Below, piece by piece: positions 1 to 53,867 of a DNA stretch of 53,867 nt; position 1 is the stretch's first letter, and each line of letters starts with the position of its first letter. The position numbers were made by a program, and so were the translations under genes. The notes beneath the pieces were generated by a model. That model saw only the letters and a list, made by a program, of their open reading frames with translations, searched no databases and had not been told where the DNA came from. The stretch is from an uncultured Ignavibacteria bacterium (GTDB taxonomy: Bacteria > Bacteroidota > Ignavibacteria > SZUA-365), in NCBI GenBank assembly GCA_913061095.1, contig CAJXVM010000015.1, positions 72,870 through 126,736 on the forward strand. Direction: 5' to 3'.

Positions 1-270
1 GCGCTCCGGCGGATAGCAGTTCAGGAAAAAGCAGATCTGCGTCTGCCATCCCGCGGGCAGCTGGCCCCTCTCCGTGATCGCAACGCGCAGATTCAGCGTC
101 GAGGACGTGTTATTGGTCACCATGATCTTGACGGGAATATACCCGTTGAGATCGCCGTTGCCCTCCGCGGATGTCGCGGCAACGGAAAAACTCTGTGAAG
201 CCACGGGCACCGTGGTCCACAGCAGCAGGGCGGCAATGAGAAAAGGTGTATGCAGTAAAAGTTTCTTCAT
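1..270 (-). CDS. Secreted protein, N-terminal fragment
   Basis: Partial gene: 90 codons are visible and the reading frame runs off the left edge. The start ATG (268-270) follows GGAGATGCC, an acceptable ribosome binding site. Residues 1-26 (MKKLLLHTPFLIAALLLWTT then VPVASQ) form a typical Sec signal peptide ending in a small-residue cleavage site. The mature part begins FSVAATSAEGNGDLNG and continues with an Ig-like beta pattern (VTNNTSSTLNLRVAITERG) and two cysteines (QICFFLNC). Many FCB-group T9SS cargo proteins and Omp28-like proteins begin this way, but the rest of the gene is missing, so no function is assigned. It is divergent from prfA and has its own promoter at 298-329. Confidence 0.7.
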   Translation of the reverse strand, partial: MKKLLLHTPFLIAALLLWTTVPVASQSFSVAATSAEGNGDLNGYIPVKIMVTNNTSSTLNLRVAITERGQLPAGWQTQICFFLNCYPPER

Positions 271-297
271 GGCATCTCCAGATGTATACATCGTCAT

Positions 298-329
298 AAA
301 ACCTAAGCATTTAGCTGATCAGGAGCAAG
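298..329 (-). promoter_or_regulatory. Bacteroidota-type promoter for the leftmost gene
   Basis: Read on the minus strand: CTTG (326-329), a 20-bp spacer, then TAGGTTTT (298-305). This matches the Bacteroidota -33 (TTTG) and -7 (TAnnTTTG) boxes except for the first base of the -33 box and the last base of the -7 box. It lies about 28 bp upstream of the start codon at 270, in the 259-bp divergent gap before prfA. Prediction by pattern only. Confidence 0.4.
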
Positions 330-529
330 AGAAGGAATCGACGACTTTGCCCCGTGCCTGTGTCTTGCACAGTAGACACATTCAGGTCATAAAAAGTTAC
401 CCCGGATCGGAAAAAAAAGTTCCCGCCAGTGGCAGCCGGAATCTGCCCGTCCACGGACGGGATGAGCTTTTGCTTCGATGGATATGCGTGGGGATGTGTA
501 TATTGGGGTTTTGACCGGAAGCACAGGAC

Positions 530-1612
530 ATGTTCGACAAACTGGAAAGTAGCGTTCAACGATTCGAGCAGCTGGGTCTGGAGCTGAGCAAACCCGAGGT
601 GGTCGCGGATCAGAATCTGTTTCGTGAGCTTGCCAAGGAACGCAGCCAGCTCGAACCCATCGTCGAGGAATATCTTCGATACAGGCGTCTCCGCAGTGAC
701 GTGGAGGGGCACCGGGATATCATCCGTAACGAAAGCGATCCCGAACTGCGCGAACTCGCCGACGCGGAGCTCGGCGATCTCGAGCAGCAGCTCGAAGCCT
801 CGGAGCAGGAACTGAAAATTCTGCTCATCCCGAAGGATCCGAACGACAGCCGCAATGTCATTGTTGAAATCCGCGCCGGCACGGGTGGGGAGGAAGCCGC
901 GCTGTTCGCCGGCGATCTCTACCGCATGTACTCCCGTTACGGCGAGACACGCGGCTGGAAGCAGGAGCTGATTTCCCTCAACGAAGCCGCAGCGGGAGGC
1001 ATCAAGGAAATCACCTTCAACCTGAGCGGCAATGACGTCTATGGCACGATGAAATTCGAAAGCGGGGTGCACCGCGTACAGCGCGTGCCTGCCACCGAGG
1101 CCAGCGGCCGTATCCATACCTCGGCCGCATCCGTGGCCGTGCTTCCCGAAGTCGACAACGTGGATATCGACATCAGCGAGAATGACCTGAAAATCGACAT
1201 CTTCCGCGCCGGTGGAAAAGGTGGACAGAATGTCAACAAGGTCGAAACGGCCGTGCGTCTGACCCATATTCCCAGCGGCATCGTCGTCTCCTGCCAGGAG
1301 GAACGATCCCAGCTGAAAAACCGGCAGAAAGCGCTCAAGGTGCTGCGCGCGCGGCTCTATGAGCGCGAACTCGCTGCGCAGAACGCGGAAATTTCCGCCG
1401 CACGGAAGTCCATGGTCGGCAGTGGCGATCGCTCCGATAAAATCCGCACCTACAATTTTCCGCAGAACCGGCTCACCGATCACCGGATCGGTCTGACCGT
1501 GTACAATCTGACCGACGTGATGGACGGCATGCTGGATGAAGTGATTGAGAAGCTGAAAATCGCCGACCGCACGGCGCGGCTGGAGGCCGGCATGGAAGGA
1601 GGCGGCGCATGA
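530..1612 (+). CDS. prfA: Peptide chain release factor 1
   Basis: 360 residues, the usual length for RF1. It recognises UAA/UAG in the ribosomal A site and triggers hydrolysis of peptidyl-tRNA. The N-terminal coiled-coil region (residues 1-100, Glu/Arg rich) leads into the codon-recognition domain with the RF1-type tripeptide in [16 protein letters not shown] (PAT, where RF2 has SPF). The catalytic GGQ loop follows in [19 protein letters not shown] and the conserved [14 protein letters not shown] helix comes after it. The ATG at 530 has only a weak GGAAG-type ribosome site. The 3' end overlaps kdsA by 4 bp (ATGA), so the two are translationally coupled. Confidence 0.97.
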
Positions 1613-2448
1613 CGCGACGTATTCAGGCAGGCAGCATTGCCATCGGCGGGGATGCCCCGCTCGTGCTTCTCGCCGGTCCCTGCGTGGTGGAGGGACGCGA
1701 GACCACCCTTACCACGGCACGTCACATCGCCGAAACCGCAACCGCGCTTGGTATCCCCGTCATCTTCAAATCCTCTTTCAAGAAGGCCAACCGTACGAGT
1801 CTCGGCGGATTCACCGGTATCGGACGCGAGGAGGCACTGCGCATTCTCGCCGACGTCCGTGACGAATTCGGCATGCCCGTGGTCACGGATGTGCACACCG
1901 AGGACGATGTCGCGGCTGCCTCGGATGTCGCCGACGTGCTGCAGATTCCCGCCTTCCTCTGTCGGCAGACCGATCTGCTGCTTGCGGCAGGCGCCTCCGG
2001 GAAGGCCGTAAACATCAAGAAGGGACAGTTCCTCGCGCCGGAAGACATGCGGCATGCCGCGGAAAAAGTCGCCTCCACAGGAAACAGCGACATCTGTCTC
2101 ACCGAACGCGGCAGCAGCTTCGGCTATCACAACCTCGTTGTCGACATGCGCGGGCTTGTCGTCATGCGCGACATCGGCTATCCCGTCATCATGGACGCCA
2201 CGCATGCCGTGCAGATCCCCAGCCAGGGTGGCGTCTCGGGCGGGCGCCCCGCGTTCATCGCTCCACTCGCGCGCGCAGCCGCGGCGGTCGGGATCGACGG
2301 GCTCTTCCTCGAAACGCATCCCGATCCGGCACATGCCCTCAGCGATGCCGGGAGCCAGCTCCCGCTCACGCAGCTCCACGCCCTTCTCGAGCAGGTGCTC
2401 GCGATCGACGCCGCATTCCGTTCAATGAATCAAGACACAGCTTCATGA
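1609..2448 (+). CDS. kdsA: 3-deoxy-8-phosphooctulonate (KDO-8-P) synthase
   Basis: 279 residues. It condenses phosphoenolpyruvate with arabinose 5-phosphate to give KDO-8-phosphate, the inner-core sugar precursor of LPS, in the cytosol. Family motifs are visible: [55 protein letters not shown] and [10 protein letters not shown]. Cys25 in GPC, the His of DATH, the Glu of LETH and the Asp of ALSDA are the metal ligands of the metal-dependent class; the metal-free E. coli type has Asn in place of the Cys. It overlaps prfA and kdsC by 4 bp on each side, which suggests one transcript. Confidence 0.97.
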
Positions 2449-2972
2449 ATGCTTTTCCCTCCGCTTCGATAAATCCCCAGCTGTTCAACCGTCTCAGCAG
2501 CATCAAGGCGTTTCTTCTCGATGTGGACGGCGTGCTCACCGATGACGCGGTCCGTCTCACGCCGGATGGGATCGAGACGAAAGTGTTCAACATGATGGAT
2601 ACCGAAAGCATCCGCGCCGCGCAGAAAAACGGCGTGCATATCGGCATCATCACATCGCACGCATCCGAGGCGGTGCTGGCCCGCGCGCGTGAACTCGACA
2701 TTCATGACATCTATCACGGATCCTATGACAAGGCGGAAGCCTACAGGGAATTCAAGGATCTTTACGACTTCACCGATGAGGAAGTCGCCTTCATGGGCGA
2801 CGGGATACTTGATCTCGGGGTGCTCAAGCAGGTGGGATTTGCCGCGACGCCCGCCAACGGACATCCGTCGGCACGGATGGCCGCGCATTTCGTTTCACGC
2901 CACCGCGGGGGACATGGCGCGGTGCGAGAAGTGCTGACCATGCTGGTGCAGGTGCGTCAGGCACAGGGATAA
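2445..2972 (+). CDS. kdsC: KDO-8-phosphate phosphatase (HAD family)
   Basis: 175 residues, normal for KdsC. It removes the phosphate from KDO-8-P made by the preceding kdsA. HAD motif I is FLLDVDGVLTD (nucleophile Asp26, acid Asp28), motif II is the Ser of GIITSHASEAV, the motif III Lys is in YDKAEAY, and motif IV is MGDGILDLG, which fits GDxxxD. As in other KdsC proteins there is no cap domain, so the enzyme is probably a tetramer. The start overlaps the kdsA stop (ATGA at 2445). A nearby ATG four codons in is not excluded. Confidence 0.93.
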   Translation: MNAFPSASINPQLFNRLSSIKAFLLDVDGVLTDDAVRLTPDGIETKVFNMMDTESIRAAQKNGVHIGIITSHASEAVLARARELDIHDIYHGSYDKAEAYREFKDLYDFTDEEVAFMGDGILDLGVLKQVGFAATPANGHPSARMAAHFVSRHRGGHGAVREVLTMLVQVRQAQG

Positions 2973-3003
2973 TGCCGGCGATCAGCGCTCTGGCGCGGCA
3001 GGA

Positions 3004-3345
3004 TCAGCCCGGAGGCCACTGCATCTGACGGCCGCCCATCAGGTGCAGGTGGATATGGAAAACCGTCTGTCCGCCCTGATGGTTGCAGTTCATGACAATA
3101 CGATAGCCGAGGTCGAGTTTGAGCTCGCCCGCGAGCTTCGTGGCGACATGAACCATGTGTCCGACGAGCGGGGCATCTTCCGGCCGGAGATCATCGAGCA
3201 TGGGGATCTGTTTCCGCGGCACGACGAGGACGTGCACGGGTGCCTGCGGGTTGATATCGTGGAAGGCGACGACCCGGTCATCCTCGTAGATGATCTGCGC
3301 CGGCAGCTCCCGGTTTATGATCTTCGTAAATATCGAATCAGGCAT
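3004..3345 (-). CDS. hinT: HIT family purine-nucleotide phosphoramidase (HinT-like)
   Basis: 113 residues. HinT-type proteins hydrolyse AMP-lysine/phosphoramidate bonds and are cytosolic dimers. The N-terminus SIFTKIINRELPAQIIYEDD and the segment VAFHDINPQAPVHVLVVPR are characteristic. The histidine triad is VFHIHLHLMGGRQM (His97, His99, His101), with the active-site His carried on HLH. The Trp near the C-terminus (QMQWPPG) is also typical. Single gene on the minus strand, convergent with kdsC and divergent from ridA. Confidence 0.95.
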   Translation of the reverse strand: MPDSIFTKIINRELPAQIIYEDDRVVAFHDINPQAPVHVLVVPRKQIPMLDDLRPEDAPLVGHMVHVATKLAGELKLDLGYRIVMNCNHQGGQTVFHIHLHLMGGRQMQWPPG

Positions 3346-3551
3346 AACACGAGCGAAAAGGTGGAGGTGCAGTGGACGATGCGCGCGCTGCGCATCGGTA
3401 TTTTCAGGAGGACGGAAAGTACAAATGTTTTCATGGTTCGGTCAAGTCACTCGCGGAGCGCCGGCTGGAGAAAGAAAACCGGATTCCGTATAATGTGGAA
3501 ACCAGTAATGTTCGTTCGAAATTTCTCTTTTCAGCGATGGAGGTCCCCGTA

Positions 3552-3941
3552 ATGAGTAATCACAGAGAATCAGTACACACAGACAAAGCCCCGGCGGCGA
3601 TCGGTCCTTACAGCCAGGCCAACATTGCCGGCTCCATGGTGTTTGTTTCCGGCCAGCTCGGGCTCGACGAGCAGACCGGCGTTTTCGTCGAAGGCGGCAT
3701 CCGCGCGCAGACCGAAAAGGCGTTGCGCAACATGCGGGCGGTGCTGGAAGCGGCCGGCGCTTCGCTCGACGACGTGACCGCCTGCACCGTCTTTCTGAAA
3801 GACATGAATGATTTTGCCGCCATGAACGAGGTATATGCCACGTTCTTTACGGAAAACCCGCCCAGCCGGGCCGCCATCGAGGTCGCGCGTCTCCCGAAGG
3901 ACGGTATCGTCGAGATCAGCTGTATCGCCGTCAAGGCCTGA
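3552..3941 (+). CDS. ridA: RidA family 2-iminobutanoate/2-iminopropanoate deaminase
   Basis: 129 residues. It hydrolyses reactive enamine/imine products of PLP enzymes, protecting metabolism. Family segments are visible: APAAIGPYSQA, FVSGQLGLD, QTEKALRNMRAVLEAAG and PSRAAIEVARLPKDGIVEI, with the substrate-binding Arg106 and the conserved Glu121. The ATG at 3552 was chosen because TGGAGGT lies 8-14 bp upstream. The open frame extends further upstream but that part shows no family similarity. It is followed after 11 bp by a 38-codon gene probably on the same transcript. Confidence 0.95.
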   Translation: MSNHRESVHTDKAPAAIGPYSQANIAGSMVFVSGQLGLDEQTGVFVEGGIRAQTEKALRNMRAVLEAAGASLDDVTACTVFLKDMNDFAAMNEVYATFFTENPPSRAAIEVARLPKDGIVEISCIAVKA

Positions 3942-3952
3942 GGGAGGAACGC

Positions 3953-4069
3953 ATGGATATCAACGGCATACTGTTCATGGCGTTCGGCTGGGGAATGGCG
4001 TTCTCGCTGCTCGGCTTCTGCCTGTACAGGATCATGAAAGCTGGGGGAGATAACTTCAACCAGGAGTGA
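3953..4069 (+). CDS. Single-span membrane microprotein (38 aa)
   Basis: ATG at 3953 preceded by GGGAGG (3941-3946), stop TGA at 4067-4069. The product begins MDINGILFMAFGWGMAFSLL, continues through a hydrophobic helix (about residues 5-26, GFCLYRIM) and ends in a short polar tail with a C-terminal NFNQE. It resembles in size and layout the small accessory subunits of sodium symporters (MetS-like) or CcoS-like proteins, but no transporter or oxidase gene is adjacent, so the function is unknown. The good ribosome site, the gap of only 11 bp after ridA and the strong terminator just downstream support it as a real gene. Confidence 0.6.
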   Translation: MDINGILFMAFGWGMAFSLLGFCLYRIMKAGGDNFNQE

Positions 4070-4123
4070 AGCGGCCCATGAACATTGCCGACCCGATGGG
4101 TCGGCTGAATCATCGAGCTGTAT

Positions 4124-4172
4124 GAAAAAAATGTGCCCGGTCTGGTATATCAGATCGGGCACATGTTTTATT
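4124..4172. terminator. Bidirectional Rho-independent terminator
   Basis: An A-rich run (4125-4131) precedes a stem ATGTGCCCG (4131-4139) that pairs perfectly with CGGGCACAT (4156-4164). TCTG/CAGA extends the stem inward through one G-T pair to a GTATAT loop, and TTTTATT follows. It can terminate the ridA transcript from the left and the 4197-5596 operon from the right. Confidence 0.85.
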
Positions 4173-4196
4173 CGTGCGTGTGGTATGCAGCAGATG

Positions 4197-5129
4197 CTAC
4201 CAGTCGCTGTTGTCGTAGCGTTCGATGGTGATGCTCGACAGTCCGGATTCGATAGTGATGAACATTTTTTTCGCGGCGGTCTCGTAGTTCGGGGAACGGT
4301 ACTGGCCGGACGGGGCGCTTTCGAATCCCTCGAGGTGGCGCGACGAAAGCGCGGACTCCGTTGCGATAACGGCGCCGACGTCCTCGGGCACGAGCAGTGT
4401 CAGCGAGGAAACACCGGTTTCGACAGAGACGCGGCAGGTGTCCGCGCGGCTGCCGAGGCGCACGCGCGTGGATGCGGCGCCCGTCTCCAGCGTCAGCTCG
4501 CTTACGATGTACGGCCGGAGATCGAAATCGATTTTCGCCGCACCGGCGTCAATATCCATCTCCCATGCCGGTTCGGAATTGAGCGCGATCGCCACCCGGT
4601 TTTTCATGCGCGGTCCTTCCCACGACACCGATCCGTTTTCCATCCCCAGGTACACATGTGCCCGCGGACTGTCATCCCTGCGCTCCAGGATATACCCGGT
4701 GAGGCTGGAATGGATGTTCGCGTGCACGAACGCCGATGTGGTGTCGGTAATCTCGAATCGCCCCGCGCCTCCCTCGAAGCTGAAGAGCGCCTCGGTCACG
4801 CTGCTGTCATAGGAGAGACTCAACTCCTGCTCATACACGATTTCCGCGCTGTCATCGTCGTGATACTCGATGATGCGATCGACGCTGCTGCAGCCTTTCT
4901 GCACCGATGAGAAAATGACTACGCCGGCCAGCAGTCCGATGCCCGCGACCACGATCCATTTTGATTTCGAATCCTTCAGGAAGGCGCTGATGCCAAGGAA
5001 GACCAGCAGCAGCGGCCAGAGTTTCCACAGCGCGTCCCATGAGAGGTGCACGTTGAAGAACGTGGAGAGGAGGCCGAGGATGCCGATAATGATGAACAGT
5101 GTGCCCCAGAAAATGCGACCGGATTTCAT
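4197..5129 (-). CDS. LiaF/toastrack-type membrane protein
   Basis: 310 residues. Three hydrophobic segments lie in the first 80 residues (IFWGTLFIIIGILGLL, LWPLLLVFLGISAFL, WIVVAGIGLLAGVVIF), the layout of the DUF5668 (LiaI-LiaF-like TM) domain. After it comes a beta-rich region of about 230 residues with repeated short beta motifs (LETGAASTRVRLG, VETGVSSLTLLVPED, IESGLSSITIERY), typical of toastrack/LiaF C-terminal adhesin-like domains. Related proteins sense envelope stress. It overlaps the PspC gene by 4 bp (ATGA), so the two act together. The exact role is inferred from family and context. Confidence 0.8.
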   Translation of the reverse strand: MKSGRIFWGTLFIIIGILGLLSTFFNVHLSWDALWKLWPLLLVFLGISAFLKDSKSKWIVVAGIGLLAGVVIFSSVQKGCSSVDRIIEYHDDDSAEIVYEQELSLSYDSSVTEALFSFEGGAGRFEITDTTSAFVHANIHSSLTGYILERRDDSPRAHVYLGMENGSVSWEGPRMKNRVAIALNSEPAWEMDIDAGAAKIDFDLRPYIVSELTLETGAASTRVRLGSRADTCRVSVETGVSSLTLLVPEDVGAVIATESALSSRHLEGFESAPSGQYRSPNYETAAKKMFITIESGLSSITIERYDNSDW

Positions 5130-5596
5130 GATGCCACCTCCTGGTCAAAATCGTTCTGCCGCGGCCAGGAATTCCAGAGCATACCCGTGCCGACGGCGAT
5201 CAGCAGCAGCGGCCAGAAATCAGCGAAGCTGATGCCGGGGAAAAAGTTGTCGAAAAGGAACAACAGTCCGATGACGATCAGCACCACGCCGCCGATGAGC
5301 GTGCCGCGGCCGGGAGAGCGACCTGTGTCGCTTTCCTCCCCGCTCTGTGGAGGCATCCCGCCGGCTTCTGCATCGCCGGATGCGGCCGTGGGTGCCGCCG
5401 CGGTAACGGCCTCAGGGTGCACCGGTACGACAATCCAGAGAATGATGTATGCGAGAATCCCGATCCCCTGCTGAAATGCGAGAATGATGAAAACGAGGCG
5501 GACGAGGACGGGATCAATCGAAAAGTATTCACCGAGTCCCGTGCAGACCCCGCCGATCATTTTGTTCCGTGGTAATCTATACAGTCGTTTTTCCAT
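5126..5596 (-). CDS. PspC domain envelope-stress membrane protein
   Basis: 156 residues. Residues 1-60 are a PspC domain (KRLYRLPRNKMIGGVCTGLG, then YFSIDPVLVRLVFIILAF and a second helix ending LWIVVPV). A Pro/Ala/Glu-rich linker (62-98) leads to a C-terminal two-helix DUF5668-type segment (GGVVLIVIGLLFLFDNFFPG and FWPLLLIAVGTGMLW). The start at 5596 was chosen because AGGAGG stands 7 bp upstream; an earlier in-frame start at 5722 gives only a basic, unlikely extension. First gene of a two-gene operon with the toastrack protein. PspC-like proteins sense membrane damage, but no PspF or PspA gene is visible here. Confidence 0.88.
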   Translation of the reverse strand: MEKRLYRLPRNKMIGGVCTGLGEYFSIDPVLVRLVFIILAFQQGIGILAYIILWIVVPVHPEAVTAAAPTAASGDAEAGGMPPQSGEESDTGRSPGRGTLIGGVVLIVIGLLFLFDNFFPGISFADFWPLLLIAVGTGMLWNSWPRQNDFDQEVAS

Positions 5597-5682
5597 GACT
5601 GCACCTCCTGTTCTGTGAGGGTGCTTTGACGTTTGCTTATGGATACGTCTGCATGGTGATACGGAGGTGTGTGGGTGATGTT

Positions 5683-7008
5683 TCAGGGAACGGGCATCAT
5701 CACGGGCTGATCGTCGCGCCACTCGAATCCCTCGAGGTCGTAGGTCGATTCGCTGCCGGTGACATATTTCTCTGGGTAGTACGTGCCTTCCACGCCGCGG
5801 ATACTGCGTATCTCATCGATCTGTCCCTCCTTGAAATCGATGATGATCAGATCGCTGCTCTCGCGGCGCACACCGTTGAGGGCGCCGTCGTCGTAGAGAT
5901 AGTAGAGACTGATCGCGGTTTCCTCGACGCGGATACGCTCGGCCTCGCCATCGGCGAAGAACATGCGGATGCGCTTTCCGGAGGTCTGGTCGAATCGTCC
6001 GGGCGGGTACAGCGTGTCAGACTCGGCGGGCTTGCTGCGCGAGGCGCTGAACGCGGAGCCGACGACGTCGAGGCGACGCAGTTTGTCATCGGCAATCTGG
6101 GCGGTGATGGAGTCGCCGGTGATCTGGTTTTCGCCGTACCAGAGTATCGGGTCCCCCCGAAGATGAATCAGGCTGTCGGAGCGAAGGAAGAGGGCGGATG
6201 CGCTTCGAGCGGCGAGGTTCTCGCGCACCAGCTGCACGTTGCCCTCGGTCAGGAAGGTGTTCGCGCTGTCGCGGAGCGCCAGCATGAAGTCGGCGGCGAT
6301 GAACAGCGTGTTGAGATCCAGCGAGTCGATTTCCATCAGGTAGTCGTCGTATTCCACATACGCGGTGTCGACCTGCCAGAGTTTCGGATCGTGGTAGAAT
6401 TCCGACCGTTGCGCATCGGGATAATGGCGCACGCTGTCGGACACAATCTGCACGTTTTCGTCCTTGAAGCGAATACGCACCGAGTCGTGCGCGATTACGA
6501 GGGAGCTGTCGCGGATGTAGCGCATCTTCCGCGCAGTGATTGTAGCGGCGGTATCCTCGATGGTGACATCGTTGACGAAATCCGCGATTTTGCTGTCCGT
6601 GTCGTATGTCCCGATCTTCGCCGTCAGCGTCACGTGTCCGTCATTAAGCCAGACTCCCGAGCGGGACGATGCGAGGCGCGTATCGCCGTTGTAGAAGCCG
6701 CGGTCGGTGCGCAGCTCGAGCGTATCCTGCCGGATCACGACATTCCCGCGCAGCTCCGCGCTGTTGCGTGTGATGTTCTGCACGGCGCGGTCGCAGCTGA
6801 TGAACACGCTGTCCTGCATCAGGCGCACGTTGCCGATCAGCTCGCGAATTTCGACGTCGCCCACGGTGCGTCCGGTCAGCTGGTCGGCGCCGAGCACGCG
6901 CAGCACGGAGCGCTGCTGGGCCGGGAGCGCCGCGGCCAGCAGCGGCAGGAGCAGTGCCAGAAGCAGAAGCATCCGGGGTGGGGCTGGATGGAGTCCTGAT
7001 GCACGCAT
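5683..7008 (-). CDS. OstA/LptA-like periplasmic protein
   Basis: 441 residues from the ATG at 7008 (an in-frame TTG at 7017 is possible). A signal peptide with the core MLLLLALLLPLLAAALPAQQ leads to a long series of beta strands. Their pattern (LIGNVRLMQDSVFISCDRAV, AELRGNVVIRQDTLELRTDR, VWLNDGHVTLTAKIG, FVNDVTIEDTAATITARKM) is the OstA/LptA fold that forms the LPS bridge across the periplasm. It is much longer than E. coli LptA (about 185 residues), as in other FCB-group OstA-like proteins. It probably helps LPS export, consistent with kdsA/kdsC in the same window. It is divergent from the phosphoesterase gene. Confidence 0.85.
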   Translation of the reverse strand: MRASGLHPAPPRMLLLLALLLPLLAAALPAQQRSVLRVLGADQLTGRTVGDVEIRELIGNVRLMQDSVFISCDRAVQNITRNSAELRGNVVIRQDTLELRTDRGFYNGDTRLASSRSGVWLNDGHVTLTAKIGTYDTDSKIADFVNDVTIEDTAATITARKMRYIRDSSLVIAHDSVRIRFKDENVQIVSDSVRHYPDAQRSEFYHDPKLWQVDTAYVEYDDYLMEIDSLDLNTLFIAADFMLALRDSANTFLTEGNVQLVRENLAARSASALFLRSDSLIHLRGDPILWYGENQITGDSITAQIADDKLRRLDVVGSAFSASRSKPAESDTLYPPGRFDQTSGKRIRMFFADGEAERIRVEETAISLYYLYDDGALNGVRRESSDLIIIDFKEGQIDEIRSIRGVEGTYYPEKYVTGSESTYDLEGFEWRDDQPVMMPVP

Positions 7009-7114
7009 ATCCCGCAAGATACGCCTTCATGCGAATATTCTCCGCATCCGCTCCCTTGTTTTTCGTCCTCCTCCTGCCTAGCTTTCCTTCAGTCAACAGC
7101 GAGACCGCTCCCCC

Positions 7115-7816
7115 GTGCGCATTGCAATCATTTCAGACATTCATGCAAATCTCGAGGCCCTTTCGGCGGTACTGGAGGATATACTTCAGCAGCAGGCCGA
7201 CCGCATCGTCTGCCTCGGAGATATTGTCGGTTACGGCGCCGATCCGGCCGCCTGCGTGATGCTGGTGCGCGAGCACGCGGCGTTTTCCGTGCTCGGCAAT
7301 CACGACGCGGCGGCGTTTTCGCCCCAGCAGCGCACCTATTTCAATCCGCTTGCGCTCGAAGCCGTGCGCTGGACGGCCGGACAGCTCGGAGAGGAGCATG
7401 CCTCGTGGCTGCGTCAGCTGCCGTACCGCGTATCATTCGAGAATCTGCTCTTCGTGCATTCCGCTCCCCGCGCGCCTGAGGAGTGGGATTATGTGTTCGG
7501 CGGGATGGAAGCGCGGATGCAGGCCCGCTACTTTTTCGAGCGCGTCTGCTTCATCGGACACTCCCACATCCCCGGCGTCTATCCCCTCGATTCCGATGTC
7601 GGCGAGTACTCGCCTTCCCACCGTTTCATCATCAACGCCGGCAGCGTCGGTCAGCCCCGCGACGGCGACTGGCGCAGCAGCTACGGTCTGCTCGATACCG
7701 TCGCAGGGACATATAATAATCGGCGCGTCGCGTATGATGTCGATGCCGCCATGCGGAAAATTATGGACCGGGGACTTCCGCCGCGTCTCGCACAGCGCCT
7801 GAAAGCGGGCGTATGA
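7115..7816 (+). CDS. Calcineurin-like metallophosphoesterase
   Basis: 233 residues with a GTG start at 7115. All metal-binding motifs of the family are present in order: ISDIHANLEAL (Asp8, His10), CLGDIVGYG, LGNHDAAA, FVHSAPRAP and FIGHSHIPGVY. These resemble the YfcE/MJ0936-like branch, which hydrolyses phosphodiesters such as bis-pNPP and possibly 2',3'-cyclic nucleotides. The physiological substrate is unknown. No ribosome site of note; the gene starts about 100 bp from the divergent OstA-like gene and is followed by the tRNA-Gln promoter. Confidence 0.9.
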   Translation: MRIAIISDIHANLEALSAVLEDILQQQADRIVCLGDIVGYGADPAACVMLVREHAAFSVLGNHDAAAFSPQQRTYFNPLALEAVRWTAGQLGEEHASWLRQLPYRVSFENLLFVHSAPRAPEEWDYVFGGMEARMQARYFFERVCFIGHSHIPGVYPLDSDVGEYSPSHRFIINAGSVGQPRDGDWRSSYGLLDTVAGTYNNRRVAYDVDAAMRKIMDRGLPPRLAQRLKAGV

Positions 7817-7847
7817 CGCGCACGCTCGGCGCCCCCTATCCCCTTGA

Positions 7848-7879
7848 TTTGATTCCTATTACCGCCGGTGATATATTTG
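7848..7879 (+). promoter_or_regulatory. Bacteroidota-type promoter of tRNA-Gln
   Basis: TTTG (7848-7851), a 20-bp spacer and TATATTTG (7872-7879) are an exact match to the Bacteroidota housekeeping consensus (TTTG, 19-21 bp, TAnnTTTG). The tRNA begins 38 bp after the -7 box. This is the clearest promoter in the window and supports the taxonomic placement. Confidence 0.75.
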
Positions 7880-7917
7880 CTAACTACTGCATTTTGCAGT
7901 AAACTTACAGTTTTGGA

Positions 7918-7989
7918 TGGGGCGTAGCCAAGCGGTAAGGCATCGGCCTTTGGAGCCGACATGCGCAGGTTCGAATCCTGCCGCCCCAG
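7918..7989 (+). tRNA. tRNA-Gln (anticodon TTG)
   Basis: 72-nt cloverleaf. The acceptor TGGGGCG (7918-7924) pairs with CGCCCCA (7982-7988) and G7989 is the discriminator. The D arm is GCC AAGCGGTAA GGC. The anticodon stem TCGGC/GCCGA encloses the loop CTTTGGA with anticodon TTG. The T arm is GCAGG TTCGAAT CCTGC. The U-A first acceptor pair is a known identity element of tRNA-Gln. CCA is not encoded (GCAG follows). The gene lies 36 bp upstream of prs. Confidence 0.97.
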
Positions 7990-8025
7990 CAGCAGACTCG
8001 ATCATCCGAACAGAGGTTCTTGCTC

Positions 8026-8973
8026 ATGCTCGTCTTCAGTGGACGCTCCAACCCGGTGCTCGCGGAGCAGATTGCCGCGCAGATCGGTGAACCGCTCGGT
8101 GCCTGCGAAATCAAGACATTCTGTGACGGAGAGCTCTGGGTCAAGTATCGAGAGAATATCCGCGGACGGGATGTCTTCATCATCCAGAGCACGACGCCGC
8201 CCGCGGAGAACCTGCTCGAGCTGCTGATCCTGATCGACGCGGCGAAGCGCGCTTCTGCACGGCGCGTCACGGCGGTGATTCCCTACTTCGGGTATGCGCG
8301 CCAGGACAGGAAGGATCAGCCACGCGTCGCCATCACGGCGAAGCTGGTGGCGAACCTGATCACCAGCGCGGGTGCCGACCGGGTGATTTCGATGGATCTG
8401 CACGCGCCGCAGATCCAGGGGTTTTTCGACATCCCCTTCGATCACCTCTATTCGTCCGCGGTGCTGCTGAAGTCGTTCCGCGAACAGCAGATCCCGAGTC
8501 TCTCGGTGGTTTCGCCGGATGTCGGCGGCATCAAGATGGCGCGGTCCTTCGCGAAACGGCTGAAGGCCGACCTCGTGGTGCTCGACAAACGGCGTCCCCG
8601 TCAGAATGAAGCCGAGGTGATGAACATCATCGGTGAGGTGAACGGGCGCAACGTGCTGCTCGTCGATGACATGATCGACACGGGCGGAACCTTTGCCAAC
8701 GCGGTGAAAGCAATGGTGAAAGCCGGTGCCGAGGCGGTATACGGCGCGTGTACGCACCCGGTATTTTCCGGGGACGCACCGCAGAAAATCCGGGAATCCG
8801 GTGTCAAACAGATCCTTGTCACCGATACGATTCCCCTTCGCAAGGAAATCGAGGAGACCGGCCTTGTCAGTGTGCAGTCTGTCGCAGGATTGTTTGCCGA
8901 GGCCATCAAAAGAACGCATCTGCATCAGTCGATCAGTTCGCTGTTCGACGTTGACAAAGACAAACTCATGTAA
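8026..8973 (+). CDS. prs: Ribose-phosphate pyrophosphokinase
   Basis: 315 residues from the ATG at 8026, which has AGAGG at a suitable distance; a TTG two codons earlier is less likely. It makes PRPP from ribose 5-phosphate and ATP for nucleotide, His and Trp synthesis. Visible motifs are FSGRSNPVLAEQIA at the N-terminus, the catalytic loop region YARQDRKDQPRVAITAKLVA, VISMDLHAPQIQGFFDIP and the PRPP-binding loop VLLVDDMIDTGGTF. Length and motifs fit class I enzymes. It precedes rplY by 30 bp and may share the tRNA-Gln promoter. Confidence 0.97.
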   Translation: MLVFSGRSNPVLAEQIAAQIGEPLGACEIKTFCDGELWVKYRENIRGRDVFIIQSTTPPAENLLELLILIDAAKRASARRVTAVIPYFGYARQDRKDQPRVAITAKLVANLITSAGADRVISMDLHAPQIQGFFDIPFDHLYSSAVLLKSFREQQIPSLSVVSPDVGGIKMARSFAKRLKADLVVLDKRRPRQNEAEVMNIIGEVNGRNVLLVDDMIDTGGTFANAVKAMVKAGAEAVYGACTHPVFSGDAPQKIRESGVKQILVTDTIPLRKEIEETGLVSVQSVAGLFAEAIKRTHLHQSISSLFDVDKDKLM

Positions 8974-9003
8974 TTCGATACACGTTTCAGCAGGAGTAAT
9001 TCC

Positions 9004-9645
9004 GTGGCAGAAATCATACTGAAAGCCAATGTCCGCGAGTACAAAGGCCAAAGCGAGGTCAATGCAGCCAGGCGGCAGGGGAAAGTCCCCGGGGTGTTCT
9101 ATCTCAAGAACGAGAAGAATATTCCCATCGAAGTCGAGGCGCTGGATCTTCGTCCGCTCGTCTACACATCCGAATCACGCATCGTCGACCTGCAGCTCAA
9201 CGACGGCAGCTCCGAACTCTGTGTGCTGCGCGAAGTACAGTTCGATCCAATCACTGATGAGGTCATGCATTTCGATCTCATGGGGCTGATCCGCGGTCAG
9301 AAGATCGTCTTCGAAGTGCCGGTGCTGCTTCAGGGCACTGCTGTCGGCGTCAAGTCGGGCGGCGTTCTTACGCAGATCCTGCACCGTGTCGAGGTCGAAT
9401 GCATGCCGAAGGATCTTCCCGAGCACATCAGCGCCGACATCACGCATCTCGAAGCCGGCGACACGCTCACGGTGAGCGAGCTTCGCATCGAGGGTGTTGA
9501 AATTCTCAACGATCCGGAACAGCCGGTTGCCATCGTCGGTCATCCTCGTGTTGAGGAAGAGCCCGGCGAGGAAGAGGAAGTGCTCGATGAAGAGGCCGAG
9601 CCCGAGGTCATCGGCAAGGGCAAGGAAGAAGAGGAAGAAGAGTAA
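9004..9645 (+). CDS. rplY: 50S ribosomal protein L25/CTC (TL5 type)
   Basis: 213 residues with a GTG start at 9004 behind CAGGAG. The N-terminal L25 domain (residues 1-92, including ARRQGKVPGVFY and REVQFDPITDEVMHFDL) binds 5S rRNA. The C-terminal CTC/TL5 beta domain spans about 93-180 (VPVLLQGTAVGVKSGGVL, MPKDLPEHISADI). The tail is strongly acidic (EEEPGEEEEVLDEEAEPE and a final run of six Glu). The order prs-rplY-pth is common in bacteria. Confidence 0.96.
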   Translation: MAEIILKANVREYKGQSEVNAARRQGKVPGVFYLKNEKNIPIEVEALDLRPLVYTSESRIVDLQLNDGSSELCVLREVQFDPITDEVMHFDLMGLIRGQKIVFEVPVLLQGTAVGVKSGGVLTQILHRVEVECMPKDLPEHISADITHLEAGDTLTVSELRIEGVEILNDPEQPVAIVGHPRVEEEPGEEEEVLDEEAEPEVIGKGKEEEEEE

Positions 9646-9650
9646 ACGCA

Positions 9651-10280
9651 TTGTCGCCCGACGTCACGGAACCCGCCCCGCAGGAGTCGGTACCGCGGCG
9701 GCTCTGCGTCGTCGGCCTCGGAAACCCGGGTCCGCGTTATGCGGCCACCCGGCACAATATCGGTTTTCTCGTGATCGACAGGCTCGCGGATATGCTTCAT
9801 GTTCGCGAGTCTTCATTTCATGTGAACCATCATCTCGCAGATGTGGTTTATCATGATTGGAAGGTCTATCTGTGCAAGCCGTGGACGTATATGAATCTCA
9901 GTGGTGAAGCGGTCGCCGTTCTCATGGACCGGCAGGGGCTTCGGCCCGGCGAACTGCTCGTCGTCTACGACGAAGTGCAGCTGCCGCTGGGGCATATCCG
10001 GCTTCGCCGGCGTGGAAGCGACGGCGGGCACAACGGGCTCGCTTCCGTCCTTGCGCATACGGGGACGACAGATGTTCCCCGGCTTCGCTGCGGGGTTGAT
10101 TTTTCTTCCGGCTCTGCGGATCTTGTTGATTATGTCCTGAGTCCGTTCCCGGAAGAGGAAATTTCCCACGCCGACGCCATGATCGATCGGGCGGCGAAAG
10201 CCGTGCTTGCTGTCATCGATGACGGCTTTGACAAGGCGATGAACACGTATAACACTCCCCCAACAAAACTTCAGGAATGA
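9651..10280 (+). CDS. pth: Peptidyl-tRNA hydrolase
   Basis: 209 residues from a TTG at 9651, 5 bp after rplY. The enzyme recycles peptidyl-tRNAs that drop off ribosomes. Motifs are [20 protein letters not shown] (Asn25 and catalytic His35), [23 protein letters not shown] and [13 protein letters not shown]. The first 16 residues (rich in Pro and Glu) extend beyond the family core. The true start could be internal, but no better codon is visible before the conserved GLGNPG. The stop overlaps a possible ATG of the next gene. Confidence 0.95.
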
Positions 10281-10282
10281 TT

Positions 10283-12289
10283 ATGAGTGAATTCGGTTCA
10301 CTGGGTATCTGGCCTCCCGTCATCGGAGGCATCGGCCTGCTGATCGCACTGCTCGTGTATTTCTCGATCAAGCGCCGGAGTGAAGGAACCGATGTCATGC
10401 GCGACATCGCCCATCAGATCCACGTGGGCGCCATGGCGTTTCTCAAGAGTGAGTACCGCGTCCTCTCCATTTTCGTCATCGCGGTCTTCGTGCTGCTCGC
10501 CATCTTCATCGGAACATACACGGCACTGGCCTTCCTCGCCGGTGCGATCTGTTCGGTCATGGCCGGTTTCCTCGGCATGATGTCGGCGACCAGCGCAAAC
10601 GTGCGCACCAGTGAAGCCGCCCGCAGCTCCGGTCAGGCGAGTGCGCTGATCGTCTCCTTTCTCGGCGGATCCGTCATGGGACTCGCGGTTGCGGCCCTCG
10701 GTCTGATCGGCGTCGGCATATTCTTCATCTTTTTCGGCAACGTTGAAAGCGCCAGCGTGCTCAGCGGCTTTGCCATGGGCGCGAGTTCGATTGCGCTGTT
10801 CGCCCGCGTCGGCGGTGGGATTTACACCAAGGCCGCCGATGTCGGTGCCGATCTTGTGGGCAAGGTCGAGGCCGGCATCCCCGAGGATGACCCGCGCAAC
10901 CCCGCCGTCATCGCCGACAACGTCGGTGACAATGTCGGCGACGTCGCCGGCATGGGTGCGGACATCTTCGAATCCTACGTGGGCTCGATCATCGCCTCGA
11001 TTGCCATCGCCGCTTCGACGGCGATGGGTGCCGCGTTCATGATCCTGCCACTGGTCATCGCCATGCTGGGACTCGTCGCTTCGCTGGTCGGCATCGCCTC
11101 GATCCGCGTTTTCGCCTCATCGAATCCTGCGGCCGCCCTTCGCTATTCGACGATCATCTCCCTGGTCCTGATGCTCATCGCGGCGTTTGTGGCCATGGGC
11201 ATGCTGGATATCGGCACCATGTATTTCTGGCCGCTGCTTGCGGGCGCAGTTGCAGGATTGCTGATCGGATTCATCACGGAATATTACACCGGCGGAAAGC
11301 CGGTACGCCGCATCGCGAATTCCAGCCGCTCCGGCGTTGCGACGAATATCATTTCCGGACTTGCCGTCGGTATGGAAAGCGTCATCGGTCCCATTCTCAT
11401 GATCGTGATCGCGATTTTCGTGTCCTACGAGACCGCCGGCATTTACGGCATCGCGATTTCCGCGGTGGGCATGCTCGCCACGGTAGGGATCACCATGTCG
11501 GTCGACGCCTACGGGCCGATCGCCGACAACGCGGGCGGCATCTCCGAGATGGCCATGCTGGGAAAGGACGTGCGCAAAATCACCGACACACTCGATTCGC
11601 TCGGGAACACCACGGCCGCCATCGGCAAGGGCTTCGCCATCGGATCGGCCGCATTGACCGCCCTCGCGCTGTTCACCGCATACAGCAGCACCATCAATCT
11701 TGCGATCGGGGAGGCCGCGTTCACAATCAATATCCTGGACCATACGACCGTACTCGGACTGCTGATCGGCGGCACACTGCCGTTTGCCATCGCTGCGATG
11801 ACCATGACCTCGGTCGGCAAGGCGGCATTCAGCATGGTCGAGGAAGTGCGCCGCCAGTTCCGTGAAATCAAGGGCCTGATGGAGGGTGAAGCGAAACCCG
11901 ACGCAGCCCGCTGCGTGGATATTTCCACCAAGGCCGCGCTGAAGGAAATGGTGCTTCCCGGCGTGACCGCCGTGGTCGCCCCCGTGCTTGTCGGCTTCCT
12001 GCTCGGTCCGGAAGCGCTCGGCGGACTGCTCGCCGGTGCGACGGTATCGGGTGTGCTTCTCGCGCTCTTCATGGCGAATGCCGGCGGCGCATGGGATAAT
12101 GCCAAGAAATGGGTGGAAATGGGCAACCTCGGCGGAAAAAATTCCGACGTGCACAAGGCGACAGTCGTCGGCGACACAGTAGGCGATCCGTTCAAGGACA
12201 CGTCAGGTCCCGCCATGAACATTTTGATAAAATTGATGTCCATCGTATCTTTAGTGATTGCTCCGCTTATCGCGCATCTTGCCAGGTAA
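10283..12289 (+). CDS. hppA: Membrane-bound ion-pumping pyrophosphatase
   Basis: 668 residues, about 16 transmembrane helices. It couples PPi hydrolysis to export of Na+ and/or H+ across the inner membrane. The substrate site is visible: [20 protein letters not shown], then [33 protein letters not shown] and [14 protein letters not shown] near the end. [10 protein letters not shown] has Ala where K+-independent enzymes have Lys, so the enzyme is probably K+-dependent. The Glu of [10 protein letters not shown] is at the position seen in Na+-pumping members. The ATG at 10283 was chosen because AGGA (10273-10276) is 6 bp away; another ATG lies 6 bp earlier. Confidence 0.95.
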
Positions 12290-12334
12290 CCGGACGTTCT
12301 TTCGCATGACAGAAAATTGATAACTGACCCTGCT

Positions 12335-12356
12335 CGGCAGCGCCCCGGCGCTGCCG
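12335..12356 (+). terminator. GC-rich hairpin between hppA and rpsF
   Basis: CGGCAGCGCC (12335-12344) pairs perfectly with GGCGCTGCCG (12347-12356). No T-run follows, so it is either a weak terminator for the pyrophosphatase gene or part of an rpsF leader. Leaders bound by the S6:S18 pair are known in other bacteria, but I cannot confirm that motif here. Confidence 0.45.
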
Positions 12357-12394
12357 GGCCGTTATGTACAACAGACCACAGGGCACTGCCTCAC

Positions 12395-12991
12395 ATGAAA
12401 CGCTTCTACGAATGCACGTTCATCGTCAACCCCGGGTTGGACGATGCCCAGATTGAAAGCACCGTCAAGACGGCGGAAGACACCATCGTCAAAAACGGCG
12501 GGGAGATTGTCAACACCGAACACATCGGTCGTCGGCGTCTTGCCTATCCCATCGCGAAAAAACACAACGGATTCTACGTATCGGTGGAATTCACCGCCGA
12601 AGGGCGCATCGTCGATAAGGTCGAGCGCTTCCTGAAGCTCGACGAAAACGTCATGCGCTTTCTCACGCTGACGCTCGATGACCGTGAGCTCGAGGCCAAG
12701 CGCACCCGTACGGCCTTCGCCGCCCAGGACCGCGCACGCGGCAGGGACAGTCAGAGCGACAGTAAGGACGACAAGAAGGAAGAAAGCACCGAGAAAAAGG
12801 AAGCGGCCGCAGAAAAGAAGGTCGACGAGAAGAAGACCGACGAGAAAAAGGATGCCGAGCCTGCTGAGAAGAGCGAGTCCGGGGATGCGGAAAACGAAAA
12901 GAAGGAAAAAGCGGCAGCGGAAGAATCCACTGACGATGAAACCGGAAAGTCGGACGACAACAGCGAGAAGACGGAAGACAGCAAGGAATAA
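12395..12991 (+). CDS. rpsF: 30S ribosomal protein S6 with long charged tail
   Basis: 198 residues from the ATG at 12395, where S6 similarity begins (MKRFYECTFIVNPGLDD). Residues 1-100 are the S6 fold (HIGRRRLAYPIAKKHNGFYV, VDKVERFLKLDENVMRFLTL). Residues 110-198 are an extra tail made almost entirely of Lys, Glu, Asp, Ser and Ala (for example KKEESTEKKEAAAEKK), with no predicted fold. S6 is usually 95-140 residues. It is first in rpsF-ssb-rplI; rpsR, normally between ssb and rplI, is absent. An upstream in-frame start at 12317 gives an unlikely extension. Confidence 0.93.
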   Translation: MKRFYECTFIVNPGLDDAQIESTVKTAEDTIVKNGGEIVNTEHIGRRRLAYPIAKKHNGFYVSVEFTAEGRIVDKVERFLKLDENVMRFLTLTLDDRELEAKRTRTAFAAQDRARGRDSQSDSKDDKKEESTEKKEAAAEKKVDEKKTDEKKDAEPAEKSESGDAENEKKEKAAAEESTDDETGKSDDNSEKTEDSKE

Positions 12992-13066
12992 CGGGAGGCG
13001 GATGTTCCGATTTGCCGCCGTGCATCGCGCAGATGCAGATTGTCAATGAAACGATGAGGAAGATCC

Positions 13067-13588
13067 ATGGCAGACCTCAAGATGCCGGAACTGAATTATG
13101 TGCTTATCGTCGGTAACCTGACCAAAGACCCCATTTTTCGCACGACTTCGAACAACACACCCGTCGTCAACTTTTCCATCGCCTCGAACAGGCGGTACAG
13201 GGATCGCAACAACAACTGGCAGGAAGATGTCTGTTACATCGGCATCGTCGCCTGGAACAAGCTGGCCGACAGCTGCCACCAGCGTCTCCGCAAGGGAAGC
13301 GCCGTACTGGTCGAAGGCGAACTGCAGACGCGCAACTGGCGTACCGAGGATGGCGGCTACCGCAGCATCCTCGAAGTGAAGGCCCGGCGCATACAGTTCC
13401 TCAACAAGAATCACCGGAACAACGGCCACGGCCATTCCGATGAGTACGAGCAGGGACGCGACAACGGGCATGAGCACGAACATCAGCATGCCGATGACGA
13501 CTCGCTGTTCGAGCTATTCGACGGCGGAGATGACACCTATTTCAATCTCGACACGGAACGCTTTTCCGATTCCGGTCGGGACAGCTGA
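13067..13588 (+). CDS. ssb: Single-stranded DNA-binding protein
   Basis: 173 residues. The OB fold occupies residues 8-113 (LNYVLIVGNLTKDPIFRTT, NFSIASNRRYRD, VAWNKLADSCHQRLRKGSAV, VEGELQTRNWRTEDG). It coats single-stranded DNA in replication and repair. The C-terminal region is unusual: a His-rich linker (NGHGHSDE, GHEHEHQHADDD) and no terminal acidic DDxPF tip, the sequence ending RFSDSGRDS. Two tip-like segments lie internally instead, DDDSLF (143-148) and DDTYF (155-159). AGGAAG sits 7 bp upstream of the ATG. It stands in the rpsF-rplI cluster in the usual position. Confidence 0.94.
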   Translation: MADLKMPELNYVLIVGNLTKDPIFRTTSNNTPVVNFSIASNRRYRDRNNNWQEDVCYIGIVAWNKLADSCHQRLRKGSAVLVEGELQTRNWRTEDGGYRSILEVKARRIQFLNKNHRNNGHGHSDEYEQGRDNGHEHEHQHADDDSLFELFDGGDDTYFNLDTERFSDSGRDS

Positions 13589-13641
13589 ACGAACAGAAGC
13601 AATTGTAGAGATATCAACGATTCCCGACAGGAGATCCTATC

Positions 13642-14097
13642 ATGAAAGTAATCCTGCGTCAGAATATCGAGACGCTCGGTAATATGGGCGAGGTCGTGAC
13701 CGTCAAGGACGGCTACGCCCGCAACTACCTCCTCCCGCGCGGCATGGCCTATGTCGCGAGCAAGGGCAACATGCGCGTCCTCGAGGAAGAGCGCACCCGG
13801 CTGCAGGTGAAGATGAACCGCGAACTCAAGGACGCGGAGAAAGTCGCCGCGGAACTCGAGAAGCATGAAAACGCGATCACCATCGCCATGCAGGTGGGAG
13901 AAGAGGACAAGCTTTTCGGCTCGGTAACCAAAGACATGATTGCTGAGAAGCTGGCGGAAAAAGGTTTCAATATCGACCGGCGCAAAATTGAAATCGACGA
14001 GCCGATCAAGACGCTGGGAATTTACACCGTCAAGATCCGGCTGCACACAGACGTGACCGCCAAGGTCAAGGTCTGGGTGGTCCGCCAGGAAAGCTGA
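13642..14097 (+). CDS. rplI: 50S ribosomal protein L9
   Basis: 151 residues, the standard length. The N-terminal rRNA-binding domain has the signature GNMGEVVTVKDGYARNYLLP and RGMAYVAS. A long connecting helix (about residues 40-75, rich in Glu, Arg and Lys) leads to the C-terminal domain (GEEDKLFGSVTKDMIAEKL, IYTVKIRLHTDVTAKVKVWV). AGGAGA lies 9 bp upstream of the ATG. It ends the rpsF-ssb-rplI cluster; a hairpin follows about 40 bp downstream. Confidence 0.97.
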   Translation: MKVILRQNIETLGNMGEVVTVKDGYARNYLLPRGMAYVASKGNMRVLEEERTRLQVKMNRELKDAEKVAAELEKHENAITIAMQVGEEDKLFGSVTKDMIAEKLAEKGFNIDRRKIEIDEPIKTLGIYTVKIRLHTDVTAKVKVWVVRQES

Positions 14098-14139
14098 TCC
14101 AACGCTGCGTCGCTGGATTTTGTGACCGGAGAATGATGT

Positions 14140-14158
14140 TGTCCCCTTCACGGGGACA
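14140..14158 (+). terminator. Hairpin after rplI
   Basis: TGTCCCC (14140-14146) pairs perfectly with GGGGACA (14152-14158) around a TTCAC loop, followed by TTCTATATT. It sits between rplI and korA and probably acts as a terminator, although the T-run is weak. Confidence 0.55.
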
Positions 14159-14206
14159 TTCTATATTACTTGTTATCAGACGTTTGATACACGATCAGGC
14201 AGCATC

Positions 14207-16093
14207 ATGGCAACCACAGTAGAAACAGCGGACGGACAACGCACGAAATCGGTCAAGTTCGTCGAACTGGACGATGTCACCATCCGCTTCGCCGGTGACT
14301 CAGGCGATGGCATGCAGCTCACCGGTACACAGTTCACGTCCACCACGGCCCAGGTGGGCAATGATCTGAGCACCTTTCCCGATTATCCCTCTGAAATCCG
14401 CGCTCCGTCAGGGACGCTTTACGGCGTTTCCGGTTTTCAGATTCATTTCAGCAGCCGGTCCATTCACACCCCCGGCGATCGCTTCGACACGCTGGTGGCG
14501 ATGAACCCCGCCGCGCTGAAGGTGAATTTGAAGCTGCTTCACGAGGGCGGCAATATCATTGTCAACACCGACAGTTTCGATGCGAAAAACCTGAAGCTCG
14601 CAAAGTATGACGAGAATCCCCTCGACGATGATTCGCTGAAGGGATACAAGGTCTTTCCGGTTCCCATCACCTCGCTGACAACCAGGGCGCTCGAGGATCT
14701 CGACCTCAGCACCAAGGAGATGCAGCGTTCGAAAAATTTCTTCGCGCTCGGACTGCTGTACTGGATGTACAATCGTCCGATGGATCCCACGCTGGAGTGG
14801 ATCAAGGAGAAGTTCGGAAAGAACGAACTCGTGATGAAGGCGAATGAGAAAGCGTTGAAAGCAGGATATAATTTCGGCAATATCACCGAAACGTTCACGG
14901 TGCGCTACAACGTGCGTTCCGCCGAGTTGCCCCCGGGCAAGTACCGCAACGTCACCGGCAACGAGGCCACCTCGCTCGGCATGGTCGCCGCGACGATGAA
15001 GGCGAAATTACCCGGCTTTCTCGGCAGCTACCCGATTACCCCGGCGAGTGAAATCCTCCAGGAACTCTCGCGCCTGAAGAAGTACAACTTCCGCACGTTC
15101 CAGGCCGAAGACGAAATCGCCGGCATCTGCACTGCGATTGGTGCGTCCTACGGCGGCTCCCTGGCGTTCACGACGACCAGCGGTCCGGGCATGGCCCTGA
15201 AAACCGAGGCCATCGGACTCGCGCTCATGGTGGAACTGCCGCTGGTCATCGTCGATGTTCAGCGCGGTGGTCCCTCCACGGGTCTGCCGACGAAAACCGA
15301 GCAGTCGGATCTCTACCAGGCGATTCTCGGCCGCAACGGCGAGGCGCCGGTGCCGGTGCTCGCGGCCTGTTCCCCGGCGAACTGTTTCTACGCAGCTTTC
15401 GAAGCGGCGCGTATCGCGCTGAAATACATGACACCGGTCATCCTGCTGACCGATGGCTACATCGCGAATGGAACCGAGCCGTGGATGCTTCCCCACGCGG
15501 ATGATCTCCCCGATATCAGCGTGCCGTTTGCTGACGATCCCGAGAATTTCAAGCCGTACCTGCGCGACGACCACCTGAGCCGCCCCTGGGCGGTTCCGGG
15601 AATGGAGGGATTCGAGCATCGCATCGGTGGACTCGAGAAACAGCATGTCACGGGCAACGTGTCACATGATCCGGCCAATCACCAGTTCATGGTGGAGATG
15701 CGCGCGAAGAAAGTTGCGGGCATTGCCGACGACATCCCCGTGCAGACGGTCTTCGGACCGAATGAAGGCGATCTCGCCGTGGTCGGATGGGGCGGCACCT
15801 ATGGCGCCATCCGCACAGCGGTCGAACGCCTGCAGGCCGAAGGCAAGTCCGTCGCACATGTGCATGTCAAGTATCTGAATCCCTTCCCGAAAAATCTCGG
15901 CACGATTCTGCGCCGGTACAAAAAGCTGCTTATCCCGGAACTGAACCTCGGTCAGCTGGCGTATATCCTTCGCGCAACCTACCGCGTGGAGTCCACCACG
16001 TTTTCCAAGGTGCAGGGACTGCCGTTCACCCCGATGGAAATCGAGGACAAGGCCAACGAAATTCTCAAAAACCATGTAGGTGCCCGAGGATAG
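14207..16093 (+). CDS. korA: 2-oxoacid:ferredoxin oxidoreductase, fused gamma-alpha subunit
   Basis: 628 residues. With KorB it oxidatively decarboxylates 2-oxoglutarate (or another 2-oxoacid) to the acyl-CoA, reducing ferredoxin; the reductive direction serves CO2 fixation in some FCB relatives. Residues 15-200 are the gamma domain ([37 protein letters not shown]). Residues 240-610 are the alpha domain ([89 protein letters not shown]). This gamma-alpha fusion is typical of Kor-type enzymes. It lies 3 bp before korB, in one operon. Substrate assignment rests on family resemblance. Confidence 0.93.
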
Positions 16094-16096
16094 ATC

Positions 16097-17149
16097 ATGA
16101 GCAACGAAGAAAAGCAAGCTCCCGTCCAGGATCAGATAAAGACCTTTACCGCCAAGGACCTCGCTTCCGACCAGGATGTTCGCTGGTGTCCGGGCTGCGG
16201 TGACTACTCCATGCTCTCCCAGCTTCAGCGCGCGCTTCCCGAGGCGGGTGTCAGGAAGGAAAACATCGCCATCGTGGCCGGGATCGGCTGCTCCAGCCGT
16301 TTCCCGTATTACATGAGCACGTATGGTTTCCACGGCATTCACGGCCGCGCGGTTGCGATCGCTTCCGGATTGAAGTCCGCGCATCGCGAACTCAGCGTGT
16401 GGGTCGCCACCGGCGACGGCGACTGCCTCTCGATCGGCGGCAATCACTTCATCCACGCCCTGCGGCGCAACATCGACATCAACATCATGATGTTCAACAA
16501 CCGTATCTATGCGCTGACGAAGGGACAGTATTCTCCCACCTCGGATCACGGGCAGAAGACAAAAACCAGTCCCCAGGGTGTCGTCGATCACCCGTTCAAT
16601 CCCGTCATCATCGCGCTCGGTGCGGAGGGCACGTTTGTCGCACGTTCGATGGACCGCGATCCGAAGCATCTCAAGGAGATGATGCTGCGCATGCATCAGC
16701 ACAAGGGAACGTCGTACATCGATGTGCTGCAGAACTGCGTGATTTTCAATGACGGCGTGTACGATCTGTACACGAACAAGGAAACACGTCCCGACAACAC
16801 GATCTACCTCGAACACGGCAAACCGCTTGTCTTCGGCAAGGAACGTGACAAGGGACTCCGTCTCGACGGGCTGCGTCCCCAGGTCGTTTCGCTCTCCGAT
16901 TACAGTGAAAACGATCTGCTCGTGCACGACGAGAAGTCGAAGGAACTCGCGTTCATTCTCGCGCACATGAACGACCAGCCCGGCTTCCCCATGCCGCTCG
17001 GCGTTTTCCTTGACATCGAGCGTACGGTGTACGAGGATGAGCTGCAGGCACAGATTGACCGGGCCATCGGACAGAAGGGCGGCAGCGACCTCGAAAGTCT
17101 CCTTCACGGCGGACAGACGTGGGAGATCGAGGAGAACGGAGGTAACTGA
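16097..17149 (+). CDS. korB: 2-oxoacid:ferredoxin oxidoreductase, beta subunit
   Basis: 350 residues. It carries thiamine diphosphate and the electron-transfer [4Fe-4S] cluster. Cluster ligands fit Cys31 and Cys34 (RWCPGCGDYSML), Cys65 (GIGCSSRFPYY) and Cys214 (QNCVIFNDG). The TPP/Mg site is VWVATGDGDCLSIGGNHFIH with NNRIYALTKGQYSPTS after it. Length and domain content fit two-subunit enzymes without a separate ferredoxin subunit. Transcribed with korA; a strong terminator follows at 17180. Confidence 0.95.
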   Translation: MSNEEKQAPVQDQIKTFTAKDLASDQDVRWCPGCGDYSMLSQLQRALPEAGVRKENIAIVAGIGCSSRFPYYMSTYGFHGIHGRAVAIASGLKSAHRELSVWVATGDGDCLSIGGNHFIHALRRNIDINIMMFNNRIYALTKGQYSPTSDHGQKTKTSPQGVVDHPFNPVIIALGAEGTFVARSMDRDPKHLKEMMLRMHQHKGTSYIDVLQNCVIFNDGVYDLYTNKETRPDNTIYLEHGKPLVFGKERDKGLRLDGLRPQVVSLSDYSENDLLVHDEKSKELAFILAHMNDQPGFPMPLGVFLDIERTVYEDELQAQIDRAIGQKGGSDLESLLHGGQTWEIEENGGN

Positions 17150-17179
17150 GCGTCGTTTCCCGTTGTACTGAATTCAGAG

Positions 17180-17207
17180 CGCCCCGGATGTCCGGGGCGT
17201 TTTTTTG
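17180..17207 (+). terminator. Rho-independent terminator of korAB
   Basis: CGCCCCGGA (17180-17188) pairs with TCCGGGGCG (17191-17199) and is followed by eight T residues (17200-17207). This is a classical intrinsic terminator 30 bp after the korB stop. Confidence 0.93.
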
Positions 17208-17236
17208 TATCGGAATATGTTCAGGGGAAGTGGAAG

Positions 17237-17297
17237 CCCCACCCGTGAGGGTGGGGTGCACAGTCATCCCAATCCCAGGCTCACGCGTGGGGCTACT
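17237..17297. repeat. Hairpin repeat family, isolated pair
   Basis: CCCCACCCGTGAGGGTGGGG at 17237-17256 is the exact reverse complement of the hairpin repeated at 35.3 and 41.7 kb. A half-copy of the related type (GGCTCACGCGTGGGGCTA) lies at 17279-17296. It lies between the korAB terminator and the 3' end of the minus-strand gene 17313-19499 and may help terminate that gene. Confidence 0.85.
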
Positions 17298-17312
17298 GCC
17301 TGCCTCCTGCTC

Positions 17313-19499
17313 CTACCTGCCCCGCACCATAATCCTTCCGGCCCGATACAGATCCCCGGCGGAGATCCGATACACGTACACGCCCGGCTGCAGGCCGTTC
17401 ATCAGCGAGGAGGGAAGCATGGCGGTGTGCCGGCCGGCGCTGTGCGGACCGAGGTCGAAGACGCTGAGACGGCGGCCGAGGAGATCGTGCAATGAGAGCG
17501 TGACGGACTGTGCCGCGGCAAGACGGAATGGAACCGTGACACCGCCGCTGCCGCCGCGCCAGGGATTCGGGTAGCCGGGGGCGAGTTCGAGTGCCGTGGA
17601 GGGAAGGACCGGATGCCCGGACGCGGATGCGACGCCGCCGTTGTCCGTGCGCCGGATGGTGCCGCCATAGCCGTAGGCCCAGCCCACGTCGCGTGCCAGC
17701 CAGTACCAGCTCGACCAGTTGACGCGTTCATTCGTCGGATACCGCTCCCAGTTCCGGCCGCCGTCGGCGGTGCGCATCAGGTAGGCGAGATCGTCCTCAT
17801 CGGAATTGCTCCACAGTACGACGCCGTCTGTCGCGTTGAAGAAATGCAGCAGCGAAGGCCTGAACTCATCGCTGATATCCCAGGTGATGCCGCCGTCCGT
17901 TGTGCGCGCGAAGTCGGTGGGAAGCAGCGCATAGCCGAGCTGCGGTGTGAGGAATTCTGCCGAGCGAATGGAGCGCCCGCTCATCGTGGGACGCATCTCC
18001 CAGTTTTCACCGCGGTCACTGGAATACATGACGGTGTTGCTGCGCATGTACAGGATGGTATCCGGTGGAAAGAAGAAGATTTCCATGCCTGTTGAAAATG
18101 GGCTTGTCATCGCATTCTCGAGGATCATCCGCCTCCAGTTTCGTCCGCCGTCCGACGAATGCATCAGCAGACTGTACGTGCCGCCCGCCCAGAGTTCATT
18201 CTCCGACAGCGCGTACAGCGACTGGGGCATTTCAGGGCGATTGATCGTATAGTCGAGCGGAAGCCTGCCGCGCAGCTCCCAGGTGAGGCCGTCGTCGGTG
18301 CTGGCAAGCAGTTCGAATCTGTTTTCCGCATCGCTGGCAACCGTAAAGAATGTGCCGCCGGGCGATACCGCGAGCATGCGGGGCGAATGATCCGGCGACG
18401 GGATGACTTCATCCCAGCGGCTCCCGCCATTTGAACTGATCAGCATCGTCGGCGTGTATGTCGTGGCGATGCCCGTGTTCGCATCGCGGAAGATCAGGTC
18501 GGCGATGGTGCCGATATAGCCAATGCCGTGCACGATCGACCACGACTGTCCGCCATCGGACGTGCGCAGGATGCGTCCACCGTCTCCGCCGATCATGCCT
18601 GTGCGGCCATCGAAAAAGGCCATCGTCAGTGGCTGTGCGTCAGGGAAGGCCGTCTCGGTGAGACTGATGTTCCAGCTTTCGCCTGCGTCGGAAGACTTGT
18701 TCACCAGGTAGCGCCCGATGCTCATGCAGTAGACATCGTCTCCCAGATGCGGACCGGCTGCGAGATCCGACACCACCCCGAATCCGAATATATCCATCTC
18801 TGTCCAGTTTGCGCCGCCGTCTCGCGTGCGCAGCAGCTGTCCCTCCCGTAGCTGATAGCCATAGAGACTGTCAACAAACACGAAACGTTGCAGCCCGCGC
18901 GCCTGATACTCGCTGTTCGCGTACTGCCAGCTTGCCCCCCGGTCAGTGGTGCGCAGGATGTTGCGTGAGGTCACGACATACCAGGTCGTTGGGGACTGCG
19001 CGGAAATCGAACGAACGTTCTCGCTGAGAAATGTCACGTTGTCGAACTGCCGCCAGGTCTTCCCGTAGTCTCCCGACATGACCAGATGAGCACCGTTCAG
19101 AAATCCGACGAGCGTGGAATCATCGGCCTGTACCATGTCGGAGCGCTGGCCGGCCGCGTTGTCATACCCCTGATACACCTGATCGAAGGACCAGGCCTCG
19201 TCCGTGGACCGGTAAATGCGGCGGCGATCCGTGACCGCGATAAGGCTGCCGTCACCCGCCGTGAGAACGCGCTCGATGTTGACCCGTCCCAGACGACGCG
19301 TCTGCCAGGTGCGGCCTTCTGTCGCCGTCGTCATGAAATAGCCGTTGTTGCAGGCGGCGATGGCGGCGATCGGGCTGAGTATTGCGATGTCATTGATTGT
19401 TTGTCCGTGCGGGAGCGGATTCTGCCATTCCCATCCCTGGGAGCGGGAGGCGGACGGGGTGCAAAGCGCGATCAGCAGGAGGATGGAAGCAAAGCGCAT
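17313..19499 (-). CDS. Secreted BNR/YCF48-type beta-propeller protein with T9SS sorting domain
   Basis: 728 residues from the ATG at 19499, where a signal peptide begins (MRFASILLLIALCTPSASRS). The body is built of repeated BNR/sortilin-like blades with Ser-x-Asp-x-Gly-x-x-Trp motifs (TSDGGQSWSIV, SSDGGRNWRRM, SSDRGENWEMR, TTDGGITWDIS, TADGGRNWERY). Residues from about 645 form a T9SS type A sorting domain (GYPNPWRGG, LSLHDLLGRRL, LQPGVYVYRISAG). The protein is probably exported by T9SS to the cell surface. YCF48-like propellers bind ligands or assemble photosystem II, but no function can be assigned here. Single gene on the minus strand. Confidence 0.88.
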   Translation of the reverse strand: MRFASILLLIALCTPSASRSQGWEWQNPLPHGQTINDIAILSPIAAIAACNNGYFMTTATEGRTWQTRRLGRVNIERVLTAGDGSLIAVTDRRRIYRSTDEAWSFDQVYQGYDNAAGQRSDMVQADDSTLVGFLNGAHLVMSGDYGKTWRQFDNVTFLSENVRSISAQSPTTWYVVTSRNILRTTDRGASWQYANSEYQARGLQRFVFVDSLYGYQLREGQLLRTRDGGANWTEMDIFGFGVVSDLAAGPHLGDDVYCMSIGRYLVNKSSDAGESWNISLTETAFPDAQPLTMAFFDGRTGMIGGDGGRILRTSDGGQSWSIVHGIGYIGTIADLIFRDANTGIATTYTPTMLISSNGGSRWDEVIPSPDHSPRMLAVSPGGTFFTVASDAENRFELLASTDDGLTWELRGRLPLDYTINRPEMPQSLYALSENELWAGGTYSLLMHSSDGGRNWRRMILENAMTSPFSTGMEIFFFPPDTILYMRSNTVMYSSDRGENWEMRPTMSGRSIRSAEFLTPQLGYALLPTDFARTTDGGITWDISDEFRPSLLHFFNATDGVVLWSNSDEDDLAYLMRTADGGRNWERYPTNERVNWSSWYWLARDVGWAYGYGGTIRRTDNGGVASASGHPVLPSTALELAPGYPNPWRGGSGGVTVPFRLAAAQSVTLSLHDLLGRRLSVFDLGPHSAGRHTAMLPSSLMNGLQPGVYVYRISAGDLYRAGRIMVRGR

Positions 19500-19629
19500 A
19501 CGCGTAATCCAATTCGGATGGAAAAATGATAATGATGGAGAGATGTCTGCCGCTGAAAGATCAAGTATGGGACATGCGGCGGTCGGATGCAATGGATTTC
19601 AGAATCTCCTGCCCCATGTCACCACACGC

Positions 19630-20136
19630 TCACGTTTGGGACTGCCGCCTCCCGTCGCAGACAGCGCTTGCGACAGGCATGAGCGCGTGGTTACGGTCGG
19701 GAGTGACGGACAGCAGGTCATGCCGGATGCTGCCGCCGTACAGAGCTGCGAGATACACGCTCATCGCCGCTGCCGTGACAATGAACACATAGGCGATCTT
19801 CCGTCCGCCGGAATACTGCTTCTTCACGTGCAGGAATATCCGCCAGAGGCCCACGGCGGAAAACACCCAGACCGCAATATTCGCATACGTCATGTGCCGT
19901 TCCAGTGCGGCCTGGGCCGACGCGGACAGTGTGCCGACACGGGGTTCCGCCAGGTTGCCCGTCAGCACGGCGAACAGCAGGAACGGGAGTGCGGCGAAGA
20001 CCAGCATCAGCGCGGTCTCCTCGAATCGGCGATGCGGGAAAAAGAAATCAATGATGTCGAACGCGGCACTGCCGATGGTGAAGGCCACCGCGAAATGGAC
20101 GATGAATGGATGCCAGTCGGCAAGGGTCTCAAGCAT
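19630..20136 (-). CDS. DUF2231 family membrane protein
   Basis: 168 residues with four hydrophobic helices. The N-terminus has the family signature DWHPFIVHFAVAFTIGSAAFD; later helices include LMLVFAALPFLLFAVLTGNLA, YANIAVWVFSAVGLWRIFL and AYVFIVTAAAMSVYLAAL. The family function is unknown; some members are linked to haem or redox proteins. Its start is 2 bp after the yraN stop, so it is likely cotranscribed with ubiA-rnhB-yraN. Confidence 0.82.
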   Translation of the reverse strand: MLETLADWHPFIVHFAVAFTIGSAAFDIIDFFFPHRRFEETALMLVFAALPFLLFAVLTGNLAEPRVGTLSASAQAALERHMTYANIAVWVFSAVGLWRIFLHVKKQYSGGRKIAYVFIVTAAAMSVYLAALYGGSIRHDLLSVTPDRNHALMPVASAVCDGRRQSQT

Positions 20137-20138
20137 GG

Positions 20139-20510
20139 TCAGGTCGATGAGGTAAACGCATTGTGAATGTGATTGATCACGGGCGCACCACGTTTGAACT
20201 CCACGGTAACAACATCGAAACGGCAGAGAAGTTCACCAACGCCCTGCACGTACATGTATCCGCGCGCGAGCCGCAGCAGCTGCCGCTGCTTTCCCGGGGT
20301 GACCGCATAGGCCGCGGCGCCGCAGGCATCGCTCATCCGCGTCTTCACTTCCACGAATACCGTGTATTCGTCATCCCGCGCGATGAGATCGATTTCGCCC
20401 GCCTTCCCGTATCGAAAATTCCGTTCCAGGATCCGCCAACCCTTCTGCTCCAGGTATTCCGCGGCGATCCGCTCACCTTTTCTTGCGACGTCCTGCCGAT
20501 GGTCGATCAT
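20139..20510 (-). CDS. yraN: YraN/UPF0102 family nuclease-like protein
   Basis: 123 residues, the usual length. The nuclease-like core motif is GKAGEIDLIARDDEYTVFVEV followed by KTR, giving the Glu-Asp-Glu-x-Lys set of the PD-(D/E)xK restriction-endonuclease-like fold; the N-terminal KGERIAAEYLEQKGWRILERN is also typical. A role in DNA recombination or repair is suggested for the family but not settled. It overlaps rnhB by 38 bp; the rnhB-yraN pairing is widespread. Confidence 0.93.
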   Translation of the reverse strand: MIDHRQDVARKGERIAAEYLEQKGWRILERNFRYGKAGEIDLIARDDEYTVFVEVKTRMSDACGAAAYAVTPGKQRQLLRLARGYMYVQGVGELLCRFDVVTVEFKRGAPVINHIHNAFTSST

Positions 20511-21129
20511 TGAACACTCCCAGCTGTTCTGTTAAGGCTTTGACCGTGAACGACCGGCGATGCAGCGCACACGCACCATGCCGCCGAAGGGCCTCGATAT
20601 GCGCCGCCGTTGCGTACCCCTTGTGCCGCGCGAAACCGTAATCCGGAAACTCCCTGTCGGATGCGCACATGATGCGATCGCGCTCGACTTTCGCGAGAAT
20701 CGACGCCGCCCCGATGCTGAAACACTGCCCATCACCTCCGATGACGGTCTGAAACTTCAGCTTCGGATGGTGGAAGCGATTGCCGTCGACCAGGAGGAAA
20801 TCAGGTGTGACAGGAAGCGCGTCCAGCGCACGGTGCATGGCAAGAATGCTCGCCTGCAGGATGTTGATGTCGTCAATCTCCTGTGGGGACGCGGATCCCA
20901 CCGCCCACGCGCGCGCCTGCTCCATGATTGAGACGGCGAGCTCTTCACGCTGCTCCGGTCGAAGCTTTTTCGAATCGTCGATGCCCTCGAGCGTCGTGGA
21001 GGGATCGAAGATCACCGCCGCGGCGATGACCGGACCGGCCAGCGGACCGCGTCCTGCTTCGTCCACGCCGGCGATGGAGCAGCGTCCCTGTGCGAGAAGA
21101 TCGAATTCGAGTGTGCTGTAGCCGGTCAT
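20473..21129 (-). CDS. rnhB: Ribonuclease HII
   Basis: 218 residues. It cuts RNA in RNA-DNA hybrids, including single ribonucleotides. Catalytic acids are visible: IAGVDEAGRGPLAGPV (Asp23, Glu24), FLLVDGNRF (Asp115) and AKVERDRIM (Asp151). Further conserved segments are GIDDSKKLRPEQREEL and the C-terminal YGFARHKGYATAAHIEAL with LHRRSF. The start overlaps the upstream ubiA by 4 bp (ATGA at 21126-21129). Confidence 0.96.
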   Translation of the reverse strand: MTGYSTLEFDLLAQGRCSIAGVDEAGRGPLAGPVIAAAVIFDPSTTLEGIDDSKKLRPEQREELAVSIMEQARAWAVGSASPQEIDDINILQASILAMHRALDALPVTPDFLLVDGNRFHHPKLKFQTVIGGDGQCFSIGAASILAKVERDRIMCASDREFPDYGFARHKGYATAAHIEALRRHGACALHRRSFTVKALTEQLGVFNDRPSAGRRKKR

Positions 21130-22010
21130 GTCAGGAGACTCCCCAGGAGAATGGCGCCGATGCCCGCCAGCATGTCGTATTTCAGCAGCGTGTTCAGCCG
21201 CCCGAGGCTGCGGGTGGACCGGTCGTTCCAGACGGCAAAAAGCACATATGCCAGCACACAGTCAACACCAAAGAACACGACCCAGAAATAGACCGTATGA
21301 TACATGCCCGTCACTGCCGGAACGATGCTGGCGGCGATCACGACGATCAGCAGGAGGGTGACCAGCAGCAGCGCGGCGCGCTCGCCGGCCACGAGCGGGA
21401 ATGTACGGATGCTCTGCGCCCGGTCCCCGCGCACATCTTCGAGATCCTTGAGGATTTCCCGCGCGATGTTGAACAGGAAGGCGAACACGGCGGGGACGAT
21501 ACCGGCTTCCGGACGTCCAAACACCAGGGCGCCGAATATAAAGGCTGCGCCGGTGAGGAGGCCGACGGCGAGATTCCCGACAAGGGGGATGCGCTTGAGT
21601 ACCGCGCTGTAGGCGTACATGAGCAGTATGCTCGCGGCGACGATCAGTGCAGGAGCACTCCCGAGCGGCAGGCTGAGCAGCAGCGCCGCCAGGGCGCAGA
21701 CCGCAGCCCAGATACTGCCCGTGCGCGGTGACACCCGGCCGGAAGCGATGGCGCGCAGGGGTTTGTTTACGCGGTCGATGGCGACATCGTATACGTCATT
21801 GATGACATTTCCGAATGCGCCGGCCAGTGCGCCGGCCAGCGCCGTGAGCAGAATGCGCGGCCAGTCTCCCGGTTCGGCGCCCGCGATCAGGCAGGCGGCG
21901 GCGATGCCCGCGAAGGCGACGAGGGTATTCACCGGACGCATGAGCGAAAACAGTCCGCCCAGCCGCTGCAGCGGCGTTGCCTGGATGCGTGTCGGGAAAT
22001 CAGAATGCAT
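21126..22010 (-). CDS. UbiA family prenyltransferase, DGGGP synthase-like
   Basis: 294 residues with about eight membrane helices. The prenyl-diphosphate binding motifs are GNVINDVYDVAIDRVNKPLR (N71D72..D75..D79) and REILKDLEDVRGDRAQ. UbiA enzymes attach isoprenoid chains to aromatic or glycerol phosphate acceptors in the inner membrane. The motif context (DVAIDRVNKPLRAIASGRVS and a DLEDVRGD second motif) is most like (S)-2,3-di-O-geranylgeranylglyceryl phosphate synthase-like proteins known from FCB bacteria, but homogentisate or other aromatic substrates cannot be excluded. It overlaps the BamA/TamA-like gene by 11 bp and rnhB by 4 bp, so the minus-strand genes form one run. Confidence 0.88.
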   Translation of the reverse strand: MHSDFPTRIQATPLQRLGGLFSLMRPVNTLVAFAGIAAACLIAGAEPGDWPRILLTALAGALAGAFGNVINDVYDVAIDRVNKPLRAIASGRVSPRTGSIWAAVCALAALLLSLPLGSAPALIVAASILLMYAYSAVLKRIPLVGNLAVGLLTGAAFIFGALVFGRPEAGIVPAVFAFLFNIAREILKDLEDVRGDRAQSIRTFPLVAGERAALLLVTLLLIVVIAASIVPAVTGMYHTVYFWVVFFGVDCVLAYVLFAVWNDRSTRSLGRLNTLLKYDMLAGIGAILLGSLLT

Positions 22011-23670
22011 TGATCAGTCCGAAGTGAATCTTGCCGTCGCCGAATCCGTCGCCCTGGCCGAGCGCGTAGCTGACGCCCATGATGCCGAGTGCGGTTTCGA
22101 TGCGTCCCCCGATGCCGTAGCCGCCGCGGAAGGCGGAAAACTCCTCGCGGTTGCGGTCCGTGTCGGGGGATTGATAAATATAGCCAAAATCATAGAAGAT
22201 AAACGCGAAGGTGCGACGGCCGAGGCTGTAGCGCAGCTCGCTGTTGACCCATCCGAAGCGTGTGCCGGCGAACTGCTCCTCGCGGTAGCCCCGCAGTGTA
22301 TTCGCCCCGCCGACGCGGTACAGATCGCTGACGTCCAGCTCGTCGCCGTGCAGCTCGCGTCCGTGTAGTCGCACCGCCAGCACGGTGCGGAGAAACAGCT
22401 CACGGAAGTACCCGGCATCGAGTTCGATGCGCTGCAGGAAGTCTGTCACCTCTTCGCCCGCGGCATTGGTGAAACGCTTGTCGCCGCCGCTGTATGAATT
22501 GCGAAGGATGATGCCGGAGCGGGGATTCCAGATGTCGTCGCGCGTATCGATGCGCAGTTCCACGCCGCCGGCGAGCGTGCTGCTGCGTGCGAGTCCGGGG
22601 ATGGCGGAGTTCTGCGAGGGGATGACCTGGGTGGATTGCACGGTCGCGGCGAACTGCAGATCGGAAGTTGCGAGAAAACGGATTTCACCGTCGATCGCGC
22701 GGCGCACGTACGCGGAATCCTGCTGCCGCTGGAAAAAGCCGCCGGCGATGTTGATCGGGTACCCGAACAGCCAGGGCTCGAGATAATGCAGTTCGAGTTC
22801 AGAAACCTCGCGCGTCGCGCGTTCCCAGCGCGCATCGAGGCGGCGTCCCGTTCCGAACAGATTGCGGAAGCCGAGATTCACGAGTCCGGTGAAATACCCC
22901 TCCTGCTCGTCGCCGGCAGGCGGCTGATATCCCACCACGCCGTCGAAGAGATTCGTGCTGCCTTCCGCGACGCGCAGCAGCAGTCCCCCGCGTCCGTCGC
23001 GCACATACAGCTGCGGCCCGTCCACGCGGCTGAAAAAATCCAGCCGCGCGAGGCGGCGGCGAACATCGCCGACTTTCTCCGCATCATACACTTCTCCTCG
23101 GTCGATGCGCGTTTCGCGCACGATGACATCCGTGTGCGTGAGTTCATTGCCTTCCACGGTGAATTCCTCGATGCGAAACATCCCGCCGCTCTCGATGCCG
23201 AGCTCGATATCTGCGTATGCGGTGTCTGGGACAGCGGCATCAGCAGGGGAAGCGGCATCGGGGGAAGCGGCATCAGCACGGGAAGCGACATCGGGGGAAG
23301 CGGTATCAGAGGACGCAGCATCGGGAGGAAAGACGACATCGGGGGGAAAGACGTCAGCGGCAGTAGTGGCGTCATACCGTATTCGGATATCCGCCACGCG
23401 CACGGCGGCGAAGGGATAGCCGCTGCGGTCATAGAGGGCAAGGAGGCGGTCGATATCCCGCTTCAGCTCAGTCTCCGAAAATGCTTCCCCCTGCCTGATG
23501 CGCATTGCCGCGCGCAGTTCCGTTCCCGGGAGAGCGACGTCGCCGGTGAACGTCACCACGCCGGTCAGCAGCAGGGGACGCTCGTTCGTCTGGGCGGAGA
23601 GACGCACGGGCGTGATCTGCATGGACAGCACGAGAAAAAACAGGCCGTATGAAAGACGGAAAAAACGCAT
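22000..23670 (-). CDS. BamA/TamA-like outer membrane protein with two POTRA domains
   Basis: 556 residues from the ATG at 23670 (a TTG three codons earlier is possible). After the signal peptide (ending SMQITPVRLSAQ) come one POTRA domain (LTGVVTFTGDVALPGTELRA, LKRDIDRLLALYDRSGYPFA), a low-complexity Ala/Pro/Asp insert of about 40 residues (pentapeptide-like DAASP units), a second POTRA (RIEEFTVEGNELTHTDVIVR) and a 16-strand-type barrel. The barrel has the Omp85 signature VGGANTLRGYREEQFAG and ends in an aromatic residue (LINAF). BamA has five POTRAs; two or three fit a TamA or other Omp85 branch. Its client is unknown. Confidence 0.88.
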   Translation of the reverse strand: MRFFRLSYGLFFLVLSMQITPVRLSAQTNERPLLLTGVVTFTGDVALPGTELRAAMRIRQGEAFSETELKRDIDRLLALYDRSGYPFAAVRVADIRIRYDATTAADVFPPDVVFPPDAASSDTASPDVASRADAASPDAASPADAAVPDTAYADIELGIESGGMFRIEEFTVEGNELTHTDVIVRETRIDRGEVYDAEKVGDVRRRLARLDFFSRVDGPQLYVRDGRGGLLLRVAEGSTNLFDGVVGYQPPAGDEQEGYFTGLVNLGFRNLFGTGRRLDARWERATREVSELELHYLEPWLFGYPINIAGGFFQRQQDSAYVRRAIDGEIRFLATSDLQFAATVQSTQVIPSQNSAIPGLARSSTLAGGVELRIDTRDDIWNPRSGIILRNSYSGGDKRFTNAAGEEVTDFLQRIELDAGYFRELFLRTVLAVRLHGRELHGDELDVSDLYRVGGANTLRGYREEQFAGTRFGWVNSELRYSLGRRTFAFIFYDFGYIYQSPDTDRNREEFSAFRGGYGIGGRIETALGIMGVSYALGQGDGFGDGKIHFGLINAF

Positions 23671-23853
23671 GGGATTCAATCATGGCAAAATACGCTCCGC
23701 GTGCGCGTGAAGAAAGGCATCCCGGGATCGCGGGCTGCATCATCGCGACCGATACTCACAATACGCATGTGGATGCAGGCGCAGTTGTGATGATTCTCCG
23801 GCTTTCACATATTCAGCACGGACCTTCCTACGCAAAGAAACAGGAGTGAGCAC

Positions 23854-24243
23854 ATGAGTGAATCGATGAAGGCCGGTCCCGGAAGCATCACATGGACAGA
23901 CCTCACGGTTGACAACGCTGAAGAAATCCGTGATTTCTACAGTGCCGTCGTCGGTTGGGAATTCGAAGCAGTGCCCATGGAGGGCTACGACGATTATGGC
24001 ATGAGTGAACCTGGAGGCGGGCGAACCGTGGCTGGCATCTGCCATGCCCGAGGAGTCAACGCGCATCTGCCGCCGCAGTGGCTCATGTATATCACTGTCG
24101 CGGATATCGAGGAGAGTGTGCGACAATGCCTCGCGCACGGTGGTCAGACGCTCGGGGACATCCGTTCGCTGGGTGGGGCGGGGCGATTCTGCGTCATTCG
24201 CGATCCGGCCGGTGCGGTTGCGGCACTGTTTCAGACGACCTGA
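23854..24243 (+). CDS. VOC (glyoxalase-fold) family protein
   Basis: 129 residues. The segment GSITWTDLTVDNAEEIRDFY followed by SAVVGWEFE and the C-terminal FCVIRDPAGAVAALFQ are typical of one-domain VOC proteins. A conserved ligand set is only partly visible, so catalysis cannot be predicted. CAGGAG stands 7 bp upstream of the ATG. It is followed after 10 bp by a membrane-protein gene, probably on the same transcript. Confidence 0.85.
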   Translation: MSESMKAGPGSITWTDLTVDNAEEIRDFYSAVVGWEFEAVPMEGYDDYGMSEPGGGRTVAGICHARGVNAHLPPQWLMYITVADIEESVRQCLAHGGQTLGDIRSLGGAGRFCVIRDPAGAVAALFQTT

Positions 24244-24253
24244 CGGAGCAGGT

Positions 24254-24802
24254 ATGCAGGAAATCATGTCACATCCGGCTGTGCCTGACGATGAGTCACC
24301 GCCGAAATCGAAATTCGTGACCGTGACCGCCTGGGTGTCTATCGTGTACTGGGCACTCGGTGCGGTGCTTTCCACCGTCATACTCTTCCTGCTGCGGCTT
24401 GTACTCGGAGATCACCTGCCGGGATTTGCGGACACGAACGCATTCCCGCATCTGGCCGGATACCTGTTCAAGCTGATGCTGCAGTCCATCGAGCCCCTCC
24501 TGCTGCTGAGTATTCTGTCCAGTTTCATCCTTCTCATCGCCTCGATCGGACTGCTGCAGCGGCACAACTGGGCGCGTATCCTGTATGTCGTGATGATCGT
24601 ACTGCTGATTGTTCAGAACATCATCGGAAGCGCATTCAGCATCGTGTTTTTGTACTCGGTTCTGTCGGTTGCGGGTTCCGACGCCATCCCCGGCGCGGTC
24701 GGAATGGCCAGCGGTCTCGTCTCCGGTGTCATGTATCTGGCGCTCTACGCTTTCGTGGCCTGGAAACTCACACGGCCGGACATCCGGGCGGAGTTTCACT
24801 GA
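24254..24802 (+). CDS. Four-helix membrane protein of unknown function
   Basis: 182 residues from the ATG at 24254, preceded by GGAGCAGGT. Four hydrophobic spans lie at about 25-48, 78-100, 108-135 and 147-172 (for example LLLLSILSSFILLIASIGLL and ILYVVMIVLLIVQNIIGSAF). The QRHNWARILYVVMIVL pattern occurs in small uncharacterised Bacteroidota membrane proteins. It follows the VOC gene by 10 bp. I do not recognise a named family. Confidence 0.75.
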   Translation: MQEIMSHPAVPDDESPPKSKFVTVTAWVSIVYWALGAVLSTVILFLLRLVLGDHLPGFADTNAFPHLAGYLFKLMLQSIEPLLLLSILSSFILLIASIGLLQRHNWARILYVVMIVLLIVQNIIGSAFSIVFLYSVLSVAGSDAIPGAVGMASGLVSGVMYLALYAFVAWKLTRPDIRAEFH

Positions 24803-25018
24803 CGGGGAGAGCATCCCGTGCGGGGAGGGTGATGTTCGGGTGTGCGCCGCCGGGAATGTCGCTGAGCAGGTGTATGCGGGATAAGATATAGGAGAGGGGA
24901 TCGCGATTCAGCACGAGCCGATGCCATCTGCCGTGCCGGGTGTACATCGGAGAGTACTGTATCTTTTCATGTGGATTGCCGTATCTTCATGGAGAGATCC
25001 ATCACTCAGCGACCACCC

Positions 25019-28000
25019 ATGCGATTGCACGAGCGTGTCACCGGAATCCTCCTCGCTGCCGGAATGGCGGCGGCGATGCTGCTGTCCATCCCATCCGCGC
25101 CGGTGTGCGCGCAGCTGAAATTCGACTCCTATTCCATCGAGGAAGGTCTCTCGCAGAGCTCGGTGCGCAGTATCCAGCAGGACCACCGAGGCTTCATCTG
25201 GTTCGGCACCGAGGACGGCCTCAACCGCTATGACGGAGCCACCTTCACCGTGTTCAAGCCCGTTCCCAACGATCCATCCTCTCTGAGCAGCAGTTTCATT
25301 CGCGCGATTACCGAGGATGATGACGGAAATCTCTGGATCGGCACCAACGGCGGGGGGATGAACCGCTTCGATCCTTCCACTGAGCGTTTCGAACGCTTCA
25401 CCGCCGATCCGGCGCGAAAGGACGGTCTGGCACACAACTCCGTCTGGGCGATCCGCGAGGACCGCGACGGCATGCTGTGGATCGGCACCGACGGCGGTGG
25501 CGTGCAGCGTTTCGATCCGCGCACGGGGGAATTCACAACCTATCAGCACGATGCAAAAAATTCGCTGACGCTCTCGAGCGACAATATCATTTCCCTCATC
25601 ATCGACCACCGCGGCATCGTCTGGGCGGGGAGCCGGTATGGCGGACTCAACCATATCGATCCTTCCACGGGGCTCGTGACGCGATACACGCATGACCCCA
25701 CGAATGTGAACAGTATCGGCGCAGATGACGTGCATGCGCTCGTGGAGGATGAGGAAGGACACATCTGGGCCGGCACATTCGGCGGCGGGCTCTGCATGCT
25801 TGATACGGAACGCGAAACATTCACACGCTACCGCGCCGATCCGTCCAATCCCTACGCGCTCAGCGACAACAGTATTCATTCACTCCTGATCGACAGCAGG
25901 GGATCGATGTGGATCGGAACGAACGGGGGCGGCGTCAATCGCTACATCCGGAAGAAGGGACTGTTTCTCGCGTACCGGCACGATCCGGAGAAACCGTTTT
26001 CTCTGTGCAACGACATCATCTTCTCCCTCTTCGAGGATGCCGCGGGCACGATGTGGTTCGGCAGCGAATTCGGCGGCGTGAGCAAGCTCGACCGCTTCCG
26101 GCATAACTTCCGGCATTACCGCGCGGATCCGAACGATGGGAATTCGCTCAATGACAACTCGGTGTGGTCCCTTCACATATCCCGCGACAATGTGCTCTGG
26201 GTCGGCACGCGGGTGGGCGGACTCAACTGTTTCGACCGCGCGCACAACGTATACAGGCATTACACGGCCGATCCCTCGGATCCGCATGCGCTCAGTGACA
26301 ACCACGTGCGCTGTATCTACGAGGATCACACGGGCATGCTCTGGGTAGGCACCGATGGCGGCGGCCTGCATGCATTCGACCGCGGCACCGAGCGATTCCG
26401 GCGCTACATGCACGATCCCGGCGACCGGCGCTCCATCAGCGGCGACCGTGTGTACTGCGTCATGCAGGACAGCGAGGGGCGCTACTGGGTCGGTACGCGC
26501 ACCGGCGGACTCAACCTCTTCGATCCCGCCACGGGGCGCTTTCATTCTTACCGGCATCAACCGGGCAATCCGCAGAGTCTCAGCAACGACTTCGTGTACA
26601 TCATCCTCGAAGACAGCGCGGGGCGCCTCTGGGTCGGCACCTTCGCGGGTGGGCTGGATCTTTTCGATCCCGAAACGGAGCGATGGAAACATCACACATC
26701 CGTGCCGGGTGACAGCACGACGCTCAGCAGCGATTGTGTGCTGGCGATCACCGAGGCGCGCGACGGGACGCTGTGGGTCGGCACGGGAGGGGGCGGCATC
26801 AACCGTTTCGACCCGGAGACGGGGACGTTCCGCTGCTGGGACGAGCGTGATGGTCTCGCCAACAATGTTGTGTATTCGATTCTGGAGGACCGGCAGGGAC
26901 GTCTGTGGATCAGCACCAATCAGGGCATATCGCGTTTCGATCCCGCTACGGAGACCTTTCGGAATTTCACCGCTGGAGACGGCCTGCAGAGCAATGAGTT
27001 CAACGGCGGTGCGTATGCGAAAAGCGCCGGCGGAGAGATGTTCTTCGGCGGCATCAACGGTGTGAACGCGTTTTATCCCGACAACGTGCTCGAGAACACG
27101 TTCATCCCGCCGGTGTACATCACCGATATCAAGGTGTTCAACCGGTCGCTGCCCATCGGCGGTGACAGTCCGCTGCAGCGCCACGTGTGCGAAACCGACG
27201 AGGTCGTGCTTTCGTACCGGCAGAACGTGTTTTCCATCGACTTCGTTGCGCTCAATTACACCGTGCCGATGAACAACCGCTATCTCATCATGCTCGAGGG
27301 CGTGGACGACGACTGGATTCCTATCTGTGCGGAGCGACGCAGCGCATCGTACATGAACCTTCCGCCGGGGCGGTATGCGTTCAAAGTCAAGGGATCGAAC
27401 AACGACGGCATCTGGAATCCGGAGCCGGCGGTGCTGCGCATTGTTATCACACCGCCTTTCTGGCAGACCTGGTGGTTCCGCCTGCTGGCCGTGCTGATTG
27501 TTCTCGCGCTCGGATACATCTGGTTCCGCCGCCGCCTGCGGAACGTGCGGATGAAAACCGAGCTGCAGACCGCGCACGACGCGCAGATGTCTGTCATGCC
27601 GCAGGAGGATCCCGTAGTCCCCGGCTACGACATTTCCGGTCTCTGTGCTCCGGCCTTCGAGGTCGGAGGCGACTTCTTCGACTACTTCTGCCTGCAGCGG
27701 GGAGAACTGTTCTGTGTCGCCGTGGGCGACGTCTCGGGGAAGGCCATGAATTCGGCGATGACCGCTGTGCTGAGCAGCGGCATGCTCTCGGCGCATGCCG
27801 AGCAGGCCGGATCGATCGGGGAAATCATGACACGGCTCAACGGTCCGATGTACCGCAAGACGGACCGGAAGATGTTCACCGCGCTCTGTCTGCTCGCGCT
27901 GCACATCAATGATCACCGTGTGAGCTTTACCAACGCGGGCATTCCCCAGCCCCTGCTGAAGCGCGGCGGCGCGGTGCGTGAACTGCAGTCCGACGGTCCG

Positions 28001-28291
28001 CGCCTCCCCCTCGGTTCCGTGCCTGATATCGCATACGGAGAACGCGATGAGGATCTGCATCCCGGTGATGTCATCGTCGTGTATACCGACGGGCTCTCGG
28101 AGGCGGTCGACGGCACGCGGGAATTCTACGGTGCCGAGCGCCTGCAGCGCTTCCTCGCAGCCCTCGATACATCCGGTCTTCCCGCCGCGGCGATCAAGCA
28201 GCGCATCATCGACGACGTCCAGGAATTCGTCGGCGGTTCCGCGCGCAGCGACGACATGACCGTCGTCGTCATCAAGGTGTCCGTCACATGA
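25019..28291 (+). CDS. Beta-propeller sensor with SpoIIE-type PP2C phosphatase output
   Basis: 1090 residues from the ATG at 25019 (in-frame GTG at 24971 and ATG at 24989 also exist), where a signal peptide begins (MRLHERVTGILLAAGMAAAM). About 14 Reg_prop blades follow, each with a WIGTxxGGxxRFDPxT-like core (LWIGTDGGGVQRFDP, LWVGTFAGGLDLFDP). Then come a Y_Y_Y domain (about 743-813), one membrane helix (WWFRLLAVLIVLALGYIWF, about 817-836) and a cytosolic SpoIIE phosphatase (about 860-1090; EVGGDFFDYF, AVGDVSGKAMNSAM, VVYTDGLSEA, SDDMTVVVIK). It resembles hybrid two-component sensors with a phosphatase in place of the kinase. It should dephosphorylate an anti-sigma-antagonist-type partner; none is encoded here. 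Confidence 0.93.
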   Translation: MRLHERVTGILLAAGMAAAMLLSIPSAPVCAQLKFDSYSIEEGLSQSSVRSIQQDHRGFIWFGTEDGLNRYDGATFTVFKPVPNDPSSLSSSFIRAITEDDDGNLWIGTNGGGMNRFDPSTERFERFTADPARKDGLAHNSVWAIREDRDGMLWIGTDGGGVQRFDPRTGEFTTYQHDAKNSLTLSSDNIISLIIDHRGIVWAGSRYGGLNHIDPSTGLVTRYTHDPTNVNSIGADDVHALVEDEEGHIWAGTFGGGLCMLDTERETFTRYRADPSNPYALSDNSIHSLLIDSRGSMWIGTNGGGVNRYIRKKGLFLAYRHDPEKPFSLCNDIIFSLFEDAAGTMWFGSEFGGVSKLDRFRHNFRHYRADPNDGNSLNDNSVWSLHISRDNVLWVGTRVGGLNCFDRAHNVYRHYTADPSDPHALSDNHVRCIYEDHTGMLWVGTDGGGLHAFDRGTERFRRYMHDPGDRRSISGDRVYCVMQDSEGRYWVGTRTGGLNLFDPATGRFHSYRHQPGNPQSLSNDFVYIILEDSAGRLWVGTFAGGLDLFDPETERWKHHTSVPGDSTTLSSDCVLAITEARDGTLWVGTGGGGINRFDPETGTFRCWDERDGLANNVVYSILEDRQGRLWISTNQGISRFDPATETFRNFTAGDGLQSNEFNGGAYAKSAGGEMFFGGINGVNAFYPDNVLENTFIPPVYITDIKVFNRSLPIGGDSPLQRHVCETDEVVLSYRQNVFSIDFVALNYTVPMNNRYLIMLEGVDDDWIPICAERRSASYMNLPPGRYAFKVKGSNNDGIWNPEPAVLRIVITPPFWQTWWFRLLAVLIVLALGYIWFRRRLRNVRMKTELQTAHDAQMSVMPQEDPVVPGYDISGLCAPAFEVGGDFFDYFCLQRGELFCVAVGDVSGKAMNSAMTAVLSSGMLSAHAEQAGSIGEIMTRLNGPMYRKTDRKMFTALCLLALHINDHRVSFTNAGIPQPLLKRGGAVRELQSDGPRLPLGSVPDIAYGERDEDLHPGDVIVVYTDGLSEAVDGTREFYGAERLQRFLAALDTSGLPAAAIKQRIIDDVQEFVGGSARSDDMTVVVIKVSVT

Positions 28292-28304
28292 TCGCAACAC
28301 GCCG

Positions 28305-28440
28305 GCATCCCGCTGCACTTGCATCCCGCTGCACTTGCATCCCGCTGCACTTGCATCCCGCTGCACTTGCATCCCGCTGCACTTGCATCCCGCTGTACTT
28401 GCATCCCGCTGTACTTGCATCCCGCTGCACTTGCATCCCA
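28305..28440. repeat. 16-bp tandem repeat, 8 copies plus a partial
   Basis: Unit GCATCCCGCTGCACTT occurs eight times without a gap (28305-28432), followed by GCATCCCA. Copies 6 and 7 carry TGTACTT instead of TGCACTT; all others are identical. It is non-coding, lies 13 bp after the propeller phosphatase stop and ends 26 bp before the DinB start. Near-identity of copies points to recent expansion by slippage or recombination. Confidence 0.95.
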
Positions 28441-28466
28441 TTTTTCCATAAGTACAGGGAACGTTC

Positions 28467-29003
28467 ATGTCCTTACACACCATCACCCCTCCCGCTCGTG
28501 ATGAATATCCCCCGTATTTCCAGACCTATCTCGACACGCTGCCCGAAGGCAAGCTCATGGGCATCCTCGAGCAGCAGATGCAGCAGGTGCGTGATCTGCT
28601 GCTGGCGATGAACGACGAGCAGGCGGAGTTTCGCTACGCGGAGGGGAAGTGGAGCGTGAAGGAATTGATCGGACACATGATCGACACCGAGCGCATTTTC
28701 TCGTACCGCGCACTGTGCATCGCGCGGGGTGAGCGGGCGGCGCTGCCGGGGTACGATCAGGATCGCTACAATGAACAGGCAGGGTTCCCGGAGCGCACGC
28801 GCAGCAGTCTCTCGGGTGAATACGAGCACCTGCGGAAATCCAACCTCTTCCTGTTTCCGTCGTGGGACGAACGTGTGCAGCAGCTGCGCGGCATTGCGGA
28901 TGGCAGCGAGGTCAGTGTGCGCGCACTTGCGTGGATCATCGCGGGACATGAGCGCTATCATCTCGGGATCCTGAACGAACGCTACCTGCCGCATCTGAGC
29001 TGA
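28467..29003 (+). CDS. DinB-like metal-binding four-helix protein
   Basis: 178 residues. The DinB_2 pattern is visible: KWSVKELIGHMIDTERIFSY with metal ligand His70 and AWIIAGHERYHLGILNERYL with His161 and His165, forming the three-His metal site. Related proteins act as thiol-dependent hydrolases or S-transferases, often with bacillithiol. The ribosome site AGGGAA lies 7 bp upstream of the ATG. Substrate is unknown. The gene sits between two tandem-repeat arrays. Confidence 0.88.
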   Translation: MSLHTITPPARDEYPPYFQTYLDTLPEGKLMGILEQQMQQVRDLLLAMNDEQAEFRYAEGKWSVKELIGHMIDTERIFSYRALCIARGERAALPGYDQDRYNEQAGFPERTRSSLSGEYEHLRKSNLFLFPSWDERVQQLRGIADGSEVSVRALAWIIAGHERYHLGILNERYLPHLS

Positions 29004-29020
29004 ACATCGAAGCGGCCGCG

Positions 29021-29143
29021 GTGACGAAAAACGTCCGGGCCGGTGACGAAAAATCTCCGCGCACGGCGATGAAAAATCTCCGCGTACGGCGATGAAAAAC
29101 GTCTGCGCGCGGCGACGAAAAACGTCCGGGCCGGCGACGATCC
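29021..29143. repeat. Degenerate 22-23-bp tandem repeat, 5 copies
   Basis: Units begin at 29021, 29043, 29066, 29089 and 29112, each of the form GYGAYGAAAAA followed by a GC-rich half (for example GTGACGAAAAACGTCCGGGCC, abbreviated at the end). A sixth partial unit GCGACGATCC follows. It lies in the 227-bp gap between the DinB gene and the ferritin-like gene. No hairpin or open frame explains it. Confidence 0.85.
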
Positions 29144-29230
29144 TCAGCCGGTGGAGCGTGAACGATTCACCGATTCCGGGCGTTATATCTGTATCCACAA
29201 TGTTTCATCCATCATGATGAAGAGGATTAC

Positions 29231-29656
29231 ATGGACAAGCAGAAATTGATTGACAATCTGAATGAAGATCTCGCCAACGAACTCAGTGCGATCATACAGT
29301 ACCTGACTTACGCAGCCAAGGCGAACGGCCCCTATCGCCCGCAGCTGAAAGATTTCTACATGGCAGAGGTCCCCGATGAGCAGCTTCATGCGGAGTATCT
29401 TTCCAACAAAATCGTCGCCCTCGGTGGCGAACCCACAACGACGCCCGCGCCTGTGAAGGAAGCTTCGACGAACAGGGAAATGCTGCAGGCCGTGCTCGAG
29501 GCGGAGCGCAAGGCCATGGCCGGGTACACCGAGCGCGCGAAGCAGGCAGATGAATTCGGCGACAAAGGGCTTGCTGTGCAACTCGAGGACATGGTCCGCG
29601 ACGAAAGCGGCCACGCCGAAGAGACCGAACGCATCCTGCAGGACTGGCCGCTCTGA
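29231..29656 (+). CDS. Ferritin-like di-iron protein (bacterioferritin family)
   Basis: 141 residues, four-helix bundle. Likely iron ligands follow the ferritin pattern: Glu17 (ANELSAIIQYL), Glu50 and His53 (DEQLHAEYL), Glu90/Glu92 (AVLEAERKAM), Glu125 and His128 (DESGHAEETERIL). It is shorter than ferritin and resembles ferritin-like proteins of the bacterioferritin/rubrerythrin superfamily, for iron storage or peroxide protection. The ATG is preceded by a GAAGAGGA ribosome site. A strong terminator follows at 29696. Confidence 0.85.
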   Translation: MDKQKLIDNLNEDLANELSAIIQYLTYAAKANGPYRPQLKDFYMAEVPDEQLHAEYLSNKIVALGGEPTTTPAPVKEASTNREMLQAVLEAERKAMAGYTERAKQADEFGDKGLAVQLEDMVRDESGHAEETERILQDWPL

Positions 29657-29695
29657 TCGCGATTGCAGAACGTTGTCGGTGCTGAACCGACGCCA

Positions 29696-29736
29696 AACCG
29701 TCACTCTTCGACAAGCTCAGGGTGACGGTTTTTTTT
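29696..29736 (+). terminator. Rho-independent terminator after the ferritin-like gene
   Basis: AACCGTCAC (29696-29704) pairs perfectly with GTGACGGTT (29722-29730), enclosing the loop TCTTCGACAAGCTCAGG, and a run of eight T residues follows. The loop carries the CTTCGACAAGCTCAG word that is dispersed in many bacterial genomes. Confidence 0.9.
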
Positions 29737-29878
29737 ACGGGGGTGACGGTTTTTCCTGCCGGGGTGACGGATATTTTTGTCGGCGGGGGCGGATTCTTTC
29801 GCCAGGGGGAAGGTTTTTTACCGGGGGTGACGGTTCTGTTTTCTCAGGGGAGGGACGGTATGTCACCTCCGGGGATTC
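29721..29878. repeat. Degenerate array of about 21-bp units, 7 copies
   Basis: Units start near 29721, 29741, 29761, 29784, 29804, 29823 and 29846. The core is GGGGTGACGG followed by a T-rich half (TTTTTCCTGCC, ATATTTTTGTCGG, TTCTGTTTTCTC). The first unit is the 3' arm and T-run of the terminator at 29696. The array ends just before the stop codon of the minus-strand gene at 29883. Confidence 0.75.
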
Positions 29879-29882
29879 ATCG

Positions 29883-30827
29883 CTAAATCCAATCGAGATA
29901 CAGCAGCAGGGAGAGGCCGAGCACAAGGAGTCCGACGATCACCAGCACGGTCGTGGCGGCGGCGGTGTCGTCGGGCACCTCCCGGAGGATCAGGTCTGTC
30001 TCGCTCTGCCGATGTCGCTGCAGCAGATCGTAGACGGTACTGCCAATACCCCGGCAGAATGCTTCATACGCACAGTGATCCCGGTACGGTGCGAAATCCT
30101 CCCGGGCGATATGCACGCTGATTTCCCCTGACGACTGAAGGACGACCCTGGTCATGTCACGGCGATTGCGCTGATCATCGCTGAACAGATGCTGTGCCCC
30201 GGGGAAGAAAAGCACCAGTGTGTCATCCTGCCACTCGGGCACCGCGATGCGGCGTCGGAAAAGAAAGGAGGAAAATCGTCGCAGCTCGTCACCTGAGTAG
30301 CGGACGGTTCGCACAGTGCAGAGCACGTCGGGATCGTCGCTTGCGGATTCATCGGTGGGAGCGGATGCTTCGGTGGGAGCGGATGCTTCATGTGCCGTGC
30401 CGATTTCTCCGGGAAAACCGTTCATGCCATTTTCAGCGTTTTGCAGGGCGGATGCGAAGAGCCAGCGGTTCCAGCTGCGCGTGCGCGTGCGCTGCAGCAA
30501 CACGGCGGGCAGACTGAATACCAGCAGCACGCCGAACGCGATCAGATGCGCGGTCCAGCTCCGGTGCGTGAAGATCGTGTCGTGGTGCATCGCCAGCTCG
30601 TAATGCCACGCCAGGAGTCCGGCCATTACTCCCACGAGCATATACAGCCGCGACCGCTGCCGCCAGCCCGTCCGGATCGCGAATCCCATGATGAATGCGG
30701 CAAATAGCCAGGTGCTGTAGTGCGTCCCGAACAGGCTGTCCTCGAGCACCTGCAGCAGAAGGTAGATTGCGGAGGTCGTGATCGTCCAGAACCAGAGCCG
30801 CGGGGTTGATGGAATGCGTTGAGACAT
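29883..30827 (-). CDS. Multi-pass membrane protein of unknown function
   Basis: 314 residues. Four N-terminal hydrophobic spans (about 12-30, 37-52, 60-76, 90-112) are followed by a soluble region (about 115-290) with a low-complexity Ala/Thr/Ser/Glu stretch (HEASAPTEASAPTDESASDD, coded by an 18-bp direct repeat near 30351-30390). A single C-terminal helix ends the protein (AATTVLVIVGLLVLGLSLLL). The soluble region has a beta/alpha pattern (WQDDTLVLFFPGAQHLFSDD, VVLQSSGEISVHIAREDF). I do not recognise a family. A possible cue is that the C-terminal tail is buried in or beneath the membrane, a tail-anchored layout. Confidence 0.75.
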   Translation of the reverse strand: MSQRIPSTPRLWFWTITTSAIYLLLQVLEDSLFGTHYSTWLFAAFIMGFAIRTGWRQRSRLYMLVGVMAGLLAWHYELAMHHDTIFTHRSWTAHLIAFGVLLVFSLPAVLLQRTRTRSWNRWLFASALQNAENGMNGFPGEIGTAHEASAPTEASAPTDESASDDPDVLCTVRTVRYSGDELRRFSSFLFRRRIAVPEWQDDTLVLFFPGAQHLFSDDQRNRRDMTRVVLQSSGEISVHIAREDFAPYRDHCAYEAFCRGIGSTVYDLLQRHRQSETDLILREVPDDTAAATTVLVIVGLLVLGLSLLLYLDWI

Positions 30828-31014
30828 GATCGTGAGTTCACTGTCAGGCTTGCATGGAATTGTATAAAGATGGCGAAATTTCCGGCGGGATCATACGCCC
30901 GGTTGCTTCGGATGGCCGGGATGATGAACTTACCGGTCGCAGGAAGCACGAAGCAGGAAGCAGGATGGAGAAGCAGCGAGGCGACGGGATCCCGTTTCAA
31001 TCACAGGAGCACAA

Positions 31015-31644
31015 ATGAACGAAGGCAATTCGCGCGGGGACATCCCCGCCGGGGGAGACACAGCAGAGTATGTACGCGAAGACCGCTCGATATCCCTGCT
31101 GCAGGCGAACTTCCAGATGATTTTCGTCGCCGTGCCCGCCGTGCTCGTGTTCGTGGTTCCGTACGCACTGCTCTGGGATGTGGCGTCGCTGTTCCGCTTT
31201 TCAGGTTCCGCCATCGGCATGCTGGTGCTCGCCATCCTCGCGGGCATCGTCGTGCACGAGGGGATTCACGGACTCACTTGGAAACTCGCCACCGGAAAAT
31301 CCTTTGGCGTCATCCGCTTCGGTTTCGACTGGAAAACCGTCACACCCTATGCGCACTGCACCGAACCGATGCGCGCCGATGCCTACCGTCTCGGCGCCGG
31401 CATGCCGCTGCTGCTGATGGGCGTGCTGCCCTCCATCGCCGGCATCGCCACCGGCAGCGCCGCGGTCATGGCATTCGGCCTCTTCTTCACCTTCGCCGCG
31501 GGCGGCGACATGCTCATCCTGTGGCTGCTCCGCGACGTGCCGGGCACCGCGCTCGTTGAAGATCATCCGAACCGCGCGGGGAGCTATGTGCTGAGGGAGC
31601 GTGAGGATCGTGAGGATCGTAAGGATCGCGAGGAGCGGAACTGA
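31015..31644 (+). CDS. DUF3267 family membrane metalloprotease-like protein
   Basis: 209 residues. The zinc-type motif VVHEGIHGLTWK (His81, Glu82, His85) sits at the end of the second of about four membrane helices, followed by TVTPYAHCTEPMRADAYR, as in DUF3267/M50-like proteins. Substrate and role are unknown. The C-terminus ends in repeated Arg/Glu/Asp words (REREDREDRKDREERN), coded by 9-bp direct repeats (GAGGATCGT, AAGGATCGC) that may be recent expansion. It precedes the thioesterase gene by 16 bp, likely one operon. Confidence 0.85.
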   Translation: MNEGNSRGDIPAGGDTAEYVREDRSISLLQANFQMIFVAVPAVLVFVVPYALLWDVASLFRFSGSAIGMLVLAILAGIVVHEGIHGLTWKLATGKSFGVIRFGFDWKTVTPYAHCTEPMRADAYRLGAGMPLLLMGVLPSIAGIATGSAAVMAFGLFFTFAAGGDMLILWLLRDVPGTALVEDHPNRAGSYVLREREDREDRKDREERN

Positions 31645-31660
31645 ACCAGCAGGATGCACC

Positions 31661-32425
31661 ATGCCAGGACATGAGTTCACACACGACTACGAAATCCATT
31701 ACTACGACTGCGACGCGCGGAAGCGTCTGAGCGTTCTGGCGATGCTGCGCTTCTTCGAGGATATCGCGCTGCGGCAGAGCGAAGCGGTGGGGGTCGGACT
31801 CGACTTCTACGAGCGCGAACAGGTGGCGTGGCTGCTGAGCAGATGGGACATCCGCATCCGCGCCCTCCCGTCATACATGTCGGATGTGCGCGTCCTTACC
31901 CAGCCGATGCGCATGCGCCGCTTTCTCGCGAACCGCCGCTATGCGCTGTATGACGGTGACGCCGCGCCGGTGATCGAGGCGGATTCACAGTGGGTATTCC
32001 TCGACACGGAACGAAGACGACCGGCACGCATTCCGGAGGAGGTGTACCGCCGCTACGGACGTATCACGGAATCGGAGGAACTGCCGGCCCCGCCTCCGCC
32101 CCGCGCACCGGAGCGCACGGACGCGGAGCGCAGCTTTTCCGTGCGCATGAGCGACATCGACACGAACGGCCATGTCAATAATATTCGCTACGTGGAGTGG
32201 GCGCTGGAGACGCTGCCCGTGGAGCTGCTGCGGGAGGGAACGCTGCGCCGGCTGCTGGTGCATTACCGCCGGGAGGTCCGCTACGGTGCCGAGGTGCACT
32301 CGGTGGCTGCGTTCGGGGAAGAAGACGGCCTGCTTGCGGCGCGGCATGAAATCCGTTCCGGCGATGCGGCGGTCTGTCAGCTCGAGAGTTTCTGGGTTCA
32401 GCAGCCGTCGTCCGTCTCACCGTAA
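31661..32425 (+). CDS. Acyl-ACP thioesterase (FatA/FatB family)
   Basis: 254 residues from the ATG at 31661 with AGGATG upstream. Two hotdog domains are visible: an N-terminal one (DYEIHYYDCDARKRLSVLAM, AWLLSRWDIRIRALP) and a C-terminal one with FSVRMSDIDTNGHVNNIRYV, which carries the Asn-x-His (NGHVNN) catalytic motif of plant and bacterial acyl-ACP thioesterases. It releases free fatty acid from acyl-ACP in the cytosol. Its 3' end overlaps the convergent TetR gene by 28 bp, so their transcripts could affect each other. Confidence 0.9.
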   Translation: MPGHEFTHDYEIHYYDCDARKRLSVLAMLRFFEDIALRQSEAVGVGLDFYEREQVAWLLSRWDIRIRALPSYMSDVRVLTQPMRMRRFLANRRYALYDGDAAPVIEADSQWVFLDTERRRPARIPEEVYRRYGRITESEELPAPPPPRAPERTDAERSFSVRMSDIDTNGHVNNIRYVEWALETLPVELLREGTLRRLLVHYRREVRYGAEVHSVAAFGEEDGLLAARHEIRSGDAAVCQLESFWVQQPSSVSP

Positions 32426-33030
32426 AACGCCTCACCGAGCACGTCGAGCAGAAACAGCATCGCGTTTTCGATGCGCTTCCAGCCGTCCTCCGTTTTGAGA
32501 GGCACGCCGTTGTAGACGTCGATTGTCTCCGCGCGCAGGGCGAGGTAATTGATGCCCGCCGAGAGAATGCTCATCAGCGCGGGCGCATCCACGTCGCCGC
32601 GTTCGATACTCTCGTCGAGCACATGCGTGATGGCCGTGGCCTGCTCCTCGCGCTGGGCGGCGAGACGTTCGGTGACCGCGTTGCGCGTGCTCAATTCCCA
32701 GCGCATGATTTCAAGCAGTTCGGGACTGCGCCGCAGATGGTGGATCTGCTCGGTGAGGATGCGGCGCGCGATGGCCATGAGCGCATCCGGACCGCCGCCG
32801 GTATCCATGTCGCCGATCACGCGGTTGAGCCGGCCGAAGTAGTCCTTCTCCTCGGCGAAGGCGGTGAGAAGTCCGTCGAGATCCCCGAAGTACCGGTAGA
32901 TGAGCACCTTGTCCACCCCGGCGCGTTTCGCCACGGCGTTGACGCCAACGCCTTCGAAGCCCTGCTCGAGGATGATCCCGTCGAGAGCGTCGATGAGTTT
33001 TTGCCTGGTGGATTCGCTGTCTCGTGTCAT
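32398..33030 (-). CDS. TetR family transcriptional regulator
   Basis: 210 residues. The HTH occupies about residues 9-56 (RQKLIDALDGIILEQGFEGV then GVNAVAKRAGVDKVLIYRYF), followed by a helical ligand domain with the Arg/Glu-rich segment LLEIMRWELSTRNAVTERLA. TetR proteins bind palindromic operators and are released by small ligands. Its likely partners are the Acg-like oxidoreductase gene upstream on the same strand and the thioesterase gene it overlaps. The 210-bp gap upstream holds a 17-bp tandem array. Confidence 0.93.
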   Translation of the reverse strand: MTRDSESTRQKLIDALDGIILEQGFEGVGVNAVAKRAGVDKVLIYRYFGDLDGLLTAFAEEKDYFGRLNRVIGDMDTGGGPDALMAIARRILTEQIHHLRRSPELLEIMRWELSTRNAVTERLAAQREEQATAITHVLDESIERGDVDAPALMSILSAGINYLALRAETIDVYNGVPLKTEDGWKRIENAMLFLLDVLGEAFYGETDDGC

Positions 33031-33084
33031 GCAGTGCCTCCATTGCTGTCGTGGATGTGAGGATGGATGATGATGATTCAGGCC

Positions 33085-33248
33085 GGGCTCATGCGGATGC
33101 CGGGCTCATGCGGATGCCGGGCTCATGCGGATGCCGGGCTCATGCGGATGCCGGGTTCATGCGGATGCCGGGTTCATGCGGATGCCGGGTTCATGCGGAT
33201 GCCGGGTTCGTGCGGATGTCGTGCTCATGTGGATGCTGGTTTCATGCC
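33085..33248. repeat. 17-bp tandem repeat, 9 copies plus a partial
   Basis: Unit GGGCTCATGCGGATGCC repeats without gaps from 33085. Copies 1-4 are identical, copies 5-7 read GGGTTCATGCGGATGCC, copies 8 and 9 are degenerate and a partial copy runs into the coding sequence at 33242-33248. The array fills most of the interval between the Acg-like gene (whose stop codon TGA lies in the last partial copy) and the TetR start. It is not CRISPR: there are no unique spacers. Confidence 0.95.
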
Positions 33249-34354
33249 GCGGTGATGAAATCCGCGAGGGGACGCCGCAGGCTGACAGGTTCGGGATATG
33301 CGTCGATGTACCCCGCGCGCAGAATGAACTGCAGATGCGGCATGCCGAGTGTATTGCGGAGATCGTCGCTCCAGGGCTGTTCCTCGAGTGGCTGACTCAT
33401 CGGATGGAGGGCCACGCCATGTTCGCGGCAGCGCAGGGCGAGCCGCTCGTAGCGGCGTCCAGCCTCGATGATGCCGGCGAGAATGTCGCTCTCAGAGCTG
33501 ACCAGCAGCCAGCCGCCGTGCTGCGCGAGCTGCCCGCGCATGATCTCCACCGCCTTGCTTCGAAAGGATGTGCTCATCACGGTCGTTCTGCTGAAGAACA
33601 TGCGCGCGAAAAGTCCTGCGATCCCCGTGATTTCCATGGTGTCGGGATTGAGTCCGTCACCCCGCTCCTCCGCCGCGCGTTTCTTCCAGTGAATCCACTC
33701 CGACAGTTCGCGCATGGCCGCGTCGTCGTCGTTCTGCTGCACGGTTGCCGCGGAGACCGCTTCTGTGATGCTGCGTCCCGCCTCGCTGTCCTTCGCGATG
33801 AAGCGTGTATTCGTGATGCCGCTGAGGAGTTTCTCGAGGGTGTCATCGCGGAGCGGCTCACCGGAGAATCCGCTGCGCACGGTGCGCCGCGCGCGCAGTG
33901 TTGCCATGTCTCCGGATGCCGCCGTGCCGGATGCTACTGCGTCGGGTGTCGCGCTGCCGGATGCGCCGGCGGTCTCTCCAGCATCCTCTACGGCGTCATC
34001 ATGCGTGCCGCCCGTCGACTGACCGTTGCGCAGGCGCACGTGCACACGGCCCTCGCTGAGGTCGCCGTGCACCTCGAACGCCGTGTGATACCCGAAATGC
34101 CGTGCGGCGCGCTCGAGGTTCTCGCAGAATGCTCCGATGGAGAGCCAGCTCTCGCGGTGATCGGGATCCACCACCGGGAGAGTGCGCGCAGGATCGATGT
34201 CGATCATCCAGTCCATCGCATCGCGCACGTGCACCCGCCAGGGCTGCGTGTTGTGTCCGCTGGGCGCGCGCGCCGCCAGTTCGAGAATGCGCGCGCCATC
34301 CCTGTCGAGCTTCACCGTGGCGGCCGTTGTCACATGTCTTCGTTCCGTTGTCAT
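33242..34354 (-). CDS. Acg family FMN-binding oxidoreductase (nitroreductase superfamily)
   Basis: 370 residues. The N-terminal motif ILELAARAPSGHNTQPWRVH and the C-terminal GWLLVSSESDILAGIIEAGR and LHPMSQPLEEQPWSDDLR match Acg/nitroreductase-like flavoproteins, which may bind and store FMN or reduce unknown substrates. In the middle (about 115-150) lies a Gly/Ala/Asp/Thr low-complexity insert (AVEDAGETAGASGSATPD). The stop codon lies within a copy of the 17-bp repeat array. It faces the 34619 gene divergently, with three 20-bp palindromes between them. Confidence 0.87.
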   Translation of the reverse strand: MTTERRHVTTAATVKLDRDGARILELAARAPSGHNTQPWRVHVRDAMDWMIDIDPARTLPVVDPDHRESWLSIGAFCENLERAARHFGYHTAFEVHGDLSEGRVHVRLRNGQSTGGTHDDAVEDAGETAGASGSATPDAVASGTAASGDMATLRARRTVRSGFSGEPLRDDTLEKLLSGITNTRFIAKDSEAGRSITEAVSAATVQQNDDDAAMRELSEWIHWKKRAAEERGDGLNPDTMEITGIAGLFARMFFSRTTVMSTSFRSKAVEIMRGQLAQHGGWLLVSSESDILAGIIEAGRRYERLALRCREHGVALHPMSQPLEEQPWSDDLRNTLGMPHLQFILRAGYIDAYPEPVSLRRPLADFITAA

Positions 34355-34390
34355 CCTGTCGTCTCCTTGAAGAATTCCCTGTAGAAATGA

Positions 34391-34477
34391 ATGTCACCAC
34401 CCGGTGACATCCGCAGGCGGTTCTGCCTCCCCCATGTCACCACCCGGTGACAAAATTATGTCACCACCTGGTGACAT
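34391..34477. promoter_or_regulatory. Three operator-like 20-bp palindromes
   Basis: ATGTCACCACCCGGTGACAT (8-bp arms, 4-bp centre) occurs at 34391-34410, with variants at 34434-34453 (last base A) and 34458-34477 (centre ACCT). Start-to-start spacings are 43 and 24 bp. All lie in the 264-bp divergent gap between the Acg-like gene (start 34354) and the gene at 34619, the first only 37 bp from the Acg start codon. No coding frame explains them, and the two-fold symmetry suits a dimeric regulator such as the TetR protein encoded at 32398-33030. Confidence 0.75.
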
Positions 34478-34548
34478 GCAAATTCCGGCCTGTTTTGGAC
34501 GATTTTTTGCCCTTCGGAGCGGATCCTCCGCGGATTCCGCACCTTTCG

Positions 34549-34580
34549 CTTGTCTTCCGCGCAGCTTGTGGCTAATTTTG
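34549..34580 (+). promoter_or_regulatory. Bacteroidota-type promoter for the gene at 34619
   Basis: CTTG (34549-34552), a 20-bp spacer, then TAATTTTG (34573-34580), a full match to TAnnTTTG. The start codon lies 38 bp downstream. The third operator-like palindrome ends 71 bp upstream of the -33 box. Confidence 0.6.
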
Positions 34581-34618
34581 CGTTCTGAACGGTCATGTGT
34601 CATTGTCATTCGAGGATC

Positions 34619-35308
34619 ATGAGGATTGTATCCCTGTTTCTGCTCCTGACGCTGTGCGTCCCGGCGATGCGGGCGCAGAATATTCATGCATCCGTGCCCG
34701 ACAGCATCGATGCGGAAAAATTCTACATGTTCTATATCCATGATGACATCGTGGACGCGCGCGATCTGACGCCGTCACATCCCGAATATGGACGCTATGA
34801 GTACGAGGAAATCGTCAACCGCCTTTCGACGGAGGGATACAGCGTCATTTCCTATCCGCGGGAGGAAGGCGCGCACCCGTATCTGTATGCGGAGGAGACG
34901 GCGGAGGGAATCCGGCGGCTGCAGCGCGCCGGGGTGCCGACCGGACACATCAGCGTTGTCGGTGCCGGACGCGGCGGCGCGATCGCAGTACTGATCCTCA
35001 AGGAGATGCAGGAGCCCGGGATCAACGTGGTGCTGCTCAATGCCTGCAGCGATGCGTTCACACGGTTCTGGATCGGCAACGACGAGCTGATTTCGGGAAC
35101 GGTCCTGTCGATTTTTCACCCCGGAGACGGGGAGAAATGCAGCTGCGCTGAATATCTGAAGCAGTGCGGCAGCGAGCGCGTCCCGCTCTGGCGGGAGATC
35201 GACCTCGGCGAGAAATCCTCGCCCGGGTTTTATTTCCGTCCGGGGGTGGACTGGGTGCTGCCGACGCTGCTCTGGGCCTCGGGGAAATATGACCTCGTGC
35301 GCCAGTAA
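34619..35308 (+). CDS. Secreted alpha/beta-hydrolase-like protein lacking the nucleophile Ser
   Basis: 229 residues from the ATG at 34619 (GAGGATC upstream), where a signal peptide begins (MRIVSLFLLLTLCVPAMRAQ). The region VPTGHISVVGAGRGGAIAVL has the beta-turn-helix of an alpha/beta-hydrolase nucleophile elbow, but the residue at the catalytic position is Gly117 (GAGRG) instead of Ser (GxSxG). Two later Cys pairs are present (CSCAEYLKQC). It may be a non-catalytic binding protein, or act by another residue. Its own promoter is at 34549-34580. Hairpin repeats begin 2 bp after its stop codon. Confidence 0.75.
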   Translation: MRIVSLFLLLTLCVPAMRAQNIHASVPDSIDAEKFYMFYIHDDIVDARDLTPSHPEYGRYEYEEIVNRLSTEGYSVISYPREEGAHPYLYAEETAEGIRRLQRAGVPTGHISVVGAGRGGAIAVLILKEMQEPGINVVLLNACSDAFTRFWIGNDELISGTVLSIFHPGDGEKCSCAEYLKQCGSERVPLWREIDLGEKSSPGFYFRPGVDWVLPTLLWASGKYDLVRQ

Positions 35309-35309
35309 A

Positions 35310-35567
35310 CCCCACCCTCACGGGTGGGGCTATCGCACCCCACTGCGCACGGAGGTCACCCACGCGCGTCATCCCCACCCTCACGGGTGGGGCTACCGCA
35401 CCCCGCTGCGGACGGAGGTCACGCGCGGGCGTCATCCCCACCCTCACGGGTGGGGCTATCGCACCCCACTGCGGACGGAGGTCACCCACGGGCGTTATCC
35501 CCACCCTCACGGGTGGGGCTACCGCACCCCGCTGCGGACGGAGGTAACCACACGCGTGAGCGTGTGG
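35310..35567. repeat. 63-bp tandem array built around hairpin repeats
   Basis: The 324 bp between 35309 and 35632 hold no gene. Four copies of a 63-bp unit start at 35310, 35373, 35436 and 35499; each begins with the perfect hairpin CCCCACCCTCACGGGTGGGG and continues CTAYCGCACCCCRCTGCG. The array ends in the other hairpin type, CCACACGCGTGAGCGTGTGG at 35548-35567. The spacing parts of all copies are also nearly identical, unlike CRISPR spacers. The remaining 65 bp to the next gene show only its start region. Confidence 0.95.
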
Positions 35568-35632
35568 CTTCAGGGGTAACAAATCGGCCGGAAGGCCGTA
35601 TACCATGGCACTTTTTACATGACGGTGCATTT

Positions 35633-36739
35633 GTGAATCAGCAGACACAGCGCGAACGAGAACCGGGCTTCAGGGAAACACTGAAATCGGATTTCCGGCA
35701 GTCGGGCTTCCGGAAAAGTGTCAGCAAGGACTACCGCGAGACGCTGGAATTTTTCCTCGACGATGAGCAGAAGGAAAAACTCCTGCGCATGAACGTGTTC
35801 AAGAAATTCTTTCTCATCCCGTTCTGGCTGTTCCGCGCGATGTACCTGCATATGACGCCGGCACGGCGGGTCATCCTGCTGATCGGCGTCATCCTGATTG
35901 TCTTCACCGGCGGCTCCAGCGGCAGCAACGACGTGACAATCAACAACGGCAACCTCATCGGCGCTCTGCTGATTCTTTTCATCCTTCTGCTGGAGCTGAA
36001 AGACAAGATCATGGCGCGCGACGAACTCGAAGCGGGCCGCGCCGTGCAATCCGCTCTCATGCCCGAGGAGTGTCCCTCCTTCCCCGGGTGGGATATCTGG
36101 ATTCATACCATCCCGGCCAATGACGTGGGCGGCGACCTTGTGGATTACATTCCCGTCGGCGAGGACCGCCTCGGACTGGCGCTGGGCGACGTGGCGGGGA
36201 AGGGACTCGGCGCGGCGCTGTTCATGGCGCGGCTGCAGGCGACGCTGCGCGCGCTGGGACCCGAACGCGCGACGGTGGCCGGACTCGGCCGGCGGCTCAA
36301 CGACATTTTCGAGCGCGACGGCGTGCCCAACCGTTTCGCCTCGCTGGTCTATCTTGAAATCATGCGCGACACCGGCGCGGTGACCTTTCTCAATGCCGGC
36401 CACATGCCGCCGCTGCGCCTGCGCGGATCAGACATCGAGGAAATGGAGCGCGGCGGTCCCGCGCTTGGTATCGTGTCCGGCGCCGAATACCGCGAGCAGT
36501 CCGTCATGCTCGAAAACGGCGACGTGCTCTGCGTCTACTCCGACGGACTGACCGAGGCGCGCAACGAGCAGGGCGAATTCTTCGGGGAGGAACGCTTCCG
36601 CCGTCTCCTCGGCCGCCTCGAGAACATGGACGCCGAACACATGGGCAAGCACATCACCGAGCGCATCCAGCGCTTCATGGGGGATGCCCGGCAGCATGAT
36701 GATCTGTCGCTGTTGGTGGTGAAGAGGAGAACCTCGTGA
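35633..36739 (+). CDS. Membrane-anchored SpoIIE-type PP2C phosphatase
   Basis: 368 residues from a GTG at 35633; no ATG is in frame near the N-terminus and the ribosome site is weak. A charged N-terminal region leads to two membrane helices (about 75-92 RVILLIGVILIVFTGG and 103-120 LIGALLILFILLLELKD). The cytosolic PP2C/SpoIIE domain spans about 128-368 (VQSALMPEECPSFPGWDI, NDVGGDLVDYIPVGEDRLG, ALGDVAGKGLGAALFMAR, VYSDGLTEARNEQG, HDDLSLLVVK). It should dephosphorylate a STAS-type anti-anti-sigma factor, as RsbU does, but no partner is in the window. It is a paralogue in output domain of the propeller phosphatase at 25019. Confidence 0.9.
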   Translation: MNQQTQREREPGFRETLKSDFRQSGFRKSVSKDYRETLEFFLDDEQKEKLLRMNVFKKFFLIPFWLFRAMYLHMTPARRVILLIGVILIVFTGGSSGSNDVTINNGNLIGALLILFILLLELKDKIMARDELEAGRAVQSALMPEECPSFPGWDIWIHTIPANDVGGDLVDYIPVGEDRLGLALGDVAGKGLGAALFMARLQATLRALGPERATVAGLGRRLNDIFERDGVPNRFASLVYLEIMRDTGAVTFLNAGHMPPLRLRGSDIEEMERGGPALGIVSGAEYREQSVMLENGDVLCVYSDGLTEARNEQGEFFGEERFRRLLGRLENMDAEHMGKHITERIQRFMGDARQHDDLSLLVVKRRTS

Positions 36740-36753
36740 TGACAACGCGCTAA

Positions 36754-36773
36754 CCCCACGCGTGAGTGTGGGG
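36754..36773. repeat. Hairpin repeat, hybrid type
   Basis: CCCCACGCGTGAGTGTGGGG, 14 bp after the SpoIIE gene. The outer arms are of the CCCC type and the core of the CGCGTGAG type, linking the two hairpin classes seen elsewhere. Confidence 0.85.
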
Positions 36774-36785
36774 CTATCACACCCC

Positions 36786-36818
36786 CTTGCCCGTTCAGCC
36801 TCTCCGTAGCTATATTTC
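36786..36818 (+). promoter_or_regulatory. Possible promoter of the subtilisin-like gene
   Basis: CTTG (36786-36789) and TATATTTC (36811-36818) are 21 bp apart, close to the Bacteroidota consensus except for the last base of the -7 box. The start codon is 50 bp downstream. Between them a 13-bp direct repeat TTTCCCATCCACC occurs twice (about 36815 and 36841). Confidence 0.4.
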
Positions 36819-36867
36819 CCATCCACCCCGTTGTCGGGATTTCCCATCCACCATCCCGTGATATCGA

Positions 36868-39800
36868 ATGCGCATCTCGCTCTCTCTTCTCGCCATCCCC
36901 GCAATTTTTCTCGTCACCGTTTTTTCCTCCCATGCCCAGTACAGCAGCGACCGCGTGCTGATGCTGCGTGAGCGCGCCGATGCGCTGCGCGCCGAGGCGC
37001 AGCAGCTGCGCAGCGAGGCCGAGGCCCGCGCACGCGCGCTGGGCATGCCGGTGCGGCAGGTGCTGCCCGACGGCACGGTCATGGAACTGCAGCGCTTCCT
37101 CGACGAGCGTCCGGTATACGTGATCACCGACAACGCCAACGCGGCCGCGACGATCTCCAGCGACAAACTGTATCCCGGCGGCAGCGTGGGACTCGCACTG
37201 ACGGGTGACGGGGCGGAGCTGGGCATATGGGACGGCGGGCGCGTGCGCACGTCGCATCAGGAGTTCGACGGACGCGTGCGGCAGATGGATAACACGAGCA
37301 GTCTCAGCGATCACGCCACGCACGTGGCCGGCACGATGGTCGCCGGCGGTGTGCGCAGCGCGGCGCGTGGCATGGCCTACGAGGCAGAACTTGTTGCCCA
37401 CGACTGGAACAGCGACCTGTCGGAAATGACCGCGCGGGCCGCGGAGGGACTGCAGGTGTCGAATCACTCCTACAGCAATATCACCGGGTGGCGCTACAAT
37501 TACCGCCGCGACGGACGCTGGGCATGGTTCGGCGATCCGGACGATAATTCTCCCGAGGACCGCGACTTCGGTCTTTACGACGGACGCGCGCAAGACTGGG
37601 ATCGCCTCGTGTACCAGGCGCCGTATTACCTGCCGGTCAAGTCGGCTGGCAACGACCGTGGCGAAGGTCCGTCGAAGCAGCCCGTGCAGCACTGGGAGTT
37701 CACATCCAGAGGCTGGCAGCTGGTCGATGACGTGCGCGACCGCGACGGAGGAGGTGAGGGCTACGACTGCATTTCGACCTACGGCAACGCGAAGAACATC
37801 CTCACCGTCGGCGCGGTGGAAGACCTCCCTGGCGGATACAGCACCAGCAGCGATGTGCGTGTGACATCCTTCAGCGGCTGGGGTCCCAGCGACGACGGAC
37901 GCATCAAGCCCGACATCGTGGCCAACGGCGCGGCACTGTACTCCACGCTGAAATCCTCCGACGCGGCGTATGCGTCGTACAGCGGCACCTCGATGTCATC
38001 GCCGAGCGCGGCGGGATCCCTCGGGCTGCTGCTCGAACATCAGGCCGATCTGCACGGCGGCGAACGCCTGCGCGCATCCACGCTGAAGGCGCTGGTGCTG
38101 CATACGGCGGACGAGGCGGGTCCCGCTCCCGGGCCCGATTACATGCACGGCTGGGGACTGATGAACACCGCCGCCGCGGCGAAGCTGATGACGCTGGACG
38201 CGCAGAACAGCAGTTCCGCCTTCATCCGGGAAGACGTGATCGATAACGGCGAGGAGCTGGAATACCAGATTTACAGTCCGGGTCGCGGTCCGATCAAAGT
38301 CACCATCTGCTGGACCGACCCGTGGACGAAGAAATCCGGCAGCGGTGTCGATCCGTCGAACTCCGTGCTCGTGAACGACCTCGACCTGCGCATCATCGAT
38401 CCGCAGAGCGGCGAGCATCTTCCCTGGACGCTGGATCCCGCCAGTCCATCAGTGGCCGCCGTGCGCGGAGACAATGTGCGCGACAATGTCGAGCAGGTGT
38501 TCATCGCCGCGCCGGAGGAGGGGAATTACATCGTGCGCATCACGCACAAGGGGACGACGCTGTACAGTGGCGCGCAGGATGTGTCGATCGTGGCCAGCGT
38601 GAGCAACGCGCCGTCGCTGGTCTCCCCGCCGAGCGGTCTCGCGGAGATTTCGCCGACCGCCACGCTGCAGTGGAATCCCGCCCGCGGCGCGCAGAGCTAC
38701 GATCTGCAGGTCGCCGCCTCGCCCGATTTCACGCAGCCGATGATCGACGCGAATGGTATCGTCAACAACTGGTACACCCCGCAGGGACTCGACCGCCTGA
38801 ACCGCTATTACTGGCGGGTGCGTGTGCGCGACGCCCAGGGCGTTAGCGACTGGTCTGACATCTGGAGCTTTGAAACCGGCGGCGCGACCGCGATGGCGGG
38901 ATACGCGCTGTACTTCGATGGCTTTGATGACCGGCTCTCGCTGGAGCACGGCAGCGCGTTCGATGTGATCGAGCAGCAGGATGCCGTCACCATCGAGGCG
39001 TGGATCAACGTGCTGAGCTGGCAGAACGGGTATTTCACCATCATCGACAAGTACAATTCCACCACCGATTTCGGCTGGACGCTGCAGATCCATCGCACGG
39101 GCGGGCTGGAGTTCATCGGATCGGAGAGCGTGAAATGCAATTTCGTGCCGGAGCTCGGCCGCTGGTATCATATCGCGGTGAGTTACCGCCGCTCGGAAGG
39201 GAAGATCCGTTTTTACGTCGACGGTTCGCGGCGCTGCGAGGCGGACTACGATGCGGACATCCGCGACACTGAAGGTGGTCCTCTGTACCTGGGCTTCAAT
39301 CCCTCCGGCGGTGACGAGTTCGGTCACGGCATGATCGACGAACTGCGCATCTGGAACTTCGCGCGCAGCGAGGCGGAGATCAACGCGGATCTGTACAGCG
39401 TGCTCAGTGGCGGACAGACAGGGCTTGCCGCGCTGATGAACCTCGATGAAGGGCGCGGGCTGACGACGGCCGCACCGCCGTCGGCGACGGAAGCGCAGCT
39501 GACTGCCGGTCCCGTCTGGATGATTTCATCCGTGCCGATGAGCGAACCGCCCGTTCCCGTCCCCGCGTATCCCGTGAACAACACCGCGAACGTGCCGGTG
39601 CAGCCCTCGCTGCGCTGGCTTCCCACGACATCCGCATCGTCATACCGGGTGCAGCTCGCCGACAATCCCTCCTTCAGCAACATGATCGTGGATGCGCGCA
39701 ATGTGACCGGCACGTCGCGCGGGGTGCCCGTGCTGCGCGCGGAGACCGAGTACTACTGGCGCATCAACGCATCGAACGCGGTGGGCACCGGGGAGTGGAC

Positions 39801-41589
39801 ATCCCCGCAGCGGTTTGTCACCGCGGTGGCGCCGCCGAATGCGCCGCGCCTGATATCCCCCACGCGCGCCAGGGTGGATATGCCATTGACCGTGACGCTG
39901 CTCTGGGACGCGCCCGACCGCGCACAGCGGTATCACGCACAGGTGTCGACGGATTCGCTGTTCGACGAGGCCTTCCTGCTCAACCGCGACGATCTCACAT
40001 CGCCGACGACGGAAGTGAAGGATCTCGGGAATTTCCAGAAGTATTTCTGGCGGGTGCGCGCGTTCAACGTCGGCGGCGGGAGCGCGTGGTCGCAGGTGTG
40101 GTCGTTCACCACGCTGCCCGCGGAGCCCGAGGCGCCGGTGCTCGTCAGTCCGGCACACGAGGAAGAGGATGTCGCGCGCTCGCCGCAGTTCACCTGGCAG
40201 GCGGTGCCCAGCGCATCGACCTATGACATGCAGCTGGCGACGGATACGGCATTCACGAATCTGCTGATCGACGTGTCGGCGATTCCCTTCACACGGTATG
40301 GCGCGACGGATCTCGAGGCCGGGGCGGATCATTACTGGCGCGTGCGCGCGGTGAATTCCGCGGGAGCCGGACCGTGGTCGGTGCCGAATCGCTTCCGCAC
40401 GGTGCCGCCGGCGCCCGGCGCGGTGACGCTTCTCGCCCCGGATGACGGCGTCGAGGCGGCATCGCTCGTGCCGGAGTTCACCTGGGAGGAAAGCGAACAT
40501 GCGGATGCCTACGCGCTGCAGATCGCCTTCGACATGCAGTTCAGTTCGCTGATCGCGGACATCGCAAGCGTGTACGACACGGATTTCCAGTCCGCCACGA
40601 AAGCCCGCCTGCCGGCGCAGACCGAGGTGTTCTGGCGCGTGCAGGCGCGGAACGCGAGCGGGAAGGGTCCCTGGAGCGAGGTGCGCCGCCTGCTCACTCC
40701 TGCCGAGCTGGATGCGCCGCGGCTGATCGCGCCCGGCGACAACGCGTCGCTGCATCCAGACAGTGCGCTGTTCCGCTGGCACGCCGTGCCGCATGCGACG
40801 GATTACACGCTGAGGCTCAAGTCCGTCGCGCAGATCAACGTCCCGCAGCAGGGCGCGACCGACACCACGGATGCCCCTTCGCTGGCGAGCAACGCCACCT
40901 ACACCTGGTGGGTGACGCCGATGCGCGGGCTCGAGAGCGGACCGGATTCCGAGATCCGTACGCTGACGACCGACGAAAACCTGCGGCTGCCGGACTCGGT
41001 GCGACTTGTCGCTCCGACCGACCAGGATCAGCCCCTGAGCAGCGCCGTGCGTTTCGAATGGACGCAGAGCGCGCCGGCGGTCGATCGCTACCGGCTCGAG
41101 TATGCCTTCGATGCGCAGTTCACGCGCGGGTACACGAGTGACAGTACGCTCGCGGGTGTGAGCACCGTCATCAACCTGAATGATAATCCCGACATGGGCG
41201 AGGAAGTCTGGTGGCGCGTGCGCGCGGGGAACGCCCTGGGATGGGGTCCCGTGAGCGAAACCGGATATTTCACGCTCACCGTCGTCGGTGTGGATGCGGC
41301 CTCATCGCGTCCCTCACAGCCCGAGCTGCACGGCGCGTACCCGAATCCCGTCCGCGCCGCGGCGGGGATGCGCACCTCTCTGCGTTTCACCCTGCCCATG
41401 CATACCGATGTGCGCCTGGAGATCCATGATCTGATGGGACGCATCGTGGCGACACCCGTTGCGGGCGCCTTTGCCGCCGGAACGCATGTCCATCGCTTCG
41501 ACGCATCGCAGCTGCCTGCGGGGCAGTATGTGGTGGTGATGCGTGCGGGAGGGGATGTGTCTACCGCGATGCTAACGGTGGTGCGGTAG
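36868..41589 (+). CDS. Subtilisin-like S8 protease with LamG, Fn3 repeats and T9SS sorting domain
   Basis: 1573 residues. A signal peptide (MRISLSLLAIPAIFLVTVFS then SHAQ) and a coiled-coil-like Arg/Glu/Ala region (30-62) lead to an S8 protease domain (about 95-440). Its catalytic triad is Asp122 (GIWDGGRV), His152 (DHATHVAGT) and Ser375 (SGTSMSSPSAAGS), with oxyanion Asn262 (SAGNDRG). A beta domain (about 445-590), a LamG domain (about 678-835; YFDGFDDRLSLEHG, GMIDELRIWNFARSE) and seven Fn3-like units (YYWRVRAxNxxGxGxWS pattern) follow. The last 85 residues are a T9SS type A domain (GAYPNPVRAA, LEIHDLMGRIVA). It is probably a cell-surface or released protease. The stop codon abuts a hairpin repeat. 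Confidence 0.95.
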   Translation: MRISLSLLAIPAIFLVTVFSSHAQYSSDRVLMLRERADALRAEAQQLRSEAEARARALGMPVRQVLPDGTVMELQRFLDERPVYVITDNANAAATISSDKLYPGGSVGLALTGDGAELGIWDGGRVRTSHQEFDGRVRQMDNTSSLSDHATHVAGTMVAGGVRSAARGMAYEAELVAHDWNSDLSEMTARAAEGLQVSNHSYSNITGWRYNYRRDGRWAWFGDPDDNSPEDRDFGLYDGRAQDWDRLVYQAPYYLPVKSAGNDRGEGPSKQPVQHWEFTSRGWQLVDDVRDRDGGGEGYDCISTYGNAKNILTVGAVEDLPGGYSTSSDVRVTSFSGWGPSDDGRIKPDIVANGAALYSTLKSSDAAYASYSGTSMSSPSAAGSLGLLLEHQADLHGGERLRASTLKALVLHTADEAGPAPGPDYMHGWGLMNTAAAAKLMTLDAQNSSSAFIREDVIDNGEELEYQIYSPGRGPIKVTICWTDPWTKKSGSGVDPSNSVLVNDLDLRIIDPQSGEHLPWTLDPASPSVAAVRGDNVRDNVEQVFIAAPEEGNYIVRITHKGTTLYSGAQDVSIVASVSNAPSLVSPPSGLAEISPTATLQWNPARGAQSYDLQVAASPDFTQPMIDANGIVNNWYTPQGLDRLNRYYWRVRVRDAQGVSDWSDIWSFETGGATAMAGYALYFDGFDDRLSLEHGSAFDVIEQQDAVTIEAWINVLSWQNGYFTIIDKYNSTTDFGWTLQIHRTGGLEFIGSESVKCNFVPELGRWYHIAVSYRRSEGKIRFYVDGSRRCEADYDADIRDTEGGPLYLGFNPSGGDEFGHGMIDELRIWNFARSEAEINADLYSVLSGGQTGLAALMNLDEGRGLTTAAPPSATEAQLTAGPVWMISSVPMSEPPVPVPAYPVNNTANVPVQPSLRWLPTTSASSYRVQLADNPSFSNMIVDARNVTGTSRGVPVLRAETEYYWRINASNAVGTGEWTSPQRFVTAVAPPNAPRLISPTRARVDMPLTVTLLWDAPDRAQRYHAQVSTDSLFDEAFLLNRDDLTSPTTEVKDLGNFQKYFWRVRAFNVGGGSAWSQVWSFTTLPAEPEAPVLVSPAHEEEDVARSPQFTWQAVPSASTYDMQLATDTAFTNLLIDVSAIPFTRYGATDLEAGADHYWRVRAVNSAGAGPWSVPNRFRTVPPAPGAVTLLAPDDGVEAASLVPEFTWEESEHADAYALQIAFDMQFSSLIADIASVYDTDFQSATKARLPAQTEVFWRVQARNASGKGPWSEVRRLLTPAELDAPRLIAPGDNASLHPDSALFRWHAVPHATDYTLRLKSVAQINVPQQGATDTTDAPSLASNATYTWWVTPMRGLESGPDSEIRTLTTDENLRLPDSVRLVAPTDQDQPLSSAVRFEWTQSAPAVDRYRLEYAFDAQFTRGYTSDSTLAGVSTVINLNDNPDMGEEVWWRVRAGNALGWGPVSETGYFTLTVVGVDAASSRPSQPELHGAYPNPVRAAAGMRTSLRFTLPMHTDVRLEIHDLMGRIVATPVAGAFAAGTHVHRFDASQLPAGQYVVVMRAGGDVSTAMLTVVR

Positions 41590-41731
41590 CCACACGCGTG
41601 AGCGTGTGGACGTGGGAACGTCGTGCAAGGATCACGGCATCCACACGCGTGAGCGTGTGGTTGGTGCGCTGGCCCCACCCTCACGGGTGGGGTTACCCGG
41701 TGCCGCGCTGGCCCCACCCTCACGGGTGGGG
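41590..41731. repeat. Cluster of four hairpin repeats before leuS
   Basis: CCACACGCGTGAGCGTGTGG at 41590-41609 (directly after the preceding stop codon) and at 41641-41660; CCCCACCCTCACGGGTGGGG at 41673-41692 and 41712-41731. The last copy is followed by a run of five T residues, so it should work as a terminator for the protease gene. Lone spacers are 12-31 bp and unlike each other, apart from GCGCTGG before both CCCC-type copies. Confidence 0.95.
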
Positions 41732-41812
41732 TTTTTCCTTTCATTCCCTCCGTGCTATTTTACAAGCTTGACATGATTTGTCCCATCTGACACAGACAGA
41801 CGCGAAACCATC

Positions 41813-44257
<2,445 letters not shown>

Positions 44258-44258
44258 G

Positions 44259-44912
44259 ATGACCGGCAAGACGCATCTGGCGGGAGGATTCGCGGCGGGA
44301 GCGGGGCTGGCATACGCGGGCGCCGCGTTCACTGAACTTGGCATGCTGCTGCCACCGACACTCGATGTTGCGGGACTCGCCGTGCCGGGCATCGTGCCGG
44401 GACTCCTTGCATGCGGCATTGCATCCCTTCTGCCGGATATCGACGAGCCCGAGTCCCTCATTGCGAATTCCCCCGAGAACATGAAGCGCCGCATCGGACG
44501 CGGACGCGCCGGCATCGACCGCGGCGCCCGGCAGTCCGCCGGCATGCTGCTCACTGTGCTGAACGTGATCACGCGCGGGCTGGCGGGATTCGTGCGTCTG
44601 CTGGCGGGCGGACACCGCGGAGCGACGCACATGCTGTTGATCGCGGCGGCGCTCACGATCGGTATGTACTTTCTGGGCGAGGCCATCGGCTTTGCCGCGC
44701 TCTGGCTGTGGTTCGCCGTCGGCTATCTCAGTCATCTGCTGCTCGACATGCTCACGCCATCCGGACTCGCGCTGCTCTGGCCGCTGTCGCGGCGTCCGCT
44801 GCACCTGCTGCCGGGTCCCCTTCGCATCGTCACCGGCGGCGTGGGGGATGTGGTGGTGCGGATCGCACTGCTGGGAATCGGGGTGTGGGTGCTGTATCGG
44901 CTATATATGTGA
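44259..44912 (+). CDS. YdjM-like metal-dependent membrane hydrolase (DUF457)
   Basis: 217 residues with about four to five helices. The pattern MTGKTHLAGGFAAGAGLAYA then ASLLPDIDEPESLIANSPEN, GHRGATHMLLIAAAL and GYLSHLLLDMLTPSGLALLW carries the conserved His and Asp residues of the YdjM/DUF457 family. E. coli YdjM is LexA-regulated and its biochemical role is not established. The start ATG follows the leuS stop by one base. A hairpin cluster follows. Confidence 0.88.
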   Translation: MTGKTHLAGGFAAGAGLAYAGAAFTELGMLLPPTLDVAGLAVPGIVPGLLACGIASLLPDIDEPESLIANSPENMKRRIGRGRAGIDRGARQSAGMLLTVLNVITRGLAGFVRLLAGGHRGATHMLLIAAALTIGMYFLGEAIGFAALWLWFAVGYLSHLLLDMLTPSGLALLWPLSRRPLHLLPGPLRIVTGGVGDVVVRIALLGIGVWVLYRLYM

Positions 44913-44921
44913 GTGCAATAT

Positions 44922-45003
44922 CCACACGCGTAAGTGTGTGGTCGCACGCATGGCCCCACCCTCACGTGTGGGGTTAACGGTATCCACACGCGTGAGCGTG
45001 TGG
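44922..45003. repeat. Cluster of three hairpin repeats
   Basis: CCACACGCGTAAGTGTGTGG (44922-44941), CCCCACCCTCACGTGTGGGG (44954-44973) and CCACACGCGTGAGCGTGTGG (44984-45003). All arms are kept by paired changes in copies with substitutions (G-T to A-T or G-C to A-T pairs), which suggests selection or biased maintenance of the stem. They lie between the YdjM-like gene and the PAP2 gene. Confidence 0.92.
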
Positions 45004-45041
45004 TGACGCGTGCTGCCCCCCAAAACCGTATATTTCCACCC

Positions 45042-45776
45042 ATGAACATTCGTCCTGCAAACACACCTGACTCGTTCCGCTCGTCCTACCGCCGTCAGGC
45101 GAGGCTGCTGTTGCTGCTCTCGGGCGTGGGCATCGCGGTGTTTCTCGCGGTTGCGATCGCGGTGACGGACGGCACGGTGCAGGCGTCCGATGAATCCTTT
45201 CTCCTCGGACTGCGCAGCGACGCGGATCCGTCCGTGCCGAACGGTCCGGCCTGGCTGCTGCCCGCCATGAAGGCGGTTACCACGCTCGGGAACGGGTGGT
45301 TTTTCACCCTGGTGGTTGTCCTGGCCGTGGCCGTGCTGGCGTGGCGGCGGGACTGGTCCGCGATGTGGCTGCTCATCGCGGTGTCACTTGGCGGCTTTTT
45401 CCTGATGCTCGCGCTCAAGGCGGGATTCGCGCGCCCGCGTCCCGTCGTCGTGCCGTGGCTGATCGACACCGCGGAGTTCAGCTTCCCCAGCGGACACGCG
45501 ATGATGTCGGCGGCGATCTATGTCTCGCTCGCGGTGATGCTGGCGCGGGGTCTGCGGCAGCGCGGTGCGCGCGCGGCGCTGATCGCCGCGGCCGTGCTGC
45601 TCAGTCTGCTGATCGGGTTTACACGCACATACATCGGTGTGCATTATCCGAGTGACGTCGTGGCGGGATGGGCGATCGGCGCGTTCTGGGCGGGACTCTG
45701 CTGGCTGGGTGCGTCGATGTGGAGCGCGCGGGGAGGGGGCGGGCCAGTTGCCCCGGGCGAGGCCCGGGGAAACTGA
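45042..45776 (+). CDS. PAP2 superfamily membrane phosphatase
   Basis: 244 residues, about six helices. The three PAP2 motifs are visible: KAGFARPRP (KxxxxxxRP), FPSGHAMMSA (PSGH) and TRTYIGVHYPSDVVAG (SRxxxxxHxxxD, with Thr in place of Ser). It may be an undecaprenyl-diphosphate, phosphatidate or lipid A phosphatase acting at the outer face of the inner membrane. The ATG is only 5 bp after a TATATTTC box (45029-45036), so its mRNA may be leaderless or the box may be accidental. It converges with the TlpA-like gene at 45800. Confidence 0.9.
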   Translation: MNIRPANTPDSFRSSYRRQARLLLLLSGVGIAVFLAVAIAVTDGTVQASDESFLLGLRSDADPSVPNGPAWLLPAMKAVTTLGNGWFFTLVVVLAVAVLAWRRDWSAMWLLIAVSLGGFFLMLALKAGFARPRPVVVPWLIDTAEFSFPSGHAMMSAAIYVSLAVMLARGLRQRGARAALIAAAVLLSLLIGFTRTYIGVHYPSDVVAGWAIGAFWAGLCWLGASMWSARGGGGPVAPGEARGN

Positions 45777-45799
45777 TGCGGACCTCCCTCCCCAGCATC

Positions 45800-47137
45800 T
45801 TATTTCGCCAGAAGCTCCTTGATTTTCTGCTCCGTCTTGTCGTAGTCGGCGGCGCCGACCTTGGTGTACTGGATTTTCCCCTCGCGGTCGATGAGTACGA
45901 GATAGGGAATCCCCTGCACGCCGTAGTCGCTCATGGTCTGGCGTCCATCCTTCTCGACGCCTACCGCCCAGGTGATATTGTGATTCGGAATGAAATCCTC
46001 CCTGAGCTTCGCCAGCTCTTCCTCCTTGCCGACCTCCTTGCCGCCGTAACGACCCTGGTAGCTCGTCAGTCCGACGATGGTGAGTCCTTCATCTTCGTAC
46101 TTTTTCTGCCAGTCGCGGATATGCGGGAAGGCGCGGATGCAGGGCTTGCACCAGGTCGCGAAGAAATCGACGAGCACGACGCGTCCCTTGAGCTTCTCGA
46201 GCGAGAGTTCGTCGCTGCCGATCCAGATGTGCTCGGCCCAGGCTTCGGCGGGCTGGTTGAGCGTTTCACGCTCCTTCGCCATTGACGCCATAGCGCTGTT
46301 CATGGAGGTCTTCACGTATGTCCATGTGGTCGTCTCGGGAAGCATTTCCTTGGCCAGCGCCGAAAGCTCGTCCATGCCCCCGGCGTCGCCGGCTTCCTTG
46401 AGTTCGTACATCAGCGGTGCGAGCACGGCGCCGTAGCGGCCGCGGATCCATTCCACGCGCCGCGGGTCCGCGTTGGGATTGCTTTCATCCGCCTCTTCGG
46501 CTTCCGCGTATGCGCTGATCGCGCGCAGCGCCCATTCCTGCGCCTTTCCCATGTCCTTCTTTTCCAGCCAGGCATTGGAGAAGCCGGCGTAGAGTCCGGC
46601 ACGGTTGAGGGGATCGGCGTTTTCCACGACATCCTTCGTGGCGAATTCCTCGGCGGTTTCAAAGTCGCCCTGCGCGAGCGCCACCTGCGCCAGCTCCATC
46701 TTGAGCATGCGCACCGAGTCTTCGTCCTCCACGCGCTCGATCAGTCCCCTGTTTGCTATGGGGAAGATGCTCATCTGTTCGGTCACCATGGCGAAGAATT
46801 TCAGGGCGCGGTAGTCGTCGATGTCAAAGCCCTCGACATCCTCGGCGGATGCGGCCGCCTGCGGCATGTTCTTCATGACTTCCTGTGCAAGGGCCTGGTA
46901 GCGCTGGATCGCGTCGCCGGCAACTTCCTGCGGATTGGCCGCGAACTCGGGATCGTTCAACTGCCGCTCCTGGAAATACACGGTCATCGAATCGTATTCC
47001 ATGAAGAGGGTCTTGAATTTCTGCCAGTCGGGATCGTCGGCCTTCAGCGTACCCTGGGCGTGCAGTGCGCTTCCGCCGAACAGCAGCAGCGCCGCGAGCA
47101 GAAGGAGGGGCGTGTTCCGGGTGATATGTCGTTTCAT
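45800..47137 (-). CDS. TlpA-like thioredoxin protein with helical N-terminal domain
   Basis: 445 residues from the ATG at 47137. A signal peptide (PLLLLAALLLFGGSALHAQ) leads to a helical, TPR-like region of about 270 residues (DPEFAANPQEVAGDAIQRYQ, LAQGDFETAEEFATKDVVEN, NRAGLYAGFSNAWLEKKDMG) and then a TlpA/AhpC-TSA domain. The redox motif is FFATWCKPCIRAFPHI, with VQGIPYLVLIDREGKI containing the cis-Pro. The periplasmic or outer-membrane-side thiol role fits TlpA proteins. It is a paralogue of 48292-49632, sharing the whole plan; the SGNH gene lies between them. This is the last gene of the three. Confidence 0.9.
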   Translation of the reverse strand: MKRHITRNTPLLLLAALLLFGGSALHAQGTLKADDPDWQKFKTLFMEYDSMTVYFQERQLNDPEFAANPQEVAGDAIQRYQALAQEVMKNMPQAAASAEDVEGFDIDDYRALKFFAMVTEQMSIFPIANRGLIERVEDEDSVRMLKMELAQVALAQGDFETAEEFATKDVVENADPLNRAGLYAGFSNAWLEKKDMGKAQEWALRAISAYAEAEEADESNPNADPRRVEWIRGRYGAVLAPLMYELKEAGDAGGMDELSALAKEMLPETTTWTYVKTSMNSAMASMAKERETLNQPAEAWAEHIWIGSDELSLEKLKGRVVLVDFFATWCKPCIRAFPHIRDWQKKYEDEGLTIVGLTSYQGRYGGKEVGKEEELAKLREDFIPNHNITWAVGVEKDGRQTMSDYGVQGIPYLVLIDREGKIQYTKVGAADYDKTEQKIKELLAK

Positions 47138-47230
47138 GAATGGTCTCTCGTATGTGAAATATGCTGTGTTCGATATTTGTGTGTGCGTCACACTTCGACA
47201 GGCTCGACGCATGACGCTGATCTGCTGTCG

Positions 47231-48295
47231 TTACCGCACAAGCAGAAGCGGTGCACTCCTGATGGACGACCCGGTCCGGAGGAGCACATGATACAGCCCG
47301 CGGGGCAGCTGCGCGGCATTGAGCTGGCGCATCGCCACGCCCGGATGTGATCCGGATTCCGCGCGATAGACTTCCTGTCCGATCAGGTCACGGACGACCA
47401 GCGTCCAGCTTCCGTGGCCGTCACCGTCAATACGGAAGGTGACGACATCCCGCGCGGGCTGCGGATACACCGCGAGTTCCAGCACATGCCCGTCGTCGGG
47501 GAGCGCGGCGAGGGCGGTCGTCTGCAGACGCTCCGGAATGCGGGCGTCGCGCACGCGTTCGAAGAGCAGACGGTGTCCCGCATCGTTGAGATGCACGCCG
47601 TCGCCGGAGTTGAACTCCGGCAGCATCATCCCTGCGCCGGTGGCGAGACCGGACCAGAAATCCAGCACATGATCCGCGTAGGTGCCGGTGATCCAGTCGC
47701 GCATGGCCATCAGGTTCTGCCGCTGCGTTTCGTTCATGTTGCGCGGCTGCGTGGTGCAGACCCAGAGAGGGATGCCCGCTGTCGCGGCCTCGCCGGCGAC
47801 GCGCTCGAAATTCTGCGCCTGCTCGATGATGCTGTAATTTTTCGCCGCATCGTTCGAGGGCAGGTTGATGATGATTGCGGAAGGACGCAGTGCGATCGCT
47901 GCGGTGATGTTCCGATGGATGTCCGGTGCGGGACGATCCTGCGGCGGCACATAGCCCTCCGGCTGAATGTGATACGTCGTGTAGCCGCCGACAGCGAGAT
48001 TAACGGCGTCGTAATCCGGGTCGAGGGATTTGAGGTACGTGTCGTACCGCCAGACCCAGGCGCTGTCACGCACGCTTGCTCCGGCGCCCGCCGCCGTCGA
48101 CGATCCGAGGACGACGACGCGCAGGGAATCAGGCAGCTGTGCCAGTGCCCGAGCGCGGGGCAGGGCGATCAGCAAAAGGAGAAGCACCGCCGCAGGGAGC
48201 ATACGCGTGACCGCAGGGAACATATGCGTGGCCGCGGCAGTGCGGCCGGCGATATGCCTGCGTCCAGTGCGTTCTGTCGACGGACGGCTGATCAT
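47231..48295 (-). CDS. Secreted SGNH/GDSL hydrolase with T9SS sorting domain
   Basis: 354 residues from the ATG at 48295, which overlaps the upstream tlpA2 stop (ATGA); an ATG at 48223 would put the signal peptide (AAVLLLLLIALPRARALAQ) nearer the N-terminus. The SGNH blocks are visible: VVVLGSSTAAGAGAS (Ser), NLAVGGYTTYH (Gly), IINLPSNDAAK (Asn) and GDGVHLNDAGHRLL (Asp, His). From about residue 272 a T9SS type A sorting domain follows (LAVYPQPARDVVTFRI, DLIGQEVYRAE, LPRGLYHVLL). It probably acts as a surface esterase/lipase. It is cotranscribed with two TlpA-like genes. Confidence 0.9.
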   Translation of the reverse strand: MISRPSTERTGRRHIAGRTAAATHMFPAVTRMLPAAVLLLLLIALPRARALAQLPDSLRVVVLGSSTAAGAGASVRDSAWVWRYDTYLKSLDPDYDAVNLAVGGYTTYHIQPEGYVPPQDRPAPDIHRNITAAIALRPSAIIINLPSNDAAKNYSIIEQAQNFERVAGEAATAGIPLWVCTTQPRNMNETQRQNLMAMRDWITGTYADHVLDFWSGLATGAGMMLPEFNSGDGVHLNDAGHRLLFERVRDARIPERLQTTALAALPDDGHVLELAVYPQPARDVVTFRIDGDGHGSWTLVVRDLIGQEVYRAESGSHPGVAMRQLNAAQLPRGLYHVLLRTGSSIRSAPLLLVR

Positions 48296-49632
48296 TCCTC
48301 GAGCAGCTGTTTGATCTTCGCTTCCGTCTTGTCGTAATCCGCCGCACCGACCTTGACGTACTGCACCTTGCCCTCACGGTCGAGCAGCACGATCTGCGGG
48401 ATGCCCTGCACATTGTAATCCTGCATGGTCTGGCGGCCGTTCTTCTCCACGCCCACCGGCCATGTGATTTCATGCTTCGGGATGAAGTCGTTTGTCAGCT
48501 TATCCATTTCCGCCTGTGGCTCGACCTGGCTGCCCTCGTAGCGGCCCTGGTAGGTGGTGAGTCCGACGACGACAAGGCCATCATCCCCGTAGGTCTCCTG
48601 CCAGTCGCGCAGCTTCGGGAAGGCGCGGATGCAGGGCTGGCACCAGGTGGCGAAGAAGTCGATCAGTACGACCTTGCCCTTGAGTTTCTCGATCGAGAGC
48701 GGATCGCTGCCGATCCACGCGTGTTCGGCCCAGGTCGGCGCCGGCTTATCGAGCGCCTCGCGCTCCTTCGCGATTTCGGCCACGGCCGTGTTCATGGAGG
48801 ATTCAACATCCTCCCACTTCGCGCTTTCGGGGAGCTCGCCGCGCACTTCCGTGACGAGTGCGTCCATGCCCTCGGTGTCGCCCGCTTCGCGGTATTCGTA
48901 CATCAGCGGCGCGATCAGCGATCCCACCTGATTCGAGATATACATCGCCATCTGCGGGTTGGCCTGGCCTTTTTCCTCTTCGGCGCGGGCGACGTCGCCG
49001 TAGCTGGTGACGGCCTTCAGCGCCCAGGTGCGTCCGGATTCGAAATCGTTTTTATCCAGCGCGGCCTCGGAGAGTCCGGCATACAGCGCGGCGCGGTTCA
49101 TCGGTTCGGCGTGCTGCAGCACTTCCTCGGTGGCGTATTCCTCGGCCTGTTCGGGGAGGCCGCTCATGACGGCGATCTGCGCGATCTCGAGCTTGAGGTT
49201 GAGAAGGGAATCGCGATCCTGCACGTGCTCGATCAGCTCCTTGTTGACCGCCAGGAAGGGCTTCATCTGCTGGCTCATGGCGGCGGCCAGGCGCAGCGTG
49301 CGCAGGTCGTCGATCCCGTATCCGCCGGCGTCGGTGAGGTCCTTGATATCCTCGGGCACCGCTTCGGTCAACTGCTGCGTGAGCGCGTAGAATTTCTGGA
49401 TTTCCGCGCCCGCCACGGCGTTGGGATTGGCGGCGAACTCGGGATCCTCCCGCTCACGTTTCTGGAAGGCCACGGTCATCGAATCGTAGCGCATTGCCAG
49501 GGTCCTGTACTCCTGCCATTCCGGGGAGTCGAGGGATTTGTCGGCCTGCTCCTCGGATCCGCAGGCGGTCATCAGCAGCACACTGAAGGTGAGCGCGCTC
49601 ATGCGGAGCGCCCAGCGCTGGAATCGTGTCAT
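48292..49632 (-). CDS. TlpA-like lipoprotein thioredoxin
   Basis: 446 residues from the ATG at 49632, with AGAGGATG upstream. The signal sequence ends in a lipobox (SVLLMTACGSEE), so the protein is probably lipidated. The N-terminal helical region has DPEFAANPNAVAGAEIQKFY, AQIAVMSGLPEQAEEYATEE and NRAALYAGLSEAALDKNDFE; the thioredoxin domain has FFATWCQPCIRAFPKL and VQGIPQIVLLDREGKV. The N-terminal part matches the paralogue at 45800 closely, including position and spacing of DPEFAANP and NRAxLYAG. The helical domain is not a family I can name. It is the first of three genes. Confidence 0.9.
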   Translation of the reverse strand: MTRFQRWALRMSALTFSVLLMTACGSEEQADKSLDSPEWQEYRTLAMRYDSMTVAFQKREREDPEFAANPNAVAGAEIQKFYALTQQLTEAVPEDIKDLTDAGGYGIDDLRTLRLAAAMSQQMKPFLAVNKELIEHVQDRDSLLNLKLEIAQIAVMSGLPEQAEEYATEEVLQHAEPMNRAALYAGLSEAALDKNDFESGRTWALKAVTSYGDVARAEEEKGQANPQMAMYISNQVGSLIAPLMYEYREAGDTEGMDALVTEVRGELPESAKWEDVESSMNTAVAEIAKEREALDKPAPTWAEHAWIGSDPLSIEKLKGKVVLIDFFATWCQPCIRAFPKLRDWQETYGDDGLVVVGLTTYQGRYEGSQVEPQAEMDKLTNDFIPKHEITWPVGVEKNGRQTMQDYNVQGIPQIVLLDREGKVQYVKVGAADYDKTEAKIKQLLEE

Positions 49633-49792
49633 TGCATCCTCTGTCTGATACGGAAATTTCTGTGCATACATACCATGTGCATACATACCATATGGGATGA
49701 ACCATCGGCGGGGGAGGATTCATCGGCATGTACGCGTAAACTATTATACTACAAAGGATGCGGGCGAGAAACAATGCAGGGGGAGGGAACCG

Positions 49793-51037
49793 TCACCAAT
49801 CAACCGCACCCCGCCGGACGGGGAGGGTCATGCAGCGGCAGCCGCCTCCGCCGCGTGAAAGCTCGGCGCCCTCGATGGAGACGGCGTAGCGTTCGTAATC
49901 CTCCAGGCGCACGATGCCGCGCCGCAGGTCGTCGAAGCGGATGATGGAGAATCCCCGGCGGTCGAGTTCCTCGAAGGTGTGCTTGTTGCGGCCGTAGCCG
50001 ATGATGCGTCCGGGTGCGAGCGTGAAGAAATTTGCGCCGGATGTCCACTGCTCGCGCTCCTGGTACACCGTATCCCCGCCGCCGCAGGGGATGGGATCGA
50101 GGTCCTGTCCGCAGTGCCGCAGCGCGTCGATGAGATTTTCGCGGTCGCGGATGGAGCGGACCTTCCGTCCGTCGATCTCCACATGGATGACGCGGCAGGC
50201 CTGATGTCCCGTGATCAGCGGCGGATAGACCACGCATTTGTCCCGGTCCACCATGGTGAAAATCATGTCAAGATGGATAGTCGCGCGCGCCTTCGGCATA
50301 TCCACCACGATCACATGCCGGATGTGCTCGGCCTCGGCAAAGGAGCGAATGAGCGTGTCGATGCCGGAAATTGACGTGCGCTCGCTGTTGCCGATGAGCA
50401 CGACATCCTCGCGGAGAATCAGCACGTCTCCTCCCTCGATGGTCAGGCCGGGATGCTCTTTCAGCGTGCCGTCGAAGTAGAATCCTTCAGGACGAAAATC
50501 GGGGTGCCAGCGGAAGATGTGCTCCATGATGATGGCCTCGGCCTCGCGCACGCGGTTCGCCATCGAACCGGTAATGACGCGGTCGTTGACGCACATGGCT
50601 GCATCCCGCATGAAAAAGAAGTTGGGAAGCGGGGGGAGGGCGTAGAGTCCGGGACTCAGGTAGCGCTCCAGCGTATCGTTGCGCTTGACGGTGCCGTGGA
50701 TGAGGCGGAAGGCGAGGTCGGTCGCGCTGAGCTCGAGCAGCTCGCCGGCGAGTTCGGGGTAGTCCACCGCGGCGCAGAGCCGCCGGACGAGACTCGTGCG
50801 CGCTTCCGAGATGGAGAGTATTTCGCGGAGGAGATCCACCAGCTCATGCGTCTCGGCGACACGGCTGAGCACGAATTCCAGCTGATTGTGCTCGCGAAGC
50901 GCGCGCGGAAGGTGGATGATGTCGTCGTAGAGCACTTCCGAGGCATTCGACGGCGTCATGCGCTCGATTTCCTGTCCGGGCTGATGCAGGATGACCCGTT
51001 TGATGGCGCCGATTTCCGAGTTGATGCAGATGGACAT
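49793..51037 (-). CDS. arcA: Arginine deiminase
   Basis: 414 residues from the ATG at 51037. It converts arginine to citrulline and ammonia. Motifs are NFFFMRDAAMCVNDRVI, LTIEGGDVLILRED, ARATIHLDMIFTMVDRDKCV and the catalytic Cys402 in GGGCRCMTLPVRRGAVDW. No arcB, arcC or arginine/ornithine antiporter gene is in the window, so the energy-yielding pathway cannot be inferred from context. It faces phhA divergently across a gap with hairpin repeats. Confidence 0.94.
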   Translation of the reverse strand: MSICINSEIGAIKRVILHQPGQEIERMTPSNASEVLYDDIIHLPRALREHNQLEFVLSRVAETHELVDLLREILSISEARTSLVRRLCAAVDYPELAGELLELSATDLAFRLIHGTVKRNDTLERYLSPGLYALPPLPNFFFMRDAAMCVNDRVITGSMANRVREAEAIIMEHIFRWHPDFRPEGFYFDGTLKEHPGLTIEGGDVLILREDVVLIGNSERTSISGIDTLIRSFAEAEHIRHVIVVDMPKARATIHLDMIFTMVDRDKCVVYPPLITGHQACRVIHVEIDGRKVRSIRDRENLIDALRHCGQDLDPIPCGGGDTVYQEREQWTSGANFFTLAPGRIIGYGRNKHTFEELDRRGFSIIRFDDLRRGIVRLEDYERYAVSIEGAELSRGGGGCRCMTLPVRRGAVDW

Positions 51038-51081
51038 TGGATGACAGTGGTCTTGTGAATGATGTCGCGGGCCATGGATGT

Positions 51082-51137
51082 CCACACGCTTACGCGTGTG
51101 GTTACCGCCGGGTATCGCCCCGCGTCAGGCGCGGGGC
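51082..51137. repeat. Hairpin repeats upstream of phhA
   Basis: CCACACGCTTACGCGTGTGG at 51082-51101 is the common hairpin type in inverted orientation with one paired change. A third type follows at 51117-51137: arms GCCCCGCG and CGCGGGGC with the centre TCAGG. Just downstream, CAGCTAACGGC occurs twice (51144 and 51159). The interval 51038-51294 has no gene. A TATATTTC box lies at 51207-51214. Confidence 0.85.
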
Positions 51138-51294
51138 TGCGGGCAGCTAACGGCAAACAGCTAACGGCCATCGGCCAACGGCTCTTTACGCCCATCAATA
51201 TTTTATTATATTTCACGGAATACAAGCTTACAATAGATGTTCAACCCCCGGACGGTGTAATGCGCCTCCGGACAGCACAGGAAGGAGCATCCCC

Positions 51295-52140
51295 ATGGCA
51301 GAAAATCCCACTTCCGATACATCCGCGAACGAGGATTATTCCAAATCCGCATACGACAAATACGCGGAGCAGGACGACGTCGATCCGCGCTGCATTCCCA
51401 TCAAACTCGACGGTCCCGTGCCGGAGCATACGGATATCGAGTATCCCGATTATCCCGCGCACGACCACGACACCTGGAAGACGCTCTACGAGCGGCAGGA
51501 ACGCGAGCTGCCCGGCCGCGCCTGCGAGGAGTACCTCCGGGGCATGAAGCTGCTCGGACTGACGCCCGACCGGCTGCCGAACCTCCGCGAGATCAGCCTC
51601 AAGCTCGACGAGATGGTCGGATGGCGTGTGGCGCGCATTCCCGGACTGCTGGACACCAACGACTTTTTCAGCTTCATGGCGCGCGCGCATTTCCCCTCGA
51701 CCGACTATATCCGCCAGCCGGATGAAATCGAGTACACGCCGGCGCCGGATTGCTTCCACGACATGTTCGGCCACATGCCCACGCTGACCGATCCGTTCTT
51801 CTCGAATTTCTTCCAGTACTTCGCGCAGACCTTTCTGCATGCGACCGATCCGAAGGAGATCCGTCAGCTCGAGCGTTTCTACTGGTTCACCGTGGAGTTC
51901 GGCCTGATCAATACGCCCGAGGGACGCCGCATCTACGGCGCCGGCATCCTGTCATCCCCGAAGGAAGTCGTGCACTCGCTTTCGGATGCGGTGGAAGTCG
52001 TGGATTTCGAGCCCGAGCTGCTCGGCGCGCAGGAGTACGAGGTCTGGCACCTGCAGCCGAAGCTCTTCGCCATCGACAGTTTCGAGCAGCTGGACAAGGA
52101 GTTCCGCGCGTGGGCGAAATTCAAGGGCTGGGATAACTGA
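51295..52140 (+). CDS. phhA: Aromatic amino acid hydroxylase (phenylalanine 4-monooxygenase type)
   Basis: 281 residues, about the size of bacterial phenylalanine hydroxylases, without the regulatory ACT domain of animal enzymes. The non-haem iron ligands are His155 and His160 (PDCFHDMFGHMPTL) and Glu201 (FYWFTVEFGL). The flanking RIPGLLDTNDFFSFMARAHF and PAPDCFHDMFGH are characteristic. It uses a pterin cofactor and oxygen to convert phenylalanine to tyrosine; tryptophan or tyrosine as substrate cannot be excluded. It precedes the esterase gene by 49 bp. Confidence 0.93.
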   Translation: MAENPTSDTSANEDYSKSAYDKYAEQDDVDPRCIPIKLDGPVPEHTDIEYPDYPAHDHDTWKTLYERQERELPGRACEEYLRGMKLLGLTPDRLPNLREISLKLDEMVGWRVARIPGLLDTNDFFSFMARAHFPSTDYIRQPDEIEYTPAPDCFHDMFGHMPTLTDPFFSNFFQYFAQTFLHATDPKEIRQLERFYWFTVEFGLINTPEGRRIYGAGILSSPKEVVHSLSDAVEVVDFEPELLGAQEYEVWHLQPKLFAIDSFEQLDKEFRAWAKFKGWDN

Positions 52141-52189
52141 TCGCACAGCACCGCCCGATGTCACATGTGACGGGAGCATTCGAAGCCTG

Positions 52190-52870
52190 ATGGCGCTCGA
52201 CTACCTGACGTTTCCCGAGGATCTCGACCGTGCGGACCACGCGATGATCGGTCTGCACGGGCGGAATGCCAACAAGTACGCCTTTTTCCCCTTCGTGCGG
52301 CAGATGGGATTTCTGCATACGCGCTGGGTGCTGCCGTCCGCGACCTTTGCCGGCGAGGAGTCCGACGACGTGCGCTGGTGGTACGACAACGACCGCAAGG
52401 ACCCGGTCGAGCTGCAGGAGAGCCGCGATCGCATCGGTGAGCTGATCGCCATGCAGATCGACGACGGCGTGCCGCCGGAGAACGTGTTTCTCGTCGGCTT
52501 TTCGCAGGGGGCGGTCATGAGCCTCGATACCGGACTGCGCTATCCCGAGCGGCTCGGCGGCATCGTGGCGCTGTCGGGATATGTCATTCATCCAGAGCAT
52601 CTGCGTGAGGAGCGCAGCGCGGCAAATCAACGCATCCCGATTTTTCTCGCGCACGGCACGCGCGACCGGGTGCTCGGCATCGAGGTCGGACGCGAGAACA
52701 ACCGCGTGCTGGAGGACATGGATTACGACGTGGAATACCGCGAATACGATACGGCGCATCGCGTCAGCAGCCAGGAGACGAAGGATATCCGGGCCTTCCT
52801 GCACCGCCACATGTACGGGATGAGCATGGACGACCCACGGAAGGAGGATGAGCATGTCGTCACATTCTGA
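52190..52870 (+). CDS. Phospholipase/carboxylesterase-family alpha/beta hydrolase
   Basis: 226 residues from the ATG at 52190. The catalytic triad is visible as GFSQGAVMSLD (Ser), GTRDRVLGIEVG (Asp) and DTAHRVSSQE (His), with the oxyanion loop in AMIGLHGRNANKYAFFPFVR. It fits the PF02230 family (carboxylesterases and lysophospholipases), cytosolic, with no signal peptide. Its last 17 bp overlap the next gene's start region. Substrate is unknown. Confidence 0.88.
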   Translation: MALDYLTFPEDLDRADHAMIGLHGRNANKYAFFPFVRQMGFLHTRWVLPSATFAGEESDDVRWWYDNDRKDPVELQESRDRIGELIAMQIDDGVPPENVFLVGFSQGAVMSLDTGLRYPERLGGIVALSGYVIHPEHLREERSAANQRIPIFLAHGTRDRVLGIEVGRENNRVLEDMDYDVEYREYDTAHRVSSQETKDIRAFLHRHMYGMSMDDPRKEDEHVVTF

Positions 52871-53708
52871 CAGCGTTGTCGATGCCCGCGGACGCAGCTT
52901 CATACCGCGTGAGCGTCCCCTGCGCGTCGTCTCGCTGGTGCCGAGCATCACCGAACTGCTGTTCGCGCTGGGACTCGGCACGGACGAAGTCGTCGGCCGC
53001 ACGAAATTCTGCGTGCATCCGGCGCAGCTCGTGCCGGAAGTCACCGTCGTGGGCGGCACGAAAACCGTGCATCCCGACCGCGTGCGCGCGCTCGCGCCCG
53101 ACCTCGTGATCGCCAACATCGACGAGAACATGCGCGAGTCCATCGAGGAAATCGACGGCTGGGATGGTGGTCCCGACGTGTTCGTCACGCATCCGCTGAC
53201 GGTGGACGACGCACTGCTGATGATCCGGGATCTCGGGATGCTGCTTTCCGCCACGGACCGTTCCGGGCCGCTGCTCGCCGACATCGCCGCCGCGCGCGCC
53301 GCGGTCACGCGTCCCTCGCATCAGAGCGCGCTGTACCTGATCTGGCGGCAGCCATACATGACTGTCTCGCCCGAGACCTACATCCATTCCATGCTGCACG
53401 AGGCCGGCTACCGGCACGTGATCGACGAGGATTGGTTGGATCTGCGCTTCCCCGAAGGCGACAGCGCGCGCCGTTACCCGGAGATCGGCATCGCCGACAT
53501 CGCCGCGCTGCAGCCCGCGCACATCCTGCTCTCCAGTGAGCCGTTTCCCTTCACGGAAAAGCACATCGACGAGCTGCGGCAGTTGCTGCGCGCCGTCGCG
53601 CCCGACTGGGCCGAGACCGTCAGCATCCGCATCGTCGACGGCGAGCTGTACTCCTGGTACGGCTCGCGCATGCTCACGGCCTTCAGGGAGTGGGCCGGGG
53701 AGGGGTAG
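52854..53708 (+). CDS. Helical-backbone metal/cobalamin-type binding protein
   Basis: 284 residues from the ATG at 52854, with AAGGAGG (52841-52847) 6 bp upstream; an ATG at 52848 is too close. The N-terminal motif RVVSLVPSITELLFALGLGT with VVGRTKFCVHP and KTVHPDRVRALAPDLVIANI is the BtuF/FepB-type periplasmic-binding fold (PF01497). No signal peptide or lipobox is visible, so it may be cytosolic or exported by another route. No ABC permease or ATPase gene is adjacent. It overlaps the esterase gene by 17 bp, which suggests translational coupling. Confidence 0.87.
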   Translation: MSSHSDSVVDARGRSFIPRERPLRVVSLVPSITELLFALGLGTDEVVGRTKFCVHPAQLVPEVTVVGGTKTVHPDRVRALAPDLVIANIDENMRESIEEIDGWDGGPDVFVTHPLTVDDALLMIRDLGMLLSATDRSGPLLADIAAARAAVTRPSHQSALYLIWRQPYMTVSPETYIHSMLHEAGYRHVIDEDWLDLRFPEGDSARRYPEIGIADIAALQPAHILLSSEPFPFTEKHIDELRQLLRAVAPDWAETVSIRIVDGELYSWYGSRMLTAFREWAGEG

Positions 53709-53737
53709 CTGTCCGGGCGGGTCGGGCTGCTGGGGTA

Positions 53738-53867
53738 GGCTGAGCGGTCCGCACGGGCGGCCGAGCCGCCTGTGCATGGCTGGGTGGTACACCCCTCGCC
53801 GAGCCGGGTGGGGCAGGGCTGAGCGGTCCGCACGGGCCGAGCTGCTGGGGGAGGCTGAGTGGTACAC
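53738..53867. repeat. Degenerate repeat of about 39 bp at the right edge
   Basis: A word of the form GGCTGRGYGGTMCRC recurs at 53738, 53778, 53817 and 53853 (spacings 40, 39 and 36 bp). Two versions alternate: GGCTGAGCGGTCCGCAC at 53738 and 53817, and GGCTGGGTGGTACAC or GGCTGAGTGGTACAC at 53778 and 53853. The array continues beyond the window. It follows the binding-protein gene; no gene is seen in 53709-53867. Confidence 0.75.

Follow-up and report, generated by a model that had tools for sequence, protein, structure and literature searches.

The window, that is, the whole stretch of 53,867 nucleotides analysed here, carries on its minus strand a gene for an FMN-binding oxidoreductase (acg, 33242-34354; NF047509 at 210 bits, the cut-off being 199) and, beyond it on the same strand, a tetR gene (32398-33030; TetR_N PF00440, 3.9e-10) whose product is the predicted repressor binding the palindromes described below. 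On the plus strand, a divergent gene (34595-35308, with a possible start at 34619) faces away from acg and is not considered a target. The original prediction had named all three genes; the two family matches bear out Acg and TetR, while neither Pfam nor NCBIfam gave a match for the divergent gene, so that "pseudo-hydrolase" was not borne out. The space between acg and tetR is taken up by about ten tandem copies of a 17-bp unit (GCCGGGCTCATGCGGAT; window 33082-33247), and eight 16-bp tandem copies (GCATCCCGCTGCACTT) follow a two-component-type gene (window 28305-28439).

The acg-tetR module (window 32426-34480) has a thioesterase gene on one side and the divergent gene on the other. In four congeners these two genes are adjacent, with acg, tetR and the sites all absent, so the module together with its operators is most simply read as an insertion at this locus, and the divergent gene would have no ancestral link to the sites.

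Palindromes and predicted promoters at the acg locus

Three near-identical palindromes, none assigned to a strand, occupy the region upstream of acg. The first (34391-34410, ATGTCACCACCCGGTGACAT, exact) lies in the expected acg leader; the second (34434-34453) has one change, an ACAA end, and the third (34458-34477) also one, an ACCT centre in place of ACCC. Each is composed of an 8-bp arm, a 4-nt centre and an 8-bp arm, with the second copy pairing over 7, and the starts are 43 and 24 bp apart with a centre orientation common to all three. These positions, spacings and the shared orientation agree with the original prediction, as does the claim that chance does not account for them, the number of matches expected from 100 dinucleotide-preserving shuffles of the window being 0. 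No Rfam match was found in window 30000-38000. Site 1 forms a hairpin in the acg mRNA leader; this was rejected as a functional element, since the z-score of −1.8 for the leader as a whole is unconvincing.

A predicted acg promoter, TTG-N20-TAATTTTG, spans 34451-34481 on the minus strand, its TTG at 34481-34479 and its TAATTTTG at 34458-34451 facing acg. We take this pair of elements to be the Bacteroidota-type promoter, a motif that is rare in the DNA analysed, with 3 occurrences in the window and 1 in the 108 kb taken from other loci. Site 3, a predicted operator, fills the promoter spacer and site 2, likewise a predicted operator, covers the −7 box, and the same operator-over-promoter arrangement is found again in four related loci (G008, G659, L088 and L089). 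The divergent gene has a predicted promoter of its own, of the same type (34550-34580, plus strand), which is clear of the palindromes and lies 72 bp beyond site 3. Control in both directions, as originally proposed, is therefore not upheld, all the more because the congeners carry the divergent gene without acg-tetR.

The predicted operator beside TetR genes in other phyla

The predicted TetR model is all-helical (pLDDT = 87.7), with an N-terminal DNA-binding domain (PF00440) followed by a helical ligand domain, as is typical of the family. The nearest structures are FadR, RutR and other TetR proteins at about 13-22% identity, which is too distant for naming a ligand, and none of the named NCBIfam TetR models reaches its cut-off for this protein. 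Among 40 aligned relatives the recognition helix region AGVDKVLIYRYF hardly varies, partly by selection, as the search patterns include this region. Within the family of the window species, the TetR occurs only in the window genome and in G008, which belongs to another genus and whose TetR is 53% identical.

A scan of named genomes by protein motifs alone yielded 80 relatives of this TetR, which are 34-46% identical to it and belong to Desulfobacterota, Cyanobacteria, Synergistota, Ignavibacteriota, Myxococcota, gammaproteobacteria and other groups; because DNA played no part in the scan, their upstream regions are an independent test of the sites. The site TGTCACC-N4-GGTGACA (up to 3 of 14 positions mismatched) is present within 200 bp upstream in 72 of the 80, the other eight having none in that upstream window, and its density is 7.3 per kb upstream of the relatives versus 0.074 per kb elsewhere in the loci, or about 100-fold higher. 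The 99 distinct sites give a consensus of about [AT][AT]GTCAC[CT]-N4-[GA]GTGAC[AT][AT] with a variable centre. Where sites are paired they are 21-31 bp apart, most commonly 27, although many of the 27-bp pairs are cyanobacterial and hence not independent. In 31 of the 80 loci, tetR is followed by an acg gene in the same orientation; the culturable Desulfosarcina widdelii (L108) is one carrier of the module. The comparison of orthologous upstream regions, proposed along with the original prediction, is exemplified by the acg-tetR pair of G008, where two palindromes with differing centres lie just upstream of acg at the same 24-bp spacing. In the cyanobacterial loci the upstream divergent gene encodes a 4HBT thioesterase, which faces TetR across two operators (L117, L118, L113, L106, L141 and L164); this arrangement suggests another target there and perhaps an acyl-type ligand.

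The palindrome thus lies beside its own tetR, is kept with the orthologues and overlaps the predicted promoter of its target, and on this association, read from DNA alone, the sites are best regarded as operators of the TetR whose gene adjoins acg, in line with the original prediction. NemR is a local TetR-family repressor with a neighbouring oxidoreductase and self-repression. The present locus resembles the NemR type in its tetR gene adjoining a flavin oxidoreductase gene and in palindromic operators with a short centre over the promoter, but differs in the operator sequence, in the target family (Acg) and in the 22 surplus operators found in the genome. The acg gene of Mycobacterium tuberculosis belongs to the DosR regulon, from which one could argue that acg is under a DosR-like regulator here as well and that the palindrome is a DosR box. 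We give this very little credence: the box TTSGGGACTWWAGTCCCSAA was not found within 3 mismatches in the window, and the palindrome follows TetR across phyla, also in loci without a detected acg.

Literature searches on the operator or the acg-TetR pair found nothing relevant, and the TetR group appears undescribed as far as these searches show. One TetR paper containing both half-sites was discarded as a precedent, the half-sites occurring in primers only. A viral origin of the palindrome was likewise dismissed: the 18-mer occurs once in each of four viral contigs, in unrelated surroundings. Dense runs of GTCACC / GGTGAC half-sites are also seen on two viral contigs (L224:9544 and L225:5141), apparently unrelated to TetR.

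Copies dispersed in one genome

The genome (4.61 Mb in 42 unordered contigs) was searched for the palindrome with up to 3 mismatches, as the original prediction had proposed, giving 25 sites in ten clusters of 1-4 copies, nine of them besides acg, while a reversed control pattern gave 0. By composition, 4.6 Mb should contain about 0.0008 copies of ATGTCACC-N4-GGTGACAT, and a sharp gap separates the 25 sites from the background, a relaxed pattern having 178 hits versus 154 in its control. Scattered copies had been named in advance as speaking against an operator; they exist, but the operator reading stands because the evidence across phyla is independent of them.

Most clusters directly follow stop codons and some copies lie inside genes. 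L009 overlaps the stop codon of a metallo-beta-lactamase-like gene; L010 falls within the final codons of a multihaem cytochrome gene whose b561 partner follows directly; L011 is 17 bp after a fumarase gene; L012 follows a thioredoxin-like gene, which is convergent with an asparaginase-like gene; L013 is 6 bp after a zinc-type alcohol dehydrogenase gene; L014 is 12 bp after an aldehyde dehydrogenase gene; L015 is inside a polytopic membrane protein gene without a Pfam match; L016 is between convergent genes; and L017 is 15 bp after a lectin-like gene. At L015 the gene has an insert (net +10 residues) missing from the orthologues in three relatives, and the intergenic region of the congener G004 that corresponds to L016 is short and lacks the array. 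Synteny joints with congeners coincide with several clusters (L011, L012, L013 and window 34391-34477).

These clusters could all be ordinary operators of a TetR regulon that has grown in this species, each controlling a neighbouring gene. The intact arms would fit, as would several redox neighbours (alcohol and aldehyde dehydrogenases, thioredoxin-like protein, cytochromes) and the fact that L010, L011, L013 and L017 are also upstream of a gene. However, two clusters are located within genes or in their final codons, most of the clusters come after a stop codon, and the promoter motif TTG-N19-21-TAnnTTTG is absent within 150 bp at all nine non-acg clusters. A shared centre, moreover, points to copying and not to repeated independent gain, so that we consider a grown regulon unlikely; judged from these positions, the dispersed copies are not simply a promoter regulon.

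Among 391 genomes of the class, the window genome has 25 sites, six others have 1 each and the rest none; the 48 genomes with relatives of the window TetR have 0-4 sites each. All 25 copies have the asymmetric centre ACC[C/T], with uniform orientation within each cluster, whereas the centre is free in other species. This fixed centre points to a family by descent from one copy, as opposed to repeated independent gain. An operator does not need it, which suggests that some other process acts on the copies. The flanking bases carry almost no information, from which the copied unit appears to be the bare 20-mer. Only 1 of 350 core arm positions is changed among the 25 copies versus 13 of 150 end and centre positions, and the differences fall at positions where the operator is loosely defined across phyla; by this pattern, the copies are young or their arms are kept. 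At L016 two spacers are 15/23 identical and the palindromes between them are identical, diverged spacers next to identical palindromes favouring arms that are kept or homogenised. A few spacer pairs between arrays look related, such as the first spacers of L014 and L017 (17/22 identical), but of 992 comparisons only the best is noteworthy. L016:725-870 and L017:6206-6310 look related in copy order and first spacer, yet all their palindrome centres are mutually inverted.

The congener G004, in which no TetR is detectable, carries a single perfect copy at its counterpart of L012. Similarity between the two loci starts exactly at the palindrome, and the adjacent 3.5 kb are 88% identical versus 65-81% in other aligned stretches of both genomes. 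From these alignments, a transfer between lineages is possible, and this copy may be older than the TetR in the window genome. Next to the palindrome, a non-coding, AT-rich stretch of about 100 bp is conserved in two congeners (L012:6213-6310 and L066:2169-2270), possibly a small RNA or a regulatory region.

Repeats of this kind bring to mind REP elements, and the 20-mer could be a hairpin repeat of the REP type that a REP-associated (Y1) transposase has dispersed, its position beside acg being incidental. Like REP/BIME elements with RAYT, the palindromes are of about 20 bp, hairpin-capable, dispersed, mostly outside genes (right after stop codons), species-specific and of 8-4-8 geometry with a shared centre, and this geometry matches hairpins around the genome's own Y1 transposases (those at L028 and L033 are surrounded by 20-bp hairpins of this form). 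Unlike such elements, the palindromes are in direct orientation within clusters, number only 25 and have arms equal to the conserved operator. REPs have been described with a GTAG or CGTC tag (PMC3733652), but neither this nor any other conserved adjacent tag was found at the palindrome ends. The genome has three Y1 transposase genes, of which two are flanked by other hairpins and one by none, and thus none by the palindrome. The occurrence of the same arms before TetR in many phyla would also be left unexplained, and we therefore judge a REP-type repeat improbable, although in a mixed version a REP-like mechanism may have spread the operator. The window itself has REP-like arrays at 35310-35567 and 41590-41731, made up of 20-bp hairpins with 8-4-8 geometry (CCCCACCCTCACGGGTGGGG, CCACACGCGTGAGCGTGTGG) of the same kinds as around the Y1 gene at L028.

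SlmA and RefZ are TetR-family proteins, and dispersed sites can serve chromosome organisation. A role of this kind for the window TetR would be consistent with its fold, with SlmA among the structure matches and RefZ among weak sequence matches below the cut-off, and with several short palindromic sites dispersed around the chromosome, some inside genes. It seems highly improbable to us, since other genomes have sites of this TetR only beside its own gene.

A proposed repressor switch with surplus sites

We consider it quite probable that the palindrome is the operator of a TetR repressing acg and tetR and that it was separately copied to nine other places in this species. The G004 copy without a detectable TetR, the 8 of 80 relatives without an upstream site and the fixed asymmetric centre, for which an operator has no need, are counted against it. 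A role of the TetR as repressor of acg is well supported by the promoter overlap and the conserved sites; it is probably also the repressor of itself.

In the preferred reading, repressor dimers on sites 2 and 3 would cover the −33 and −7 elements and block acg transcription, steric occlusion of the promoter being the simplest form of repression. Site 1, in the acg leader, probably contributes either an additional dimer or a roadblock. Read-through from the acg promoter would extend repression to tetR, giving autoregulation, and we infer that an inducer releases the dimers.

A 20-bp version of the operator with the fixed ACC[C/T] centre would then have been copied to nine other places, giving the 25 sites in ten clusters. 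These copies should still bind the repressor, as their arms keep the positions conserved across phyla. With most of them at gene ends without a recognisable promoter, it is more likely that they titrate the repressor or do nothing visible than that they form an ordinary promoter regulon. By analogy, titration would be the most economical effect: two papers describe chromosomal titration sites for DnaA (PMC12371093) and synthetic decoy sites (PMC7826281), which share with the present copies many sites for one DNA-binding protein off promoters, although titration by the TetR copies is a guess. A lack of any effect is possible. That an operator has turned into a dispersed repeat, with 25 bare 20-bp sites binding TetR off promoters and so setting the free repressor available to the acg switch, is offered as a tentative proposal.

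The switch and its regulator were correctly anticipated by the original prediction and control in two directions was not; the 25-copy family, which is not visible from the window, was missed, and it is a more interesting part than the acg switch. A widespread TetR group, found by Acg oxidoreductases in many bacteria and by thioesterases in cyanobacteria, gains a testable predicted operator. The window genome is also a clear example of one in which a transcription factor binding site has multiplied, close relatives having a single copy or none, and it allows one to ask directly by what means such sites spread in bacteria and how an excess of them affects a simple repressor switch.
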